Origin: Aquisalimonas sp. 2447
GTDB lineage: Bacteria; Pseudomonadota; Gammaproteobacteria; Nitrococcales; Aquisalimonadaceae
Length of the DNA stretch: 64,000 bases
Direction of reading: 5' to 3'
NCBI RefSeq assembly: GCF_012044895.1
Contig: NZ_CP050695.1
Coordinates: 2,758,501-2,822,500 of the forward strand
Of this stretch, positions 1 to 64,000 are shown piece by piece (position 1 is the stretch's first letter; every line of letters begins with the position of its first letter). The notes beneath the pieces were generated by a model. The model was given only the letters and a program-made list of their open reading frames with translations. It was not told the DNA's origin and searched no databases. The translations under genes were made by a program, and so were the position numbers.

Positions 1-35
1 GCCTTCTGCATGCGCCGCAGACGCTCCGCACTCAT
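1..35 (-). CDS. 5' end of an unidentified gene, truncated by window edge
   Basis: Only the first eleven or so codons lie in the window, starting MSAERLRRMQK from an ATG at position 35. A strong Shine-Dalgarno (GGAGGAG) lies about 8 bases upstream on the minus strand, so this is a real gene start. It is divergent from the epimerase gene at 147. Too little is visible to name a family. Confidence 0.55.
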   Translation of the reverse strand, partial: MSAERLRRMQK

Positions 36-146
36 TGCTCACGCTCCTCCTTTCAGCGTTTCCCTTGCGCCGTCACCGCGCATTCGTCACCTTGGGCAAC
101 GTCTGCATTCTACGACACCGAACATCCCATCGACGGAGCACGCCCA

Positions 147-989
147 ATGGCAAACGTACTCATCGCCGGTTGTGGTGACCTGGGCAGCGGCGTGGGCCTG
201 GCCCTGGCCGATGCCGGACACCAGGTCTGGGGCATGCGGCGGCGCCCGGAACAAATCCCCGCCCCGATCCGGCCGCTGGGCGGCGACTTCTCCCGCCCCG
301 ACGGCCTGCCCGAGCTGCCTGACGCTCTGGATGTGGTCTATTTCATCGCCACACCGGGGCGCTTCGAGGACGAAGCCTATCGTCTGGCCTACGTGGAGGG
401 GATGCGTCACCTGCTGGCGGCGCTGGACCGGCAGGAGCAGTCCCCGGGGCGTATTATTCTGGTCAGCAGCTCCTCGGTCTATGGCGTCACCGACGGTGGC
501 TGGGTGGACGAGGATACCCCCGCCGAGCCCGGAGGTTTCTCCGGCAAACGCCTGCTGGAGGCGGAACAGCTGCTGGCGGAGAGCCCCCATACTGGCGTGA
601 TTATCCGCTTCGGCGGCATCTACGGCCCCGGGCGGGAGCGGATGCTGCGCAAGGTCCGCAACGGCGAGCCGGTGGTCACCGACCCACCCCAGTACACCAA
701 CCGCATCCACCGGGATGACTGCGTCGGCGCGCTGGTCCACCTGTTCGGCCTGGAACACCCGGCACCGCTCTACCTTGGCGTGGACAACCACCCCTGCACC
801 CAGGAAGAACTCACCGACTGGCTTGCCGATCGCATCGGCCTGCCCCGTCCGCCGAAGGAAACAGGCTCGGCCGGCGGTGTGCGCGGCAGCAACAAACGCT
901 GCCGCAATGACCGGCTGGTGGCCAGTGGCTACCGGCTCCGGTACCCGGACTACCGGGCCGGTTACGAGGCGATGCTGGCGGACGTGTAA
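147..989 (+). CDS. NAD-dependent epimerase/dehydratase family protein (YeeZ-like extended SDR)
   Basis: The 280-residue protein has a Rossmann fold typical of the atypical/extended SDR group that includes E. coli YeeZ. The N-terminal glycine motif is AGCGDLGSG (residues 7-15), and the strand-4 serine motif SSSSVYG is at 107-113, where NAD-binding epimerases carry catalytic Ser and Tyr. The substrate cannot be read from the sequence. The start is the ATG at 147, preceded by a GGAG-like stretch. It is convergent with mrp, with a gap of only 22 bases, and divergent from the truncated gene at the window edge. Fold assignment is firm; function is not. Confidence 0.85.
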   Translation: MANVLIAGCGDLGSGVGLALADAGHQVWGMRRRPEQIPAPIRPLGGDFSRPDGLPELPDALDVVYFIATPGRFEDEAYRLAYVEGMRHLLAALDRQEQSPGRIILVSSSSVYGVTDGGWVDEDTPAEPGGFSGKRLLEAEQLLAESPHTGVIIRFGGIYGPGRERMLRKVRNGEPVVTDPPQYTNRIHRDDCVGALVHLFGLEHPAPLYLGVDNHPCTQEELTDWLADRIGLPRPPKETGSAGGVRGSNKRCRNDRLVASGYRLRYPDYRAGYEAMLADV

Positions 990-1011
990 CCACCGGCCAT
1001 GAAGGGCGGCC

Positions 1012-2106
1012 TCAGCTCTCCTTGTTGACCACGATCTTGGGGAAGCGGCTGCCCTTCTCGGTGGACTGCTGCGAGAGCTTGGCGCCCACCCGGCGGGCAA
1101 TCTCGCGGTAGGATTCGGCACTCTGGCCGTCCGGCTCGGAGATCACCGTGGGCTTGCCGCCATCCGCCTGCTCACGGATATGCAGGGCCAGCGGCAGCGA
1201 ACCCAGCAGATCCACCTCGTACTGCTCGGCGATGCTCTGGCCGCCACCGGCGCCGAAGATGTGCTCCTCGTGGCCGCACTGGCTGCAGATGTGGGTGCTC
1301 ATGTTCTCGACAATGCCGAGCACTGGCACGTTGACTTTCTCGAACATGCGCAGGCCCTTGCGGGCATCCAGCAGGGCAATGTCCTGGGGCGTGGTCACGA
1401 TGACGGCGCCACTCACCGGCACCTTCTGGGACAGGGTCAACTGGATGTCACCGGTCCCCGGCGGCATGTCCACCACCAGGTAGTCCAGATCGTGCCAGTT
1501 GGTGTCCCGCAGCAGCTGCTCCAGGGCCTGGGTGACCATGGGGCCGCGCCACACCATGGGGGTTTCCTCGTCGATGAGAAACCCCGAGGACATCACCTGC
1601 ATGCCGTAATTGGACAGCGGCTCCAGCTTCTTGCCGTCGTGGGAATCCGGCTTGCCAGTGATGCCGAGCATGCGGGGGACGCTGGGGCCGTAGATATCTG
1701 CATCCAGCACACCCACTCTGGCCCCCTCCGTGGCCAGCGCCAGGGCAATGTTCACCGTGGTGGTGGACTTGCCCACGCCGCCCTTGCCCGAGGCCACGGC
1801 GATGATGTTCTTCACGCCGCTGACCAGCGAATTGCTGCTCTCCACCATGTAGGCTTCGATATTCGAGCGGATACCCACGGCGACCTCGCCGACGCCATCC
1901 AGGCCCTGGACGGTCTCCTGCACCGCCTGGCGCAACCCGACCTCCCAGCGCTTCGCCGGGAATCCCAGCACCAGGTCAATGCTGACCTTGTCGCCGTTGA
2001 TGCGAATGTCCTCCACGCACCGTGCGGCCACCAGATCCTTGCCCAGATGCGGCTCCACGTACTCCTGCAGACGGGCTTCGACCTGTGCCCGGGTGACCTC
2101 GCTCAT
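1012..2106 (-). CDS. mrp: Mrp/ApbC/NBP35-family iron-sulfur cluster carrier ATPase
   Basis: This 364-residue cytosolic P-loop ATPase binds and transfers [4Fe-4S] clusters to apo-proteins. An N-terminal DUF59/MIP18-like domain (about 1-85) precedes the deviant Walker A ASGKGGVGKST (105-115). The Walker B region VVDMPPGTGD is near 211-220, and the cluster-binding pair is C274-x-x-C277. I chose the ATG at 2106 because DUF59 starts right there; the open frame continues to 2610, but that part has no family similarity and overlaps the ankyrin gene. It is divergent from the ankyrin gene and fits a window rich in Fe-S biogenesis genes. Confidence 0.95.
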   Translation of the reverse strand: MSEVTRAQVEARLQEYVEPHLGKDLVAARCVEDIRINGDKVSIDLVLGFPAKRWEVGLRQAVQETVQGLDGVGEVAVGIRSNIEAYMVESSNSLVSGVKNIIAVASGKGGVGKSTTTVNIALALATEGARVGVLDADIYGPSVPRMLGITGKPDSHDGKKLEPLSNYGMQVMSSGFLIDEETPMVWRGPMVTQALEQLLRDTNWHDLDYLVVDMPPGTGDIQLTLSQKVPVSGAVIVTTPQDIALLDARKGLRMFEKVNVPVLGIVENMSTHICSQCGHEEHIFGAGGGQSIAEQYEVDLLGSLPLALHIREQADGGKPTVISEPDGQSAESYREIARRVGAKLSQQSTEKGSRFPKIVVNKES

Positions 2107-2208
2107 ACCAACCTCCGCCGAATCCGCGCGGTCTGCGCTTGCATTCCCGCAACGGGTGTTATTTGCTTGGGGATGACGGTCCTTGTTCAAAACCGGAATC
2201 TCGCATCC

Positions 2209-2898
2209 ATGATAACGCATCGCATTTTCTTCTTGGCGGTTCCTTTGCTTGCCATGGCGCTCTCCGGCCTCACTCTCGCCCACCATGACGGTGATCACGC
2301 CGCCGAGGAAGAACTGGTCGACGCCGTACGCGGCGGCGACCGGGACCGGGTGGCGGCGCTGCTGGATCGGGACACCGACGTGGAAGCAGCCCTGTCCGAC
2401 GGCGAATACGAGGGCAAGACGGCACTGATGTGGGCGGCCGAGGCCGGTGATGTGGCCATCCTGGAGAAACTCATTGACGCCGGTGCCGACGTGGATGCCC
2501 GCAACCCCAAGGGTGGCACCGCACTGATGTACGCGGCAGTGAACGGGCGCGAGGATGCGGCGCGGATCCTGGTCGATGCCGGCGCAGACCCCAATCACAG
2601 TGTTCGCCACGGCTGGACACCCGTCCTACTGGCCGCGGCCAAGAGCCATGACGACACAGTGACCGCGCTGGTGGAACTGGGCGCCGACCACGACCCCCGC
2701 GATGTCTACGGCTGGACACCCCTGATGCGCGCCGCCGAGCGTGGCGACCGGGAGATGGTGCGCACGCTGCTGGAGCTCGGCGCCGACGTCGACGCCGAGG
2801 ACAACGCCGGCAACACGGCACGCACCATCGCCCGCCGTACCGGCAACCGGGACGTCCTGGACCTGCTGCGTCGGGCGGACGACGAGAGTTCCTCGTAA
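2209..2898 (+). CDS. Secreted ankyrin-repeat protein
   Basis: The 229-residue protein begins with a clear Sec signal peptide (basic MITHR start, hydrophobic core, cleavage near LTLA-HH). About five ankyrin repeats follow, recognisable by GGTALMYAAVNGRED, GWTPLMRAAERGD and repeated LLELGADVDAED-type turns. Periplasmic ankyrin proteins often bind protein partners; in some bacteria a similar protein protects against peroxide, and here a periplasmic SodC lies nearby, but a shared role is only conjecture. The ATG at 2209 is the only start that gives the signal peptide. It ends eight bases before the convergent Rieske gene. Confidence 0.85.
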   Translation: MITHRIFFLAVPLLAMALSGLTLAHHDGDHAAEEELVDAVRGGDRDRVAALLDRDTDVEAALSDGEYEGKTALMWAAEAGDVAILEKLIDAGADVDARNPKGGTALMYAAVNGREDAARILVDAGADPNHSVRHGWTPVLLAAAKSHDDTVTALVELGADHDPRDVYGWTPLMRAAERGDREMVRTLLELGADVDAEDNAGNTARTIARRTGNRDVLDLLRRADDESSS

Positions 2899-2906
2899 CC
2901 CTGCCT

Positions 2907-3611
2907 TCAGCAGCGCATGACGTTGCCACTGAAACGGCTCATGGGAACCACCTCGGTTTCACCGCGAATGCGCCCGTCGGCTTCGCCGTCCAGGTACTCC
3001 ATGGCCAGCCGCGCCTCGAACTCGTCGAAAAAGCGCTGGAACATCTCGCCACCCAGCGTGCCAGTGACATACAACCCGTCGTCGTCCGGGTCGTGCTCCA
3101 GCAGCACCGCCGCCAGGGGCTGGTCGGCCGGTCCGGAAATCACGTCAGCGCCGGTATACGGATCATAGACGCTGTTCTCGGCGCAGCAGGTAATCTTGCC
3201 CCCATTGGCGCCCTCACCCGGCTGCCGAAAGCCGATGTAACTCACCTGCTGGGTGGGGTGCGCCATCTTGTGGGCGCAAATGGCCGAGAACGCCACCAGG
3301 GATCGATCAGGGCCGACACCCCCGGGCCAGTCGTAGGTTTTTCCATCCCGGGTACGCAAACCGTTCCGTCCCTCCGCCGGTTCGCCCAGGTCCAGCAGGA
3401 AGCACGGCGTGGCCCGGTAGGGATAATGGAAGACGTAGTTGCGCTTTGTTTCCAGCGCCGCCGCGCGCAGCGGTTCTCCACGATCGTCCACCAGTCGGAC
3501 CCGCTCGTACTCGCGTGGCGTGACCTGCTCGGCGGCAAGCAGCCACTGCGGCCCGACACTGAGACACCCTGCACCCGCGGCACAGGCCTTGACGAAGCCT
3601 CGGCGACGCAT
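2907..3611 (-). CDS. Tat-exported Rieske-type [2Fe-2S] protein with altered cluster ligands
   Basis: The 234-residue protein has a twin-arginine-like leader (MRRRGFVKA, then a short Ala/Gly/Leu-rich segment) and a Rieske-like domain around 105-190. The first ligand pair is normal (C112-A-H114). The second motif reads TCCAENSVYDP (141-151), where a classical Rieske protein has C-x-x-H followed by G-S-x-x-D. Glu145 or Asn146 stands where the second His should be, depending on alignment. It is probably a periplasmic electron-transfer protein, but the cluster type is open. The start at 3611 has GAGGAGGGG upstream. It is probably transcribed with, or independently after, sodC, which lies upstream on the same strand. 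Confidence 0.75.
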   Translation of the reverse strand: MRRRGFVKACAAGAGCLSVGPQWLLAAEQVTPREYERVRLVDDRGEPLRAAALETKRNYVFHYPYRATPCFLLDLGEPAEGRNGLRTRDGKTYDWPGGVGPDRSLVAFSAICAHKMAHPTQQVSYIGFRQPGEGANGGKITCCAENSVYDPYTGADVISGPADQPLAAVLLEHDPDDDGLYVTGTLGGEMFQRFFDEFEARLAMEYLDGEADGRIRGETEVVPMSRFSGNVMRC

Positions 3612-3689
3612 ACACACCCCTCCTCGAACGGGGCCGTCCCGGGCCGTTGCCCACCCGGTCAAGGTGAGGCGGTTCCTGAATGGATTGGC

Positions 3690-3714
3690 GCACCTGCCCG
3701 GGCCGGGCAGGTGC
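3690..3714 (-). terminator. Terminator-like hairpin downstream of sodC
   Basis: A 12-bp perfect inverted repeat (GCACCTGCCCGG and its complement) with one central base lies 12 bases past the sodC stop. On the minus strand no long U tract follows, so it may be a weak or Rho-assisted terminator, or a stem protecting the sodC mRNA end. Confidence 0.5.
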
Positions 3715-3725
3715 GAACATGGCGA

Positions 3726-4265
3726 TCAGCCGCCCTGCACGACCCCACAGGCGACCCGTGCGCCGGCGCCGCCGATGGGCTGCGTCATGTGGTCATCCGG
3801 GTTCTCGTGGATGACCAGCGCGCTGCCATCGTCATCGAGCATGTTGCCACCGACGCTGCCGTCGAGGCTCGCCCGTTCGTTGAACATTTCCACCATGGCG
3901 GTGCCGTCGCCGTGGACGTAGAAGTTGGGCAGATCACCGGCGTCCGGGCCTTCCGGATTGAGGTACCCGTGCTTTGAGTCATCGGGATTCAGGTGGCCGC
4001 CGGACGCCTGGAAGCCCTCCTCCGGATCATCACAGGTACCGACGCTATGGATGTGGATGGCCTTCCAGCCTTCGTCCAGGCCATCGATGCTGAAGTTGAT
4101 GAGCACGCCGGCCGTTCCCTGCTCGATACTTCCCTGGCCGACGACCTCGCCCTCGTTGTCGACGAACTCGACGCTGGCCGCTGGCGACATGCCCTCGTCG
4201 GCCATGCTCGCCAGGGGAAACGCCACCGCAGTCAAACCGATCAGCACTACATGTCTTATTTTCAT
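3726..4265 (-). CDS. sodC: Superoxide dismutase [Cu-Zn], periplasmic
   Basis: The 179-residue enzyme dismutes superoxide in the periplasm. A Sec signal peptide (MKIRHVVLIGL... ending near SMA-DE) leads into a complete Cu/Zn SOD domain. Visible elements are the copper ligand pair in AIHIHSVGTCDD, the zinc-loop GGHLNP, the bacterial LPNFYVHGDG segment, and the C-terminal IHENPDDH with GGAGARVACGVV supplying the disulfide Cys. The ATG at 4265 with GGAGGAG upstream is preferred over the longer frame to 4313, which would put residues before the signal peptide. Length matches bacterial SodC. Confidence 0.95.
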   Translation of the reverse strand: MKIRHVVLIGLTAVAFPLASMADEGMSPAASVEFVDNEGEVVGQGSIEQGTAGVLINFSIDGLDEGWKAIHIHSVGTCDDPEEGFQASGGHLNPDDSKHGYLNPEGPDAGDLPNFYVHGDGTAMVEMFNERASLDGSVGGNMLDDDGSALVIHENPDDHMTQPIGGAGARVACGVVQGG

Positions 4266-4367
4266 CGACTCCTCCAAAGCGCCTGAATAACCATTATTGG
4301 TTGAGTTCTTCAAGACGCTGAATCAACGCCCCCTTAAGCATAGACCCAACCGGGAAGCGGGCCAAAC

Positions 4368-4904
4368 TCAACGCTCCCGTAGGCGCGGGATCAGCGAGAC
4401 GAAGTTGCAGGGCTTGTGGCGGCGATCCAGCTGCTGCTGCAGGATGCCGTCCCAGGCGGTGGCGCAGGCGCCGCTGGAGCCGGGCATGACGAACACCAGC
4501 GTGCCGTTGGCCACACCGCCCACGGCGCGGGACTGGATGGTGGAACTGCCGATCTCCTCCCAGGAGAGGTGCCGGAAGAGCTCGCCGAAGCCGTCCACTT
4601 CCATGTCCAGCAAGGGCCGCACGGCTTCCGGCGTGGTGTCGCGTCCGGTGATCCCGGTGCCACCGGTGGTCATGACCACCTTCACAGCCTCGTCGGCGAT
4701 CCAGCGCGACACCACCGCGCGCACCTGGTAGATGTCGTCGCGGACGATGGCCCGATCCACCACCTGGTGCCCGGCACCGACGGCGCGATCGGCAAGCAGC
4801 TTGCCGGACTTGTCGTCCGCTTCAGTGCGACTGTCGGAGACGGTCAGCACCGCCACCGGCAGCGGGACGAAACCGCTGGCGTCCGCCCGCAGCTCATCGC
4901 TCAT
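4368..4904 (-). CDS. moaB: Molybdenum cofactor biosynthesis protein B
   Basis: The 178-residue protein belongs to the MoaB/MogA molybdopterin adenylyltransferase family, which activates molybdopterin for metal insertion. The signature TTGGTGITGRDTTPEA and the C-terminal MPGSSGA loop are present. It is the last gene of moaD-moaE-moaB and overlaps moaE by 11 bases, implying translational coupling. MoaB-type length and the MoaB rather than MogA spacing favour moaB. Its product would support the molybdenum or tungsten formate dehydrogenase at 28-32 kb. Confidence 0.92.
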   Translation of the reverse strand: MSDELRADASGFVPLPVAVLTVSDSRTEADDKSGKLLADRAVGAGHQVVDRAIVRDDIYQVRAVVSRWIADEAVKVVMTTGGTGITGRDTTPEAVRPLLDMEVDGFGELFRHLSWEEIGSSTIQSRAVGGVANGTLVFVMPGSSGACATAWDGILQQQLDRRHKPCNFVSLIPRLRER

Positions 4905-5361
4905 GACTGTTCTCCTGATCGGTCTCCCCCGCCGCTTCCGAAGTCACCAGCGGCGTGCCGTCCTGGTAGCCACTGGAGCCGTCGGTGTAGAAATCCTCCT
5001 TCCACACGGGCAGGCGCTCCTTAAGCGTATCAATGGCGTACTGACCGGCCTGGAAGGCGTCACCGCGGTGGGCGGAGCGCACCGCCACCAGCACGCTGGC
5101 TTCGCCGATGCCCAACTCACCGATGCGGTGAACAATCCGGCACTCGGCGACACCGAAACGCTCGCAGGTTTCCTGCTCCAGCTCCTCCAGTACCCGCTCG
5201 GCCATGGGCCCGTAGGCGGTATACCGCATGCCGGCGACACCCCTGCCCTGGTGGTGATTGCGCACCGTGCCGCCGAAGACGACATAGGCGCCGCAGGTAT
5301 CGTTCTCGGTGTCCGCCAACACAGTATTGATATCCAGGGGCTGCTCGGTAATTCGCTGCAT
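4894..5361 (-). CDS. moaE: Molybdopterin synthase large (catalytic) subunit
   Basis: The 155-residue MoaE makes molybdopterin from precursor Z using sulfur carried on MoaD. Family landmarks are GAYVVFGGTVRNHHQG, the AERVLEELEQE helix, HRIGELGIGEASV, RSAHRGDAF and the catalytic-lysine segment LPVWKEDFY. The start codon overlaps the moaD stop in a TGATG junction, which settles the start at 5361. About 15 extra polar residues form an unremarkable C-terminal tail. Confidence 0.95.
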   Translation of the reverse strand: MQRITEQPLDINTVLADTENDTCGAYVVFGGTVRNHHQGRGVAGMRYTAYGPMAERVLEELEQETCERFGVAECRIVHRIGELGIGEASVLVAVRSAHRGDAFQAGQYAIDTLKERLPVWKEDFYTDGSSGYQDGTPLVTSEAAGETDQENSHER

Positions 5362-5633
5362 CAGCGGGCCTCCGGCGGCATTGAATGGGAACCCCCGCTC
5401 ACCGGGGGCAACAGGACCAGCGGCCGCGCCGGGTCCACGCGGTCGGCTCGGCGCACCAGGTGTTCGCCCTGGGCGCAGGCCACCCGGGGCAGGTGATCGG
5501 ACAGCGCCGGCACCTCGCCCCGCAGGCGCTCCAGCACCTGCTCCACGGTGGGCGCCTCGTCCGGCACCTCCACCTGCAGCGACCGGGCGCCGGCGAGCTG
5601 CTGCAGTACGCCGTAGAACTCTACGTCCAGCAT
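5361..5633 (-). CDS. moaD: Molybdopterin synthase small subunit MoaD with a C-terminal extension
   Basis: The 90-residue ubiquitin-like sulfur carrier reaches the usual MoaD end, PPVSGG, at residues 76-81, exactly the E. coli length. Instead of stopping, it continues for nine residues (SHSMPPEAR) before the stop. Classical MoaD needs a free C-terminal Gly-Gly to be adenylated by MoeB and made into a thiocarboxylate, so this product would need trimming or an alternative. The stop overlaps the moaE start (TGATG), so the tail may have arisen by read-through to create coupling. The start is the ATG at 5633 with GGAGG upstream. Identity as moaD is firm. Confidence 0.9.
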   Translation of the reverse strand: MLDVEFYGVLQQLAGARSLQVEVPDEAPTVEQVLERLRGEVPALSDHLPRVACAQGEHLVRRADRVDPARPLVLLPPVSGGSHSMPPEAR

Positions 5634-5761
5634 CGATCCTCCCGGGTCAGGGAACCGCCGCGGCGGCATCGTGTCCGAGTATGCCACAGAGCACCAGCGG
5701 GAAGGCACGGTGGCCCCGGCCACTGTGTTATCGTGAAACCAGATTCAGATCAGGGTGAGAG

Positions 5762-6196
5762 ATGATGGAACTCCAGGACCTGGTAGACACCTTCGAATTT
5801 CTGGACGACTGGGAAGACCGCTACCGCCTGCTCATCGACATGGGGCGGGAGCTGCCGGAATTCCCGGATGATGCGCGCACGGAGCATAACCGGGTGGACG
5901 GTTGCACCAGCAACGTATGGCTGATCACCGAAGTGGAGGACGACAATCCGCCGCGCCTGCACTTCCGCGCGGACAGTGACGCCTTCATCGTCAAGGGGCT
6001 GGTGGCCATCCTGCTCAAGGCCTATTCGGGCCGGACGCCCCAAGAGATTCGCGACACCGACATCGAGGGCCTGTTCAATCGCCTGGGCCTGAGCAAGCAG
6101 CTCACGCCCAACCGCCGCGACGGCTTCTTTGCCATGGTCAAGCGCATTCACGGCCTTGCCGAACAGCACGGTGGCACCGCGACCGCCAACGCCTGA
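5762..6196 (+). CDS. sufE: Cysteine desulfuration protein SufE
   Basis: The 144-residue SufE takes persulfide sulfur from the cysteine desulfurase SufS and passes it to the scaffold. The acceptor cysteine is C48 in the motif RVDGCTSNVW, and the SufE/CsdE fold is evident through the C-terminal LGLSKQLTPNRRDGFF segment. It is a single transcription unit, divergent from the moa genes and 41 kb away from the suf operon, which encodes a SufU as well. The start could be either of two adjacent ATGs (5762 or 5765). A strong terminator follows. Confidence 0.93.
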   Translation: MMELQDLVDTFEFLDDWEDRYRLLIDMGRELPEFPDDARTEHNRVDGCTSNVWLITEVEDDNPPRLHFRADSDAFIVKGLVAILLKAYSGRTPQEIRDTDIEGLFNRLGLSKQLTPNRRDGFFAMVKRIHGLAEQHGGTATANA

Positions 6197-6220
6197 CCTG
6201 CTTTACTGATGTGTTTCCTT

Positions 6221-6251
6221 AACGAGTGCCGCCCTGCAGGCGGCACTCGTT
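6221..6251. terminator. Bidirectional terminator between sufE and quinone reductase gene
   Basis: A perfect 13-bp stem (AACGAGTGCCGCC and its complement) encloses a 5-base loop, CTGCA. It lies between the convergent sufE and the quinone reductase gene, so it can end transcripts from both sides; A and T residues flank it. Confidence 0.85.
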
Positions 6252-6261
6252 ATCCGACCAA

Positions 6262-7245
6262 TCAGCCTCGACCGGTGGTCAATACGATCTTGCCGGTGGC
6301 CTTGCGGCTCAGCAGCCCGTTGAGCGCATCTGCCGCCTGCTCCAGGGGATAGGTCTTCCACACGTGGGGCTTGAGCTTGCCCTCGGCGTGCATGGCGAAG
6401 AGTTCCTGGAAGTTCTTGGCGTTGTCCTGGGGCTGACGACGGACGAAATCACCCCAGAACACCCCCACCACGCTTGAGCCCTTGAGCAGCGGCAGGTTGC
6501 CGGGGATCTTCGGGATCGTGCCACTGGCGAAACCGATGATCAGCAGCCGGCCGTTCCAGTTGATGCAGCGCAGCGCCTGTTCGCAGGCCTCGCCACCCAC
6601 CGGATCGTAGATCACGTCGGCGCCCTTGCCATCGGTGAGCGCCTTGACCTGATCCTTGAGGCTACCTTCGCTGTAGTTCACCAGCTCGTCGGCGCCGTGC
6701 TCTTTCGCCACCTGCAATTTCTCATCGGAGCTGGCGGCGGCGATCACGCGGGCACCCATGGCCTTGCCCAGCTCAACTGCAGCCAGGCCCACGCCACCGG
6801 AGGCGCCCAGCACCAGCAGGGTCTCACCGGCGGCCAGGTGCCCGCGCTGCTTCAGCGCGTGGTAAGACGTGCCGTAGACCATGGGAAAACCGGCAGCGGT
6901 GACGTAGTCCATGCTGGACGGCATAGGCAGCACCCGGTCGGCGCCAATCACCACTTCTTCGGCGAAGCCGCCCCAGCCGGTGAGAGACATCACCGGATCC
7001 CCCACCTTCAGGTGGCTGACCGCGGAACCCACCTCCAGAATCTCCCCGGCCACTTCAGAGCCCGGGGAGAACGGCAGATCCGGCTGGATCTGGTACTTGC
7101 CCTGGATGATCAGGGTGTCCGGGAAGTTGACGCCGCAGGCATGGATGCCAATGCGCACGTCGTTCTCGCCCAGCCCGGGGCTGGGCGCCTCGTCCACCAC
7201 CAGGGATTCCGGTGGTCCGTGTTCCTTGCACAGTACTGCTCGCAT
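6262..7245 (-). CDS. NADPH:quinone oxidoreductase family protein (zinc-free MDR)
   Basis: The 327-residue protein is a medium-chain dehydrogenase/reductase of the quinone-reductase type. It lacks the zinc-ligand pattern and has GASGGVGLAAVELGKAMGA as its nucleotide-binding glycine motif near 145-165. Its likely role is NADPH-dependent reduction of a quinone or an enoyl-type substrate. The start at 7245 (MRAVLCKEHG) has GGAG upstream; the frame extends to 7362 without similarity. It lies downstream of the lipid-catabolism operon on the same strand but is separated from it by 298 bases containing two palindromic repeats, so it may be transcribed independently. Confidence 0.88.
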   Translation of the reverse strand: MRAVLCKEHGPPESLVVDEAPSPGLGENDVRIGIHACGVNFPDTLIIQGKYQIQPDLPFSPGSEVAGEILEVGSAVSHLKVGDPVMSLTGWGGFAEEVVIGADRVLPMPSSMDYVTAAGFPMVYGTSYHALKQRGHLAAGETLLVLGASGGVGLAAVELGKAMGARVIAAASSDEKLQVAKEHGADELVNYSEGSLKDQVKALTDGKGADVIYDPVGGEACEQALRCINWNGRLLIIGFASGTIPKIPGNLPLLKGSSVVGVFWGDFVRRQPQDNAKNFQELFAMHAEGKLKPHVWKTYPLEQAADALNGLLSRKATGKIVLTTGRG

Positions 7246-7392
7246 TTGTCCGTCTCCTCGATTAGTCGTCATGGTTGATTCATGCGGCGCATCAGTACGC
7301 ACGGTGCGCCGGCCGACACTCCCCGGAACCCGGAGGAGCCCGGGGGTTCCATCGTGGATCACCCTGATAATGTCTTGGTGGTTGGTTCATTC

Positions 7393-7410
7393 GGTGCATC
7401 AAGATGCACC
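7393..7410. repeat. REP-like palindrome 1
   Basis: GGTGCATC-AA-GATGCACC is a perfect 8-bp stem followed by CTACGC. It shares its outer bases and the CTACGC tail with the palindrome at 7487-7506, the pattern expected of a repetitive extragenic palindrome family. It sits in the 298-base gap between two oxidoreductase genes. Confidence 0.6.
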
Positions 7411-7486
7411 CTACGCATAAGGGTGAACGTTTACATCCACCGTTCCCCGACATCTCGCGTCCGGCGGCTCGCGGATGTCCGGCAAC

Positions 7487-7506
7487 GGTGGACCTGAAGG
7501 TCCACC
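7487..7506. repeat. REP-like palindrome 2
   Basis: GGTGGACCT-GA-AGGTCCACC is a perfect 9-bp stem followed by CTACGC, the same tail as in the palindrome at 7393-7410. The two form a pair about 80 bases apart in the same orientation, typical of REP clusters, which can limit transcription or protect mRNA ends. Confidence 0.65.
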
Positions 7507-7543
7507 CTACGCGACCGCCAACGTCCGCCTCGGCGCGTCGCGA

Positions 7544-8554
7544 TCAATCGTCGTTCTGGACCTTGATCACCAGCTTGCCGAAGTTCTCGCCGCGGAACAG
7601 CATCATCAGGTGCTTCTGGAAGTCGTCGATGCCGTCGACCACGTGCTCCCGGGCCTCCAGCTTGCCCTCCTGGATCCACTGGGCCATCTGCTGGGCGGCC
7701 TCGCCGTAGCGCTTGGCATAGTCGAACACCACGAAGCCTTCCATGCGTGCGCGGTTGACCAGCAGCGCCATGTAGTTGCGCGGTCCCTGCAGGGAATCGG
7801 CGTTGTTGTACTGGGAAATGGCACCACACAGCACCACCCGGGCGTTCAGCCGCAGCCGCGCCAGGGCGCCTTCCAGGACCTCGCCACCGACGTTGTCGAA
7901 GTAGACGTCGACGCCGTCGGGGCAGGCGCGCTTGATGCCCTTGCCCGCCTGCTCGGCCTTGTAGTCCACCACGTCGTCGAAGCCCACCTCACGGGCGAAG
8001 TCGCACTTCTCCTGGCCGCCGGCCACGCCAACGGCCCGGCAACCCTTGATCTTGGCGATCTGGCCCACGGTGGCACCCACGGCGCCGGCCGCGCCGGAGA
8101 CCAGCACGGTGTCCCCTTCCTTGGGCTGTCCCACGTCCAGGAGCCCGAAATAAGCGGTCATGCCGGGCATGCCCAGCACGCCCAGGTAGCGCTCCAGGGG
8201 CGCGATGGAGGGGTCCACCTCGATGACACCCTTGCCGTCGCTGACGGCATAGTGCTGCACGCCGAACATGCCACTCACATAGGCGCCTTCACGGAAGTGG
8301 TCGTTACGCGACTTCACCACGCGACCGATGGCGCCGGCGCGCATCACTTCACCCAGTTGCACCGGCTGGATGTAGGAGCGGCCCTCGTTCATCCAGCCGC
8401 GCATGGCCGGGTCCACCGAGTTGTAGAGCACCTTGACCAGGAACTCCCCGTTGCCGGGCTCGGGTACCGGCGCCTCGTTGACTTCGAAGACCTCCGGTCC
8501 CGGCTCGCCCACCGGGCGCTGGGCAAGAAGGATCTGCCGGTTGATTTCGCTCAT
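7544..8554 (-). CDS. NADP-dependent oxidoreductase, CurA/prostaglandin-reductase-like MDR
   Basis: The 336-residue protein matches the leukotriene B4 12-hydroxydehydrogenase / curcumin reductase CurA group, which reduces the double bond of alpha,beta-unsaturated ketones or aldehydes with NADPH. Landmarks are LYNSVDPAMRGWM near the N-terminus, VSGAAGAVGATVGQIAKIKG (cofactor-binding glycine motif) and VDVYFDNVGGE. It follows the acyl-CoA dehydrogenase gene after 37 bases, consistent with one operon in which it handles unsaturated intermediates. The start at 8554 gives the standard N-terminus. Confidence 0.9.
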   Translation of the reverse strand: MSEINRQILLAQRPVGEPGPEVFEVNEAPVPEPGNGEFLVKVLYNSVDPAMRGWMNEGRSYIQPVQLGEVMRAGAIGRVVKSRNDHFREGAYVSGMFGVQHYAVSDGKGVIEVDPSIAPLERYLGVLGMPGMTAYFGLLDVGQPKEGDTVLVSGAAGAVGATVGQIAKIKGCRAVGVAGGQEKCDFAREVGFDDVVDYKAEQAGKGIKRACPDGVDVYFDNVGGEVLEGALARLRLNARVVLCGAISQYNNADSLQGPRNYMALLVNRARMEGFVVFDYAKRYGEAAQQMAQWIQEGKLEAREHVVDGIDDFQKHLMMLFRGENFGKLVIKVQNDD

Positions 8555-8591
8555 GTACTTCTCCTGTTACGTTATCGGTTCAGGTCGGTTT

Positions 8592-10388
8592 TCAGAACCA
8601 GTCTTCCGCCATGGCCAGACAGGTGTCGTCCAGTCCGGTCAGCAGGCGACTGTGGTGCTCGATCTGCGGCAGCTCCCAGCGCAGGTAGTACTGCGCGGCC
8701 TGCAGCTTGCCGCGGTAGAAGGCGGTATCGGCGGCGGCCTGGCCCAGCGCCCGGGCGGCCACGGTGGCCTGGCGCAACCACAGCCAGCCGACGACGAAGC
8801 GGCCCATGAGATCCAGATAGATCCAGGCGTTGGCCAGCACCCGTTCCGGGCCCTGTTCGCCCATGGCCGTCATCAAGCTGCCGGCGGTCCGCTCCACCGT
8901 TGCCAGGGCGCGCTCCAGCTCCGCCGCCAGCGGTGCCGCCAACTCCGTCTCCCGGGCCTCGGCGATACTGCGTCGAACGCGCTCAAGCAGCGCCTCGAAA
9001 CCCGCACCGTTGTTCTGGGCCATCTTGCGCCCGAGCAGGTCCAGCGCCTGGATGCCGTTGGTGCCCTCGTGGATGGGATTGAGACGGTTGTCCCGGTAGA
9101 ACTGCTCCACCGGATAGTCCCGGGTGTAGCCCGAGCCGCCCAGGACCTGAATGGCCAGATCATTGGCCTTGCAGCCGTACTCGGCGGTCCAGGACTTGAC
9201 GACGGGAGTCAGCAGATCCAGCAGCTCCTGGGCCTCTGCCCGGTCATCGGCGACCGGCGCGGTGGTGCTGTCGTCGAACAGGGTGGAGGCGTACAGGCAC
9301 AGCGCCAGCGCGCCCTCGGCGTAGGCCTTCTGCGCCAGCAGCATGCGCCGCACGTCCGGGTGCTGGATGATGGGCACCTGGCTGCCACTGCCCTTGGCCG
9401 TTACCGGGCGGCCCTGGGGTCGCTGACGGGCGAAGTCCAGGCTGTGCAGATAGCCGGTGTAGGCCAGCATGGCGGCGCCGACGCCGACGCCGATACGCGC
9501 CTCGTTCATCATGTGGAACATGTAGGTCAGGCCCTTGTTGGGCTCGCCCACCAGGTAGCCATGACAGTCACCGTTATCGCCGAAGCTGAGTACGGTGGAC
9601 GTGGTGCCGCGGTAACCCATCTTGTGGAGCAGCCCCGCCAGGGTGACGTCGTTGTGCTCACCGGGCTCACCGTTCGCGTCGGGGCGGTACTTGGGCACGA
9701 TGAACAGGGAAATGCCCTTGACCCCGGCCGGCTCGCCCTCGATGCGGGCGATGACCATGTGCACGATGTTGTCGGTGATGTCCTGCTCGCCGCCGGAGAT
9801 GTAGACCTTGTTGCCGACAATGCGATAGCTGCCGTCGGCCTGGGGAACCGCCTTGGTGCGCAGATCGCCCAGGGAAGACCCGGCGTGGGGTTCGGTGAGC
9901 GCCATGGTGCCGGCGGAGCGCCCATCCAGCAGCCGCGGCAGCCACTGCGCCTGCTGCTCGGCGCTGCCGTGGGCCTTGAGCAGGTTGCCGGCGGCGATGG
10001 TGAGCATGGGATAGGCGGCACTGGCCACGTTGGCGGCGTAGAAGTGGCCCTGGCACGCCTGCTGGATGGTGGTGGGCAGTTGCATGCCGCCGGCTTCGGC
10101 ATCGTGGTGCGCCGCCAGAAAGCCCGCCTCGGCAAAGGCCCGCCAGGCCGTCTTGGTCTCGGCAATGGTCTCGGCGGCGCCGTCCCGGAACACCGGCTCG
10201 TTCTCGTCGCCCTTGCGGTTATGAGGCGCGAACTGCTCCGCGGCAATCTGCCCGGCGGTCTCCAGGGCAGCATCGAAGGTCTCGCGGCTGTGCTCGGCGA
10301 AGCGCTGGCGTTGCGTCATGGCCTCGACATCCAGCAATTCGTAGAGCTGGAAGCGCAGGTCACGTGGGTTGATCAACAGATCGCTCAT
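8592..10388 (-). CDS. Acyl-CoA dehydrogenase with C-terminal extension domain
   Basis: The 598-residue flavoprotein belongs to the large acyl-CoA dehydrogenase group whose members carry an extra C-terminal domain. It oxidises an acyl-CoA to the trans-2-enoyl-CoA and passes electrons to ETF. Visible features are MALTEPHAGSSLGDL (flavin and substrate loop), the VQVLGGSGYTRDYPVEQFYRD-type segment around 430-450 with NPIHEGTNGIQALDLLGRK, and the extra domain from about 465. It lies 15 bases after an SDR gene within the operon. Chain-length preference cannot be read. Confidence 0.93.
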   Translation of the reverse strand: MSDLLINPRDLRFQLYELLDVEAMTQRQRFAEHSRETFDAALETAGQIAAEQFAPHNRKGDENEPVFRDGAAETIAETKTAWRAFAEAGFLAAHHDAEAGGMQLPTTIQQACQGHFYAANVASAAYPMLTIAAGNLLKAHGSAEQQAQWLPRLLDGRSAGTMALTEPHAGSSLGDLRTKAVPQADGSYRIVGNKVYISGGEQDITDNIVHMVIARIEGEPAGVKGISLFIVPKYRPDANGEPGEHNDVTLAGLLHKMGYRGTTSTVLSFGDNGDCHGYLVGEPNKGLTYMFHMMNEARIGVGVGAAMLAYTGYLHSLDFARQRPQGRPVTAKGSGSQVPIIQHPDVRRMLLAQKAYAEGALALCLYASTLFDDSTTAPVADDRAEAQELLDLLTPVVKSWTAEYGCKANDLAIQVLGGSGYTRDYPVEQFYRDNRLNPIHEGTNGIQALDLLGRKMAQNNGAGFEALLERVRRSIAEARETELAAPLAAELERALATVERTAGSLMTAMGEQGPERVLANAWIYLDLMGRFVVGWLWLRQATVAARALGQAAADTAFYRGKLQAAQYYLRWELPQIEHHSRLLTGLDDTCLAMAEDWF

Positions 10389-10403
10389 GGCGTGGATTCC
10401 CGG

Positions 10404-11171
10404 TTACTGGGCGGTCATGCCGCCATCGACGGTCAGGGCGTGGCCGTTGACAAAGCTGGCCGCATCCGAACAGAGCCAGACCACCGCTTCGGCCACCTCT
10501 GCCGGCTCGCCCAGGCGGCGCATCGGGGAGTTGCGTACCAGTTTCTCGGCCAGATCACGGCGATCGGTCAGAGAGCGCTCGAACATCTCGGTACGGATGG
10601 CGCTCGGGCACACGGCATTTACCCGTACGCCCATACGCCCGTATTCCAGGGCGGCCGTGCGGGTCAGCCCCACCACGCCGTGCTTGCTGGCCACGTAGGG
10701 TCCGAACAGGGGTGCTCCCACCAGGCCGGCCACGGAGGCCAGGTTGACGATGCTGCCCTGGCCCTGGCGGACCATCACCGGCAGCTCGTGCTTGAGGCAC
10801 AGCCACACGCCCTTGAGGTTAATGTCCTGAACCCGCTCCCAGTCCTCCTCGCCGAAATCGGCCAGCGCCTGCAGGCCGTGCTCGACACCGGCGTTGTTCA
10901 CCGCACAGTCCAGGCGGCCGTAGGTATCCAGTGCGGTCGCCACCATGGCCTGCACCTGATCACCGTTGCGCACATCGGTGTGGACGAATACGGCCTCGCC
11001 TCCGGCCTGGCGGATCTGCTCGGCGACACTCTCGCCTTCACCGGCGAGGATGTCCGCGATCACCAGCCGGGCGCCGTCCGCGGCCAGCCGCTCCACCACG
11101 GCGCGCCCGATGCCGGACGCGCCGCCGGTGACCAGCACCGCTTTGCCGGCAAACCCGGCCCGTGCGGTCAT
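10404..11171 (-). CDS. SDR family oxidoreductase
   Basis: The 255-residue classical short-chain dehydrogenase has TGGASGIGRA (NAD(P) binding), NNAG and the catalytic YVASK with its upstream Ser in NLASVAG. The Asp ending the second strand (IADI) favours NAD. It overlaps the preceding SDR gene by four bases (ATGA) and lies 15 bases before the acyl-CoA dehydrogenase gene. In this setting it probably acts as a 3-hydroxyacyl-CoA or related alcohol dehydrogenase; the substrate is not determinable. Confidence 0.9.
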   Translation of the reverse strand: MTARAGFAGKAVLVTGGASGIGRAVVERLAADGARLVIADILAGEGESVAEQIRQAGGEAVFVHTDVRNGDQVQAMVATALDTYGRLDCAVNNAGVEHGLQALADFGEEDWERVQDINLKGVWLCLKHELPVMVRQGQGSIVNLASVAGLVGAPLFGPYVASKHGVVGLTRTAALEYGRMGVRVNAVCPSAIRTEMFERSLTDRRDLAEKLVRNSPMRRLGEPAEVAEAVVWLCSDAASFVNGHALTVDGGMTAQ

Positions 11172-11932
11172 GCCAGCAGGCCGCCGTCGACGTTGACGCA
11201 GGTACCAGTGGCGTAGCTGGAGGCGTCAGAGGCCAGGTAGATAATGGTGCCGGCCATTTCCTCCGGCTCCGCATGGCGCTGCATGGGAATGCTGGTCATC
11301 ACGCCCTTGCGCACATCTTCGTTCTCGAACAACGCGGAGGCGAACTTGGTCCTGGTCAGACCCGGCAGCAGCGCGTTGCAGCGGATGTTGTGCTGGGCAC
11401 ACTCCTTGGCAAAGGCCTTGGTCATATTGATGACCGCGCCCTTGGTGATGGAATAGATGGCCTGCATGTTGCCGGGAGAAACGCCGTTGATGGAGGCAAC
11501 ATTGACAATGGCACCGCCGCCGTTGTCTCGCATGAGCTTGCCGGCCTCGATGGACATGAAGAAGTAGCCGCGAATGTTCACGTCCGCCGTCTTGGTGTAC
11601 GCCCCAAGATCGGTGTCCAGGATATGGCCGAAGTACGGGTTGGTGGCGGCATTGTTCACCAGGATGTCGAGCCGGCCGTGCGTCGCCCGCACATGCTCGA
11701 AGATGGCGGTGATCTGCTCCATGGCGCCCACGTGGCAGGCGAACGCCGAGGCATCCCCGCCTTCCTCGCGGATGCTGGCCGCCACTTCGTCGCAGGCCTC
11801 CTGCTTGCGGCTGGAGACGATCACGTGCGCCCCGTGCTGCGCCAGCAGGCGTGCGGTGGCTTCGCCGATGCCGCGGCTGGCGCCTGTCACCAGGGCCACG
11901 CGGCCGCTGAGATCAAACAGGTTCTTGCTCAT
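11168..11932 (-). CDS. SDR family oxidoreductase
   Basis: The 254-residue classical SDR has TGASRGIGEA, NNAATNPYFG in place of the usual NNAG motif, and the catalytic YSITK with Ser in NVASING. The segment NNAATNPYFG is typical of the DHRS4/FabG-like SDR group. The Arg pair after the second strand (SSRK) suggests NADP use. It overlaps the TetR gene upstream and the second SDR gene downstream by four bases each, so the operon is tightly coupled. Confidence 0.9.
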   Translation of the reverse strand: MSKNLFDLSGRVALVTGASRGIGEATARLLAQHGAHVIVSSRKQEACDEVAASIREEGGDASAFACHVGAMEQITAIFEHVRATHGRLDILVNNAATNPYFGHILDTDLGAYTKTADVNIRGYFFMSIEAGKLMRDNGGGAIVNVASINGVSPGNMQAIYSITKGAVINMTKAFAKECAQHNIRCNALLPGLTRTKFASALFENEDVRKGVMTSIPMQRHAEPEEMAGTIIYLASDASSYATGTCVNVDGGLLA

Positions 11933-12669
11933 TTCATCACTCCCCGTGATTGTTGTGCGGCCGTGGCGGCTTCGTGCCCCAGGGCCGATTCGACGAATGC
12001 GATCATGCCGTCAGCGTAGTCGTCCACGCTCACCTTGCGGCGTCGATATTTCCAGCGCTTGAGATACCAGTCCTGCAGCAGCGGCTTGATCAGGGCCGCC
12101 GTGAATTCGGTGTCGCTGACGTGGTAGACACCCTCCGCCACGCCCTCCTCCAGGAGCTCATGGATCAGCGTTTCGGTGCGCAGCTCACCGGCCATGGTCT
12201 GAGCCCGGGAGTCCCGGTCGAAGTGCCGGGACTCCATGTAGGAGAAGTAGAACCACGGCTGCATTACCTCGCTGAGGTAGACATGGGTGCGCAGCACATA
12301 GCGCATGCGCCGCCGGGCGCCCTGCAAGCCGTCCGGAATGCCCAGGGCATGGTTCACCATTACATGACCGTAGGTCAGGATCATGTCCAGCAGGCGATCC
12401 TTGCTCTCGATGTACGAATAGAGAGACCCCATGCTGATACCGGTGGCCTCGCCCAGGTCGCGCACGCTCATGGCCTGGAAGCCGTGCTGGTTGCTGATCT
12501 CCAGGGTTTTCTCGAAGATCACCTCCAGCTTCGGCAGCGCCACTTCCTCCTTCTTCACCCGAATGACGTCCTGATGGCGGTTCAGCACCTCGCGCAGATA
12601 CCCGTCACGGCAACAACGGATGCGGTGCCGGAAGGAGGGATAGTCGGACTGCTCGGCGGTGGCGCTCAT
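11929..12669 (-). CDS. TetR/AcrR family transcriptional regulator
   Basis: The 246-residue protein has the TetR helix-turn-helix displaced to about 55-100 (ISNQHGFQAMSVRDLGEATG followed by ISMGSLYSYIESKDRL) by a basic N-terminal extension of about 45 residues. The C-terminal part is a ligand-binding helical domain. It lies inside the lipid-catabolism operon, overlapping both neighbours by four bases, so it is likely a self-repressing regulator sensing an acyl-CoA. A perfect 16-bp palindrome in the operon promoter (13441-13456) is its most likely operator. Confidence 0.9.
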   Translation of the reverse strand: MSATAEQSDYPSFRHRIRCCRDGYLREVLNRHQDVIRVKKEEVALPKLEVIFEKTLEISNQHGFQAMSVRDLGEATGISMGSLYSYIESKDRLLDMILTYGHVMVNHALGIPDGLQGARRRMRYVLRTHVYLSEVMQPWFYFSYMESRHFDRDSRAQTMAGELRTETLIHELLEEGVAEGVYHVSDTEFTAALIKPLLQDWYLKRWKYRRRKVSVDDYADGMIAFVESALGHEAATAAQQSRGVMK

Positions 12670-13367
12670 CGGAAGGTAATCATCTCTGCGCGTTCCGGGT
12701 CTTCCAGGTGGGGCACGCTGTTGAAATCCAGCAGACTGACGTCACCGGATTTGTTGTATACGAACCGCGTCAACGACGTGTTGTAGATGGTCCAGCCCAG
12801 GCGCATGGCAGCCTCGTCGCGCAGGCCCAGCACCTGGCCGACCAGCACGCCGATGACGCCGGCGGAGGTCACCACGCCGATGCGCGCCCCGCGGGGCTGC
12901 TCCGCCATGAGTTCCGACAGTGCGCCCCGGCAACGCTCACGGAACCCGTCCCACGACTCCAGACCCTCGGTGGGCGGCAACCGCCCTTCCAGCCAGGCGG
13001 TCATGGCCTGCGCATAGAAGCGTTGAAACACGCGACGATCCGAATTGAGCAGTTCCCGGTCCGGCATGTTGGCCGGATCCTGCTCCCCCAGTCGCCGCCA
13101 CCAGGCGCGCAGCACCGGCTGGTGGGCGAACTCGTCGAGACAGGCGGACTGACGCCATTCCGGAGCGAGCTCCCCGCTCATGAGGAGATTGGCGGTGCTG
13201 CTCTGCCGGTGCAGCAGGCCGCAGTAGATGACGTCGAATCGCAATCCGAGCTGGCGCCAGTGGTCCCGCAGCGCGACGGTCTGCTGCCGCCCGAGATCCG
13301 ACAGCCGGTCGTAGTCGTCACTGCCGAAGGAAGCCTGACCATGCCGGATCAGGTGAATTTCACCCAT
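12666..13367 (-). CDS. Histidine phosphatase family protein
   Basis: The 233-residue protein is in the phosphoglycerate-mutase-like histidine phosphatase superfamily. The catalytic RHG is at the N-terminus (IHLIRHGQASFGSDDYDRLS), with the second Arg in YCGLLHRQSST and the C-terminal catalytic His replaced by the TSAGVIGVLV context (normally SHG). The replacement of that His by Ala is notable. It is the first gene of the minus-strand lipid operon, overlapping the TetR gene by four bases. The ATG at 13367 is preferred to the TTG at 13376. The substrate is unknown. Confidence 0.85.
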   Translation of the reverse strand: MGEIHLIRHGQASFGSDDYDRLSDLGRQQTVALRDHWRQLGLRFDVIYCGLLHRQSSTANLLMSGELAPEWRQSACLDEFAHQPVLRAWWRRLGEQDPANMPDRELLNSDRRVFQRFYAQAMTAWLEGRLPPTEGLESWDGFRERCRGALSELMAEQPRGARIGVVTSAGVIGVLVGQVLGLRDEAAMRLGWTIYNTSLTRFVYNKSGDVSLLDFNSVPHLEDPERAEMITFR

Positions 13368-13440
13368 GCGGAGCAATCCTCGTGGTACTGCGATGAACGG
13401 CTATGCCGCTGAGGTGGCGGCCAGCGCCCTGTTGTTTTTC

Positions 13441-13456
13441 GAGCGAGCGCTCGCTC
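13441..13456. promoter_or_regulatory. Perfect 16-bp palindrome, likely TetR operator
   Basis: GAGCGAGCGCTCGCTC is its own reverse complement and lies 74 bases upstream of the first gene of the lipid operon. On the minus strand a TTGCAA at about 13480 and TAAACA at about 13463 make a plausible -35/-10 pair directly before it, so a bound dimer would block transcription. The regulator is most likely the TetR protein in the same operon. Confidence 0.6.
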
Positions 13457-13531
13457 TATTGTTTATCAGCGCCACTCCGTATTGCAAGCCCCGCTCTCAT
13501 CGCAGCGCGCAATACGGAGCAGTGAACGGGA

Positions 13532-15061
13532 TCAGGCCGGTTCGGTGCGCACGGGGATGCCGGCGATGCGGTCGCGCCATTCCCGGGGACCAGTGTCATG
13601 CACGGACTGGCCGGCGGCGTCCACGGCGACGGTCACCGGCATATCCTCCACCTCGAATTCGTGGATCGCTTCCATGCCGAGATCCTCGAAGGCCACCACC
13701 CGGGATGTCCTGATGGCCTTGGAGACCAGGTAGGCGGCGCCGCCCACGGCCATCAGGTAGACCGCCTGGTTGTCGCGGATGGCCTGCACCGCCTCGGGGC
13801 CGCGCTCAGCCTTGCCGATCATGCCCAGCAGGCCGGTGCGCTCGAGCATCTGGCCGGTGAACTTGTCCATGCGGGTGGCGGTGGTGGGGCCGGCGGGACC
13901 AACCACCTCATCGCGCACCGGATCCACGGGGCCCACGTAGTAGATGAAGCGGTTGTTGAAATCCACGCCTTCGGGCAGCGCCTCGCCGCGGGCGAACAGG
14001 TCAGCGATGCGTTTGTGGGCGGCGTCGCGGCCGGTGAGCATCTTCCCGGAAAGCAGCAACGTCTCGCCGGGCTGCCAGCTAGCCACTTCCTCCCGGGTGA
14101 CCGTGTCCAGATTCACCCGCCGGGCGCTGTCGCCCGCATCCCACGTGATCTCCGGCCAGTCGTCCAGGGATGGCGGCGTCAGCTCCGCCGGCCCTGTACC
14201 GTCCAGCACGAAGTGGGCGTGGCGGGTGGCGGCACAGTTGGGAATCATGGCCACCGGCAAATTGGCGGCGTGGGTAGGGTAGTCCTTGATCTTCACGTCC
14301 AGCACGGTGGTCAGGCCGCCAAGCCCCTGGGCACCGATGCCCAGCTCGTTGACCCGGTCGAAAATCTCCAGGCGCAGCTCTTCGGCCTTGCTGGACGGGC
14401 CACGCTCACGCAGTTCGTGGATGTCGATGGATTCCATGCAGGCTTCCTTGGCCTGCACCATGGCCTTCTCCGCGGTGCCACCGATACCGATGCCGAGGAT
14501 CCCCGGCGGGCACCAGCCGGCACCCATGGTGGGGACCGTCTTCAGCACCCAGTCGACGATGCTGTCCGAGGGGTTGAGCATGGCGAACTTGGCCTTGGCC
14601 TCGGAACCGCCGCCCTTGGCCGCCAGCTCCACCTCCACGGTATCCCCGGGAACCACCTCCATGTGAATCACCGCCGGCGTGTTGTCGCCGGAATTCCGAC
14701 GGGCGCCTGCGGGGTCCTGCAGCACGGAGGCACGCAGCACGTTGTCCTGGTGGGTATACGCGCGGCGCACCCCCTCGTTGACCATGTCCTCGACACTCAT
14801 GGTGGCATCCCAGCGCACGCCCATGCCGATGCGCAGGAACACCGTGACGATCCCGGTATCCTGGCAGATGGGGCGCCGCCCCTCGGCGCACATGCGGGAG
14901 TTGATCAGGATCTGCGCCATGGCATCCCGCGCCGCCTGGGATTCCTCCCGCTCGTAGGCGGCGGTCACCGCCTGCACGAAATCCTTGGGATGGTAGTAGG
15001 AGATGTACTGCAGCGCGTCGGCCACGCTCTGGATGACGTCGTCCTGGCGAATGGTGGTCAT
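13532..15061 (-). CDS. fumA: Fumarate hydratase, class I (oxygen-sensitive, [4Fe-4S])
   Basis: The 509-residue enzyme interconverts fumarate and malate in the TCA cycle. It is the long class I type with fused alpha and beta domains: RPICQDTGIVTVFLRIG and GWCPPGILGIGIGGTAEKA in the first half, GKMLTGRDAAHKRI and VGPAGPTTATRMDKF in the second. Cluster-ligand cysteines are visible in CQDTG, in the CAATRH region and in GWCPPG. The ATG at 15061 has GAGGGGG upstream and replaces the longer frame. It depends on the Fe-S systems in this window. Whether it should be called fumA or fumB cannot be told. Confidence 0.93.
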   Translation of the reverse strand: MTTIRQDDVIQSVADALQYISYYHPKDFVQAVTAAYEREESQAARDAMAQILINSRMCAEGRRPICQDTGIVTVFLRIGMGVRWDATMSVEDMVNEGVRRAYTHQDNVLRASVLQDPAGARRNSGDNTPAVIHMEVVPGDTVEVELAAKGGGSEAKAKFAMLNPSDSIVDWVLKTVPTMGAGWCPPGILGIGIGGTAEKAMVQAKEACMESIDIHELRERGPSSKAEELRLEIFDRVNELGIGAQGLGGLTTVLDVKIKDYPTHAANLPVAMIPNCAATRHAHFVLDGTGPAELTPPSLDDWPEITWDAGDSARRVNLDTVTREEVASWQPGETLLLSGKMLTGRDAAHKRIADLFARGEALPEGVDFNNRFIYYVGPVDPVRDEVVGPAGPTTATRMDKFTGQMLERTGLLGMIGKAERGPEAVQAIRDNQAVYLMAVGGAAYLVSKAIRTSRVVAFEDLGMEAIHEFEVEDMPVTVAVDAAGQSVHDTGPREWRDRIAGIPVRTEPA

Positions 15062-15154
15062 GGGTGCCCCCTCGCGTTGATCAGGCCAGTCGGCCGGACG
15101 CACCGGCCGGGCAAGCGAACGGCGCGGTTATACCACAGAACGGCGCGTGTTGGA

Positions 15155-15862
15155 TCACCCGGTTACGCGGTCTCGCAGGTAGACTGGTGCCGCATCCCGG
15201 GCCGTGGTCCACTGCCCGGCCCGCAGGGCATGCCGGGCCAGAGGTAGCATGTCGCGGGCATCAGGGAGCGCCTCGCCGTCCACCAATGCAGGCGACCCGA
15301 CACGTTCTGTCAGTGCCTGCCGATAGGCCTGCCACCCCGTGCCGATACCAGCGGCGTCGGCCAGGGCGCGAGAGACCGGCACCTGCGCCGGATCACCGAC
15401 ACAATCCGGGACGGCCGCGACCATGACATCGGCACCCTCCTCGAGCACGTACCCGCCCCAATAGACCTCACCCATGCGGGCATCCAGAGCGCTCCAGACC
15501 GTCCGCACCCCGTGGCGGCGATACGCCCCCTGTGCCAGGGCCGCAAGCGTGGACACGCCCACCACCGGAAGCTCCCGGCTCCAGGCAATGCCCTGAACAA
15601 CACCCGCGGCGATGCGCACGCCGGTAAACGCCCCGGGGCCATGCCCCCAGGCAACAGCGCCGAGATCCGCCGCTACCAGGCCCGCTTCCTCCAGCACCTC
15701 GTCAATGAGCGGTAGCATCCTCGCGGCGTGCTGACGCGGCATGACGGCAAACCGGCAGAACACGCGATCACCGTCATGCACGGCCACGGAGCAGGCGTCG
15801 GTGACCGCGTCCAGCGCCAGCAGGGGCCGTGAGGTCAGTTCCGTAGCGTCAGCCACGCGCAC
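15155..15862 (-). CDS. tsaB: tRNA threonylcarbamoyladenosine biosynthesis protein TsaB
   Basis: The 235-residue protein is the TsaB partner of TsaD in making t6A37 of ANN-decoding tRNAs. The ASKHA-fold start LLALDAVTDACSVAV and the diagnostic GPGAFTGVRIAAGVVQGIAW are present, as is DARMGEVYW. It is an essential gene, monocistronic or followed by fumA, and lies 12 bases after the MFS transporter gene on the same strand. Confidence 0.93.
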   Translation of the reverse strand: MRVADATELTSRPLLALDAVTDACSVAVHDGDRVFCRFAVMPRQHAARMLPLIDEVLEEAGLVAADLGAVAWGHGPGAFTGVRIAAGVVQGIAWSRELPVVGVSTLAALAQGAYRRHGVRTVWSALDARMGEVYWGGYVLEEGADVMVAAVPDCVGDPAQVPVSRALADAAGIGTGWQAYRQALTERVGSPALVDGEALPDARDMLPLARHALRAGQWTTARDAAPVYLRDRVTG

Positions 15863-15874
15863 CCCCGTTGTCTG

Positions 15875-17167
15875 TTACCAGTCATGGTCATCCACCTGCT
15901 CCGCAAACTCGAATTCGAACTCCAGCTGGGCGTCGTCAGAGGCGGGATCCAGCCCGGTCCAGTACGGCGTCGAATGCGTCGCCTGGGGCGATACCTGGTA
16001 GCGCTCCTGGGCCTCCACCTCAATGCGTTCGCCGACCCGGTCACGATAGCCGCCGAACAGCGCGATCAACGCCGCCACCACCGCGATCCCCAGAAACAGA
16101 CCGTGGGCGCCAATGGCATCCATGAGGCCGGACAACGCCAGTGGGCCGATGATCATGCCGATGCCGTGGACCAGGAGCAACGTGGCACTGGCCGGCACGC
16201 GCTCCTCGGGTGCCATGAAATCGTGGGCCAGGGCAAGGCTCAGAGCGTACATGGTGAAGTTGGTGCCACCCCAGAAAATGACCAGCACGATCACCGTCCA
16301 CACCGGCTGATCTTGCAGCATCACCAGGCCAACGCTGACGAGTGATACCAGCAGCGCGGTGGCCATGACCACGCGTCGCCGGTCGTACCAGTCGGACAGG
16401 CGACCGATCAGGTACTGCAGGAACAGCCCCCCGAGCACCGCCGAGCCCATGAACGTGCCCACCTCACCGGCACTGAAGCCAACCTCCACCGCGTACACCG
16501 GACCGAGGAAAAAGAACGCACCATTGGTTATTCCTGCCCCGAGGGCGGTGATGGTCGCCAGGGGGGAGATGCGGTACAAGGCGCGCAAGGTGACGCGCCC
16601 GGTGGCCTGGAGCTCCGGCGACGGCACCCGCGCCAGGGCCACGGGAATCAGGGCTGCGGCCAGCAGCATGGCGGCGACACTGAACAGATGGTGGGTATTC
16701 ACGTCTCCGAGGCCGAGCACGAACTGCCCCGAACCCAGGGCGGCCGAGGTGACCACCACGTAAATGCCCAGCATCCGTCCGCGTATCTCCCGGGGTGTCC
16801 GGTCGTTGAGCCAGCTCTCGGCGACCATGTACAGCCCGGAGATGGCGAACCCGAACATGACCCGCATCCCCGCCCATAGCCAGGGATCCACGTACAGTCC
16901 GTGCGCCAGCGCGGCGCAGGCGGCAACGGCAGCCAGGGCGGCGAACACACGGATGTGCCCGACCTTCTGGATGATGCGGTCACAGAACAGGGTGCCCAGC
17001 ACGAAACCCACGGAATAGCAGGCCATCACCATGCCGATGACGGTGGCAGAGACACCCTCGACGCCCATGCGAACGGAAAGCAACGTCCCCAGAAGGCCGC
17101 CACCCAGCAGCAGAATGCCGACGGAAATCAGAAGCGCCGCAAGGGACGCAAGAGTCGGAACCATCAT
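15875..17167 (-). CDS. MFS transporter (YcaD-like)
   Basis: The 430-residue major facilitator protein has about 12 transmembrane segments and the loop 2-3 motif after the second helix (GTLFCDRIIQKVGHIRVF). It is most like the YcaD/YfkF group. The cargo is unknown. Its cytoplasmic C-terminus is long and very acidic (about 60 residues ending EFEFEFAEQVDDHDW), a common halophile trait. The double ATG at 17167 is chosen over a TTG at 17212 because it begins directly before the first membrane helix. It lies upstream of tsaB by 12 bases. Confidence 0.85.
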   Translation of the reverse strand: MMVPTLASLAALLISVGILLLGGGLLGTLLSVRMGVEGVSATVIGMVMACYSVGFVLGTLFCDRIIQKVGHIRVFAALAAVAACAALAHGLYVDPWLWAGMRVMFGFAISGLYMVAESWLNDRTPREIRGRMLGIYVVVTSAALGSGQFVLGLGDVNTHHLFSVAAMLLAAALIPVALARVPSPELQATGRVTLRALYRISPLATITALGAGITNGAFFFLGPVYAVEVGFSAGEVGTFMGSAVLGGLFLQYLIGRLSDWYDRRRVVMATALLVSLVSVGLVMLQDQPVWTVIVLVIFWGGTNFTMYALSLALAHDFMAPEERVPASATLLLVHGIGMIIGPLALSGLMDAIGAHGLFLGIAVVAALIALFGGYRDRVGERIEVEAQERYQVSPQATHSTPYWTGLDPASDDAQLEFEFEFAEQVDDHDW

Positions 17168-17260
17168 CGAGCGAGGCCAACCTTTGTGCTGGGTGACGCG
17201 AAAACGAGGCAATCGTCCGCCGGGTGGGCGCCAGCGTCAAGGAAATAAAGCGTGATCAAA

Positions 17261-17339
17261 GGGTCATCGTAGCGAAGCAATCCATGGTTCCGGCGACTGC
17301 GCAGGAGATTGCTTCGTCGCCGCACTGCTCGCAATGACG
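17261..17339. repeat. Imperfect palindromic intergenic repeat (MITE/REP-like)
   Basis: CGAAGCAATC (17273-17282) is repeated in inverse as GATTGCTTCG (17306-17315), and the outer ends GTCATC and CAATGACG are nearly complementary. This sequence style, a TCATTGCGAGC end with paired GAAGCAATC arms, recurs as a dispersed intergenic repeat in many proteobacterial genomes. It lies between the MFS gene and the ectoine promoter. Confidence 0.6.
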
Positions 17340-17466
17340 ACTTTTCAATATTACGTCAAGGTAACGCTGAAAACGACGCCGAAGAGATCGACATACACAA
17401 CTAAAAAAGAATTTATTATATGAGAATAGGAAGAAATAAGAACATGTAACTTCATCTTTTTATATC

Positions 17467-17481
17467 ATTCAATAATTGAAT
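17467..17481. promoter_or_regulatory. Inverted repeat in AT-rich ectoine promoter zone
   Basis: ATTCAAT-A-ATTGAAT is a perfect 15-base inverted repeat in the only strongly AT-rich stretch of the window, about 315 bases upstream of ectA. It could be an operator for a MarR-type ectoine regulator such as EctR, or simply part of an osmotically controlled promoter. No regulator gene is adjacent. Confidence 0.4.
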
Positions 17482-17797
17482 TAATTACAGACGCCTCCAA
17501 GCTTGACCCCGAGGCGAAATCATGATTAACTTCCTCACGAACTCAAACCCCAAGGGGCCAGATCTTTGGCTGACCCGACAACACCCGCCCCGGTCGCACC
17601 GGGGGGTGACCCCGACACTCCGTTCCGGGCCGACGCAGCGGCCTTTCCCCAGCACTCCAGTGACGCCGACACGCCGAAGCCCGCGGTGCGGCGCCGCCGT
17701 GTCGGCAGCACCGATCACCCGGGACGTTTTCTCGGCCATCAGGCCGATCGGGGCAAATGCGCCACCGGACACCACTGGCACGGGCAGGCGACATCCA

Positions 17798-18325
17798 ATG
17801 AATGCGAAAAGCGATTCCATTAGCTTCCGGAACCCGTCCACGGAGGATGGTGCGGCCATCTGGCGCGTGGTTAAAGAGTCCGGCGTTCTGGATCTGAATT
17901 CGGCGTACATGTACATGCTTCTCGCCCGCGAATTCAGTGACACCTGCGTGGTGGCGGAACATGACAACTCCGTCGTCGGTTTTGTCACCGGCTTCCGACC
18001 GCCGCAACGGCCTGACAGCGTCTTTCTCTGGCAGGTCGGGGTGGATGCCAGCATGCGCGGCGCGGGGCTGGGCAAACGGCTTCTGGCCGCCTTTCTGCAG
18101 AGCCCCGGCGTCCGCGGAGCCACCATGCTGGAGACCACCATTTCACCATCCAACGAGGCGTCGAAGGCGCTGTTCACCGCCATCGCGCGGGAGCTCGGCA
18201 CGGGCATCCGCCAGGCCGAGGGGTTCCGCAGCGATCAATTCCCGCCGGAGGGCGATCACGAGGCCGAAGACTGGTACTTCATCGGCCCGTTCAACCCCTC
18301 TGCACCCACTCAACTCAAGCCGTGA
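17798..18325 (+). CDS. ectA: L-2,4-diaminobutyrate acetyltransferase
   Basis: The 175-residue GNAT enzyme acetylates the gamma-amino group of 2,4-diaminobutyrate, the second step of ectoine synthesis. The EctA signatures SISFRNPSTEDGAAIW, VVKESGVLDLNSAYMYMLL and the acetyl-CoA loop VDASMRGAGLGKRLL are visible, as is LETTISPSNEASKALF. The ATG at 17798 gives the usual EctA N-terminus and length. It is the first gene of ectABC, ten bases before ectB, and follows a long leader. Confidence 0.96.
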   Translation: MNAKSDSISFRNPSTEDGAAIWRVVKESGVLDLNSAYMYMLLAREFSDTCVVAEHDNSVVGFVTGFRPPQRPDSVFLWQVGVDASMRGAGLGKRLLAAFLQSPGVRGATMLETTISPSNEASKALFTAIARELGTGIRQAEGFRSDQFPPEGDHEAEDWYFIGPFNPSAPTQLKP

Positions 18326-18335
18326 GGATCAACTC

Positions 18336-19634
18336 ATGACCATGGATTACATGCAGATCATTAATCAGCACGAGTCGGAAGTCCGCAGCTACGTGCGCGG
18401 TTTCCCGACCACCTTCGCCAAGGCGCAGGGCTCGTACATGTACAACACCGACGGCGAGGCCTACCTGGACTTCTTCGCCGGCGCCAGTGTCATGAACTAC
18501 GGGCACAATCACCCGGAGCTGACAAAGGCGCTGATCGAGTACCTCAGCGACGACAACATCACCCACAGCCTGGACATGGCCAGCGTAGCCCGGGCCGAGT
18601 TCCTGGAGACCCTGGACCGGCTCGTTCTCAAGCCCCGCAACATGGATTATCGCGTCCAGTTCCCCGGGCCGACGGGCACCAATGCCGTCGAGGCGGCGCT
18701 GAAAATCGCGCGCAAGGTGAAAAAGCGCGACACCATCATGGCCTTCACCAACGCCTTCCACGGCATGACCCTCGGGTCCCTGTCCGTCACCGGTAACGGC
18801 TTCAAACGTCAGGGCGCAGGCGTCACGCTGGACAACACCTCGCACATGCCCTTCGACCGCTACCTGGGCCCGGGCACCAACAGCCTGGAGTACATCGATC
18901 GCATGCTCGCCGACGGCGCCTCCGGGGTGGACACTCCGGCCGCGGTGATCACGGAGACGGTGCAGGCCGAAGGCGGCGTCAACGTCGCCGATCTCGAGTG
19001 GCTCCAGGGGCTGGAGAAGTTGTGCCGCAAGTACGACATGCTGCTCATCGTCGATGACATCCAGACCGGCCTGGGCCGCTGCGGCCACTTCTTCAGCTAC
19101 GAGGAAGCCGGCATCTACCCCGACATTGTCACGCTGTCCAAGTCGCTGAGCGGCTACGGCCTGCCGCTGGCCATCACCCTGATCAAGCCGGAGTACGATA
19201 TCTGGGCTCCGGGTGAGCACAACGGCACCTTCCGTGGCCAGAACCCGTCCTTCGTCACTGCCAAGCGCACCCTGGAGTTGTTCTGGTCCGACGACAGCTT
19301 CGAGAAGGACATCGCCCGCAAGGGCAAGCGCATGGCCGAGTTCCTGGACGGCCTGGCGCACAAGTATCCGGATGCCCGTGGCTGCCCGCGGGGCCGCGGC
19401 ATGATGCAGGCCATCGAGTTCGCCCACGTGGAGCTGGCGGAGAAGATCTCCGAGGTGGCCTTCCGCCACGGGCTGATCATCGAGACTGCAGGCACTGACG
19501 ACCAGGTGCTGAAACTGCTGCCGCCGTGCACCATCGAGGATGCCGACCTGGAGAAGGGATTGCAGATCATCGAGACCTGTCTGGTCGAGGCCATGGGTGA
19601 GCTGGGCATCCAGCGGCAGGCATCGAGCCAGTGA
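18336..19634 (+). CDS. ectB: Diaminobutyrate--2-oxoglutarate transaminase
   Basis: The 432-residue PLP-dependent class III aminotransferase makes 2,4-diaminobutyrate from aspartate semialdehyde and glutamate, the first step of ectoine synthesis. Key parts are GPTGTNAVEAALKIARK, TNAFHGMTLGSLSVTG, the Asp of LLIVDDIQTGLGRCG and the PLP lysine in VTLSKSLSGYG. The ATG at 18336 follows a GAGG; an ATG at 18342 is possible. No dedicated aspartokinase (ask_ect) or hydroxylase (ectD) gene follows in the window. Confidence 0.97.
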   Translation: MTMDYMQIINQHESEVRSYVRGFPTTFAKAQGSYMYNTDGEAYLDFFAGASVMNYGHNHPELTKALIEYLSDDNITHSLDMASVARAEFLETLDRLVLKPRNMDYRVQFPGPTGTNAVEAALKIARKVKKRDTIMAFTNAFHGMTLGSLSVTGNGFKRQGAGVTLDNTSHMPFDRYLGPGTNSLEYIDRMLADGASGVDTPAAVITETVQAEGGVNVADLEWLQGLEKLCRKYDMLLIVDDIQTGLGRCGHFFSYEEAGIYPDIVTLSKSLSGYGLPLAITLIKPEYDIWAPGEHNGTFRGQNPSFVTAKRTLELFWSDDSFEKDIARKGKRMAEFLDGLAHKYPDARGCPRGRGMMQAIEFAHVELAEKISEVAFRHGLIIETAGTDDQVLKLLPPCTIEDADLEKGLQIIETCLVEAMGELGIQRQASSQ

Positions 19635-19685
19635 CAGCACTCACAGCACCCCGGCCCACAACCGCGGGCTGGACGTAACGCCACC

Positions 19686-19748
19686 AGCGACCGATCATGG
19701 AGGCGCGGAGAACGCAGCGGCGTTGTCCTGTCCCCCGGATCGGTCGCT
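19686..19748 (+). promoter_or_regulatory. Hairpin between ectB and ectC followed by U tract
   Basis: An 11-bp perfect stem, AGCGACCGATC paired with GATCGGTCGCT, encloses 41 bases (with a nested AACGC/GCGTT pairing) and runs directly into TTTTCC. It occupies the unusually long 173-base gap between ectB and ectC. It could be a partial terminator or attenuator lowering ectC transcription, or a processing signal. Confidence 0.5.
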
Positions 19749-19807
19749 TTTCCTTCCGGACGGGTGAAACGCCACCATCCATCGCGTTGCGACGAGGAGA
19801 ACCGTCA

Positions 19808-20197
19808 ATGAAGATTGTCAACATCAACGACCTCAAGGGTACTGAGCGGGAAGTGCAGGGCCCGGGCTGGACCAGCTACCGGATGTTGCTGAAGAAGGAC
19901 GGAATGGGTTTCTCCTACCACGAGACCATCATCCCGGCTGGCGCCGAACTGCATCTGTGGTACAAGAATCACCTGGAAGCCGTTTACTGTGTGAGCGGCA
20001 ACGGCAGTATCGAAGACCTCGCCACCGGCGAGGTGCACCAGATTCATGACGGCATTCTCTACGCACTGGATCAGCACGACCGCCATATCCTGCGCGGCGG
20101 TACTGAAGATATGCGCCTGATCTGCACCTTCAACCCGCCGGTGACCGGTCGCGAGACCCACGACGCGGACGGCTCGTACAACCTGGTCGAGGATTGA
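19808..20197 (+). CDS. ectC: L-ectoine synthase
   Basis: The 129-residue cupin enzyme cyclises N-gamma-acetyl-diaminobutyrate to ectoine. EctC landmarks are [21 protein letters not shown], the metal-site residues in [16 protein letters not shown], and [17 protein letters not shown] with the C-terminal [12 protein letters not shown]. The start at 19808 has GAGGAG upstream, so ectC has its own strong ribosome site. It is followed by a terminator hairpin. Confidence 0.97.
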
Positions 20198-20537
20198 GAC
20201 GCACCACCCGCGAGGGTACTCACCTTTCAACAAGTAAAGCCCGCTCTGGCAACCCCTCGGGCGCACTCAGCCGCAGGGGGTTGAATGACCCCAACCCCCT
20301 GCGGTGTTCTGAAACCCTGTATGCCGGGCAGCGCCGGACCATGGTGGCACCGGCATCCAGTCCAGCCTCGTCGTTTGGAAAGCAGAAGCGCTTATAGCCC
20401 GATAACAATTTCCGCTCGCCTCGCCGCTCAACTCCCTCGTCAACGGCTCCCGAATCCGCCAGCCTTGACTGTACTGACAACGGCCAGCGCTGGATGGGGC
20501 CGCCGGGCATGAGAACGACGACGAGAAGGTGGGAGTT
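20198..20537. other. Intergenic region between ectC and the BCCT gene
   Basis: 340 bases without a convincing gene. They hold the ectC terminator hairpin (20271-20304) and a probable promoter zone for the transporter around 20370-20415, where GATAACAATTT stands out as AT-rich, followed by a GC-rich leader with AAGGTGGGAG as ribosome site. Confidence 0.6.
20271..20304 (+). terminator. Terminator hairpin after ectC
   Basis: A perfect 13-bp stem (CCGCAGGGGGTTG and its complement) with an 8-base loop lies about 75 bases past ectC and separates the ectoine operon from the transporter gene. The U tract after it is weak (TGTTCTG). Confidence 0.7.
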
Positions 20538-22094
20538 ATGAGTGAAACCACTACAGCGGCAGCACCCGCGGTGGCGAGGCCCGGCCTCGGTGATCCATGG
20601 GTACTCGGCCTAAGCGGCGGCTTCATCGTCGCCTTTCTGGTGTTTTCCCTCATCGACCTGGCTCAGGTGCAGGAACTGGTGGACACGGGACACGCCCTGG
20701 CGGCGGAGTACCTGGGCTCATTCTGGCAGCTGCTATTGCTGGCGACCTTCTTTACCGCCATCGGCGTCGCTGTCTCCCCGGCCGGCAGCGCCGTGATGGG
20801 TGACCTGGACCGACCGGAGATGAGCACCTTCCGGTGGGTGTCGATCATCATGTGCACGCTGCTTGCCGGAGGCGGCGTGTTCTTCGCCGCCGGCGAACCG
20901 CTTTACCACTTTCTGGAGACTCCGCCGGTGTTCGGTGTGGAGTCCGCCACCCACGATGCCGTGGCACCGGCCCTGGCGCAGTCGTTCATGCACTGGGGGT
21001 TTCTCGCATGGGCCATCCTGGGAGCCCTCACCAGCATCGTGTTGATGCAGGCCCATTATCGCTACGGAAAACCCTTGCAGCCGCGGACCCTGCTCTACCC
21101 CGTCTTCGGCGAGCGGGTGATGCGCAACCCCTGGGGCGGCATCGTGGACGCAGTATGCGTGATCGCCGTGGTCGCCGGCACGGTAGGGCCCATCGGCTTC
21201 CTGGCCACCCAGGTAAGCTTCGGTGCGAACACGCTGTTCGGTCTGCCCGAGGGCTTCGCCACGCAGTTCGGCGTGCTCATCGTGCTCGCCCTGATCTACG
21301 TGACCTCCGCGGTGACAGGTATTCACCGAGGCATCCAGGTACTCAGCCGCTTCAACGTGTTCCTTGCCCTGGGCATCGGGGCGTTCATCTTCGTATTCGG
21401 ACCAACCCTGTTTCTGGTCAACAGCTACCTGCAAGGGTTCGGGACCTATTTGAACGATTTCCTGCCCATGGCCACGGTGACCAGCGAGACGGCACCGGAC
21501 TGGTGGATGCAGTGGTGGACGGTGTTCTTCTTCGCCTGGTTCCTGGGCTACGGGCCGCTGATGGCCATGTTCATCGCCCGCATCTCCCGCGGGCGGACCA
21601 TCCGGCAGATGATCATTGCCCTGGCGGTGGCGGCTCCCATTGCCTCGACCATCTGGTTTACTCTGCTCGGCGGCGCCGGCATCCACTACCAGCTGACCGG
21701 CGCCATTGACCTTGCCGAGCCGCTGGCGGATTTCCAGTTCGACGTGGCGACGCTGACCGTCGCGCAGGCCCTGCCGTTAGGGGGGCTCATGGCGGTGCTC
21801 ATCCTGGTGCTGACCACCATCTTCGTAGCCACCACCGGCGATTCCATGAGTTACACCATCTCCATGGTGGCCACCGGCGACCAGGAGCCGCACACTGCGG
21901 TGCGCGCGTTCTGGGGCGTCGCCATGGCGGTCACTGCCGGCGTCCTGCTGTTCATGGGAGAAGGTGGCATCTCGGCGCTGCAGCAGTTCATCGTGGTGAC
22001 CGCGGTGCCGGTCTCGCTGATTCTGCTGCCGTCCCTGTACACAGGACCGAAGATGGCCTATGCCATGGCGCGGGAACAGGGGATCGTCCGCTGA
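20538..22094 (+). CDS. BCCT family osmolyte transporter
   Basis: The 518-residue inner-membrane protein belongs to the betaine/carnitine/choline transporter family, single-component Na+ or H+ symporters for compatible solutes. The family block around residues 320-345 is clear, with WWMQWWTVFFFAWFLGYGP followed by MAMFIARISRGRTIR. Other BCCT landmarks are ALAQSFMHWGFLAWA and PWGGIVDAVCVIAVV. Its position directly after ectABC suggests ectoine or betaine uptake or recapture, but substrate cannot be read. The ATG at 20538 with GGTGGGAG upstream is chosen over a GTG nine bases earlier. Confidence 0.93.
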   Translation: MSETTTAAAPAVARPGLGDPWVLGLSGGFIVAFLVFSLIDLAQVQELVDTGHALAAEYLGSFWQLLLLATFFTAIGVAVSPAGSAVMGDLDRPEMSTFRWVSIIMCTLLAGGGVFFAAGEPLYHFLETPPVFGVESATHDAVAPALAQSFMHWGFLAWAILGALTSIVLMQAHYRYGKPLQPRTLLYPVFGERVMRNPWGGIVDAVCVIAVVAGTVGPIGFLATQVSFGANTLFGLPEGFATQFGVLIVLALIYVTSAVTGIHRGIQVLSRFNVFLALGIGAFIFVFGPTLFLVNSYLQGFGTYLNDFLPMATVTSETAPDWWMQWWTVFFFAWFLGYGPLMAMFIARISRGRTIRQMIIALAVAAPIASTIWFTLLGGAGIHYQLTGAIDLAEPLADFQFDVATLTVAQALPLGGLMAVLILVLTTIFVATTGDSMSYTISMVATGDQEPHTAVRAFWGVAMAVTAGVLLFMGEGGISALQQFIVVTAVPVSLILLPSLYTGPKMAYAMAREQGIVR

Positions 22095-22123
22095 ACACCC
22101 CGTCTTCCACGAAGACGGATCGG

Positions 22124-22147
22124 GGGCGCCGCGGTTGCGCGGCGCCC
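22124..22147. terminator. Bidirectional terminator between BCCT gene and LDH2-like gene
   Basis: A perfect 10-bp GC-rich stem (GGGCGCCGCG and its complement) with a GTTG loop lies between the two convergent genes; its right arm touches the stop codon of the minus-strand gene. A smaller hairpin (CGTCTTC-CAC-GAAGACG) precedes it at 22101-22117. Confidence 0.65.
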
Positions 22148-22896
22148 TACTCTCCGGCGCCGCGCCGGGACGCCTGGGTGGCCTCCACCAGGATCCGGGC
22201 GGCCAGGCTCTTGAGCTGCTGCCACAGCGCCTCGTCCACGGCAATCTGGGTGGCCATTCGCTCCTGCGAGCACAGGGCAAGATCCTCCGGGACCGCCGAA
22301 TAGTGAATCCGCGCCCCATCCACATCCGGGTGGAGTTGCGGCAGCAGGTCGAAATCGCGACTGAAAGCCAGGGTGATTCCCTGATCCTGCCGCGGCCCGG
22401 CCGGGCTGTCGTCCCAGTAGACGCGGAGGGTGGGGAGGGCGTCGCCCGCGCGCTGGGCCACGGTGTACGCCAGCGGATGATCCCCGTGGTCGTTGCGCCA
22501 GACTGCCAGGGCGCTGACGCCCCGACGGCTGGCGCGAGCGAGATCGGCGAGTATGAAAATGCGGTTGTGACACCCCTCCATGCGCACGGTTGCCATGGGG
22601 TGGCGCTCGGACATCGCGATACCGGCATCCACCGCGACGGAGCCCCGACACAGTGCGCTGGCACCGTCGGCGTCCATGACGTACAGCCCGGGGCCGCGGT
22701 GAAGCGTTGTCAGCGGACGCGCCCGCTCATCGGGCAGAAAGTCGAGCGCCTTGTGCAATTCGCGCAGCCCCTCCAGGCCGTGACTCTCGAGCCAGAGCAC
22801 CATGTGGGCCGCATCCTCGCGCTCGCCCGGATCGAACCCCATCCCCTCGAACGCCTTGCGCGCCATGGACAGCAGTTCATTGTGGGAGATCTTCAT
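22147..22896 (-). CDS. Short LDH2/malate-dehydrogenase-like protein (DUF3726-type)
   Basis: The 249-residue protein starts like the LDH2/MDH2 oxidoreductase superfamily, which includes ureidoglycolate, malate and cyclic-imino-acid reductases: MKISHNELLSMARKAFEGMGF then DAAHMVLWLESHGLEGLREL. It is about 100 residues shorter than full LDH2 enzymes, and the usual catalytic HG..SHG and cofactor motifs are not evident. It resembles proteins grouped as DUF3726, a name I offer with moderate confidence. It is the last gene of the LysR-controlled cassette and overlaps the 572-aa gene by four bases. Function unknown; a catabolic reductase or a non-catalytic relative are both possible. Confidence 0.65.
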   Translation of the reverse strand: MKISHNELLSMARKAFEGMGFDPGEREDAAHMVLWLESHGLEGLRELHKALDFLPDERARPLTTLHRGPGLYVMDADGASALCRGSVAVDAGIAMSERHPMATVRMEGCHNRIFILADLARASRRGVSALAVWRNDHGDHPLAYTVAQRAGDALPTLRVYWDDSPAGPRQDQGITLAFSRDFDLLPQLHPDVDGARIHYSAVPEDLALCSQERMATQIAVDEALWQQLKSLAARILVEATQASRRGAGE

Positions 22897-24611
22897 GACG
22901 CGGGCGGGGCAACGGGCAGGAACCAGTCGGGATCGTCGCTGGCATCCATTTCATCCAGCAACGGGGCGCCCTGGAACAGCGTGATGCGAACCCAGCGGTC
23001 CGAGCGCGGGTCGAACTTGCTGGCACCGAAAAAGGACAGCTTGCAGCGCAGCAGGTGGATCGGTCGGCAGTCGCGAGCCAGCAGGTTGCCACGGATCTCC
23101 CCGTAGGCGAGCGGGGCCAGTGTCTGGATGCGACGGACAATGCCACGCAGATCCCGACGCTGCAGCACCAGGTCCAGGACAGTGGTCTGGGCGTCCTCCG
23201 CCAGCAGGGCCTGGCAGGCGTCGTAGCACCGACGCACGTCCCGCGCGATCCCCAGGGGCATTTCACGATCGGCGCCCGGCTCGACATACCGCTCACCCAG
23301 CCGCGGCTCTTCTTTCTCTTCCGAGCGGTACCAGAAATAGTACGAGGCGTCCGGGTGTTCGAAGTCCACCGCCAGCGCCCAGTCGTAGGAGGACTCCAGC
23401 CACGCCACGAGCGTGCGCAGGGACATTCCCGGCTCCAGATCGCTGCGCTCGTCGGTGCCCATGCTGTCTTCCAGATCGTCCACCAGCTCCGGATGCAGTT
23501 CCAGCAACAGGCTGTTGACCAGCTCCTGCCCCTGCAGGCCGTAGTGCGACCCGGCGCGCTGCACCAGCCGTTGCCACAGGTCCTGAGGCGTGGGCGTCCC
23601 CCCGTCCAGCCAGGCCTTCAAGTCGTCGAGATCGGCGATGGTGCGATCGTTGGCCGCCTGTTGCGCGGCGTCGTCGGTCCACCACTCGGTCATGTGCTGT
23701 CGCGCCCGGGCCGTGAGGGTGCGCAGGCGCTGGATGCGCTCCGGTGACGCCGTGCCGAAAGTGCGCACACGGGCCAGCGCCGTCTCGCGCATGAGCACCC
23801 ACTGGTTGATGAGCTGCGGGTGGTTGACGAGGAACGGGGCCATGCCGAGCCCCGTGGAGTTGCCCATGCCGATGTAGCGCGCCAGATCGCGCTGCATGGG
23901 CACAGCGGTCCGGGGCGCCCGGGCCCGCGCCATGTGCTCCACCTGCTCGATGCTGAAGTGACGGAGCAGGTAGACCGCCAGCATTTGCGGGCTGAAGGGG
24001 CGGTCGAAGAGCCGCCATCGGCGCACATAGTCGTAGTCCGCGATGCCGAATTTGCCGTTGCCGTACACGGCGGTGGTGCGGTAGAGATAGCCTACCTTCT
24101 GGAACCAGACCGGGTCCGGCTGCTCGCCCCGCGCCAGGGCCTCCGTGACCTGCTCGAAATTGCGCTGGCTGCGATTGCCACGGGTCAGCACGAGCACCCG
24201 GCTGCTGCACCGTCCTGCTTCCTGTCGCGGCACATTCTCGGCAAGCTCGGCGAGCATGACGTCGTCCAGGGGTGCCGTGCACAACGCGCAAGCCACGTCC
24301 CACTGCTCGGCAATCACACGATCACTCCGCTGGCTCTCATCCAGGTTCTGACTGAAGATCACGAAGCTGAAGCGGTCTTCCGGGGTGTCCACGGTGTAGA
24401 TGGCGCGTCCGCAACCCTGCGCGTCCAGGTCGAATTCGGCGCAGGCCACGTGCCAGCGCTCCCGCGCCATCTGCCGTATGAGGCTGCGGGCAAAGCTGAG
24501 GCGGGTCTGGTGCAGACTCCCCAGGCGCGCCGGATCCATCACCTGCGACGCGGGGCGCAACGGCAAGCGGGCTCCCGACGGGTCGAGCGGCGTCACGGAC
24601 ACATTGGACAC
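22893..24611 (-). CDS. Conserved protein of unknown function in catabolic cassette
   Basis: I do not recognise a named enzyme family in this 572-residue protein. It has no signal peptide or membrane helix, is rich in Arg, Trp and Asp, and looks cytosolic and multi-helical. Notable stretches are RAIYTVDTPEDRFSFVIFSQ and WDVACALCTAPLDDVM near the N-terminus, TTAVYGNGKFGIADYDYVRR, GMGNSTGLGMAPFLVNHP in the middle and YWFWYRSEEK-like aromatic sequence (YYFWYRSEEKEEPRLGERY) near 430. The GTG start at 24611 has GAGGGGAG upstream. It overlaps the LDH2-like gene by four bases and follows the dipeptidase gene by 18, so all three are co-expressed. The conserved cassette suggests an enzyme or assembly factor in the same pathway. 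Confidence 0.6.
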   Translation of the reverse strand: MSNVSVTPLDPSGARLPLRPASQVMDPARLGSLHQTRLSFARSLIRQMARERWHVACAEFDLDAQGCGRAIYTVDTPEDRFSFVIFSQNLDESQRSDRVIAEQWDVACALCTAPLDDVMLAELAENVPRQEAGRCSSRVLVLTRGNRSQRNFEQVTEALARGEQPDPVWFQKVGYLYRTTAVYGNGKFGIADYDYVRRWRLFDRPFSPQMLAVYLLRHFSIEQVEHMARARAPRTAVPMQRDLARYIGMGNSTGLGMAPFLVNHPQLINQWVLMRETALARVRTFGTASPERIQRLRTLTARARQHMTEWWTDDAAQQAANDRTIADLDDLKAWLDGGTPTPQDLWQRLVQRAGSHYGLQGQELVNSLLLELHPELVDDLEDSMGTDERSDLEPGMSLRTLVAWLESSYDWALAVDFEHPDASYYFWYRSEEKEEPRLGERYVEPGADREMPLGIARDVRRCYDACQALLAEDAQTTVLDLVLQRRDLRGIVRRIQTLAPLAYGEIRGNLLARDCRPIHLLRCKLSFFGASKFDPRSDRWVRITLFQGAPLLDEMDASDDPDWFLPVAPPAS

Positions 24612-24629
24612 GGACTCCCCTCCTCTGAC

Positions 24630-25658
24630 TCAGTGCATTGCGGCAATGCCGTCATCCAGCACACGCAGCCAGTTCTCGCCCATGATTCCCGTAATCTCCT
24701 CCCGGCTGAAACCCCGGGCCATCAGCCCGGCGGTGAGGTTCGGGAAATCGCGGCCATCCCGCAACCACGCCGGCTGCGGCGGCCAGCGGGGCGGCTCCGG
24801 TTCGTCGCCGTCGAGCACGCGGCGCCAGCGCCCGTTGCGCATCCAGCGCAGCACCTCGTCCGGCTGTTGCTGGCACAGATCCGATCCGATGCCTAGGTGC
24901 TCCGGCCCCATGATCTCGGCGGTGCGGGCGATCATCTCGCAGTACGCCTCCAGGGTGCATTCGGACCCGTCCCCGAGATGCAGCGGATAGGCACTGAAGC
25001 CGAGCAGGCCGCCACTTTCGGCCAGCGCACGCAGCACGCGCTCGGACTTGTTTCGTGACACGTCGCGGAAGAACAGCGGGTTGGCATGTGACACCACCAC
25101 CGGGCGTGTGGAGTACTCCACCGCCTCAAGAGTGGTCCGCTCGGCGCTGTGCGACATGTCGATCAGCATGCCGACCCGGTTCATCTCGCGGATGACCTCG
25201 CGGCCGAAGCGGGTGATGCCGGTGTCGTTGTCTTCGTAACAACCGGTGCCCAGCAGGCTCTGGTTGTTGTAGGTCAGCTGCATCAGGAACACGCCGAGCT
25301 CCCGGAATACCGCCACCAGGTCAATATCATCCTCGATGATGGAGCAGTTCTGGGCGCCGTAGAAAACGCCGACCCGGCCTTCGTCCCGGGCCGCGCGGAC
25401 ATCGGCACCCGCGCGCACCGGGCGGATGAGGTCACCGTTGGCCGCGAACCGGCGGTTCCACTCGCCGATGCGGCTCAGGGTCTCGCGGGCGTTCTCCCAG
25501 TAGGCGATGGTCACGTGGATGGCATCCACACCGCCTTCGCGCAGCTGTTCGAAGATGGCGCGGTCCCAGTTGGAATACTGCAGACCGTCCACCACCGTGA
25601 GTTGCCGGTGCAGCGCCCGTGCCGCCTCCCTGTCCATCGTGTCTGATGGCATGTTCAT
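24630..25658 (-). CDS. M19 membrane-dipeptidase family homologue with incomplete metal site
   Basis: The 342-residue protein has the (beta/alpha)8 fold signature of peptidase family M19: MSH170-S-A-E, VVVSH191AN, LGIGSD260 and the C-terminal GENWLRVL all align with renal dipeptidase positions for two zinc-ligand His and the catalytic Asp. The N-terminal ligand pair is lost: the usual DGHND is DGLQYS (24-29). The bridging Glu of the IEGG motif is also lost, GAQNCS (101-106). The canonical M19 protein at 34031 keeps both. It therefore probably has altered metal content and substrate. A related M19 gene accompanies dimethylglycine catabolism genes in Pseudomonas. No signal peptide is present, so it is cytosolic. 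Confidence 0.8.
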   Translation of the reverse strand: MNMPSDTMDREAARALHRQLTVVDGLQYSNWDRAIFEQLREGGVDAIHVTIAYWENARETLSRIGEWNRRFAANGDLIRPVRAGADVRAARDEGRVGVFYGAQNCSIIEDDIDLVAVFRELGVFLMQLTYNNQSLLGTGCYEDNDTGITRFGREVIREMNRVGMLIDMSHSAERTTLEAVEYSTRPVVVSHANPLFFRDVSRNKSERVLRALAESGGLLGFSAYPLHLGDGSECTLEAYCEMIARTAEIMGPEHLGIGSDLCQQQPDEVLRWMRNGRWRRVLDGDEPEPPRWPPQPAWLRDGRDFPNLTAGLMARGFSREEITGIMGENWLRVLDDGIAAMH

Positions 25659-25664
25659 GGCGCG

Positions 25665-27104
25665 TCAACTCCGGACGTAGCTGGTCTTGACCGTGGTGTA
25701 GAACTCGCGTGCATAGCGGCCCTGCTCCCGCGGCCCATAGCTGGACGTCCGCCGACCGCCGAAAGGCACGTGGTAGTCGGTGCCCGCCGTGGGCAGATTC
25801 ACCATGACGCACCCGGCGTGCGCCTCGCGCCGAAAACGGTTGGCGTAAGACAGACTGCCCGTGACGATACCCGCGGTGAGGCCGAACACCGTGTCGTTGG
25901 TCACGCGGATGGCCTCGTCGATACCGGCCACGCGGATGACGGTGGCCAGCGGGCCAAAGGCCTCCTCCTGGTTGATGCGCATGCGGTTGTCGGTGCCTGT
26001 CAGCAGGCACGGCGACAGGTAATGGCCCGGCGTGTCCAGCTCCACGCGCGTGCCGCCCACCACGCGGTGGGCACCCTCCGTCTCGGCCAACCGGATGTAG
26101 CCTTCGACGTTTTCCAGCTGCGCGGCGTCTGCCAGTGGACCGATCTCGGTGGTCTCGTCCACCGCCGGCCCGACGGTCATGGCCTCGAGGCGTACGGCCA
26201 GCTTGTCCACGAAGGCGTCGTGTACCGCCTCGTGCACCACCAGCCGGGAGGACGCCGTGCACTTCTGACCGGTACCGGAGTAGCCGCCGGCCACCGCCGC
26301 CTGCACGGCCAAGTCCAGGTCGGCGTCGTCCATGATCACCAGGGCGTTCTTGCTCCCCATCTCCAGCTGGCAGCGCACAAGGTTGGCTGCCGTCGCACGC
26401 GCGACGCGTCGTCCCACGTCCTGGGAGCCGGTGAAGCTGATCGCGTCAATATCCGGGCTGTTGATCAACGCCTCCCCCACGCTGCTCCCGCGACCCATGA
26501 CCAGGTTGACGACGCCCGGGGGCAGCTCGTGGCGATGCAGAACCTCCACCATGGCCCACGCGCTGGCCGGCACGAGGTTCGCCGGCTTGAACACCACGGC
26601 GTTACCAAACGCCAGCGCCGGCGCCAGCTTCCAGGCCGCGGTGGCCATCGGAAAGTTCCAGGGGCTGATGATGCCGACAACACCAACCGGCTCACGACGG
26701 ATGTCGATCTCGATCCCCGGACGCACGGAATCCGCGGTTTCCCCGAACTGGCGGTGAACCTCTGCGGCGTAGTACTGGAAGAACTGGCCGGCGCGGTAGA
26801 CTTCGCCGACCCCCTCCGCCAGGGGCTTGCCCTCTTCGCGTGACAGTTCGCGCCCGAGCTCGCGGCTGCGTTCCATGAGCTCTGCCCCCGCGCCCATGAG
26901 GGCCCGGTGGCGCTGTTCCAGGCCGGCAGCTGCCCATTGCGGCTGCGCCGCCCGCGCCGCCGCAATGGCATCACGTACCTGGGCGGCCGTGGCCTGGGCG
27001 GCATGGCCGATGACCTCCTCCGTATTCGAGGGATTCACGTTCGCCACCGTGCCGTCCCCGTCGAGCCACTGACCATCGATCAGATTCCGGTACAGCTCCC
27101 CCAT
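25665..27104 (-). CDS. NAD(P)-dependent aldehyde dehydrogenase, 2-oxoglutarate-semialdehyde-dehydrogenase-like
   Basis: The 479-residue aldehyde dehydrogenase is complete: oxyanion Asn150 (SPWNFP), cofactor Lys173, general-base Glu248 (QLEMGSKN) and catalytic Cys282 (GQKCTASSR). The LEMG and GQKCTASSR patterns are those of 2-oxoglutarate semialdehyde (2,5-dioxopentanoate) dehydrogenases, which act late in hydroxyproline or pentose-acid breakdown, so a short carboxylated aldehyde is a reasonable substrate guess. It is the first gene of the cassette, divergent from the LysR regulator, with AGGAGG before its ATG. Confidence 0.88.
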   Translation of the reverse strand: MGELYRNLIDGQWLDGDGTVANVNPSNTEEVIGHAAQATAAQVRDAIAAARAAQPQWAAAGLEQRHRALMGAGAELMERSRELGRELSREEGKPLAEGVGEVYRAGQFFQYYAAEVHRQFGETADSVRPGIEIDIRREPVGVVGIISPWNFPMATAAWKLAPALAFGNAVVFKPANLVPASAWAMVEVLHRHELPPGVVNLVMGRGSSVGEALINSPDIDAISFTGSQDVGRRVARATAANLVRCQLEMGSKNALVIMDDADLDLAVQAAVAGGYSGTGQKCTASSRLVVHEAVHDAFVDKLAVRLEAMTVGPAVDETTEIGPLADAAQLENVEGYIRLAETEGAHRVVGGTRVELDTPGHYLSPCLLTGTDNRMRINQEEAFGPLATVIRVAGIDEAIRVTNDTVFGLTAGIVTGSLSYANRFRREAHAGCVMVNLPTAGTDYHVPFGGRRTSSYGPREQGRYAREFYTTVKTSYVRS

Positions 27105-27209
27105 GCAATCCTCCTGCGGCTATCGATTCAGGGCGGTTGTCACCGCCGGACCTTGATAAAGCGTAGACGTCGCGCCTTCATCAGGGAAATCTATGTTTGC
27201 TATCTTTCG

Positions 27210-27224
27210 ATAAGGCTTTCTTAT
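27210..27224. promoter_or_regulatory. LysR-type T-N11-A binding site
   Basis: ATAAG-GCTTT-CTTAT is a perfect 5+5 bp interrupted palindrome with T-N11-A spacing, the hallmark of LysR-family sites. Flanking TTTC and GAAA extend the symmetry. It sits in the 135-base divergent promoter between the aldehyde dehydrogenase and lysR genes, 16 bases before the lysR start, fitting autoregulation and activation of the cassette. Confidence 0.6.
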
Positions 27225-27239
27225 GAGAAATCACCGCCC

Positions 27240-28124
27240 ATGATCGATCTCAAGGTTTCGCAGATTCGCTACTTCCTGTTAGTGGTCGAGCATGGCGGCT
27301 TCCATGCGGCGGCCGAACATGCGCACCGGACTCAACCCGCCATCTCCCAGGCCGTTCGCGAACTCGAACGCAAGCTGGGCGAGCCGCTCCTGGAGAAAGG
27401 GGCGAAGATTCAGCTTACGCCGTATGGTGAGCAGGCCTTGCCCATGCTCCAGGGCCTTGTCGACCATCACGACCGGGTGGGAGAAGAGCTGCAGCGACTG
27501 GCCCGGCACGAAGTGGGCCAGCTGCACATTGCCGCGGTCCCGTCCGTCGCCAGCCAACTGCTACCGGCCCTGCTGGAGGAGTTCATTCGCGACTATCCGC
27601 AGCTTGACATCACCGTGCAGGACGGCTCCGCGGACACGGTGCTGGGGCTGCTCAAGGCGCGACAGGTGGATTTCGGGATCACCAGCGTCCTCGAACCGCT
27701 GGACGAATTCCGGGTGGACCCGATCTATCGCGACAGCATCGGTGTGGTCTTCCGCGACGATCACCCACTGGCCCGGGGCACGGGGCCGGTGGCATGGAAC
27801 CAGCTCACCGGCTACAAACTCATCCGCAATGGAACCTCGCGGTTGCTGGAGCATACCGAAGCGGTTCCCCTGCTCGCCGCGAGTCAGCTCTACGTGTCGA
27901 ACATGATTTCACTGCTGGCCATGCTGGAGGCCGGCATGGGCGTTACCACACTGCCGCGGCTGGCCGTCCCGGACGAACGCACGCGACTGCGGTTCCGACC
28001 CCTGGGGCGGCCGGCACTGGAACGGGAAATCAGTATCGTTCGCCCCATGCGCCGGAGTCTGGCCCCTGCCGCGGCGCTGCTCGAGAGGAAGATCCTGGAG
28101 GCAAGCGGGCACTGGCAACAGTAA
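27240..28124 (+). CDS. LysR family transcriptional regulator
   Basis: The 294-residue protein has an N-terminal winged helix-turn-helix (residues 1-65; FHAAAEHAHRTQPAISQAVR is the recognition region) and a periplasmic-binding-protein-like effector domain. It is divergent from the aldehyde dehydrogenase cassette, with a T-N11-A palindrome between them, and most likely activates that cassette in response to its substrate. The start is the ATG at 27240, overlapping the first line of the family domain. Confidence 0.93.
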   Translation: MIDLKVSQIRYFLLVVEHGGFHAAAEHAHRTQPAISQAVRELERKLGEPLLEKGAKIQLTPYGEQALPMLQGLVDHHDRVGEELQRLARHEVGQLHIAAVPSVASQLLPALLEEFIRDYPQLDITVQDGSADTVLGLLKARQVDFGITSVLEPLDEFRVDPIYRDSIGVVFRDDHPLARGTGPVAWNQLTGYKLIRNGTSRLLEHTEAVPLLAASQLYVSNMISLLAMLEAGMGVTTLPRLAVPDERTRLRFRPLGRPALEREISIVRPMRRSLAPAAALLERKILEASGHWQQ

Positions 28125-28155
28125 GCGCCGATTGTGCCTCCACCCGGAGACGCCC

Positions 28156-30342
28156 TCAGGACGTCCCGGTAGAACGCGAGCTTTCCGCGGGCGCATGGTC
28201 GCTCACGACAGGCGCGATCGACACCGCACAGTACTTGAACCCGGGGATCTTGCCGTAGGGATCCACCGCCGGATGGGTGAGCACGTTGGCGCAGGCCTCC
28301 CGGAAGTGCATGGGCACGAACACCCCACCCCGCGCCACACGGTCGTCCACGCGAGCGCGGATGGTAATGGCACCGCGGCGCGAGCGCACTTCCACCCAAT
28401 CGCCATCATCAATCCCCCGGGCGGCCGCATCGCCGGGATGAATCTCCACCCTGCCCTCCGGGCTAATCCGGTGCAGCGCACCGGATCGCCGGGTCATGGT
28501 TCCCGTGTGCCAGTGCTCCAGGACCCGACCCGTGTTCAGCACCAGTGGATATTCTGCGTCCGTAGGCTCCACCGGCGGCGACTGCCGGGCGGGCACCAGC
28601 AACGCCCGCCCTCGCGGGAAGGATTCGCTGAACACGATCGGCTCGCCTTCACTGTGCTCCGGATCCGGGCACGGGTACCAGCGGCCCCGATCACCCAGGA
28701 CGCCGTGACTGAGACTGGCGTAACTGTTGGTACTGGCAGCGAACTCGTCGAAAACGGCGGCAACGTCGTCATGGTCCATGGGGTAACCCACCTGCGCGGC
28801 GATCTGGCAGATGATGTGCCAGTCCTGGCGGGCCTCGCCGGGCGGTTGCAGCGCCTGGCGGCCGATCTGTACCCGACGGTCGGTGTTCGTGAACGTCCCC
28901 GTCTTCTCGGCGAAGGCGCTGCCGGGGAGGATGACATCGGCAAACTCGGCGGTCTCCGTGAGGAAGATATCCTGCACGACCAGGAACTCCAGGCGACTTA
29001 GCGCCTTGCGCACCTTTTCCACGTCCGGGTCGGAGACAAACGGGTTCTCGCCCATGATGTACATACCGCGAATGGCGCCTTCCAGCGCACCATCGGTGAT
29101 CTCGGTGACGGTGCGCCCCGGTGTCGCTGACAGGGGCCGCCCCCAGAGTGCCTCGAAGCGGGCGCGGGCGGCGGCATCATCCACTTTCTGGTAGTCCGGG
29201 AACACCATGGGAATCAGCCCGGCGTCCGACGCCCCCTGAACGTTGTTCTGTCCCCGCAGTGGGTGCAGGCCGGTTCCCGGCCGGCCGACGTTGCCGGTGA
29301 TCATGGCCAGGGCAATGAGGCAGCGGGCATTGTCGGTGCCGTGGGTGTGCTGGGAAATGCCCATGCCCCAGAACAGCATGGCCGCGCGGGCGCCACCAAA
29401 CAGGCGCGCCGCCTCGGTGATCCGTTCGGCAGACACCCCGCAGAGGTCCGCCACCGACTCCGGGGCATAGTCCGCGACGTTCTCCTTCACGGCCTGGTAG
29501 TTTTCCGTGCGGTCACGAACGAACGCTTCGTCGATCAGCCCCTCGCGGATGATCACGTGCATCATGGCGTTGTAGAACGCCACGTCGGTACCGGGGTGAA
29601 TCTGAACGTACATGGCAGCGTGATCGGCGATGGGCGGACGGCGTGTATTCACCACCAGCAGCTGCGTGCCCTGGGCCGCCGCCTCTTTCATGAACGTTGC
29701 CGCCACCGGATGGTTCTCCGTGGGATTGCAGCCGGTGATCAGGGCCGTATCGGCGCGGGCAATGTCGCGCACCACGTTGGTGACGCTGCCGGAGCCTATA
29801 CCCTCCAGCAGGGCCGCCACGGAGGAGGCGTGGCACAGCCGCGTGCAGTGATCCACGTTGTTGGTGCCGAAACCCGCGCGCATCAGCTTCTGGAAAAGGT
29901 AGGCCTCCTCGTTGGAGCCCTTGGCCGAGCCGAAGCCGGCCAGGGCGTCCCCGCCGTGGATATCCCGGATGGCCGCGAGATGCCCTCCCACGCGCTCCAG
30001 CGCCTCCTCCCAGCTGGCCTCGCGGAAGGCCGGCAGCACCGTCTCCGGGTCCACCGGGCCACCGGGACGACGTGGCCCCTGGTCGCCCCAGGACAGGGCG
30101 CCCTTGGGATAGGCGTCGTCGCGCCGGATCAGCGGTTTCGTGAGCCGATGGGCGTGGGAGGTGTAGTCGAAGCCGTAGCGGCCCTTGACGCACAACCGGC
30201 CGGCGTTGGCGGCGCCATCCCGCCCCCGGGCTTCCAGAATCCGGTTGTTCCCCGGGTCCACCACCCAGCTCAAGGCGCAGCCCACGCCGCAGTAGGGGCA
30301 GACGGAATCAACAACGCGGGCACGGACGGGCTCGCCGGTCAT
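28156..30342 (-). CDS. NAD-linked formate dehydrogenase, molybdopterin catalytic subunit
   Basis: The 728-residue oxidoreductase binds bis-MGD and one [4Fe-4S] cluster (C15, C18, C22, C51) and oxidises formate to CO2. The active-site metal ligand is C170 in NVDHCTRLC-H, a Cys rather than selenocysteine form. GSAKGSNEEAYLFQKLMRAGFG and the C-terminal molybdopterin dinucleotide-binding domain are also present. The NuoG-like Fe-S N-terminus that is fused in FdsA is here a separate gene, overlapping by four bases upstream. No fdhD or chaperone gene is in the window. Molybdenum versus tungsten is not readable. Confidence 0.9.
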   Translation of the reverse strand: MTGEPVRARVVDSVCPYCGVGCALSWVVDPGNNRILEARGRDGAANAGRLCVKGRYGFDYTSHAHRLTKPLIRRDDAYPKGALSWGDQGPRRPGGPVDPETVLPAFREASWEEALERVGGHLAAIRDIHGGDALAGFGSAKGSNEEAYLFQKLMRAGFGTNNVDHCTRLCHASSVAALLEGIGSGSVTNVVRDIARADTALITGCNPTENHPVAATFMKEAAAQGTQLLVVNTRRPPIADHAAMYVQIHPGTDVAFYNAMMHVIIREGLIDEAFVRDRTENYQAVKENVADYAPESVADLCGVSAERITEAARLFGGARAAMLFWGMGISQHTHGTDNARCLIALAMITGNVGRPGTGLHPLRGQNNVQGASDAGLIPMVFPDYQKVDDAAARARFEALWGRPLSATPGRTVTEITDGALEGAIRGMYIMGENPFVSDPDVEKVRKALSRLEFLVVQDIFLTETAEFADVILPGSAFAEKTGTFTNTDRRVQIGRQALQPPGEARQDWHIICQIAAQVGYPMDHDDVAAVFDEFAASTNSYASLSHGVLGDRGRWYPCPDPEHSEGEPIVFSESFPRGRALLVPARQSPPVEPTDAEYPLVLNTGRVLEHWHTGTMTRRSGALHRISPEGRVEIHPGDAAARGIDDGDWVEVRSRRGAITIRARVDDRVARGGVFVPMHFREACANVLTHPAVDPYGKIPGFKYCAVSIAPVVSDHAPAESSRSTGTS

Positions 30343-31013
30343 GACGTTTCCTCCTCGACGATCTGCAGACCGTGCAGGCTGCGATTGGTCAGTGCACCAG
30401 TGGGACACACCGCCTGGCATTCCCCGCAGGCGACACAGGTGCTCTCGCCCATGGGCACGTCCAGATCGAAGGCAATGTGCGTGGCAGCACCCTTGCCGCT
30501 GCGAGTCATCACGTGGTTGTGCTGGAGTTCGTCGCAGCCGCGGATGCAGCGGTCGCAGAGGATGCAGGCCTGATGATCCACCACGATCACCAGCGACGAG
30601 TCATCGCGGCCGGCGCCGGCTTCAGCCTCGTCACTCCCGAAACGGCTCTCCTCCAGGCCATAGGCACGCGCCAGGGCCAGCAATTCGTCATCGCCGGTGG
30701 TCTGCTCCCGCAGACTCTCACGCGGGTAGTCGGCCAGGAGCAGTTCCAGCAGCATGCGCCGGTTGCGCTCGACGCGCCCGGTGTCCGTGCGCACCTCCAT
30801 GCCCTCCTCGCAGGGGCGCACACAGGCCGCCTGCAGGTTGCGCGCGCCGGTGTCCACGACACACATGCGGCATACGCCCACCGGGCGCATGCGGGGGCTG
30901 TGGCAAAGCACCGGAATGTCGATACCGAGTTCCTGCGCTGCGTCCCAGATGGTGGTGCCGGCGGCGACCTGAACGCTGCGGCCGTCGATGGTCAGCGACA
31001 CGGTTTCGGTCAT
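30339..31013 (-). CDS. Iron-sulfur subunit (HoxU/NuoG N-terminal-like) of formate dehydrogenase
   Basis: The 224-residue protein passes electrons between the catalytic and diaphorase subunits. It has a plant-type [2Fe-2S] site (C37, C48, C51, C64) and, at the C-terminus, two ferredoxin-type [4Fe-4S] motifs (CILCDRCIRGC and CVACGECQAVC). The intermediate His-Cys cluster of NuoG and HoxU is missing: after LLADYP no Cys occurs for about 80 residues. It overlaps both neighbours by four bases (ATGA), so the three subunits are made together. Confidence 0.85.
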   Translation of the reverse strand: MTETVSLTIDGRSVQVAAGTTIWDAAQELGIDIPVLCHSPRMRPVGVCRMCVVDTGARNLQAACVRPCEEGMEVRTDTGRVERNRRMLLELLLADYPRESLREQTTGDDELLALARAYGLEESRFGSDEAEAGAGRDDSSLVIVVDHQACILCDRCIRGCDELQHNHVMTRSGKGAATHIAFDLDVPMGESTCVACGECQAVCPTGALTNRSLHGLQIVEEETS

Positions 31014-32629
31014 GCTCCCTCCCCGCGCAGTCGGGCCGCTTCGTCCGGAAAATGCTTCAGAATGCTCATGATTGGCGTCAGCGCCACCTGACCCAGGCCG
31101 CAGATGGAGGTCTGGGCCAGGGTTTCGTCCAGCCCTTCCAGCAGCGCCGTGAGACCGGGCTCCGGCGCACCGGCCTGGGCGGACTCCAGCCGGCGCACGG
31201 CCTGGACGGTCCCCGTACGGCAGGGTACGCATTTGCCGCAGGACTCGTTGCGGAAAAAGCGCACCTGCTGGATGGCAAGATCCAGCAGATCGCGGCCCTC
31301 GCCCACCACGAACAGCGCACCGGACCCGAGACCTGCACCGGCGTCGGCCATGGCATCGAAGTCCACCGGCGTCTCGGCGCGGTCAGCGGGCAGGAACGGC
31401 GTCGAGGCGCCGCCGGGGCAGAATGCATGCAGCGATCGCCCATCGGCCATGCCGCCCGCCTGCTGAATGACCTCGCTCACCGGCGTTCCCGCGGCGACAC
31501 AGTAGACGCCGGGCGCCCGCACATCACCGGAGACGGAGAGAAACTTGAGCCCGGCGTGGCCGTCACGCCCGCGGGCCTGCCACCCGTCCGCCCCGTCGGC
31601 GAGAATGCGCGGAATCAGGGCCAGTGTTTCCACGTTGTTCATCAGGGTGGGGCCACCCTCGAAGCCCACCTGGGTGGGGAACGGCGGCTTGTTCCGCGGC
31701 TCGCCGCGCTTGTCTTCGAGCCCTTCCAGCAGCGCGGTCTCTTCGCCCATGATGTAGCCACCGGGGGAGACGAACACTTCCAGGTCGAAGGCCATGCCGG
31801 TGCCGAGCACGTCCGGGCCCAGCACGCCGTGGGCACGGGCCCATTGCAGGGCATCCTCCAGATGGCGCTGCGCATGGGCGTATTCATGGCGCAGGTAGAT
31901 GATCCCGCGCGGGGCTCCGATCACCCAGCCGGCCAGGACCATGGCCTCGATGACCAGATGCGGCACCCGCTCCAGCAACAACCTGTCCTTGAACGTTCCC
32001 GGTTCGCTCTCGTCGGCATTGCAGATCACCGTCCGCGGCTCGCCCCGGGCCCCGCGGGTGAATCGCCACTTGCGGCCGGTGGGGAAACCGGCGCCGCCCA
32101 TACCGCGGAGGCCGGCCGCCTCCAGCGACTCGATGACACTCTCGGGACTGGCCTCGTGCAGCAGGCGCCGAAGCTCACCGTAGCGTTCGTCCGCCGACCG
32201 GTAGGGGTCGGCCATGGCGGTCTGCGCGGGTGGCTCGGCGACCACGGGATGCGGGCGAACCCCGGTCATGCCGTCACAGAGCGCGCGAACATCGCCGGCC
32301 ACGGGTTCGTCACCGGCCAGGGCCGCCGGCGCGGCATGGCACAAGCCGAGACAGCTCACGGCCTCGACCTCAATGCCGTCATCGCCCGCCAGCGCCTGCG
32401 CGACGGCATCGACGAATCCCCGCCCGCCCCGCATGCGGCAGGCCACATCGCGGCAGACACTCAATTTCCGGGGCGCACCGGGGGCGGAGCGAAACGCGGG
32501 ATAGAATGAGCGCAATCCCTCCAGGCGGTGCAGGGGCAGGTGCCACTGTCGCGCCAGGTCTTTGAGCGTGGCGTCGTCCAGGGCACCGTGACGGTGCTGG
32601 AGTTCCAGCAACCGGTTGAGAAGTTCCAT
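31010..32629 (-). CDS. Diaphorase subunit of formate dehydrogenase, NuoE-NuoF fusion
   Basis: The 539-residue protein joins a NuoE-like thioredoxin-fold [2Fe-2S] domain (about 1-135, with CRDVAC and CLGLC ligand pairs) to a NuoF-like FMN/NADH domain (GLRGMGGAGFPTGRKW, VICNADESEPGTF, EETALLEGLE) and a C-terminal [4Fe-4S] site in ESCGKCVPCRTGT. It reduces NAD with electrons from formate. The same fusion occurs in HoxF of NAD-reducing hydrogenase. The ATG at 32629 with GGAGGGG upstream is the likely start; the frame extends to 32743. Confidence 0.88.
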   Translation of the reverse strand: MELLNRLLELQHRHGALDDATLKDLARQWHLPLHRLEGLRSFYPAFRSAPGAPRKLSVCRDVACRMRGGRGFVDAVAQALAGDDGIEVEAVSCLGLCHAAPAALAGDEPVAGDVRALCDGMTGVRPHPVVAEPPAQTAMADPYRSADERYGELRRLLHEASPESVIESLEAAGLRGMGGAGFPTGRKWRFTRGARGEPRTVICNADESEPGTFKDRLLLERVPHLVIEAMVLAGWVIGAPRGIIYLRHEYAHAQRHLEDALQWARAHGVLGPDVLGTGMAFDLEVFVSPGGYIMGEETALLEGLEDKRGEPRNKPPFPTQVGFEGGPTLMNNVETLALIPRILADGADGWQARGRDGHAGLKFLSVSGDVRAPGVYCVAAGTPVSEVIQQAGGMADGRSLHAFCPGGASTPFLPADRAETPVDFDAMADAGAGLGSGALFVVGEGRDLLDLAIQQVRFFRNESCGKCVPCRTGTVQAVRRLESAQAGAPEPGLTALLEGLDETLAQTSICGLGQVALTPIMSILKHFPDEAARLRGEGA

Positions 32630-32754
32630 CGGCCCCTCCATGATGGCATAGGCGCAGCTCTCGAGACTCTCTCTAGAGAACCACGGCCGCCGCGTGCGGT
32701 AAATAGGACCGCGCGGCAGCGACCATGCTGTTTGCGACACCACGCCACGCTAGC

Positions 32755-33981
32755 TCACCCGTTGGCCAGCCGCCGCCAGAGCGCCTCGAAGGGCCCCATG
32801 GTGAACAGGCTCCGCCAGCCGAGGGAGAAGGCAATCTGAAAGGCCCAGATCAGGAGCACCACCGCGAGCAGCTCGAGATAACCCAGGCGACTGAACAGGC
32901 CCAGACCGATGCCGTAGAAGATCAGCACACAGATGATGGACTGGCCAAGGTAGTTGGTCATGGCCATGCGGCCAACGGCCTCCAGCCATCGACCGACGGC
33001 GCCAAGGGCGTCCTGCTTGACCAGAAGAATGAAAAGGGCAATCCAGGCGATGGCAATGGCGATGCTGGCCCAGTGATTGGCGACGCGGCCCAGGAACATG
33101 GAATAGCGGAAGTCCCAGCTGACCACCTCATTGAACCACAGGCCGGCCAGCACCACCGGGACGCCGACGCCCAACCCCGCCACCACCACCCGGCGGTAGC
33201 TGGAAACAGACCATTGACCGGTGAGAAACCCGGTGCGCACCAGCGCCATGCCGAACAGCATCATCGCCAGCATGCTGAAGAAGCGGTCGGAGACGAACAT
33301 CCACGCCTGCGCTCCAAGGGCATTCAACGCCCGCTCGCCGGCACTGCCCAGCCAACCCGTGGTCAATCGCTCCATCTCCGCGTAGACGAGCTCGGCGTGG
33401 GGCACCCAGAAGCGCGTTGCCAGGTGCACGATCCAGTCCACCGGCAGGGCGAACACCAGTACGGCGCTGAACACCATCCACAGAACGGTCATCGCCGCGA
33501 GCAACAGCACCCCCAGCCAGACCAGATCCGCCGTGGGTCGGTGGCGCAGCCGCAGGGCAATGGCCCCGCACACGGCATAGGCGGCAAGGATATCACCGGG
33601 CCACAGGAACATGCCGTGGGCAAGGCCGAAGAGAAACAGCCATGCCATGCGCCGCTGGAACCGTTGCTGGAAGGCATCTGCCGTCTCGCGGGAATTGCCG
33701 CCCATGATCACGATACCTGCGCCGAACAGGACCGTGAGCATGGCGATGAACTTGCCGTCCGCCACCACGTGGTTGATGATCCACACGGCCCAGTCCAGCG
33801 GCGGCGGCTCCCCCAGCGCCTTGGGGTTGAGGTACTCGCTGGAAAGCCGCCCGAAGGACTGGATGTTCATCAACAGGATGCCAAGGACCGCCACGCCCCG
33901 GAGAACATCCAGCACCGGCAGGCGCACGCTGTCGCTGCCCGACGGCGCTGCTGTGGCATGATGGGTCACGACCTGGGTCAC
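32755..33981 (-). CDS. DUF418 family membrane protein (YeiB-like)
   Basis: The 408-residue protein has about ten transmembrane helices and the DUF418 signatures RLPVLDVLRGVAVLGILLMN at the N-terminus and GRMAMTNYLGQSI near the C-terminus, followed by GPFEALWRRL. DUF418 proteins are inner-membrane proteins of uncertain function, related to acyltransferase-like membrane folds. The start is a GTG at 33981. It is divergent from the dipeptidase gene at 34031. Confidence 0.88.
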   Translation of the reverse strand: MTQVVTHHATAAPSGSDSVRLPVLDVLRGVAVLGILLMNIQSFGRLSSEYLNPKALGEPPPLDWAVWIINHVVADGKFIAMLTVLFGAGIVIMGGNSRETADAFQQRFQRRMAWLFLFGLAHGMFLWPGDILAAYAVCGAIALRLRHRPTADLVWLGVLLLAAMTVLWMVFSAVLVFALPVDWIVHLATRFWVPHAELVYAEMERLTTGWLGSAGERALNALGAQAWMFVSDRFFSMLAMMLFGMALVRTGFLTGQWSVSSYRRVVVAGLGVGVPVVLAGLWFNEVVSWDFRYSMFLGRVANHWASIAIAIAWIALFILLVKQDALGAVGRWLEAVGRMAMTNYLGQSIICVLIFYGIGLGLFSRLGYLELLAVVLLIWAFQIAFSLGWRSLFTMGPFEALWRRLANG

Positions 33982-34030
33982 GATATTGCTCCGGGCGGCG
34001 GGTAACTCAGCATTATCAGGGGGCCGGCGT

Positions 34031-35350
34031 TTGCGTCAGCATACCGTCATTATCGCTGTTTGCCTGGCGCTCGTCACACTGGGCTATGTGGTCTACACCC
34101 AGTACGCGGCGGGGCTCTACTACCTGGCGGGCCAGTACGACCGCATGATGAACCCCTACGGCATCGATGCAGATGCGCCGGAACCGGACGCCACCGATCG
34201 GGCACTGCATGCCGACATGTTCGTGGCCGATCTCCACATCGACACCCTCAAGTGGGAGCGCGATCTGCTGGAGCGCTCGGTCTTCGGCCATGCCGACGTG
34301 CCCCGGCTCGACGAGGGCAACGTTGCCCTGCAGGTATTCACCATCGTCACCAGGAGCCCCATCAACTGGCCGTGGATGGACTGTGTCAGCGGGCGGTCAC
34401 CGGACACCAACACGGCGCTGTTCTTCATGCAGGGCCGCCCCGCCGGCCCCCTGCGCGAGCGCGCCATGTACCAGATCAATCGCTTCAAGGATGCAGCGGA
34501 GCGGTCCCGGGCCGGGCCAGGGCCCGAACTGCGGCTTATCGAGACCGCGGCGGACCTGGAGCACCTGGTGGCCGACCGTGCGGCAGGCAAGGCGGTCATC
34601 GGCGGGATCATCGGCATCGAGGGTGGTCACTGGATCGGCGGGCCGGGCTGGGACTCCGCGGCCGTTCGACGGGAAATGGCGGCTCTGCACGACGCTGGAG
34701 TTCGCCTGTTTGCGCCCGTGCACCGCTTCGACAATCACCTCGCCGGTTCCAATGAGGGATGCGAACGCCACGGCCTGACACAGCACGGACACGACGCCAT
34801 CGGCGCCGCCCAGGAGTTGGGCATGGTCGTGGATCTGGCCCACATCTCCGGCGCGGCACTACGCGACGCAACAGCCTACCTGGATGACCCGGTCACCGTA
34901 TCCCACACGGGCGTGCGTGCTGGCTGCGAAGCGCCCTGCCGTCCGGACCGGAACCTCTCGGATGACGATATCCGCCACCTGATCGATGCCGATGGTGTCA
35001 TCGGCATCGGCTTCTGGCCCCAGGCCATCGGCCCCAGCGTCTGGCGGGTGCAGGCGGCCATGCAGCACATCACCGCCATCGCCGAGGACATGGGCGTCGC
35101 CGAACCCACCCGCCACGTGGCCATCGGTTCCGACTACGATGGCTCGGTAACCCCCATGATCGAAGTCACGCACCTGGACGTGCTGACCACCCTGCTGCGC
35201 AGGGGTCCGCAACCTTTCAGCGAGCAGCAGGTGCGCGGAATCATGGGGGCGAACACGTGCCGCCTGTTCGCCACCGTGCTGCCCGGCGGCGACGGGGCGC
35301 TGGCCGCGGACCTCTGCGACCCCCTTGCCGAGCCCATGCCGGCCGACTAG
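34031..35350 (+). CDS. Membrane-anchored M19 dipeptidase (canonical)
   Basis: The 439-residue protein has one N-terminal membrane helix and then a complete M19 dipeptidase domain: HxD ligands in VADLHIDTLK, bridging Glu in GIIGIEGGHWI, His ligands in DLAHISG and TVSHTG, and Asp in AIGSDYDGS. It probably hydrolyses dipeptides, including D-residue-containing ones, at the outer face of the inner membrane. The start is uncertain: a TTG at 34031 after GGGGG, or a TTG at 33986. It precedes the acyl-CoA ligase gene by 39 bases on the same strand. Confidence 0.85.
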   Translation: MRQHTVIIAVCLALVTLGYVVYTQYAAGLYYLAGQYDRMMNPYGIDADAPEPDATDRALHADMFVADLHIDTLKWERDLLERSVFGHADVPRLDEGNVALQVFTIVTRSPINWPWMDCVSGRSPDTNTALFFMQGRPAGPLRERAMYQINRFKDAAERSRAGPGPELRLIETAADLEHLVADRAAGKAVIGGIIGIEGGHWIGGPGWDSAAVRREMAALHDAGVRLFAPVHRFDNHLAGSNEGCERHGLTQHGHDAIGAAQELGMVVDLAHISGAALRDATAYLDDPVTVSHTGVRAGCEAPCRPDRNLSDDDIRHLIDADGVIGIGFWPQAIGPSVWRVQAAMQHITAIAEDMGVAEPTRHVAIGSDYDGSVTPMIEVTHLDVLTTLLRRGPQPFSEQQVRGIMGANTCRLFATVLPGGDGALAADLCDPLAEPMPAD

Positions 35351-35389
35351 ACAGCAAAAGAAACGGTACCAATCGGAGGAGAAGATGCC

Positions 35390-37036
35390 ATGACGAATAA
35401 CACCGTAACGAGCACCATCGGGGATGTACCCAACCAGGTGCCCCTTACGCCACTGTCACTGCTGGACTGGGCGGCATCCGTCTACCCGGATCACCCCGCA
35501 GTGATCCATGGCGACCAGACCACTAGTTACGCCGAGTACGAGCGCCGTTGCCGCCGCCTGGCTTCTGCCCTCCAGCAACGCGGCATCGGTGCGGGACAGA
35601 CCGTGGCGGTGATGTTGCCGAACATCCCGCCCATGCTGGAGGCGCACTTCGGCGTACCCATGGCGGGCGCCGTGCTGAATACCATCAACATCCGCCTGGA
35701 CGCGGCCACCATCGCCTTCATCCTCGACCACGGCGAGGCCGATGTGCTGATCACCGACACCGAGTTCGCCCCGGTGATCCGGGACGCGCTGGACCGCTGC
35801 TCACGGCAGCCCCTGGTGGTGGATGTGGATGACCCTGTGGGCCCGGGCGGTGAGCAGCTGGGCACCGTGGACTACGAAGCGCTGCTCGCCGAGGGTGATC
35901 CGGCCTTTCGCTGGCAGTGGCCGGCCAGCGAGTGGGACAGCATTTCACTGAACTACACCTCGGGGACCACCGGCAACCCCAAGGGAGCGCTCTACCACCA
36001 CCGTGGCGCGCATCAAGGTGCTTTCAGCAACATCATTGCCTGCGACATGGGGCGCAATCCCGTCTACCTGTGGACGTTACCCATGTTCCACTGCAACGGC
36101 TGGCGGTTCCCCTGGACACTGCCGGCGGTGGCGGGCACCAGTGTCTGCCTGCGGCGGGTGGAACCGGGGCCCATCTTCGATGCCATCGGGCGCCACCGGG
36201 TCAGCCATTTCTGCGGTGCCCCGCTGGTGCTGAACACCCTGGCAAGCGCCCCGGAGGCCACGAACGCCCGCTTTGACCACAGCGTCACCGCCTACACCGG
36301 CGGCGCCGCCCCGCCCTCGGCGGTGATCGGCGCCATGGAGGGTATCGGCATCCACGTGGTGCATCTGTACGGCCTCACCGAGACCTACGGACCGTCCCAC
36401 TACTGCGCCTGGCAGCACCAGTGGGACGATCTGTCCCTGGAAGAGAAATCACGCCAGACCGCGCGGCAGGGCGTGCGTTACCTGAGCATCGAGGAGAGCA
36501 TGGTGGCCGACCCGGACACCTTGACCCCCGTGCCGCAGGATGGCGCCACCATGGGAGAGATCATGGTGCGCGGCAATAGCGTCATGAGCGGCTATCTGAA
36601 GAACCCGGCGGCCACCGACGAGGCCTTCCGCGGAGGCTGGTACCACACGGGTGACCTGGCCGTGTGGCACCCGGACGGCTACCTGGAGATCCGCGACCGC
36701 GCCAAGGACGTAATCATCTCCGGCGGCGAGAACATCTCCACCATCGAGGTTGAAGAGGTGCTCTACCGGCACCCGGCGGTGCTGGAGTGTGCCGTGGTGG
36801 CCGCCGCCAGCGAACGCTGGGGCGAGGCGCCCTGCGCCTTCATCACACCGCGCCCGGATATGGAGACACCGGCGCCGAAGGACATCATCGCCTTCTGCCG
36901 CGAGCATCTGGCCGGCTTCAAACTGCCCCGTCACGTCATTTTCCAGGATCTGCCCAAGACCTCCACGGGCAAGATCCAGAAGTTCGTCCTGCGGGAACAC
37001 ACGGAGAAACTGGGCGACGACAACGCGGTGCGCTAG
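35390..37036 (+). CDS. Acyl-CoA synthetase (AMP-binding, DmdB/medium-chain type)
   Basis: The 548-residue ANL-superfamily ligase activates a carboxylic acid as acyl-AMP then acyl-CoA. The P-loop LNYTSGTTGNPKGA, the YGLTETYGP aromatic motif, YHTGDLAVWHPDGYLEIRDRAKD and the catalytic lysine in STGKIQKF are all present. It is close to the short/medium-chain group that includes methylmercaptopropionyl-CoA ligase DmdB, but no other DMSP gene is nearby, so I do not use that name. The ATG at 35390 follows GGAGGAG. Confidence 0.92.
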   Translation: MTNNTVTSTIGDVPNQVPLTPLSLLDWAASVYPDHPAVIHGDQTTSYAEYERRCRRLASALQQRGIGAGQTVAVMLPNIPPMLEAHFGVPMAGAVLNTINIRLDAATIAFILDHGEADVLITDTEFAPVIRDALDRCSRQPLVVDVDDPVGPGGEQLGTVDYEALLAEGDPAFRWQWPASEWDSISLNYTSGTTGNPKGALYHHRGAHQGAFSNIIACDMGRNPVYLWTLPMFHCNGWRFPWTLPAVAGTSVCLRRVEPGPIFDAIGRHRVSHFCGAPLVLNTLASAPEATNARFDHSVTAYTGGAAPPSAVIGAMEGIGIHVVHLYGLTETYGPSHYCAWQHQWDDLSLEEKSRQTARQGVRYLSIEESMVADPDTLTPVPQDGATMGEIMVRGNSVMSGYLKNPAATDEAFRGGWYHTGDLAVWHPDGYLEIRDRAKDVIISGGENISTIEVEEVLYRHPAVLECAVVAAASERWGEAPCAFITPRPDMETPAPKDIIAFCREHLAGFKLPRHVIFQDLPKTSTGKIQKFVLREHTEKLGDDNAVR

Positions 37037-37054
37037 GACAGCGCGCTGCGGCGG

Positions 37055-37738
37055 CTAATCCATCTCCGGCAGATAGGCCCGCAGCTTGTCCACCAGGGCA
37101 TGCTGCGGGGTGTCGAAGCTCAAACCGAGCACCAGGCGGGAATCACCCGGGGTCTGCCTGCGTCGCACGACGCAGCGAATCTCCGCCGGCTCGCTCTGCC
37201 CGGGTAGATACGCCCAGATCACCACCTGCTTGCCCTCGGCGATGGCGCTGGCATCCACGTGCAGTAGATCGACCCGGCAGCCGGTGGCGCTGATGTCCGT
37301 GAGCGCGGCCTGCAGAACCTGGCGATCAACCTCCACCCGCGCGGCGGCGAAACACGGCACCCGCATCGCCGAACGAATGGCGTGCTCCGCCACTTCGTCG
37401 GGCCATTTCAAGTACAGCAACGTCTCCGGAACGCGGTGCACGGAAAGCACCGGCGAACGGAAGCCGAAAGCCACGCCGTCGAGAACGAACCGGGCCAGGG
37501 CCATTTCGTCCTGCATGAAACGCATGCGCTCGATACTGTCGTCGCTCCCGGCACCATTGCGCACGATCAGGTAACTGGCTGCGCACTGGCCGACGTAGCG
37601 GGTCACGATCTTGGCCTTGCTGTTCATCGCCTGGATCTGGATCTCGTGACCGGGACGCAGGTCCAGCCGGCGGGAGTGGCGATGCGGCGGAGAATCATGC
37701 TCGGCTGACGGCTGTTCGTTCTCGTTGGTCTCGGCCAT
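37055..37738 (-). CDS. PilZ-domain protein (YcgR-like flagellar brake)
   Basis: The 227-residue protein has a YcgR-like N-terminal domain (about 15-105) and a C-terminal PilZ domain (from about 115). The D-x-S-x-x-G element is DISATG, but the preceding R-x-x-x-R c-di-GMP motif is not clean (ARVEVDR), so nucleotide binding is less certain. YcgR proteins slow the flagellar motor when bound to c-di-GMP. The ATG at 37738 has GAGGAGG upstream. It follows an HDOD signalling gene by 51 bases. Confidence 0.85.
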   Translation of the reverse strand: MAETNENEQPSAEHDSPPHRHSRRLDLRPGHEIQIQAMNSKAKIVTRYVGQCAASYLIVRNGAGSDDSIERMRFMQDEMALARFVLDGVAFGFRSPVLSVHRVPETLLYLKWPDEVAEHAIRSAMRVPCFAAARVEVDRQVLQAALTDISATGCRVDLLHVDASAIAEGKQVVIWAYLPGQSEPAEIRCVVRRRQTPGDSRLVLGLSFDTPQHALVDKLRAYLPEMD

Positions 37739-37789
37739 GCGGCCTCCTCTCTGCGTTGCCGTCTCGTGCCCTGTCGCCACCGGGATCGT

Positions 37790-38626
37790 TCACAGCGCCA
37801 GCAGGCTGCGACTTTGCTCGTAGTGGCGGGCGAATGCAGGCCAGTCCCGGAAACGGACATCCGGCGGCACACCCAGCCTCTCCAGACTCGGCAGCCGCTG
37901 CGGGGACAGATCCCCCATGGGATGCTCGCTGTCCCGCCGCAGGTCGAACTGAGACGCAATCACCGCATCTGCAAGGTCCGCCTCGCCATCGCCGCTCGGT
38001 CGAAGCCAGTTCTCGTGCTCTGCGACTGCCACGGCTACCGACTCGGGAAACCGCCACTCACGGAGCAGCGCCGCCCCGACTTCCGGATGTGCCTCTTCCA
38101 GCAGCGCCTGCAACCGCGGCCAGTCGTCACCGAGCCAGTTGTGACTGCTGGCGAAATGCAGGGTCGCCAGTTTGCCGACATCGTGCAGCAGCCCGGCCAA
38201 CAGGGCGCGCTCGGAGGCCACCCGCGCAGAGGACCGGGCCAGCGCGTGGCAATGCACGGCCACCTCGCGGCTGTGCCGGTAGATTTCCAGCACGCTGGCA
38301 CGATAGGGGCCGCGAATGCGATGCACCATCTGCATCAGGGCGAAATTGGTCACCAGCACGCCGACGAGATTCAGCCCCAGGCGCTGCAGTGCGCCGGAGA
38401 CCGTCCCGGTGTCGACGCCGCCCCGTTGCGCAACGCTGTTGGCCGTCTTGATGACGTACGCCGACACCCCGGGGTCCTGACGGATCATGTCGGCGACCAC
38501 ACGGGGATCGGGCTCCTCGGCGGTAAGCGCCTGGCGCACCCGCCCCATCGCCTGGGACGCCCCCGGCAAGCTGACGCGCCCGGCAGCAACCTCCTGGCGC
38601 AAGGTCGCCAGATCCTCCGCAATCAT
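37790..38626 (-). CDS. HDOD domain signalling protein
   Basis: The 278-residue protein is a stand-alone HDOD domain, related to HD phosphohydrolases but usually non-catalytic. The core GLLHDVGKLATL retains the HD pair and the sequence before it (GLNLVGVLVTNFAL) is typical. HDOD proteins act in signalling, motility or cell-cycle control. The ATG at 38626 has GAGGAAC upstream. Its neighbour is the PilZ gene, suggesting a shared regulatory role. Confidence 0.87.
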   Translation of the reverse strand: MIAEDLATLRQEVAAGRVSLPGASQAMGRVRQALTAEEPDPRVVADMIRQDPGVSAYVIKTANSVAQRGGVDTGTVSGALQRLGLNLVGVLVTNFALMQMVHRIRGPYRASVLEIYRHSREVAVHCHALARSSARVASERALLAGLLHDVGKLATLHFASSHNWLGDDWPRLQALLEEAHPEVGAALLREWRFPESVAVAVAEHENWLRPSGDGEADLADAVIASQFDLRRDSEHPMGDLSPQRLPSLERLGVPPDVRFRDWPAFARHYEQSRSLLAL

Positions 38627-38743
38627 GTTCCTCGACACCCCCCGAAGCCTCCGGCACGACATCCCTCGACCAAACGACCGGCCAGCCATGTTTCAGTGTC
38701 CCATAAAGCCGCACCACATGCAGAACTGCGGCGTGTCCGCGAA

Positions 38744-40657
38744 TCAGTCATTGCCGAAGAACATGCGCACGGTGTTGATGTCCCGCGTTCGGCCCATGGG
38801 CGGGAGACTGTTCAGGAACTGCCTGCCGTAGGGCTTTGCGGTGAGCCGCGGGTCACCGATCATGAGGACACCGAAGTCCTCATGATCGCGGATCAACCGC
38901 CCAACGCCCTGGCGTAGGGCAATGACCGCCTGGGGTAGCTGGTAATCGCGGAAAGGATTGCCGCCGTTGCGTTTGAGGTAGTCAATCCGCGCCTGGGTGA
39001 CCGGATCGGAAGGTGCGGCGAACGGGAGCCGGTCGATGAGCACCGCCGACAGCGCCTCGCCCTTGACATCCACACCCTCCCAGAAGCTGCTGGTTCCGAG
39101 AAGCACGCCGTCGCCCGCCGCGCGGAACTGTTCCAGCAAACGGTTCTGGGAGGCGTCGCCCTGGACGAACACAGGGTAAGGCAGATGATCGCGGAACCGA
39201 TCGGCTGCTTCACGCAGGGCGCGGTGACTGGTAAACAACACGAATGCCCGGCCACCGCTGGCGCGGATCACCTCCTCCGCCCGCTCCAGGAACGCAGCCC
39301 CGAAGGCCGGGGTGTTTGGCTCAGGCATACCGGCGGGGGCATACAGCAACGCGTTGTTACGGTAGTCAAAGGGACTGTCCACGGCCAGTGCCGGGGTCTC
39401 CTCGGGCAGCCCCAGGCGCCCGCGGAAGTGACCGAAGCCCCCGTTCACCGACAGGGTCGCGGAGGTGAACACCCAGGCGGCGCGATGACGCTGCATCCGG
39501 CTCTGGAACTGCTGCCCCACATCCAGCGGCGTCAGGCGCAGGATGAACGACTGCGCATAGGTCTCGTACCACTGCACGAAGGCATCACTGTCGCCGTCGG
39601 CGAAGCGATCCAGCAGCGCCACCATGTCCACCGCGCGCCGGTGGCAGTTCTCCAGCCCCCGCCCGCGCTCGGCCAGCGTCTCCAGGATGGCAGTCAGGTC
39701 CGCGGTCGCCCGGCGCAGTTCGTCCAGCCCGGCCTGAATCGCCTCCTTGCCGCTGACAACCGCCCAGGCGGCCCGCTGACCGGCTTCCCCCAACAGCAGG
39801 CGAAAGTCCATGGCCGCCTTGCGCAGAGCGTCCAGGGCGTCCGGCAGCGCCGGCTGGTCTCCCGCCTCGCGCAGATACTCGGCCTGGCTGTCGCGTACCA
39901 GCTCCTGAAACTGGCGGCTACTCACCGCCAGGCCGAAGAACTGCGCAGCCACCTCCGGCAGTTGATGGGCCTCATCCAGGACATAGGCGTCCGGAGTCGG
40001 CAGCACTTCGCCGAACCCGCCCTCCTTCAGCGCCATGTCGGCCAGCAACAGGTGGTGGTTGACCACCAGGAGGTCCGCCTCCTGGGCCCGGCGGCGTGCC
40101 GTCATGAGGAAGCAGTCGTCGAAGGCCGGGCACTCCTGTCCCAGGCAGTTGTCCGCCGTCGAGGTGGCTCGCGCCCACACCGGTGCGTCGGCGGGGACCT
40201 GGTCCAGTTCGGCAATATCGCCGCTGGCCGTCACCGCCGACCAGGCGCGGATCGACCGCAGCTGTTCGTGGGTTTCCGGATGTTCGCCGCGGGCATCCAC
40301 CTCGGCCTGCTCCATGCGGTAGAGACAAAGGTAATTGCTGCGGCCCTTCAGCAGCGCAGTACGCACCGGCAGGTCCAGCGCCTCCCGCAGCATCGGCAGA
40401 TCCTTGCGGTAGAGCTGGTCCTGCAGGGTCTTGGTGCCGGTGGAGACGATCACCCGCTTGCCGGAGAGCAGCGCGGGCAGCAGATAGGCGAAGGTCTTGC
40501 CGGTGCCGGTGCCCGCCTCCGCCACCAGGTTCTCCCCGGCCTCGATGGCCTGGGCCACGCCGCGGGCCAGGGTCCGCTGCTCATCCCGCGACTGGAAACC
40601 GGGCACAATGTCAGCGAGCACGCCATCGGGGCCCAGATGGTGATCAACGTCAGTCAC
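38744..40657 (-). CDS. yoaA: ATP-dependent DNA helicase, YoaA/DinG type (XPD-like, Fe-S)
   Basis: The 637-residue superfamily 2 helicase has Walker A EAGTGTGKT near residue 50, the DEAH box (VLDEAHQ), helicase motif VI (RQGVGRLIR) and an Fe-S cluster domain with cysteines in NYLC, NCLGQEC and DDC. These fit YoaA/DinG, which unwind damaged or RNA-containing DNA. The GTG at 40657 has AGGAGG upstream and overlaps the previous stop (GTGACTGA), which I prefer over the GTG at 40717. Length is closer to YoaA than DinG. Confidence 0.9.
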   Translation of the reverse strand: MTDVDHHLGPDGVLADIVPGFQSRDEQRTLARGVAQAIEAGENLVAEAGTGTGKTFAYLLPALLSGKRVIVSTGTKTLQDQLYRKDLPMLREALDLPVRTALLKGRSNYLCLYRMEQAEVDARGEHPETHEQLRSIRAWSAVTASGDIAELDQVPADAPVWARATSTADNCLGQECPAFDDCFLMTARRRAQEADLLVVNHHLLLADMALKEGGFGEVLPTPDAYVLDEAHQLPEVAAQFFGLAVSSRQFQELVRDSQAEYLREAGDQPALPDALDALRKAAMDFRLLLGEAGQRAAWAVVSGKEAIQAGLDELRRATADLTAILETLAERGRGLENCHRRAVDMVALLDRFADGDSDAFVQWYETYAQSFILRLTPLDVGQQFQSRMQRHRAAWVFTSATLSVNGGFGHFRGRLGLPEETPALAVDSPFDYRNNALLYAPAGMPEPNTPAFGAAFLERAEEVIRASGGRAFVLFTSHRALREAADRFRDHLPYPVFVQGDASQNRLLEQFRAAGDGVLLGTSSFWEGVDVKGEALSAVLIDRLPFAAPSDPVTQARIDYLKRNGGNPFRDYQLPQAVIALRQGVGRLIRDHEDFGVLMIGDPRLTAKPYGRQFLNSLPPMGRTRDINTVRMFFGND

Positions 40658-41141
40658 CGCCGGCCTCCTGGAGCCCGGCGGCACGGGATCGGGCAGCCTC
40701 GGCGCCATCAGCGTCACCGTTCATGTGCCGGCTGACGGCGATGATCTCCCAGTTGCGTCGCTGCAGCTCGGCATTGCCGTCGGCATGACTCAGGGAGCGC
40801 TGGGCGAGCTGCTCTGCCTGGTCATAGGCCTCTTCCCGATAGCGCACGATGGCCAGGTTGTGCCACAGCACGGCGCTATCGGGGGCAATGCGCAGGGCGC
40901 GTTCCAGCAGGGCGCCGGCCCGCTCGTGGTCGCCGTCGTTGGAGGCGTCGCGGGCCTCGATCATAAGCCGTTCCACCGCCGCCGTTCCGGGTTCGTCATC
41001 CGGCGCGGGAGTGGCCTCTTCACGAGGCTCCGGCCCGGGCGCCCCGGCTTCTTCCGAAGGCTCCTCCAGCACCGCACAGCCGGCGAGAAGGACCACGAGG
41101 AACAACAGCAGTAGACGCAGACCCGATCTGTTGCTAGTCAC
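40650..41141 (-). CDS. TPR-repeat lipoprotein
   Basis: The 163-residue protein starts with a lipoprotein signal (lipobox LLAGC) followed by an acidic linker and about two tetratricopeptide repeats (ALLERALRIAPDSAVLWHNLAIVRYREEAYDQAEQ split across 95-130). The GTG at 41141 overlaps the PBP1b stop in the same GTGACT arrangement used at its own 3' end. It lies between the PBP1b and helicase genes, so it may assist PBP1b in the way outer-membrane lipoproteins such as LpoB do, though it shares no LpoB feature I can see. Confidence 0.8.
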   Translation of the reverse strand: MTSNRSGLRLLLLFLVVLLAGCAVLEEPSEEAGAPGPEPREEATPAPDDEPGTAAVERLMIEARDASNDGDHERAGALLERALRIAPDSAVLWHNLAIVRYREEAYDQAEQLAQRSLSHADGNAELQRRNWEIIAVSRHMNGDADGAEAARSRAAGLQEAGGD

Positions 41142-43443
41142 CGAACCACCTTTGCAGAAGGCCGCCACCACCGCCGTTATCATCACCGCTGCGACGACCG
41201 CATTCCGTCCACTCTTCGGGGGCGTGATCCACCACATAAGGCAGTTCACGACTGCCACTGCAGGATTGATGGCTGCGCGCCCCGGTGTCCTGGTCAATCC
41301 AGAGCGGCTTCACACCCTCCGGGCGCGTCGGCTGAAACCCGCGCACAGCAGTGGCAGACAGCGCATCCGCCCATATCCCCAGTGCGCCGCTGGAACCAGT
41401 CAGCCCGATACCCGCATTGTCATCCCGGCCCAGCCACACCACACCCAGCGTGTCCCCGCTGAACCCGGCGAACCAGCTATCCCGGTAATCATTGGTAGTC
41501 CCGGTCTTCCCGGCCACCGTCATTCCCGCCGGCAGCGTTGCCCGGGCGTTCCGGCCAGTGCCCTCACGCATGACCTCGCCCAGGGCGTGGTTCAGCAGGT
41601 ACATCGGTTCCGGGTCCACCACCCGCTCGGTGGACAGGCGGTAGCGTCTCAACGGCTCACCCGCAGCATCCGTAACCGCACGAACGGAGCGCAGCGGCGT
41701 ACTGAACCCCTGGTTGGCGAATACCTGGTACATGCCGGCCACCTCCATGGGCGAGAGCTCCGCCGTTCCGAGCATGTACGACGGATAGGCGCGCCGCGGT
41801 GCGTTCTGTCCCAGGCGCCGCACGAGGCTGGTCACGGCGTTCACGCCGATTTCCTGACCCAGCCGCACGGCGGGTATGTTATACGAGTGGGCGAGCGCGT
41901 CCACCAACAGGACATCACCGCGGAACTCGCCGTCGAAATTCCGGGGTGCCCACTCGTTGCCCCGTTCGTCCTCGATGCGCAGCGGCGTGTCGTCAAGCAC
42001 GCTGCCCAACCCCCATGCCGCAGGTCGCTCCAACGCTGCCAGGTACACGGCGGGCTTGATCAGCGAGCCGATGGGGCGCCGGGCATCCAGTGCGCGGTTG
42101 AACCCGGCGAAACCCGGGTCCCTGCCCCCCACCAGCGCGGACACCTCGCCGGCATCGAGATCCAGCATGACCACCGCCGCCTCCAGGGCGTCGCCACTGC
42201 GGTCCAGACGGTGGGTTACCGCCTCCTCCGCGGCATGCTGGACAGTGGGTGCCAGCGTCGAGAACACCCGCAGGCCCTCGCTCTGTAGGTCCTCCCGGCG
42301 GTAATCCCGTTGCAGGTGGCGCTGCACCAGATCCATGAATGCCGGGTAGTCGTGCCGGGGCTGGCGGCGCTGCTCCAGGACATCCAGCGGCCGCTGCCGG
42401 GCGGTGCGGGCGACGTCTGCTTCGATCACACCGGTATCGGCCATGACCCCCAGAACCAGATTCCGCCGCTGCCGGGCACGCTCGGGGTTGCGACGCGGAT
42501 TGTAATAGCTCGGCCCCTTGATCATGGCCACCAGCAGCGCCTGCTGATCGATGCGCAAGGCGTCCAGCGGCTCGCCGAAGAAGTACTGCGCGGCCAGGCC
42601 GAAACCGTGCACGGAGCGGTCGCCGTCCTGGGCGATGAAGACCTCGTTCAGGTAGGTCTCCAGAATGTCGCGCTTGTCGTAGCGCAGTTCCAGCAGCACC
42701 GCCATGATGGCTTCGTTGACCTTGCGGGTGAAGGTCTGCTCGCCGGTGAGGAAAAGATTCTTGACCAGTTGCTGGGTGAGGGTGCTGCCACCCTGGACGA
42801 TGCGCCCCGCACGGATATTGGCCATGGCGGCCCGGGCGATCCCCGACGGCGAGACGCCGAAGTGGCGGTGAAAGCGGCGATCCTCCACCGCCAGCAACGC
42901 ACCGATCAGTGACACCGGAACGTCATCCAGCTGTACCAGAAGCCGGTCTTCCCGGCGGGTCGGGGCGATGGCACCAATGGTGGCCGGATCCAGCCGTGCG
43001 AGGTCCACTGGCTCGCCGGAATCCGGATCCCGCAGGGACTGCAGACGCCCGTCAGCAAAACGCAGCGCCAGAGTGCGAGCAGGCTCCCTACCGTCCCAGT
43101 ACCCGAACGCCCGGGTGGTGAGCCGGAGGCGATCTCCGTCCTGCGCCCAGGTGCCGGGGCGCTGACCGCCGGCTGCAGGACGGTAGCCGGCGGCATCCAG
43201 CTCCGCCAGCAGCCCGTCCCGGGAAAGCGCCAACCCCGGATACAACTCCAGCGGTCGTGCATAGACCGTCGCGGGCACCGACCAGCGCTTGCCTTCAAAC
43301 TGGCTGCGTACCTGGTAGTCCAACCAGGCGACATAGCCCCCTGCCGCCACCAGCACCAGCCATAGACCGCCGACCAACCATGATCGCAAAGGGTTGCGGC
43401 GCCGGGAGCGGGACCGGGATTGTCTGGCGGGCTTGCGCGGCAT
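41134..43443 (-). CDS. mrcB: Penicillin-binding protein 1B
   Basis: The 769-residue bifunctional enzyme polymerises and cross-links peptidoglycan. It has a short basic cytoplasmic N-terminus, one membrane helix, a UB2H-like domain, and the glycosyltransferase with catalytic Glu in LAVEDRRFHRHFG and motif GGSTLTQQLVKNLFL. The transpeptidase has SXXK (GSLIK), SYN and KTGTTND. The C-terminus is Gly- and Asp-rich. It is the first gene of a run with the TPR lipoprotein and helicase. Confidence 0.95.
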   Translation of the reverse strand: MPRKPARQSRSRSRRRNPLRSWLVGGLWLVLVAAGGYVAWLDYQVRSQFEGKRWSVPATVYARPLELYPGLALSRDGLLAELDAAGYRPAAGGQRPGTWAQDGDRLRLTTRAFGYWDGREPARTLALRFADGRLQSLRDPDSGEPVDLARLDPATIGAIAPTRREDRLLVQLDDVPVSLIGALLAVEDRRFHRHFGVSPSGIARAAMANIRAGRIVQGGSTLTQQLVKNLFLTGEQTFTRKVNEAIMAVLLELRYDKRDILETYLNEVFIAQDGDRSVHGFGLAAQYFFGEPLDALRIDQQALLVAMIKGPSYYNPRRNPERARQRRNLVLGVMADTGVIEADVARTARQRPLDVLEQRRQPRHDYPAFMDLVQRHLQRDYRREDLQSEGLRVFSTLAPTVQHAAEEAVTHRLDRSGDALEAAVVMLDLDAGEVSALVGGRDPGFAGFNRALDARRPIGSLIKPAVYLAALERPAAWGLGSVLDDTPLRIEDERGNEWAPRNFDGEFRGDVLLVDALAHSYNIPAVRLGQEIGVNAVTSLVRRLGQNAPRRAYPSYMLGTAELSPMEVAGMYQVFANQGFSTPLRSVRAVTDAAGEPLRRYRLSTERVVDPEPMYLLNHALGEVMREGTGRNARATLPAGMTVAGKTGTTNDYRDSWFAGFSGDTLGVVWLGRDDNAGIGLTGSSGALGIWADALSATAVRGFQPTRPEGVKPLWIDQDTGARSHQSCSGSRELPYVVDHAPEEWTECGRRSGDDNGGGGGLLQRWFGD

Positions 43444-43526
43444 CGGGCGTTTGCTGGATCCGTGTCAGTCGATAATGGTGCCGGGGCATGGCGCGGGTCA
43501 GCGCGCCGGAATGGCGGGACAGGACG

Positions 43527-44045
43527 CTAGCGCGGGCGCCGGGTCATGGCGAGAGTCCACAGGCCCAGAAGCACGTACGCTCCCAGCGTCCATCCCGGCA
43601 GAGTAACGCCCAGCACAGCATGCACTTCAGCGCATTCTCCGGATCCCGCCAGCACCATGGGCACGGTCTCAAGGAACCCAAAGGCGTCGACCATGTAATC
43701 GAGCCCGGGGCCACATGCCGGGACATCCTCCGGCGGCAGGCTCTGCAGCCAGAGATGACGCGCCGCGACCGCCACACCGGAAGCCACCACCAGGGTGTTC
43801 AACCCCGCGTACACGAAACGCCCCCAACCGGGGCTGCCGTGAAGAAAGCCCACCAGGGCGACCAGAGCCATACCCACAAACACGAGCCGCTGCACCATGC
43901 ATAGCGGACAGGGCTCCATTCCCGCCACCCACTCAAGCCCGTACGCCCCCGCCAGGATCAGCAGGCAGGCCAGCAGGACCACACCGTGACCAAAGCGCTG
44001 GCGCTGGCGCATACGGGTCTCACTTGTCGCAAACATGGAACGCAT
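43527..44045 (-). CDS. dsbB: Disulfide bond formation protein B
   Basis: The 172-residue membrane protein re-oxidises DsbA and passes electrons to quinone. Four membrane helices and both redox Cys pairs are visible: MEPCPLCMVQR in the first periplasmic loop, and ACGPGLDYM with GSGECAE in the second. Length matches E. coli DsbB. Several ATGs are possible (44045, 44036, and one a few codons later); 44045 is shown. The long frame to 44177 is not part of it. Confidence 0.93.
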   Translation of the reverse strand: MRSMFATSETRMRQRQRFGHGVVLLACLLILAGAYGLEWVAGMEPCPLCMVQRLVFVGMALVALVGFLHGSPGWGRFVYAGLNTLVVASGVAVAARHLWLQSLPPEDVPACGPGLDYMVDAFGFLETVPMVLAGSGECAEVHAVLGVTLPGWTLGAYVLLGLWTLAMTRRPR

Positions 44046-44197
44046 GGTCGTCACTTCGGCGGCGCATTCGGCGCATAGCGTAACAGACGCACCGCCCCGC
44101 AAAAGCGGGCACGTTCCACAAGGATGATTTTGCGACGCGCGGTACGCCGTGGTCGAGTTGACACCGCACGGCGACAACCAGGCTGTGACGAAACTCT

Positions 44198-44223
44198 CAA
44201 GGTTTCGCCGGCAACGCCGTTAC
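44198..44223 (+). promoter_or_regulatory. Candidate sigma-28 (FliA) promoter of chemoreceptor gene
   Basis: CAAGGTTT, ten bases, then GCCGTTAC resembles the flagellar sigma-28 consensus TAAAGTTT-N11-GCCGATAA, matching 6 of 8 at each box. It lies 57 bases before the chemoreceptor start, a suitable distance. The match is moderate only. Confidence 0.35.
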
Positions 44224-44279
44224 TGTAATGAGGAAGCGGCGCAGACCGCAGGACATACCCGATCAGCGAGGAGCGAACA

Positions 44280-46568
44280 ATGCACCTGCCCGTGTTTGGC
44301 AGAGGTCCCAGGGAGCGAAAGGATCAGGAACAACCGGCAGGGATGGTAAACGCGGACCTTCTGAGTCGCGTCGCATCGCACACTGATGGTCTCCAGGACA
44401 CCGTGCGCCGTGTTCAGGAGGACCTTCAGGCGGTCAGCGCCCGGGTGGAGCAGGAAACCGAAGCCTTCCGGGCCTTGCTCGGGCACGGCGAACAACTCGT
44501 CGGCACCAACGAGACCACCGAGTCGGCGGCGGGAAGCGCAGGCGGGGCGGCTCGCCGCGCCAGCGGCGCCGTCAGCGACTCCAACCGGACCCTCGGCCGC
44601 TCCCTGGACGACATCGCCGCGCTCACGGACACCGTCACCGCCACGGAACAGCAAATGGCGGAACTGGAGTCGGCGCTGGACGGTGTTGACGGTGCCGCCG
44701 AGACCATCGCCACCATTGCCAAGCAGACTAACCTGTTGGCCCTGAATGCCACCATCGAGGCCACCCGCGCCGGTGGCCAGGGGCGGGGATTCGCCGTGGT
44801 GGCCGAACACGTGAAGGTCCTGGCCAAGCAGGCCGGCGATGCCACCGATGACATTGGCGGCATCCTCGACGAGCTGCGGGAGCAAGCGCGCCACCTGATC
44901 TCCGCGGCCAGCGAGTGCAGCAGTATCACCACCACCGTTCGCAGTGGCACCGACACCATGCAGACACTGCTGAACACGGTGGCCGGCGACGTGACCCGGG
45001 TGGAGGAGACCTACTCGGAGGTCAACGGTTCCGTGGAAGCCATCGACCGGCAATGCCGCCAAGTGGTCGAGGGTCTGCAGGGCATGGCCGGAGACGTGAC
45101 CACCGCCCGGGAAGCACTCACGGGAGCAAGAGACCGGGCCGGTGACCTCCAGGGGACTGTCACCCAGCTGAGCACCGCCCGCGCCGGTGACACCGGCATG
45201 GAGGAAGCCGTGCAGCAAACGGCGGCGGCCACCGGCGAGCTGGCGGTCCATGTTTCGGACATCGCCGGCGATGCGGCCCGAGTCCAGGAGCGGGTTCACA
45301 ACGAAACCCAGGTTCTGCAGGAGCTGGGCGGCAGGACTGCGGAACTCGCCGGCGCCACCCAGCAGGTCCATGCCAGCGCGGAAACGGCGCGGGAGACCGC
45401 GGACCAGGCGGTGAACGCCATCCATGAAGCCGCACCGGAAGTACGGGAAGCCGTTTCCGGCCTGCAGACCATGACCAGCCAGGTCAAGGATATGACCCAG
45501 CGTCTGGGCGCCTTCGAGGAAGCGCTTCAACGCATTCGCAAGGCATCCGGCGGTATCGCGGGAATCGCCAAGCAAACCAACCTCCTGGCAGTGAACGCCA
45601 GCATCGAAGCCGCGCGCAGCGGTAGCGCCGGCCAGGGATTCGGGGTTGTGGCAGAGCAGATCGGCACGCTGGCGGGCCAGACGGCGGAGGCAACTCAGGA
45701 TATAGAACGCACCCTCCAGGGTCTGTCCGCAAGCACCCAGGCGCTGGTTCACCGTGGCCGCGACGGCAGCCAACGTGCGGCACAGGTGGACGAGGACAGC
45801 CGCCATATCAACGGCATTCTCGACACCATGGAGGAAGCCATCGCGTCCGTACGCGACGAATCAGCACGCATACGCGATGCGGCAACGGCCATGGAAGCGA
45901 CCGGCAACCAGGTGAACAGCGGCCTGGAGGATCTGCAGCAGCAGGTGAACCACTCAGCCACGGACCTGGACAACACCAACCAGCACCTGGATGACCTCCT
46001 GCGCGCAGCCGAGACACTGCTGAACGTGTGCAACAGCACCGGCGCGGACACGACCGACCGGCCATTCATCGCGCATGCCCAGGCCGGCGCCAGGGCAATT
46101 GGCTCGGCACTGGAGCAGGCCATCGCCGAAGGCCGGCTCAGTGAGAGCGACGTCTTCGACCGGGACTACGTCCCGGTGCCGGACACCGACCCCCAGCAGT
46201 ACACCACGCGCTTCGTGGAAATTACCGACGACGTCTTTCCGCCCATCCAGGAAGGCATTCTGGAAGCCCACGAGAAGATCATTTCCTGCTGCTGCACCGA
46301 TGACCAGGGCTACATCGGCACCCACAACCTGCACACGTCGAAACCGCAGCGCCTCAACGAGCCGGACTGGAACCGGGCCAACTCCCGCCATCGCCAGATC
46401 TACGGCGATCGCGTCGGCCAGGCCGCGGCGAAGAACCGCGAGCCGTTCCTGTTACAGGCCTACCGGCGCAACATGGGGGAGAAGATCGTGCTGACCCGCG
46501 ACACCTCGGCGCCCATTTACGTAAACGGCCGTCACTGGGGGGCGTGCCGGGTCATCCATCTGCCGTAG
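44280..46568 (+). CDS. Soluble methyl-accepting chemotaxis protein with two signalling tips
   Basis: The 762-residue protein has no membrane helix or signal peptide. It contains two complete chemoreceptor hairpin tips: [20 protein letters not shown] at 146-165 and [20 protein letters not shown] at 429-448, each flanked by FxVVAE and helical heptads. A normal receptor has one. From about 590 a C-terminal domain ends with [20 protein letters not shown] then [15 protein letters not shown], a sensor-like extension seen at the ends of some cytoplasmic or energy-taxis receptors, preceded by a CCC cluster at 670-672. It should bind CheW/CheA at one or both tips. The ATG at 44280 has GAGGAG upstream. 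Confidence 0.9.
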
Positions 46569-46616
46569 CCAGGGAAGAGCTGCGCAACTCGCGCGCCTCC
46601 GGCCGATTCCGGCAGG

Positions 46617-47072
46617 CTACTCGACCTCAGTGCTGGCCGCGCCGTCCTCGCCGTCGCCGGCCAGTGCCGCCTCCAGCGACGCCCAGGCAAGCCGCGCACA
46701 CTTGACCCGGGAGGGAAACCGGCGCACGCCACGGAGCGGTTCCAGCCCCGCGGGGAGATCATCCTCGTCCTGACCGTTCATCACCGCACCGAACCGGGCG
46801 GCAATCGCTTTGGCCTCGTCCACGGGGCGGCCCTGAAGCGTTTCGGTCAGGAGAGATGCCGACGCGGTGGCAATGGCGCAGCTCTCGCCCTGGAAGCCGA
46901 TGGCATGGATGAACCCGTCGCGCACGTCCAGGGTCAGTTCGATGCTGTCGCCGCACAGGGGATTGTAGCCGTGGCCGCGATGGGTCGCCGGGTCCACGGC
47001 CACGTAGTTCCGCGGGTTGCGGTTGTGTTCCAGAACCACGTCCTGGTAAAGCTGGAAGAGATCGTCGGCCAT
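46617..47072 (-). CDS. sufU: Fe-S assembly protein SufU
   Basis: The 151-residue protein has the IscU/SufU fold: YNPLCGDSIEL, GESCAIATASASLL and RVKCARLAW supply the three conserved Cys, and there is the SufU-type insertion. In Gram-positive bacteria SufU is a zinc-dependent sulfur acceptor of SufS. Here it is the last gene of sufRBCDSU and starts directly after the sufS stop. A separate sufE elsewhere means two sulfur acceptors may serve SufS. Confidence 0.92.
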   Translation of the reverse strand: MADDLFQLYQDVVLEHNRNPRNYVAVDPATHRGHGYNPLCGDSIELTLDVRDGFIHAIGFQGESCAIATASASLLTETLQGRPVDEAKAIAARFGAVMNGQDEDDLPAGLEPLRGVRRFPSRVKCARLAWASLEAALAGDGEDGAASTEVE

Positions 47073-48326
47073 TCAGGCGAACAGTCGCCGGACCTTGTCG
47101 ATGGAGGCCACCAGCTGATCCACCTCCGCCCGGGTGTTGTAGACGCCGAAAGACGCCCGCGCGGTGGCCGGAACGCCATAGCGCTGCATCACCGGCTGAG
47201 CGCAGTGGTGCCCCGAACGGATGGCCACCCCGTCATTGTCCAGGATGGTGCCGATATCATGGGGATGTGCCTCGTCCATGACGAAGGACAACGCCGCCGC
47301 CTTGCGCCGGGCGTTGCCGATGATCCGCACGCCCTCCATGACACTCACCTGCTCGTGGGCATAGGCGAGCAGATCCGCCTCGTGGGCTGCGACCTTGTCC
47401 AGCCCCAGCCCCATCAGCCACTCGATGCCGGCACCCATGCCGATGACGCCGGCGATGTTCGGCGTGCCCGCCTCGAACCGCTGCGGCGGTTCGGCGAACT
47501 CCGAGCGCTCGAAGGTGACGGTCTTGATCATGTCACCGCCGCCGTGCCAAGGCGGCATGGCAGCCAGCAGATCGTACCGACCCCACAGCACCCCGACGCC
47601 GCTGGGACCATAGGTCTTGTGCCCGGAGAAGACGAAGAAATCGCAGCCCAGGGCCTGCACGTCCACCGGCATGTGGGGCGCCGACTGGGCACCGTCCACC
47701 AGCACGGGCACATCCCGGGCGTGGGCCAGTTCCACGATCTCTCCCACCGGGTTGATGGTACCCAGGGCATTGGAGACGTGGATCACGCTGACCAGCCTGG
47801 TGCGCTCGTTGATGCGTGACGCCACATCGTCCAGGTCCAGTTCGCCAGCGTCGGAGAACGGCACCACCACCAGCTTCGCGCCCGTGGCATCGCAGAGCAG
47901 TTGCCACGGCACGATGTTGGAGTGGTGCTCCATGCCGGTGATCAGGATCTCGTCGCCGGCCTTGAGCCGCGGACGCAGGAAGCTGTTGGCCACCAGGTTG
48001 ATGCCCTCGGTGGTGCCGCGGGTGAATACCACCTCGTCTTCCGAGGGGGCATTGAGGAACCGTTTCACCGTGCCACGCACCGCCTCGAAGGCGGTGGTGG
48101 AGCGTTGCGAGAGCTCATGGACGCCCCGGTGGATGTTGGCGTAATAACGGCGATAGCAGTTGCTCTCGGCGTCGATCACCACGTCGGGCTTCTGCGCCGT
48201 GGCGCCGTTGTCCAGATAGACCAGCGGCTTGCCGTTGATCTCCTGGTGCAGAATCGGGAACTGGGCGCGGATGGCCTCCACGTCCAGCGCCGACGCCATA
48301 TTCACCACCGGGTCGAGCTGACTCAT
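47073..48326 (-). CDS. sufS: Cysteine desulfurase SufS
   Basis: The 417-residue class V aminotransferase-fold enzyme takes sulfur from cysteine. The PLP lysine is in FSGHKTYGPSG and the catalytic Cys in IRSGHHCAQPVM, the group II (SufS) form. LVYLDNGATAQKP is the N-terminal signature. It starts in an ATGA-like overlap with sufD (four bases) and ends immediately before sufU. It supplies sulfur for the SufBCD scaffold. Confidence 0.95.
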   Translation of the reverse strand: MSQLDPVVNMASALDVEAIRAQFPILHQEINGKPLVYLDNGATAQKPDVVIDAESNCYRRYYANIHRGVHELSQRSTTAFEAVRGTVKRFLNAPSEDEVVFTRGTTEGINLVANSFLRPRLKAGDEILITGMEHHSNIVPWQLLCDATGAKLVVVPFSDAGELDLDDVASRINERTRLVSVIHVSNALGTINPVGEIVELAHARDVPVLVDGAQSAPHMPVDVQALGCDFFVFSGHKTYGPSGVGVLWGRYDLLAAMPPWHGGGDMIKTVTFERSEFAEPPQRFEAGTPNIAGVIGMGAGIEWLMGLGLDKVAAHEADLLAYAHEQVSVMEGVRIIGNARRKAAALSFVMDEAHPHDIGTILDNDGVAIRSGHHCAQPVMQRYGVPATARASFGVYNTRAEVDQLVASIDKVRRLFA

Positions 48327-49654
48327 AACAGTTTCCTCACCGCCTCCTCACCGGGCAGCAGCGACAGCAACGCCTCCCGCTCATACGCCTGCAGCGACGG
48401 CAGCGCCATGTTGTCCAGCATTTCGTTGGCGAACGCGAAGGTTAGCACGCCCCGGGCCTCTTCGTCGGAGACGCCGCGGGTGCGCATGTAGAACACCGCG
48501 TGCTCATCCAGCTGACCCACGGTGGACCCATGGCCACACTTGACGTCGTCGGCATAGATCTCCAGCCGCGGGTTGGAGTGGGCAATGCCCTTGGGGCTGA
48601 GCAGCAGGTTGCGGTTCTCCTGGCCCGCATCGGTCTTCTGCGCGCCCTTGGCCACCTGGATCAGGCCGTCGAACACGGATTCCGACTTGCCCTCCAGAAC
48701 CCCCTTGACCAGCTGGTCGCTGGTGCAGTGATCGGCGTTGTGGCGCACCCAGGTGTGGATGTCCGAGAACTGGCCGTGGCGCACCAGGTACAGGCCATTG
48801 AGGGTGGCGTTGGCGCCCGGACCGTCCAGGTTGACGTAGAAGTCCGTCCGCAACCGCTGCCCGCCTGCATGCACTGCATGAGCGTGCAGCTGCGAATCGC
48901 GATCGAGAGTGGTGTGGATCACCCCCAGGTGCGAGCCCTTGTCGCCCTCGCTGGCGTAATGGAACAGGTTGACCACGCTGTTGGCGTCGGCCACCACCTC
49001 GGTCACCGGGGCGGTCAGGTAGGCAGCGCCGTCGCTGCCCTCGTGCCGCTGCACGACAGTGAACTCGGAGCTGGTGGCGGCGTGGATGAGCACTCGCGGC
49101 CAGGCCGCTACGCCGGTGGACTCCGCCGTCATGACGCTGACCAGCTCCAAAGGCTGCTCAGGGGCAGCACCGCTGACCACTTCAATCACCACGCCCTGAG
49201 TCGCAAACGCGGTGTTCAGTGCCAGGAAGGGATGCGGCTCCGCGTCCGCGTGGCGCGCCAGATGCTGCTCGGCGACGCCGCCTTCTTCTTCCAGGGCCGC
49301 GGCCAGGGTGCGCACGCGCACACCGTCGGGAAGCCGCTCCAACTCAGACCGCCCGGTGTCCAGCACACCGTCCACCATGACAATGCGCACGGCATCTTCC
49401 ACCACCGCAAGATTGGCGGCGGCCTCACTGCTGAGGGTGCCTGGCGACTGGGCTGGCCGGAAGTGGTCCTGGGTGACGTTGCCCAGGCGCGTCTGCTTCC
49501 AGGCTTCTACCTTGCGCCCGGGGAAACCGGCCGCCTCGAACCGCTGCATGGCCGCTTCACGGCGCGTTGCCCACCAGGCCGGCTCCGCCGAGCGATCGCG
49601 GGCCTGGAAATCCTGCAGGTAGACACTGCTCTGCTCTGCTACAGCTTCCATCAT
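48323..49654 (-). CDS. sufD: Fe-S assembly scaffold subunit SufD
   Basis: The 443-residue SufD forms the SufBC2D complex with SufB and the ATPase SufC. SufD features are AWKQTRLGNV near the N-terminus, the beta-helix core, and the C-terminal DDVKCGHGSTVGQLDEHAVFYM then RGVSDEEARGVLTFAF. Two adjacent ATGs (49654 and 49651) are possible. It lies 23 bases after sufC and overlaps sufS by four. Confidence 0.95.
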   Translation of the reverse strand: MMEAVAEQSSVYLQDFQARDRSAEPAWWATRREAAMQRFEAAGFPGRKVEAWKQTRLGNVTQDHFRPAQSPGTLSSEAAANLAVVEDAVRIVMVDGVLDTGRSELERLPDGVRVRTLAAALEEEGGVAEQHLARHADAEPHPFLALNTAFATQGVVIEVVSGAAPEQPLELVSVMTAESTGVAAWPRVLIHAATSSEFTVVQRHEGSDGAAYLTAPVTEVVADANSVVNLFHYASEGDKGSHLGVIHTTLDRDSQLHAHAVHAGGQRLRTDFYVNLDGPGANATLNGLYLVRHGQFSDIHTWVRHNADHCTSDQLVKGVLEGKSESVFDGLIQVAKGAQKTDAGQENRNLLLSPKGIAHSNPRLEIYADDVKCGHGSTVGQLDEHAVFYMRTRGVSDEEARGVLTFAFANEMLDNMALPSLQAYEREALLSLLPGEEAVRKLL

Positions 49655-49677
49655 GTACCCCGTTGGTCGGCGTGGGC

Positions 49678-50436
<759 letters not shown>

Positions 50437-50517
50437 TGTCCAGACTCCAGATTCCTGTTGTATCCAGTCGGGCCCGACACCTCCGGGCGCCGGGCCGGTT
50501 CGATTCGTGTTGCCGGA

Positions 50518-51987
<1,470 letters not shown>

Positions 51988-52000
51988 TGACACGCTCCGC

Positions 52001-52465
52001 TCAGCTGACTGCCGTTTTGACCCGTATGTCGATGCCGCGGAGGCTGGGATGCTCCGGCGGCAGCGGTTGACTCATGTCCTTGATGCTCACGCCTTCCAGC
52101 GCCTGGTAGAAGGCTTCATTGATGCGCGCCCAGTTACTGCTCACTTCGCAGTACGGACTGTACTGGCATGCAGCACCACCGCCCTCGATACAGTCGGTGA
52201 GCGCGATGGGCCCTTCGATGGCCCGCAGCACATCGGCCAGGGAGATTTCCTCCGCCGGCCGTGCCAGACTGTACCCGCCCCTGGAGCCGCGGTGCGACGC
52301 GAGCACTTCGGAGCGCACCAGCTGCTTCAGGATCTTGCTGACGATGGCCTGCGGCAGACCGCGCTGCTCGGCAAGCCAGGCCGCGCTGAACCGATCCTCG
52401 CGCTCGGTGGCCATGAGCCCGAGGATGGCGGTTGCATAATCCGTTTCGCGGTTGATCCGTATCAT
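52001..52465 (-). CDS. Rrf2-family SUF regulator (IscR/SufR-like)
   Basis: The 154-residue winged-helix regulator leads the suf operon. The N-terminal helix-turn-helix ([19 protein letters not shown]) and the wing [12 protein letters not shown] are typical Rrf2, and three Cys in [17 protein letters not shown] are the expected [2Fe-2S] ligands, so it senses Fe-S status. It probably represses its own operon through a palindrome overlapping its translation start region. Confidence 0.93.
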
Positions 52466-52468
52466 GGT

Positions 52469-52481
52469 TAGACTCAGTCTA
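52469..52481. promoter_or_regulatory. Palindrome upstream of the suf regulator start
   Basis: TAGACT-C-AGTCTA is a perfect 13-base inverted repeat beginning three bases upstream of the regulator's ATG. The GACT..AGTC core recalls IscR-type half sites. Its position would let the Rrf2 protein block its own operon; it could also act in the mRNA leader. Confidence 0.5.
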
Positions 52482-52558
52482 CACTAAACAGGACCTTTTT
52501 GGTACACATTCATTATCACCCGGGCCGAGACCGGGGTGCAAAGGGGAGAGTCAACGGC

Positions 52559-53188
52559 GTGCGCGAACGGTTGTGGATCACTGCTCACCCGGGCGTGCTG
52601 ATGGCGGCAATCGCCCTGCTGGCGCTCCCCGGGGGCACCGCCCTCGCCACCCCCGGAGACTTCTGGGAAGTCCGGCAGTATTCCACCAACCTGCGTACGG
52701 GCCCCGGCACGGATCACGGCATATACACCCAGCGCGGCCGCGGCGACGTGGTCATGGAACTGCGCCGCGAGGGCGACTGGCTGAAAGTCGCCATCGACGC
52801 CGACGGCCGCTCGGCGTGGGTCCATGAGCGGCTGCTGGAGCAGATCACCGCGGAACCCGGCGAGGCGGCCCCGGCACCGAACTTCGACAATTTTACCAGC
52901 CTGTTCGACCCCCAGGATCCCGGCAACCAGTTCGGTGTGCCCGTGTATTTCCGTGAACCTGTGCATCTGGAATACGGCGTCCTGCGGGTGGATGCCCAGG
53001 ACGGCTTTCTCGAACTGGACGCCGACACCCGCGAAAGCCACCTGCACAGCCTGCTGCGTCTGTGGTCCACAGCGGACAACTCCGGTGTTCCGGTGACCGT
53101 TATCGTGCGGGACCCCAACACCGGGGAGCACCGCTACATCCGCAGCGACCTCCGCGGCGATCACGTCATCGGCGGCTCAGGCGAATAA
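52559..53188 (+). CDS. Secreted SH3b-domain protein
   Basis: The 209-residue protein has a Sec signal peptide (cleavage near TALA-TP) and a bacterial SH3 domain (about 32-85: YSTNLRTGPGTDHGIYTQ, WLKVAIDADGRSAWVHERLL). The rest is polar and of unknown fold. SH3b proteins often bind peptidoglycan. The GTG at 52559 with GGGGAG upstream gives a good signal peptide. Its 3' end overlaps the convergent SpmAB gene by 12 bases. Confidence 0.78.
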   Translation: MRERLWITAHPGVLMAAIALLALPGGTALATPGDFWEVRQYSTNLRTGPGTDHGIYTQRGRGDVVMELRREGDWLKVAIDADGRSAWVHERLLEQITAEPGEAAPAPNFDNFTSLFDPQDPGNQFGVPVYFREPVHLEYGVLRVDAQDGFLELDADTRESHLHSLLRLWSTADNSGVPVTVIVRDPNTGEHRYIRSDLRGDHVIGGSGE

Positions 53189-54517
53189 CCACAGGCACAC
53201 CGCCACCGCAGCGATCACCGCCACCACGTCCGCCGTCAGCGCCGCCGCCAGGGTATGGCGGATCCGGCGAATCTGCACCGCCCCGAAGTACACCGCGATG
53301 ACATAGAAGGTGGTCTCCGTGGAACCCTGCAGGGTGGTCACAAGCATGCCGGTGTAGCTGTCGGGCCCCACCGCCGGATCATTGATGATGGATGCCATGA
53401 CACCGTAGGCCCCGGACCCGGACAGCGGCCGCAGCAGCGCCATGGGCAGGGCCTCCGCCGGCAGACCGAACTGCGCGGTGAAGCCGCCGATCCAGTGCAC
53501 CATGGCCTCCATGGCGCCGCTGGCCCGGAGCATGCCCACTGCCACGAGGATGGCCACCAGGTAGGGAATGATACGCACCGCCACCTGGAACCCCTCCTTG
53601 GCCCCTTCCACGAAGACCTCGTAGATACGGACCCCGCGGATCACCCCGTAGAGCAGAAAGAACACGATCAGGCCCGGGATGATCCAGGGCGCGATCACCC
53701 GCCCGTAGACGATGCTCAGCGGGATCAAGCTCAGCAGGCCAGCCAGGAACAGGTAGGACACCCACACCGGGTAGCCCGTCTGCGATGCCTCGGCCGCCTC
53801 GGCCATGGCGGGCTCCTGCTCCTGTTCCTCCGCCGCGGCGTCCGCTGTCACCTCCTCCGCGCCCCGGATTGCGTGGGGCACAGGATCCGGTGCCGGCACG
53901 GCGCTCAGGCGCTGGTAAGTCTTGGCGGCAATGACGGCGGCCACGGTGGCACAGGCGGTGGCGAACAGCGTCGACGGCAGGATGGCGGCAGGTTCAACGG
54001 ACCCGGACGCCGCCCGCAGGGCGATGACGCCGGTGGGCAGTAGCGTGATGCTGGAGGTGTTGATGGCCAGGAACAGCGCCATGCTGTTGGTGGCGGTGCC
54101 CTTGTGCGGGTTGAGCTTGTCCAGCTCCTGCATGGCGCGGATGCCGAAAGGCGTCGCGGCGTTACCCAGGCCCAGGGCATTGGCCGACATGTTCAGTATC
54201 ATGGCGCCCATGGCCGGGTGGTCCGGGGGCACATCCGGGAACAGGCGCGTCATCAGCGGCCGGATCAGGCGGGCGAGCACGGTGAGCATGCCGCCGGCCT
54301 CGGCCACTTTCATCAGCCCCAGGAACAGCGTCATCACACCGATCAGGCCGATGGCCAGCTCCACCGCACCACCGGCGGATTCCACCACCGCCTCGGAGAG
54401 CTCGGCCATGGGCGTGGTGGTCTCGGGGTCGTCGGGGTCGTCCGGCGAACGGTTGATCTGATGCCACGCGGCAGTGACGAACGCCACCAGCACGATCAAC
54501 AGGAAAACGACATTCAT
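53177..54517 (-). CDS. Fused SpmA/SpmB-type nucleoside-recognition (Gate) membrane protein
   Basis: The 446-residue membrane protein contains two Gate domains corresponding to SpmA and SpmB of Bacillus in one chain: the N-terminal half has MSANALGLGNAATPFGIRAM and INTSSITLLPTG, the C-terminal half GSGAYGVMASI and STETTFYVIAVYFG, joined by an acidic linker (residues about 210-240). This fused form is common in Gram-negative bacteria. The transported substrate is unknown. The start is ATG 54517. Confidence 0.9.
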   Translation of the reverse strand: MNVVFLLIVLVAFVTAAWHQINRSPDDPDDPETTTPMAELSEAVVESAGGAVELAIGLIGVMTLFLGLMKVAEAGGMLTVLARLIRPLMTRLFPDVPPDHPAMGAMILNMSANALGLGNAATPFGIRAMQELDKLNPHKGTATNSMALFLAINTSSITLLPTGVIALRAASGSVEPAAILPSTLFATACATVAAVIAAKTYQRLSAVPAPDPVPHAIRGAEEVTADAAAEEQEQEPAMAEAAEASQTGYPVWVSYLFLAGLLSLIPLSIVYGRVIAPWIIPGLIVFFLLYGVIRGVRIYEVFVEGAKEGFQVAVRIIPYLVAILVAVGMLRASGAMEAMVHWIGGFTAQFGLPAEALPMALLRPLSGSGAYGVMASIINDPAVGPDSYTGMLVTTLQGSTETTFYVIAVYFGAVQIRRIRHTLAAALTADVVAVIAAVAVCLWLFA

Positions 54518-54700
54518 GGGCCCACTCGGCCTCCGTGGCGGCGGGCCTGGCCGGCCCCATCGGCGTCAAGCGATGAAGGGTCAGCGCTACGGTGGCACCG
54601 CGTCAAGCAGGCATTCCGACGGCGATGACACCGGGGGTGGACCTGTGCCGGCTCTCGCGCCATGCTATCGCGCCGCACTCATCCCTATGGAGGTTCACGC

Positions 54701-55060
54701 ATGACCCGCGTGACGGGCTTTATCGTCTTCGCCGCCGCTGTGATCACGGCGCTCATCTTCGTCATCCTCGCCAGTTTCAACCGCATGCCGGAGCCTTACG
54801 CCAGCTGCGTCGACACTCACCGGGATCGCCCGGACGTCGCCCTGGAGGGGAGCTACGATACGGACCTGGTCCTGGACGAGGACGCCTCCAGCGTCGAGGA
54901 AGGCAGCCATGACGGCATCGGCTTCCGCATCATTGTCGCCGATGTGGCCCCCGCGTCACGCGCCGCGGGTCCGGGTGTCACCCTGACCTGCTACGAAGTG
55001 GACGGCCATGGCAGCCTGCTGTTGGACGAGGAGACCTTCCGGGACATGGTGGGGATGTAG
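54701..55060 (+). CDS. Small membrane-anchored protein of unknown function
   Basis: The 119-residue protein begins with one membrane helix (about 5-25) followed by an acidic periplasmic part with two Cys (SC.. near 36 and TC near 97) that could form a disulfide. No family is recognised. The ATG at 54701 follows a TATGGAGG ribosome site, better than the frame start at 54662. It is a single gene, convergent with the thioredoxin-like gene. Confidence 0.65.
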   Translation: MTRVTGFIVFAAAVITALIFVILASFNRMPEPYASCVDTHRDRPDVALEGSYDTDLVLDEDASSVEEGSHDGIGFRIIVADVAPASRAAGPGVTLTCYEVDGHGSLLLDEETFRDMVGM

Positions 55061-55070
55061 GCCTAGTGTC

Positions 55071-55430
55071 CTACGCCTCACCCAATGACCGGAACGCGCG
55101 ACGGAGTTCGTCGGTGGAACGCACGCCCTCCAGAATCCGATGAACCTCGCCGGAGCCGTCGAACAGCACCAGGGTCACGTGCGAGACGTCGTGTTCCCGC
55201 GCAAACCGTCTGCCTTCACTTGAGTCAATATCGACAACGCGGAAATCCATGCGATCGCTGAATTCCGGATAGGCGCTCTCCACGTTGCTCAGCAGGCGAC
55301 GACACGTCGGACAACCGTGGTCGTGAACCTGCACGATCACCGGCTTCCCGTCGCCAATCACGCTGATGTCCGCACGCGCCTCCCTGGAACCCCATTCCAT
55401 GCCCAACCAGATTGCCGGGATGCTCAGCAC
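55071..55430 (-). CDS. Thioredoxin-like protein with CPTC motif
   Basis: The 119-residue product contains a thioredoxin fold with active site HGCPTCRRLL. The 5' end is uncertain. The frame stays open upstream and encodes a convincing membrane or signal segment before GTG 55430 (GFLGLAVLSIPAIWLG), but no ATG, GTG or TTG lies there in frame before a stop; an AGGAGG sits just upstream of an ATT codon (about 55460). The protein is therefore probably longer and exported, perhaps with a rare start codon. It lies next to the Glu/Gly-tail peptide locus on the opposite strand to the first peptide. Confidence 0.7.
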   Translation of the reverse strand: MLSIPAIWLGMEWGSREARADISVIGDGKPVIVQVHDHGCPTCRRLLSNVESAYPEFSDRMDFRVVDIDSSEGRRFAREHDVSHVTLVLFDGSGEVHRILEGVRSTDELRRAFRSLGEA

Positions 55431-55588
55431 CGCGAGCCCGAGGAAACCCTGAATCCCTCCTGACAGCGCTGTTCCGGCGCAACCGCAATAGTTGCGGTCA
55501 ATGTGTCACCAGGGCAGTCACATTTCCCTGGAAACCGTACAAGCATGACGCCTCCGAACTGCGTGCAGTCCTCTCCAAGAGGTGTCCC

Positions 55589-55789
55589 ATGGGCAGCGAA
55601 GACAGCAAGCGCCGTGAACTGGCCAGAACCCTGGCGAAAGGTTTGGCGTACTCAGCGCCACTGATCGTGGCCGTTTCGCCGGCGTCGCCTCGGTGCACGC
55701 CATACTCGGCGATGCCACCGGCGCTGGCCGCGGCCATTACATGGCCGAAGCCGAGGGTGAAGGCCGAAGGGGAGGCTGAGAGCCGTTGA
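55589..55789 (+). pseudogene. Second Glu/Gly-tail peptide gene, apparently frame-disrupted
   Basis: Read from the ATG at 55589 the product is 66 residues: SEDSKRRELARTLAKGLAYSAPLIVAV near the start is clearly related to the leader of the intact peptide at 55883-56131 (SKDSRQTLKGTLARGLIYSAPLML). After VAV the frame becomes Pro/Arg-rich and ends KAEGEAESR. If one base were inserted at about 55676 the other frame would give FAGVASVHAILGD, then MAEAEGEG-RRGG and a stop at 55779, matching the hydrophobic helix and AEAEGEG of the intact copy. A good ribosome site (AAGAGG) precedes the ATG. It is either a frameshifted pseudogene, a sequencing error, or a truncated variant. Confidence 0.6.
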
Positions 55790-55822
55790 GGAAGCGCTGC
55801 TCAGCCCCGCAGGGCGCTTCCT
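55789..55822 (+). terminator. Hairpin after the disrupted peptide gene
   Basis: A 9-bp stem (AGGAAGCGC / GCGCTTCCT) with a 16-base loop begins at the end of the disrupted peptide gene, followed by TTGAC. It is likely the terminator for the plus-strand copy. Confidence 0.55.
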
Positions 55823-55839
55823 TGACACTGCAGGAATAA

Positions 55840-55866
55840 CATCTCCCCGGGATGCCCGGGGAGATG
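55840..55866 (-). terminator. Terminator of the intact peptide gene
   Basis: A perfect 12-bp stem (CATCTCCCCGGG and its complement) with a three-base loop lies 17 bases past the stop of the minus-strand peptide gene, followed on that strand by TTATTCC. It separates the two convergent peptide genes. Confidence 0.7.
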
Positions 55867-55882
55867 TGCGGTGCGTCGGCGA

Positions 55883-56131
55883 TCAGGCTTCGCCTTCGGC
55901 TTCTCCCTCGCCCTCGCCTTCACCCTCGCCTGCGCCTTCACCCTCGGCTTCAGCGACGACGATCTGGTCCGTCTGCTCGACGTCCGCAGCACCGAGTTCG
56001 GCGGGGCTGGTCTCGCTGGCCACCGCCTGGCCTGCGCCATACGCGGCAACAAGCATCAGCGGCGCAGAATAGATCAGCCCGCGGGCGAGGGTTCCCTTCA
56101 AGGTCTGACGACTGTCTTTTGACTGTGACAT
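55883..56131 (-). CDS. Exported peptide with alternating Glu-Gly/Ala C-terminal tail; probable substrate of the adjacent TTL-like ligase
   Basis: The 82-residue peptide has a basic, amphipathic start (MSQSKDSRQTLKGTLARG), one hydrophobic segment (about 18-38) ending in a possible signal-peptidase site (AVA-SE), a short linker, and a tail from 61 to 82 in which every odd residue except 67 is Glu and the residues between are Gly or Ala. The tail recalls the Glu-rich tubulin C-terminus that TTL-family enzymes modify. It is divergent from the TTL-PqqD-like gene 178 bases away. The ATG at 56131 has GGAGGAG, so it is well translated. No known peptide family is recognised; a low-complexity protein without this role remains possible. 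Confidence 0.75.
   Translation of the reverse strand: MSQSKDSRQTLKGTLARGLIYSAPLMLVAAYGAGQAVASETSPAELGAADVEQTDQIVVAEAEGEGAGEGEGEGEGEAEGEA
55886..55951 (-). repeat. Six-base tandem repeat encoding the Glu-Gly tail
   Basis: Sixty-six bases of degenerate hexamer repeat (GAGGGC/GAAGGC type on the coding strand) encode residues 61-82 of the peptide. Mixed GAA/GAG and GGC/GGT codon use indicates selection at the protein level rather than recent slippage, yet such a tract can also expand and contract. Confidence 0.8.
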
Positions 56132-56236
56132 TCACTCCTCCTTCGGTTGCATCACGGCACATCGTACCGTCGCACGCCGCAAAGACGGCGTCATTAGAGT
56201 ATTGATGAGTATCCGCGGCAACGATATACGGGATTC

Positions 56237-56271
56237 AACGTACATGAGAGGCAGGCGTAAAGTGGTACGTT
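56237..56271. promoter_or_regulatory. Inverted repeat in divergent promoter of peptide and TTL-like genes
   Basis: AACGTAC (56237-56243) and GTACGTT (56265-56271) are perfect 7-base inverted arms 21 bases apart in the 178-base region between the divergent peptide and ligase genes. This could be a shared operator coordinating both. No regulator gene is adjacent. Confidence 0.4.
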
Positions 56272-56309
56272 CACCGTAACGCAGCCCGGGACAAGGGGGG
56301 AGCCGGACC

Positions 56310-58772
56310 ATGGTGTCGCAGACGCGGAAGCAGAAATACTGGCTTGGCGGCAAGCGCGAGGCGGCCCAGGACCGCTTCTTTCTTGAAGCCCTGGACCGGG
56401 CGCTGTGGACCGAGGGCGACGCCGATGACTGGGATACCTGCTGGTACACCGGCATGCCGGACAAATCCGCCTTCCGGCAACTCGATGCCACCCGGACCAT
56501 CAACCATATTCCGGGCAACAACGGGCTCACCATCAAGAGCAACCTCTATCGCACGCTCGCGGAAATGCATGAGCGCATTGCGGCCCAGGAGGGGCATGAC
56601 AGCGAGGCCGCCCGCCGGCTTCGCTTCTTCCCGAAAGTCTACTCCATGCCCACCGAGTATCACGCCCTCCAAGAGGCGGCCCGGGACAACCCCGCGGCAC
56701 ACTGGATTCTGAAACCGAAGAATGCGGCACGCGGCAAGGGGATCTCCGTCCTGGAGGACGTGGCGCTGGCGCCGCTGGACAACGCCTCCATGGTCCAGGC
56801 CTACGTGGGCAATCCCCACACCATGTGGGGGCACAAGTACGTCCTCAGGCTGTATGCGGTGATCACCTCCGTGGTGCCCCTGCGGGTGTACCTGTACGAA
56901 GAGGGCTCGGCCAAGCTGGCGTCGGCACCCTACGATCCGGAGCACTTCGACAACGTTTACGCCCACCTGACCAACCCGGACGTCAACGCCACCAACACGG
57001 AGAGTGAGTCGCCGGTGGTGTTCCGCAGCCTGGCCAGTTACCGGCAATGGCTGCGCGATGACGGCCATGACGACGAAAAGCTTTTCGCACGCCTGCGGGA
57101 CATGGTGGCGCTGACGGCCATCGGGGTACGCGAGCGCATGCGCAACCGCCTGGCGGAGATCGATGCGGATACCTCCGGATGTTACGAACTGCTGGGATTC
57201 GACTGCCTGGTGGATGCGGATCTGAACCCGTGGATTCTGGAATGCAATCTGAGCCCCTCCCTGGAAGTCTGTGCCGCCCCGAAGGATGGCGGAGACGTGG
57301 AGGAGCAGACCAAGCGCCGACTGGTCGCCGATCTCGTACATCTGCTGAATCTGAACGGGACCACATCCGACGCCGACGGCATCGACGACCCGGTTGCGCG
57401 ACTGCGTGCCGTCGCCGAGGGAGAACTGGCCCGCGCCGGCGACTACACACGCGTCTACCCCAATGCCGATCCCGCGGCCTACCTGCCCTTCTTTCCCCTG
57501 CCACGTCACGCGGATCTCGTGCTGGCGGACGCAGTGACGGGAACCGCGCCGCGGCCCTCGGTCAGGCCCCATAGGGTCCAGGAAATCATTGGCGAGGGCC
57601 GCCTCGGTCTCTACGGTGAACGGGACGGCACCCTGTATACACCCAATGACGTGGCGGCGTGGATCTGGTTGCAGGCCACCGACGGCATGGCGGCGGACGA
57701 CATCGCCGACAGCATTCTCGAGGCCCAGCGGCAGGCCGGGCAGCCCGCGGACGACTGGACCGTGCGCCAGCAGGTCTGGGATGTGCTGGCAGACTCCGCC
57801 GTGTCCGGCCTGCTGCTGCAGCACGCCGCGACCGACGCGACCGAAGCCGCGGACAACCACCAGCGGGACAACGCCGCATCCGGGCAGACCGACGGCCAGC
57901 CCTCATCCTTCTGCGTGATCGCCGGTGAACGCATGTTCCGGATCATGCTGCCCGACGAGGCTGTCGCGGCGCGGGTCGCGCCGGTATTCCCGGCCGCATC
58001 CGCGGACACCCCCCCGGAAGAGACGCTCTCGGTGCTTCGCTCCGGACGCGGTTATGCGGTGGCCGATGGCGCCGGCATCCAGGCCGACGGCCTGCGTCTG
58101 GCGCAGGTGGCCCCCGTCCTCCGGCAGCTGTTGCTGGCGAGGGGGCCGGCCCGTGCCGATGCGCTCACCCTGGACGGCGTGCTGGTCCCCCTCGGGGACA
58201 GGGATGCAACCGGCCGGGCCGGTACCGCGGTGCTGGTCACCAGCCGGGACCCCGCCCTGGCAGGCAGTACGGCGACAATGCTGGCCGGCGCCCTGGCGAG
58301 CGCCCCCTGCAGCGGCGGCATCCACCTTGGAGCCGACCGGGATCCGGCCCGCGCCGCCGGGCTGCCGCTGCTGCTGCAACGCGGTCTCCATGCGGCCCCG
58401 ACAACCGACCACGGAGCGCGCCACATTCATCAGACCCGGGCCGGGGCCACGGTGGACATGCTGGCTCCGCCGCGGTCGCCGGAGGCGTCCGGCTACACCG
58501 TAACCACGGTCCTGGTGGCAGGCACGGGTGCCTCCGGGGGCGCCGGCGATAGCCTGCAACCGGCGGACCGGCTGGACGTTCTATCCGCCATGCTGCCGGT
58601 ACTCAACCGTGACGGCGGCCATCCCCCGTCCTGCAGCCAGCTCGACGGGCTGAGCCAGCGCCTGGATGAATGGGAGCTGCTGACCCTGGACGTCACCGAT
58701 GCGGCAACCGCCCGGCAAGCCCTCGAGGGCTGGATCACCGCGGACACGAACGCGATTGCCGAATCCTCATGA
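56310..58772 (+). CDS. Tubulin-tyrosine-ligase-like ATP-grasp protein fused to PqqD-like and HprK-like regions
   Basis: The 820-residue protein has three parts. Residues 1-345 are a TTL-family ATP-grasp domain: WILKPKNAARGKGISVL (132-148, nucleotide-binding lysine and glycine loop), YVLRLYAVIT (177-186), and YELLGFDCLVDADLNPWILE then CNLSPSLE (292-319) with the Mg ligands Asp298, Glu311 and Asn313. Residues about 424-505 look like a PqqD/RRE domain (YTPNDVAAWIWLQATDGMAA then DDIADSIL and DVLADSAVSGLLL), the fold that binds RiPP leader peptides. Residues about 530-700 resemble the HprK-like kinase region that often follows PqqD, but its P-loop (SRDPALAGST) lacks the lysine. The rest is unassigned. 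TTL enzymes form amide bonds onto peptide tails, and the divergent gene encodes a Glu-tailed peptide. The ATG at 56310 has GGGGGGAG upstream. Confidence 0.8.
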   Translation: MVSQTRKQKYWLGGKREAAQDRFFLEALDRALWTEGDADDWDTCWYTGMPDKSAFRQLDATRTINHIPGNNGLTIKSNLYRTLAEMHERIAAQEGHDSEAARRLRFFPKVYSMPTEYHALQEAARDNPAAHWILKPKNAARGKGISVLEDVALAPLDNASMVQAYVGNPHTMWGHKYVLRLYAVITSVVPLRVYLYEEGSAKLASAPYDPEHFDNVYAHLTNPDVNATNTESESPVVFRSLASYRQWLRDDGHDDEKLFARLRDMVALTAIGVRERMRNRLAEIDADTSGCYELLGFDCLVDADLNPWILECNLSPSLEVCAAPKDGGDVEEQTKRRLVADLVHLLNLNGTTSDADGIDDPVARLRAVAEGELARAGDYTRVYPNADPAAYLPFFPLPRHADLVLADAVTGTAPRPSVRPHRVQEIIGEGRLGLYGERDGTLYTPNDVAAWIWLQATDGMAADDIADSILEAQRQAGQPADDWTVRQQVWDVLADSAVSGLLLQHAATDATEAADNHQRDNAASGQTDGQPSSFCVIAGERMFRIMLPDEAVAARVAPVFPAASADTPPEETLSVLRSGRGYAVADGAGIQADGLRLAQVAPVLRQLLLARGPARADALTLDGVLVPLGDRDATGRAGTAVLVTSRDPALAGSTATMLAGALASAPCSGGIHLGADRDPARAAGLPLLLQRGLHAAPTTDHGARHIHQTRAGATVDMLAPPRSPEASGYTVTTVLVAGTGASGGAGDSLQPADRLDVLSAMLPVLNRDGGHPPSCSQLDGLSQRLDEWELLTLDVTDAATARQALEGWITADTNAIAESS

Positions 58773-58888
58773 TCCGCCTGCTGACCGCGCTTGCCCGGCT
58801 GCTGGCACGGGCTCTTCCGATTGCCCTTTCCATGACGCACCCAGGCCCGGCATCCCACCGACGCCCAAAGCTGCCGGGGATCGGGTGA
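58769..58888 (+). CDS. Possible 39-residue peptide coupled to the TTL-like gene
   Basis: An ATG overlaps the stop of the TTL-like gene (ATGA) and opens 39 codons. The product starts with an amphipathic, Arg/Leu-rich helix (RLLTALARLLARALPIAL) and ends in a basic Pro-rich tail. The overlap is the usual form of translational coupling in this window, which is the only reason to list it. It may be spurious. Confidence 0.3.
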   Translation: MIRLLTALARLLARALPIALSMTHPGPASHRRPKLPGIG

Positions 58889-58963
58889 GGGAAAGGCGCG
58901 GCAGGTTCTATGGTCATGTCGAATCGATCTTGTCGGCAGCCTGTTGCGGCGTCATGCGGCCCG

Positions 58964-58969
58964 TATAAT
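58964..58969 (+). promoter_or_regulatory. -10 box of rhodanese gene
   Basis: A perfect TATAAT lies 35 bases before the ATG of the sulfurtransferase gene. The matching -35 is weak (TGTTGC, 16 bases upstream), so an activator may be needed. Confidence 0.5.
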
Positions 58970-59004
58970 GGACTTATCATTCCCGAGCACACGAGGGGTC
59001 AACC

Positions 59005-59937
59005 ATGCATCGCACACTCCTGAGATCGACGCTGTTGCTGCTGATCCTGCTCCCGCTCGCCGCCGGCGCCCGCTCCATGGAGCCTCTGGTCTCCGTGGAC
59101 TGGCTGGACCAGGAGCTGGGCGCGGACGATCTGGTCGTGGTGGACATCCGCAGCGACATCGACGGCGGTGACCGCCAGGCCTTCGAGGAAGCGCACATCC
59201 CTGGTGCCGTGTACAGCAACTACGTCACGGCCGGCTGGCGACAGGACGAGGACGGTGTACCCGGGAAACTCCCGCCGGAGGACAAGCTGGCGGAGTTGAT
59301 CGGCTCCCTGGGTATCGACAATGACACCGACGTGGTCATCGTCCCGGCGGGCGTGGGTTCCACGGACTTCGGCAGCGCCGCCCGGGTGTACTGGACGTTC
59401 AAGGTCCTGGGCCACGATCGTGTCGCCATTCTCAACGGCGGGCACAAGGCCTGGGTGGAGGCCGGCAAGCCCACCGAGTCCGGCTGGAACGAGCCGCGCC
59501 AGGCCAGTTTCGAGCCGGCGTTCCGGCCGGAACTCCTGGCCGACGCGGACGACGTGAACGCCGCCCGGGATGCCGGCATCCAGCTGGTGGATAACCGCCC
59601 GGCGAATCAGTTCCTGGGCGAGGAGAAGCACCCCGCGGCGCAGGCCGCCGGCACCATCCCTGAAGCGGTGAATCTCGAACAGCAGACGCTGACCCGGGAA
59701 GGTTCCGCGTTCATGGTGGACCGCGACACCCTCGACGCCCTGATGGACCAGGCCCGTGTCAGCGCGGACCAGCAGACCATCACCTTCTGCAACACCGGGC
59801 ACTGGGCGGCCATGGGCTGGTTCGCCCTGAGCGAGATTGCCGGCCAGGACGACGTCGCCATGTACGACGGCTCCATGGTGGAATGGTCGCAGGACGAAAA
59901 CCGCCCACTGCAGAGCGCGGGCCTGTTCGGCAACTGA
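59005..59937 (+). CDS. Exported thiosulfate sulfurtransferase (double rhodanese)
   Basis: The 310-residue protein has a Sec signal peptide (cleavage near AGA-RS) and two rhodanese domains; the second carries the catalytic Cys in TFCNTGHWAAMG. It probably moves sulfane sulfur from thiosulfate to cyanide or a thiol in the periplasm. The N-terminal domain lacks a catalytic Cys (VIVPAGVGSTDFG), as usual. GAGGGG precedes the ATG. Confidence 0.9.
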   Translation: MHRTLLRSTLLLLILLPLAAGARSMEPLVSVDWLDQELGADDLVVVDIRSDIDGGDRQAFEEAHIPGAVYSNYVTAGWRQDEDGVPGKLPPEDKLAELIGSLGIDNDTDVVIVPAGVGSTDFGSAARVYWTFKVLGHDRVAILNGGHKAWVEAGKPTESGWNEPRQASFEPAFRPELLADADDVNAARDAGIQLVDNRPANQFLGEEKHPAAQAAGTIPEAVNLEQQTLTREGSAFMVDRDTLDALMDQARVSADQQTITFCNTGHWAAMGWFALSEIAGQDDVAMYDGSMVEWSQDENRPLQSAGLFGN

Positions 59938-59968
59938 TTCGTGGTCAGGCAGTGAAGCCTGAAAAGGG

Positions 59969-60007
59969 CGTGGGTTGGCCGGAATTCGATGCCATCGTCA
60001 ACCCACG
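59969..60007. terminator. Inverted repeat between rhodanese and DinB genes
   Basis: CGTGGGTTG and CAACCCACG form a 9-bp stem with a 21-base loop between the two convergent genes. A smaller CAGGC/GCCTG hairpin followed by AAAA lies just before it at 59946-59964. Together they can end both transcripts. Confidence 0.45.
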
Positions 60008-60031
60008 GCATATGTCTGGCAGGGGTCTCGA

Positions 60032-60616
60032 CTAGACGTTACTCGCGGCGCGGACAACCTGATCGCCTCCCCCGGGTTCCCGCTCGCGCTGCTTTTCCGC
60101 TCCCAGATAACGCCGCGTTGAAGGTGCCACACCGAATCCTTCCGGCACGTTGATGCCCGCGAGGCTCGCCATAACCCCGATAAGCGCCATGTGATGGATA
60201 CTGTGACTTTGCAAAAAAGCAAGTTCGCGCGAGAGGCTTGTGTCCAGCCAGTGGTCCTCGAGGCCATGGGAGCAATCGATGACATGTCGTACCCTGATGA
60301 GAGTGTCATCGACGGCGCGCTGCCGCATCCCCTCGAAGCTGTTGATGACATCATCAAGGCGCTCAATGGCAAGAGTGCGCATAGTCTCGGTCCGGACATC
60401 CCGCTGACGGGCGTGGAAATCAACCGTGCCACCGGGCGCCGCAAGAAGTGCCTCCGCATGTTCGATGGTATGGCGGACCTGCTCACCAATGGTGCTGCCG
60501 TAGCAAGGGTCAGCAGCGGAGTTGAAGGCATCATCGTCGAGACGTAACAAAAGGCCTGTCAGGCCCTGAAGGATCTCGGCGTTCTCGGCAAGCAGGCGGT
60601 CGACGAGCTCAGACAT
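60032..60616 (-). CDS. DinB-family (YfiT-like) metalloprotein
   Basis: The 194-residue four-helix protein has the DinB triad of metal His: one in GEQVRHTIEHAEALL and two in the HSIHHMALIG segment. DinB proteins include thiol-dependent transferases and many with unknown substrates. Start at ATG 60616 or GTG 60619. It is preceded by an inverted repeat about 90 bases upstream and lies downstream of the two-component system. Confidence 0.8.
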   Translation of the reverse strand: MSELVDRLLAENAEILQGLTGLLLRLDDDAFNSAADPCYGSTIGEQVRHTIEHAEALLAAPGGTVDFHARQRDVRTETMRTLAIERLDDVINSFEGMRQRAVDDTLIRVRHVIDCSHGLEDHWLDTSLSRELAFLQSHSIHHMALIGVMASLAGINVPEGFGVAPSTRRYLGAEKQREREPGGGDQVVRAASNV

Positions 60617-60704
60617 CACTCCCCCTGGGTTGGGTCAGGCACCGGCTGAAGTCGATTCCCGGGCCATGCCAGACACAATATAACGACCCCCGTATTGCAC
60701 CCCA

Positions 60705-60720
60705 TGCGTAATTCTACGCA
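60705..60720. promoter_or_regulatory. Inverted repeat between dinB-like gene and response regulator gene
   Basis: TGCGTA-ATTC-TACGCA is a perfect interrupted palindrome about 90 bases upstream of the DinB-like gene. Its dyad form suits a dimeric LuxR/FixJ-type response regulator such as the neighbouring one. Confidence 0.4.
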
Positions 60721-60811
60721 GTCACTCCAAGTATTGACCCGAAGAAACCAGGGAACAATTGGGCGCCTCGGTCTGCTCATCAGCGGGAGCGTGTGTGATC
60801 TGCATCCGGAA

Positions 60812-61432
60812 CTACAACAACCAGTCACGATACCGATCCGTGGACAGCACCAACCGCACCATGTCAGAGCTGTTACGTGCGTGAAGCTTGTCCAGCACGT
60901 TGGCGCGGTGGACTTCAACGGTACGCACGCTGACATCCAGGTCCGAGGCGATGATCTTGTTCAGCTTGCCCTGCAGCATCCCCTCCATGACTTCCCGCTC
61001 GCGGGGCGTGAGCTCTTCCAGCCGCTTTTCCACGGCCAGGCGCTCCGAATGACTTTCACGGGCGTGCCGGTCGAGTTCGAGGCCATTGTTGACCTTCTCC
61101 AATAGCACCTCGTCGCGGAACGGCTTTTCCAGGAAATCCAGCGCTCCCGCCTGCACCGCACGCACAGCCATGGGAATGTCACCGTGACCCGAAATGAAGA
61201 TGGCAGGCATCTCCACGGAGCGGTTTCTCAGGGCCTCCAGTAACTGCAGGCCATCCATCTGCGGCAGACGCACATCCAGAACCATGCAGCCCCGGCTGCT
61301 GCCGTCGACTTCATCCAGCAGCGGCTGCGGTTCGCCGAAAGCCCGCACCGGCAGCCCCTCGTTCTCCAGCAGAAACACAATCGCGTCCCGCACGTCGGGA
61401 TCATCGTCCACCAGGTAGACGGCCTCGCTCAT
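60812..61432 (-). CDS. FixJ-type response regulator
   Basis: The 206-residue protein has a receiver domain (phospho-acceptor Asp in MVLDVRLPQMDG near residue 53, with SGHGDIPMAVRA and EKPF) and a C-terminal LuxR-type helix-turn-helix (LTPREREVMEGMLQG, ASDLDVSVRTVEVHR). It overlaps the histidine kinase gene by four bases and is its cognate partner. FixJ/TtrR-type regulators often control energy or redox metabolism. Confidence 0.93.
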   Translation of the reverse strand: MSEAVYLVDDDPDVRDAIVFLLENEGLPVRAFGEPQPLLDEVDGSSRGCMVLDVRLPQMDGLQLLEALRNRSVEMPAIFISGHGDIPMAVRAVQAGALDFLEKPFRDEVLLEKVNNGLELDRHARESHSERLAVEKRLEELTPREREVMEGMLQGKLNKIIASDLDVSVRTVEVHRANVLDKLHARNSSDMVRLVLSTDRYRDWLL

Positions 61433-63114
61433 TTCCGACCTCCGTCGGCTTCGCCGCCATCACCGTGCAAAGGCAGAAGAATATCGAAACGGGCACCTGC
61501 ACCGGGCTCATTGGACGCAAGGATACGGCCACCTTCAGCCTCTACGATCGAGCGTGAAATGGACAAACCCAGCCCCATCCCTGAACGACGGGTGGTAATG
61601 AAGGGCTCGAACAGGGTTTCATCTCCGGGAGTACGCAACCCCGGGCCACCATCAATGACAGACAGGCAGGCATGACGGCCGTCTCCGGTGACCGCCGTGC
61701 GCACCCGAACCCATCGGCGCGCGGCGTTGCCGCCCCCATCAACGGACTCCAGAGAATTCTGCAGCAGATTCACCACCACCTGCTGCATTCCCGACGCTTC
61801 AAGACAGACGCCAACGCGACGGGTGGCAAGTTCCAGGCGCAATTCCACTTCGCGTCGGCGAAATTCCGGGCGCATCAGATCACACGCCTCGCGAATCGGA
61901 TGGTTCAGATCGACATGTTCGGCTTCCGAATCCCCCTCGGCGAGAAAACCGCGCATTCGCCGGACGATATCCGATGCCCTATCCGCCGTGGTGACGATGC
62001 GTTCCAGTGGTGCCTGCAGCTCGCCGGCATCGGCCCCACGCTGCAGTAACCGATTGGCACTCTGGGCGTAACTGCTGACCGCGTACAGAGGCTGGTTGAT
62101 CTCGTGGGCGATACCCGCGGCCAGCGCACTCATGGCATTGACCCGGCCAGCTCGGGCGAGTGTATGCAGGTGTTCCCGGGACCTGGCTTCCGCCGCCAGC
62201 CGCTCCTGGCGCAACGCGGCAAGGAACAGCCCGGTCATCGCAAGCAACGCCAGCTGGGCGTGGAGGGAGAGTAGATCAGGGCCCATACCGGCGTGGGCGA
62301 ACGGGCCCTTGTTCATGGCCGTGCAGTGGACCGCCACCAGACTGGTAACCATTACCGCCCCGGCTGCCATCCACGGCGGAAACCGCAGAGCCACCAGCAT
62401 CACCATGGGAAACACGGCATAGGAGAGCGGCAGGGCTATCTGGTCAGAAACCAGGTCCGAGTAAATCACCAGGGTGGTGGCTGCGACCAGCAGCAGTGCA
62501 CCCACCGCCGCGAGCCAGCGGCCGGCAGTAAGGCGCTCCCAGCGGGCACTGACAAACACCGGGGCAAACAGGGCGACCCCCATGGCGTCCGCCAGCCAGC
62601 ACAGCAGCACAGCCTTGGCCAGATCGGGGCTCAGGCCGACGGCCACCAAGGCACCACCGAACCCGCTGAACAACGCCGTCACGCCCACGCCCACACCTGC
62701 CAACCGGTAGAGCTCCCCCATGGTCCCCAGATCACCGCGGAACCCGAGCCGGGCAAGCAGCCATGCGCCCAGCGCTGCACTCGCGGCATTCCCCAAGCCC
62801 ATTAGCGTTGCGTCGAGCAGAACGAAGTCCAGCGCCAGATGGGCGATGAGCGAGGCCATGAAAACAGTGACCGTCACGCCGTAGCCGAAGCGCCAGATGG
62901 CAGCCAGAGCGATGCCTGTCGCCGGCCAGATCAGCGGGACCTCCGGCTTGTCGAAGGTGAACTCCGCCGCCCACAGCGCCAGCAGGATATACACCGCGAA
63001 GGTCAGTACATGCCCCACCAGCGAGAAGCCGGGAGATCGAAGCGTAGAACGTGCAGTCGCCACTTCAGCCATGGCTCGCCCCCGTTGTGCGCTGACGTCA
63101 GGCGTCATCGCCAT
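61429..63114 (-). CDS. MASE1-domain sensor histidine kinase
   Basis: The 561-residue membrane kinase has an N-terminal MASE1 domain of about eight helices (about 30-300), then a HisKA-type dimerisation domain with the phospho-His in LAAGIAHEINQPL and an ATPase domain (VVNLLQNSLES, DGGPGLR, GMGLGLSISRSIVEAEGG). Its signal is probably a membrane or energy-state cue. The start at 63114 overlaps the upstream stop (TAATG), indicating coupling; an ATG at 63072 with GGGGGCGAG upstream is the alternative. Confidence 0.92.
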   Translation of the reverse strand: MAMTPDVSAQRGRAMAEVATARSTLRSPGFSLVGHVLTFAVYILLALWAAEFTFDKPEVPLIWPATGIALAAIWRFGYGVTVTVFMASLIAHLALDFVLLDATLMGLGNAASAALGAWLLARLGFRGDLGTMGELYRLAGVGVGVTALFSGFGGALVAVGLSPDLAKAVLLCWLADAMGVALFAPVFVSARWERLTAGRWLAAVGALLLVAATTLVIYSDLVSDQIALPLSYAVFPMVMLVALRFPPWMAAGAVMVTSLVAVHCTAMNKGPFAHAGMGPDLLSLHAQLALLAMTGLFLAALRQERLAAEARSREHLHTLARAGRVNAMSALAAGIAHEINQPLYAVSSYAQSANRLLQRGADAGELQAPLERIVTTADRASDIVRRMRGFLAEGDSEAEHVDLNHPIREACDLMRPEFRRREVELRLELATRRVGVCLEASGMQQVVVNLLQNSLESVDGGGNAARRWVRVRTAVTGDGRHACLSVIDGGPGLRTPGDETLFEPFITTRRSGMGLGLSISRSIVEAEGGRILASNEPGAGARFDILLPLHGDGGEADGGRK

Positions 63115-64000
63115 TATGGCAACAGACGATGCAGCCAGCCGACGAGACGCCGGGTTCCCGGCGAATAAAGCTTGTCGGCGTACAGCGTATTCACGGCCCG
63201 TCGGTGGATCTGCGCCAGCGTCGGGTAGGCATGCACCGCCCCGGATAGGTGGCCGATCTTGACGCCGGCCTGCATGGCCAGCACCAGTTCATGGATGAGC
63301 TCACCGCCGTGCGGACCGAGCACGGTCGCCCCGAGAATACGCTTCCTGTGCACCACCAGCTTCAACAGGCCACCGGTAGAACCCTCGGCCAGAGCGCGGT
63401 CCACATCACTGAAGCGAAAGCGCGCGACCTCGACCTGATGCCCCGCGGCTCGGGCGGCCTCCTCGGTCATGCCCACATGCGCAAGCTCAGGTGCGGTGTA
63501 CGTGACCCACGGCATCACCCGATAGTTGGCACGCTTGGGCAGCTTGAACACCACATTGGCGATCACCACCCCGGCCTGGTACTCGGCCACGTGGGTGAAC
63601 GGGTAGGGGCCGCAGACATCGCCCACGGCAAAGATGTGCTTGACGCTGGTGCGCATACGCGCGTCCACCGTGATGCCGCTCTTGTCCACCTCGATCCCGG
63701 CGTTTTCCAGGGCGAGCGTATCGGTGTTCGGCTGACGCCCGGCGGCGACGAGAATACGGTGCACATCGAGGTGCTGGTCCGCGTCACCACGACGACAGGT
63801 CAAGCGGTAGCCACCATCGTGCCCTTCCACCGCGGTCACCGCGGTTCCAGTACGGATATCCAGGCCTTCGTCGGCCAGCAGACGCGCCAGCTCAGCGGTG
63901 ATTTCCGGATCTTCCCGCGGCAGAATGCGATCCGCCATTTCGATCACGGCGACCTGGCTACCCAGGCGGGAGAACGATTGCGCCAGCTCCAGGCCGATGG
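63114..64000 (-). CDS. FAD-dependent pyridine nucleotide-disulfide reductase, mercuric-reductase-like (5' truncated)
   Basis: About 295 C-terminal residues are in the window; the start lies beyond 64000. The NAD(P)-binding segment after GLELAQSFSRLGS, FAVGDVCGPYPFTHVAEYQA (the second FAD motif) and the dimerisation domain with HAYPTLAQIHRRAVN are clear. The N-terminal active-site Cys pair is outside the window. Related proteins can be fused to a TVP38/SNARE-associated membrane domain, which cannot be checked here. Its stop overlaps the kinase start. Confidence 0.85.
   Translation of the reverse strand, partial: IGLELAQSFSRLGSQVAVIEMADRILPREDPEITAELARLLADEGLDIRTGTAVTAVEGHDGGYRLTCRRGDADQHLDVHRILVAAGRQPNTDTLALENAGIEVDKSGITVDARMRTSVKHIFAVGDVCGPYPFTHVAEYQAGVVIANVVFKLPKRANYRVMPWVTYTAPELAHVGMTEEAARAAGHQVEVARFRFSDVDRALAEGSTGGLLKLVVHRKRILGATVLGPHGGELIHELVLAMQAGVKIGHLSGAVHAYPTLAQIHRRAVNTLYADKLYSPGTRRLVGWLHRLLP

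What the first reader, a model, noticed from the sequence alone, without database searches (positions are those of the whole stretch)
55589..58772. Candidate peptide-tail amidoligase system: TTL-like/PqqD-like fusion divergent from a Glu-Gly-tailed exported peptide
Seen: an 820-aa protein with TTL-type ATP-grasp motifs (KPKNAARGKGI; GFDCLVDADLNPWILE with CNLSPSLE) followed by a PqqD/RRE-like region, divergent within 178 bases from an 82-aa peptide whose residues 61-81 are Glu at nearly every second position, plus a second peptide copy. Known: eukaryotic TTL and TTLL enzymes ligate Tyr, Glu or Gly onto Glu-rich tubulin tails; PqqD-type domains bind RiPP leader peptides. Inference: the ligase recognises the peptide leader through the PqqD-like domain and adds amino acids to its Glu tail before export. 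A bacterial substrate that mimics the tubulin tail next to a TTL enzyme is, to my knowledge, not a described system.
Basis: partly seen in the sequence, partly recalled or inferred. Interest (0 to 1): 0.92.

Follow-up and report, generated by a model that had tools for sequence, protein, structure and literature searches.

The report
Bacterial tubulin-type glutamylase with tailed substrates
Marine and salt-loving bacteria carry an enzyme built like the ones that decorate our microtubules, joined to a leader-reading domain, and it travels with peptides and cytochromes that carry a matching leader and a glutamate-repeat segment, so it probably adds amino acids to those glutamates.

The parts
56310..58772 (+). 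TTLL-RRE ligase, 820 aa
   Evidence: Pfam TTL E 3.9e-50; AlphaFold pLDDT 89.6, pTM 0.86 with 77 sequences
56322..57494 (+). TTLL catalytic module, residues 5-395
57576..57803 (+). RRE (PqqD-like) domain, residues 423-498, strand-strand-strand-helix-helix-helix
   Evidence: sub-profile matches lasso RREs TbiB1 E 4.9e-5 and TfuB1 E 2.8e-4; PqqD in 26 of 45 family members
57897..58709 (+). C-terminal alpha/beta domain, residues 530-800, poorly conserved; function unknown
   Evidence: lacking in short homologues of 439-528 aa
55883..56131 (-). Substrate peptide, 82 aa: leader, hydrophobic stretch, Glu-Gly tail
   Evidence: member of the leader family
56060..56071 (-). YSAP (YxxP) leader motif, residues 21-24
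   Evidence: Tyr at P-3 in 75 of 106 family members; YxxP = lasso recognition motif (PMC12710340 passages)
55886..55951 (-). Glu-repeat tail, residues 61-82
55589..55789 (+). Second peptide copy, reading frame broken after the leader
   Evidence: 38% identity to the peptide, E 0.001
60032..60619 (-). DinB-like putative metalloprotein, frequent neighbour of the system
   Evidence: DinB_2 22.8 bits, under cut-off 24.8; homologue in 58 of 80 loci, median 570 bp from the ligase, 0 of 4 Cys-repeat loci; five His conserved in 58 or 59 of 59 rows
59005..59937 (+). Rhodanese-type sulfurtransferase, occasional neighbour, link uncertain
   Evidence: Rhodanese 92.7 bits; homologue in 28 of 80 loci

Best explanation
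A leader-guided, RiPP-like protein modification system built on a tubulin-glutamylase-type enzyme. (1) The substrate is made with an N-terminal leader (Arg..LL..L-Ser-Arg...Tyr-x-x-Pro-x-Leu) that overlaps a hydrophobic, signal-peptide-like stretch (judged by eye), followed by a Glu repeat, (EG)n, (EAEG)n or in one genus (PEAx)n, standing alone or in front of a haem protein [read from sequence]. (2) The RRE of the ligase binds the YxxP leader in the cytoplasm [inferred]. (3) The TTLL module activates a Glu side-chain carboxylate with ATP and joins to it the amino group of an amino acid, most likely glutamate, at several Glu of the repeat [inferred]. (4) The product is exported, probably by Sec, so that the peptide or cytochrome carries a branched, strongly anionic segment in the periplasm or membrane [inferred]. 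A DinB-like protein is a probable third member, role unknown.
Against: No biochemistry; donor and linkage unknown. The window protein's own PqqD match (15.8 bits) is under Pfam's cut-off of 23.4. G609 and G487 have Glu-repeat cytochromes with no ligase found (G487's lies at a contig end), G046 and G047 Glu-tailed peptides with none (84-86% complete). G498 has a ligase (one in-frame stop in the match) with a Cys-repeat cytochrome, though also a leader-type peptide. Leader binding was not modelled. The Pro of YxxP and parts of the leader were required by my rule, so only the Tyr (75 of 106) is independent; of 38 cytochrome leaders 17 have Tyr, 15 Val. Fisher p-values ignore relatedness; switches number about 5, of which strong branches force only 2.
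Confidence: 0.66

Rival explanations
1. Same system, other donor: the ligase adds glycine, tyrosine or another amine to the repeat Glu rather than glutamate.
For: TTLL glycylases join glycine to internal Glu (PMC12340829 passages) and TTL adds tyrosine; some tails end in Tyr.
Against: Far closer to glutamylases TTLL6/TTLL7 (E 3e-56, 2e-52) than to 5vlq, which I recall to be a TTLL3 glycylase (1e-16), or to TTL (about 1e-12).
Confidence: 0.2
2. Carrier or scaffold: the tail is a temporary platform on which amino acids are attached, altered (perhaps by the DinB-like protein) and released, as in PEARL/TglA or LysW systems.
For: A DinB-like gene with a conserved His set is in 58 of 80 loci; TglA precedent seen in a listed abstract (PMC9016710); LysW is recalled.
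Against: The repeat is internal in the cytochromes, so it has no free C-terminus there. No peptidase was among the neighbour proteins that I annotated, but most neighbour clusters were not annotated, and an ABC-ATPase-like cluster is in 12 of 80 loci.
Confidence: 0.12
3. The Glu repeat is an unmodified acidic tail of halophiles and the ligase acts on another site (leader, C-terminus) or another protein.
For: Many host genera are halophilic or marine (genera from titles; habit recalled); TTLL11 and TTLL6 can extend C-termini (PMC12366701 passages).
Against: Asp is nearly absent from tails (1.1% against 6.5% in the cytochrome domain); without the ligase the same cytochrome mostly lacks the Glu repeat; the repeat is internal in the cytochromes.
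Confidence: 0.1
4. Chance neighbourhood: ligase and peptide are linked only by shared ancestry of the locus.
For: Many loci are from close relatives.
Against: Far apart yet co-occurring in G026 and G032, and on different contigs in G048 and G051; both divergent and tandem orders occur; co-absence in three families; one leader on three protein types.
Confidence: 0.03

Closest known systems
TTLL5 and RPGR-ORF15 (eukaryotic non-tubulin glutamylation)
   Same: TTLL enzyme with an added substrate-binding domain; substrate is a Glu-Gly repeat (PMC13052805 passages)
   Different: Here bacterial; targeting apparently by an RRE and an N-terminal leader; substrates are leader peptides and haem proteins
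TTLL6/TTLL7 tubulin polyglutamylases
   Same: Catalytic fold and active-site residues
   Different: R/K and L where TTLL6 has Q180 and H362; RRE and C-terminal domain added; whether any microtubule-binding part remains was not tested
Lasso-peptide RREs (TbiB1, TfuB1) and YxxP leaders
   Same: RRE sequence, order of strands and helices, and leader motif
   Different: RRE fused to TTLL; lasso cyclase or peptidase genes were not specifically searched for and none was seen among annotated neighbours
Graspetides (ATP-grasp RiPPs)
   Same: ATP-grasp enzyme acting on acidic residues of a leader-bearing peptide (PMC8939145 abstract)
   Different: Window tail has only E, G and A, so no Ser/Thr/Lys to cross-link; the ligase matches TTL
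RimK / ribosomal protein RpsF
   Same: Glutamylation of a bacterial protein (PMC11957791 abstract)
   Different: RimK adds to a C-terminus (recalled); here the repeat can be internal
DUF2282 precursors (bufferins; name recalled)
   Same: RRE-paired precursors with Sec signal peptides (PMC12710340 passage)
   Different: Different enzyme and target residue (recalled)

Membership tests
TTL/TTLL ligases | TTL-type ATP-grasp sequence and fold | tested here: met
TTL/TTLL ligases | Conserved active-site residues | tested here: met
   K135, R180, D298, E311, N313 in 77 of 77, aligned to TTLL6
TTL/TTLL ligases | Amino-acid ligation to a Glu tail | not testable with these tools
   Needs enzyme assay
RRE (PqqD-like) | Sequence match to PqqD/RRE models | tested here: met
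   Family level: PqqD in 26 of 45 at E<=0.001, best 1e-8; lasso PqqD model in 15 of 45 at E<=0.01. The window protein alone is under the cut-off (15.8 against 23.4 bits; no match in the own genome)
RRE (PqqD-like) | Three strands then three helices | tested here: met
   E423-428 E431-436 E441-443 H447-457 H462-475 H482-498, pLDDT 90-97; definition from PMC12710340 passage
RRE (PqqD-like) | Binds the leader of the partner peptide | not testable with these tools
   Only single chains could be modelled
RiPP | Short precursor with conserved leader near the enzyme | tested here: met
RiPP | Modified core peptide | not testable with these tools
   Needs mass spectrometry
Graspetide | Acidic plus Ser/Thr/Lys partner residues in the core | tested here: not met
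   Window tail residues 61-82 are E, G, A only; some homologues' tails have Lys
Graspetide | Graspetide-type ATP-grasp ligase | tested here: inconclusive
   Best family is TTL in 45 of 45; no NCBIfam ligase model matched; no graspetide profile was compared directly
HprK-like kinase (C-terminal part) | HprK fold or model match | tested here: inconclusive
   No PDB sequence match, no family model; the fold list was filled by residues 7-395
PEARL / LysW-type carrier | Addition at or near a C-terminus | tested here: inconclusive
   Repeat is C-terminal in peptides, internal in cytochromes

The most novel reading that the evidence does not exclude
Bacteria have their own 'tubulin code' chemistry: an RRE-guided TTLL that (poly)glutamylates a portable leader-plus-Glu-repeat tag on exported peptides and haem proteins. 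On the same cytochrome this tag is interchangeable with a Cys-repeat tag (NPCAxK) in genomes without the ligase, so Glu and Cys repeats would be two alternative, separately modified segments of one electron- or metal-handling protein; and RRE-plus-TTLL would be a bacterial counterpart of the TTLL5-RPGR pair.
Probability: 0.5. Interest if true: 0.93.

Novelty: new variant of a known kind. Interest (0 to 1): 0.87.

Why it matters
If true it would be, as far as my searches go, the first TTLL-type glutamylation in bacteria and the first RRE that steers it: a simple, tubulin-free substrate for TTLL chemistry, a new RiPP-like modification, and a new kind of post-translational segment on bacterial cytochromes. 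It would open the function of Glu-Gly repeats, as in RPGR, to bacterial genetics in ordinary Halomonas and Marinobacter strains. The Glu-to-Cys repeat swap is a natural experiment that ties the enzyme to the repeat.

Tried and rejected
HprK reading of residues 530-700: no family model, no PDB sequence match; the fold list was filled by the TTLL part, so it stays open. TTL (tyrosine) reading: weaker than TTLL by sequence and fold. Thioredoxin-like 55071-55430 as a part: homologue in 1 of 80 loci. Viral contigs: 6 pattern matches, none confirmed. Promoter/terminator scan: nothing above shuffles. Class-wide search: 6 of 274 genomes incl. the own; two (G207, G317) have the full ligase with a substrate nearby; three have only distant TTL-like proteins, of which L023 shows no such peptide in its short locus and L024, L025 were not checked for one. 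Papers: all were seen as passages or listed abstracts, none in full; Iyer 2009 on amidoligases is not held and may mention bacterial TTL-PqqD fusions; Mahalingan 2020 was not read; what the engineered TTLL6 does beyond the PDB titles is recalled.

Dropped before counts:'s 141 confirmed relatives only the best 80 were returned. A4 = window + 76 of 80 (L067, L073, L101, L104 truncated, left out); A5 = window + 44 of 80; A6 and A7 = window + 31 of 80. In the Marinobacter family the weak hits (E about 1e-10 or worse: G333, G339, G347, G360, G376, G427, G432, G445, G474, G484, and second hits of G386 and G404) and the second copy in G475 were not read; four fetched regions (G469, G465, G477, G363) gave no readable cytochrome. 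In the Halomonas family the weak hits in G508, G509, G571, G595 were not read. In the relatives, hits in G004, G017, G036 were judged spurious from profile position and ORF length. The rule missed peptides in L055 and L073 that one search shows. Family names Marinobacteraceae and Halomonadaceae are inferred from the centre genomes (L043 Marinobacter, L050 Halomonas).
Full report
Observation. The window holds an 820-aa ORF (56310-58772, +) and, divergent after 178 bases, an 82-aa ORF (55883-56131, -) whose last 22 residues are EAEGEGAGEGEGEGEGEAEGEA. Glu and Gly codons vary within the tail, so the repeat is kept at the protein level. The second copy at 55589 (+) keeps only its leader in frame; same-genus G002 has an intact 98-aa version. 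Searches of the genome found one ligase and one intact peptide.

Leader-binding domain. Residues 423-498 form three strands and three helices, the order that defines an RRE (PMC12710340 passage). PqqD matches in 26 of 45 family members, the lasso PqqD model in 15 of 45, and the sub-profile finds the lasso RREs TbiB1 (4.9e-5) and TfuB1 (2.8e-4) in the PDB. Residues 530-800 are mostly folded with good confidence but match nothing by sequence; short homologues of 439-528 aa lack them.

Substrates. Of 80 loci (the best of 141 confirmed relatives; records named Halomonas, Marinobacter, Ectothiorhodospiraceae, Robiginitomaculum, Pararhodobacter and others), 76 hold an ORF with the leader and a Glu-rich segment, mostly within a few hundred bases of the ligase. 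L073 has one that the rule missed, and the genomes of L031, L052 and L060 have one outside the held locus. The same rule gives 1 of 598 ORFs in the window, 0 in 58.5 kb of four ligase-free loci, 0 of 80 shuffled loci. Three kinds occur: short peptides; monohaem c-type cytochromes with leader and repeat in front (39 ORFs listed, one of which, L078, is a peptide with a CxxCH upstream of its leader; SoxA/TsdA-type domain by modest Pfam matches); and in two Pararhodobacter genomes a P460-like domain behind the same leader and repeat (Pfam below cut-off). Genomes of one genus with the short ligase carry (PEAx)n tails. In 106 tails Glu is 35.7%, Asp 1.1%, and successive Glu are mostly two apart. Of 106 leaders 75 have Tyr three before the Pro; the Pro was required by the rule, the Tyr was not. 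YxxP is the recognition motif of lasso RREs (PMC12710340 passage). The leader overlaps a signal-like hydrophobic stretch (by eye; no predictor was run).

Co-occurrence. Among 59 genomes (own plus 58 relatives) 17 have the ligase and all 17 have a leader-type substrate; among the 42 without, G046 and G047 have one, and G010 and G012 have the cytochrome with Cys repeats instead. In G026 and G032 ligase and peptide lie 140 and 176 kb apart. In the Marinobacter family (160 genomes drawn from a larger group) 28 have ligase sequence, 27 of them most of it (G441 and G479 in two pieces) and G469 a remnant. All 27 have a Glu-repeat cytochrome; of 34 readable cytochromes in ligase-free genomes 33 have NPCAxK repeats and 1 (G487, at a contig end) a Glu repeat (Fisher p 1.8e-16, ignoring relatedness). 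In the Halomonas family (151 genomes) 26 have ligase sequence, 25 of them most of it (G498 and G529 with one in-frame stop in the match) and G511 its first 206 residues. All 25 have a leader-type substrate, G511 none, and 1 (G609) of 125 without the ligase. Cytochromes there are 15 Glu and 1 Cys (G498) with the ligase, and 9 Cys, 1 Glu (G609), 2 neither without. With 5 Glu (ligase) and 2 Cys (no ligase) from the window's own family, the total is 47 Glu to 1 Cys with the ligase, and 44 Cys, 2 Glu, 2 neither without. G469 (ligase remnant) and G465 (no ligase) show decayed cytochromes. On a tree of 102 cytochrome domains the repeat type needs 5 changes (bootstrap 4-5; 2 forced by strong branches), so the evidence is a handful of switches, not a hundred. 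One ligase-free Marinobacter locus (L197) shares four neighbouring genes at 61-82% identity with ligase-bearing loci, so at least there the swap seems to be at the same place.

Other neighbours. A DinB-like gene is in 58 of 80 loci, median 570 bp from the ligase, with five conserved His, and in none of four Cys-repeat loci; a rhodanese gene is in 28 of 80. Most other neighbour clusters were not annotated.

Interpretation. Leader, RRE, TTLL and Glu repeat form one functional unit (well supported). The repeat is internal in cytochromes, Asp is avoided, and the enzyme resembles glutamylases with an initiator-like active site; so branched glutamylation of repeat Glu is the best guess (inferred). 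The parallel in animals is TTLL5, which binds a helix of RPGR with an added domain and glutamylates its Glu-Gly repeats (PMC13052805 passages). What the segment does is unknown; that the same cytochrome takes Cys repeats elsewhere hints at metal or electron handling or anchoring (speculation).

Literature. Searches listed no paper whose title or shown abstract describes bacterial TTL-PqqD enzymes, these repeats or TTLL-type RiPPs (long lists were seen only in part); the two RRE-Finder papers do not hold the words TTL or tubulin. Iyer 2009 was not available. Novelty is stated within these limits.

Noticed in passing
L175-L185, L190, L191, L193-L195, L200-L216, L234-L242, L111, L112: In ligase-free genomes of the Marinobacter, Halomonas and window families the orthologous cytochrome carries Cys repeats (NPCAxK / NPCAADPCAA), before and in many cases after the haem domain; the modifying enzyme, if any, is unknown.
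   Followed up: partly
L199:7669-9677: Near an NPCAxK cytochrome (5617-6471) lie ORFs that look like a bufferin set (DUF2282-like peptide, DUF692/MNIO-like enzyme, DUF2063-like protein), named by eye only.
   Followed up: no
L141:1339-2406, L142:1447-2418: The same leader and Glu repeat sit in front of a cytochrome P460-like domain in two Pararhodobacter genomes, outside the held ligase loci.
   Followed up: partly
L118-L122, L124-L126: Genomes of one genus with a short ligase (no C-terminal domain), and two with no ligase found, carry peptides with (PEAx)n or PEG tails, several of them far from the ligase or on another contig.
   Followed up: partly
L186, L174, L192: Ligase remnant or absence goes with decayed cytochrome: in G469 a cytochrome remnant lies in frame behind the DinB-like ORF, in G465 the haem motif is altered and a stop is present, in G477 only a fragment is left.
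   Followed up: partly
window 60812-63114: Response regulator (Pfam) and, by eye, a sensor kinase on the minus strand beyond the DinB-like gene.
   Followed up: no
window 47073-52465: A Suf-type Fe-S assembly set (SufS, SufD, SufC, SufB by eye) with a small regulator-like ORF, 3-8 kb from the peptide genes.
   Followed up: no
L014, L021, L022, L068, L089, L091, L093, L095, L097: Several Glu tails end in an encoded Tyr (SGY, GGY, GAY, GTY, DGY), like the end of alpha-tubulin (recalled).
   Followed up: no
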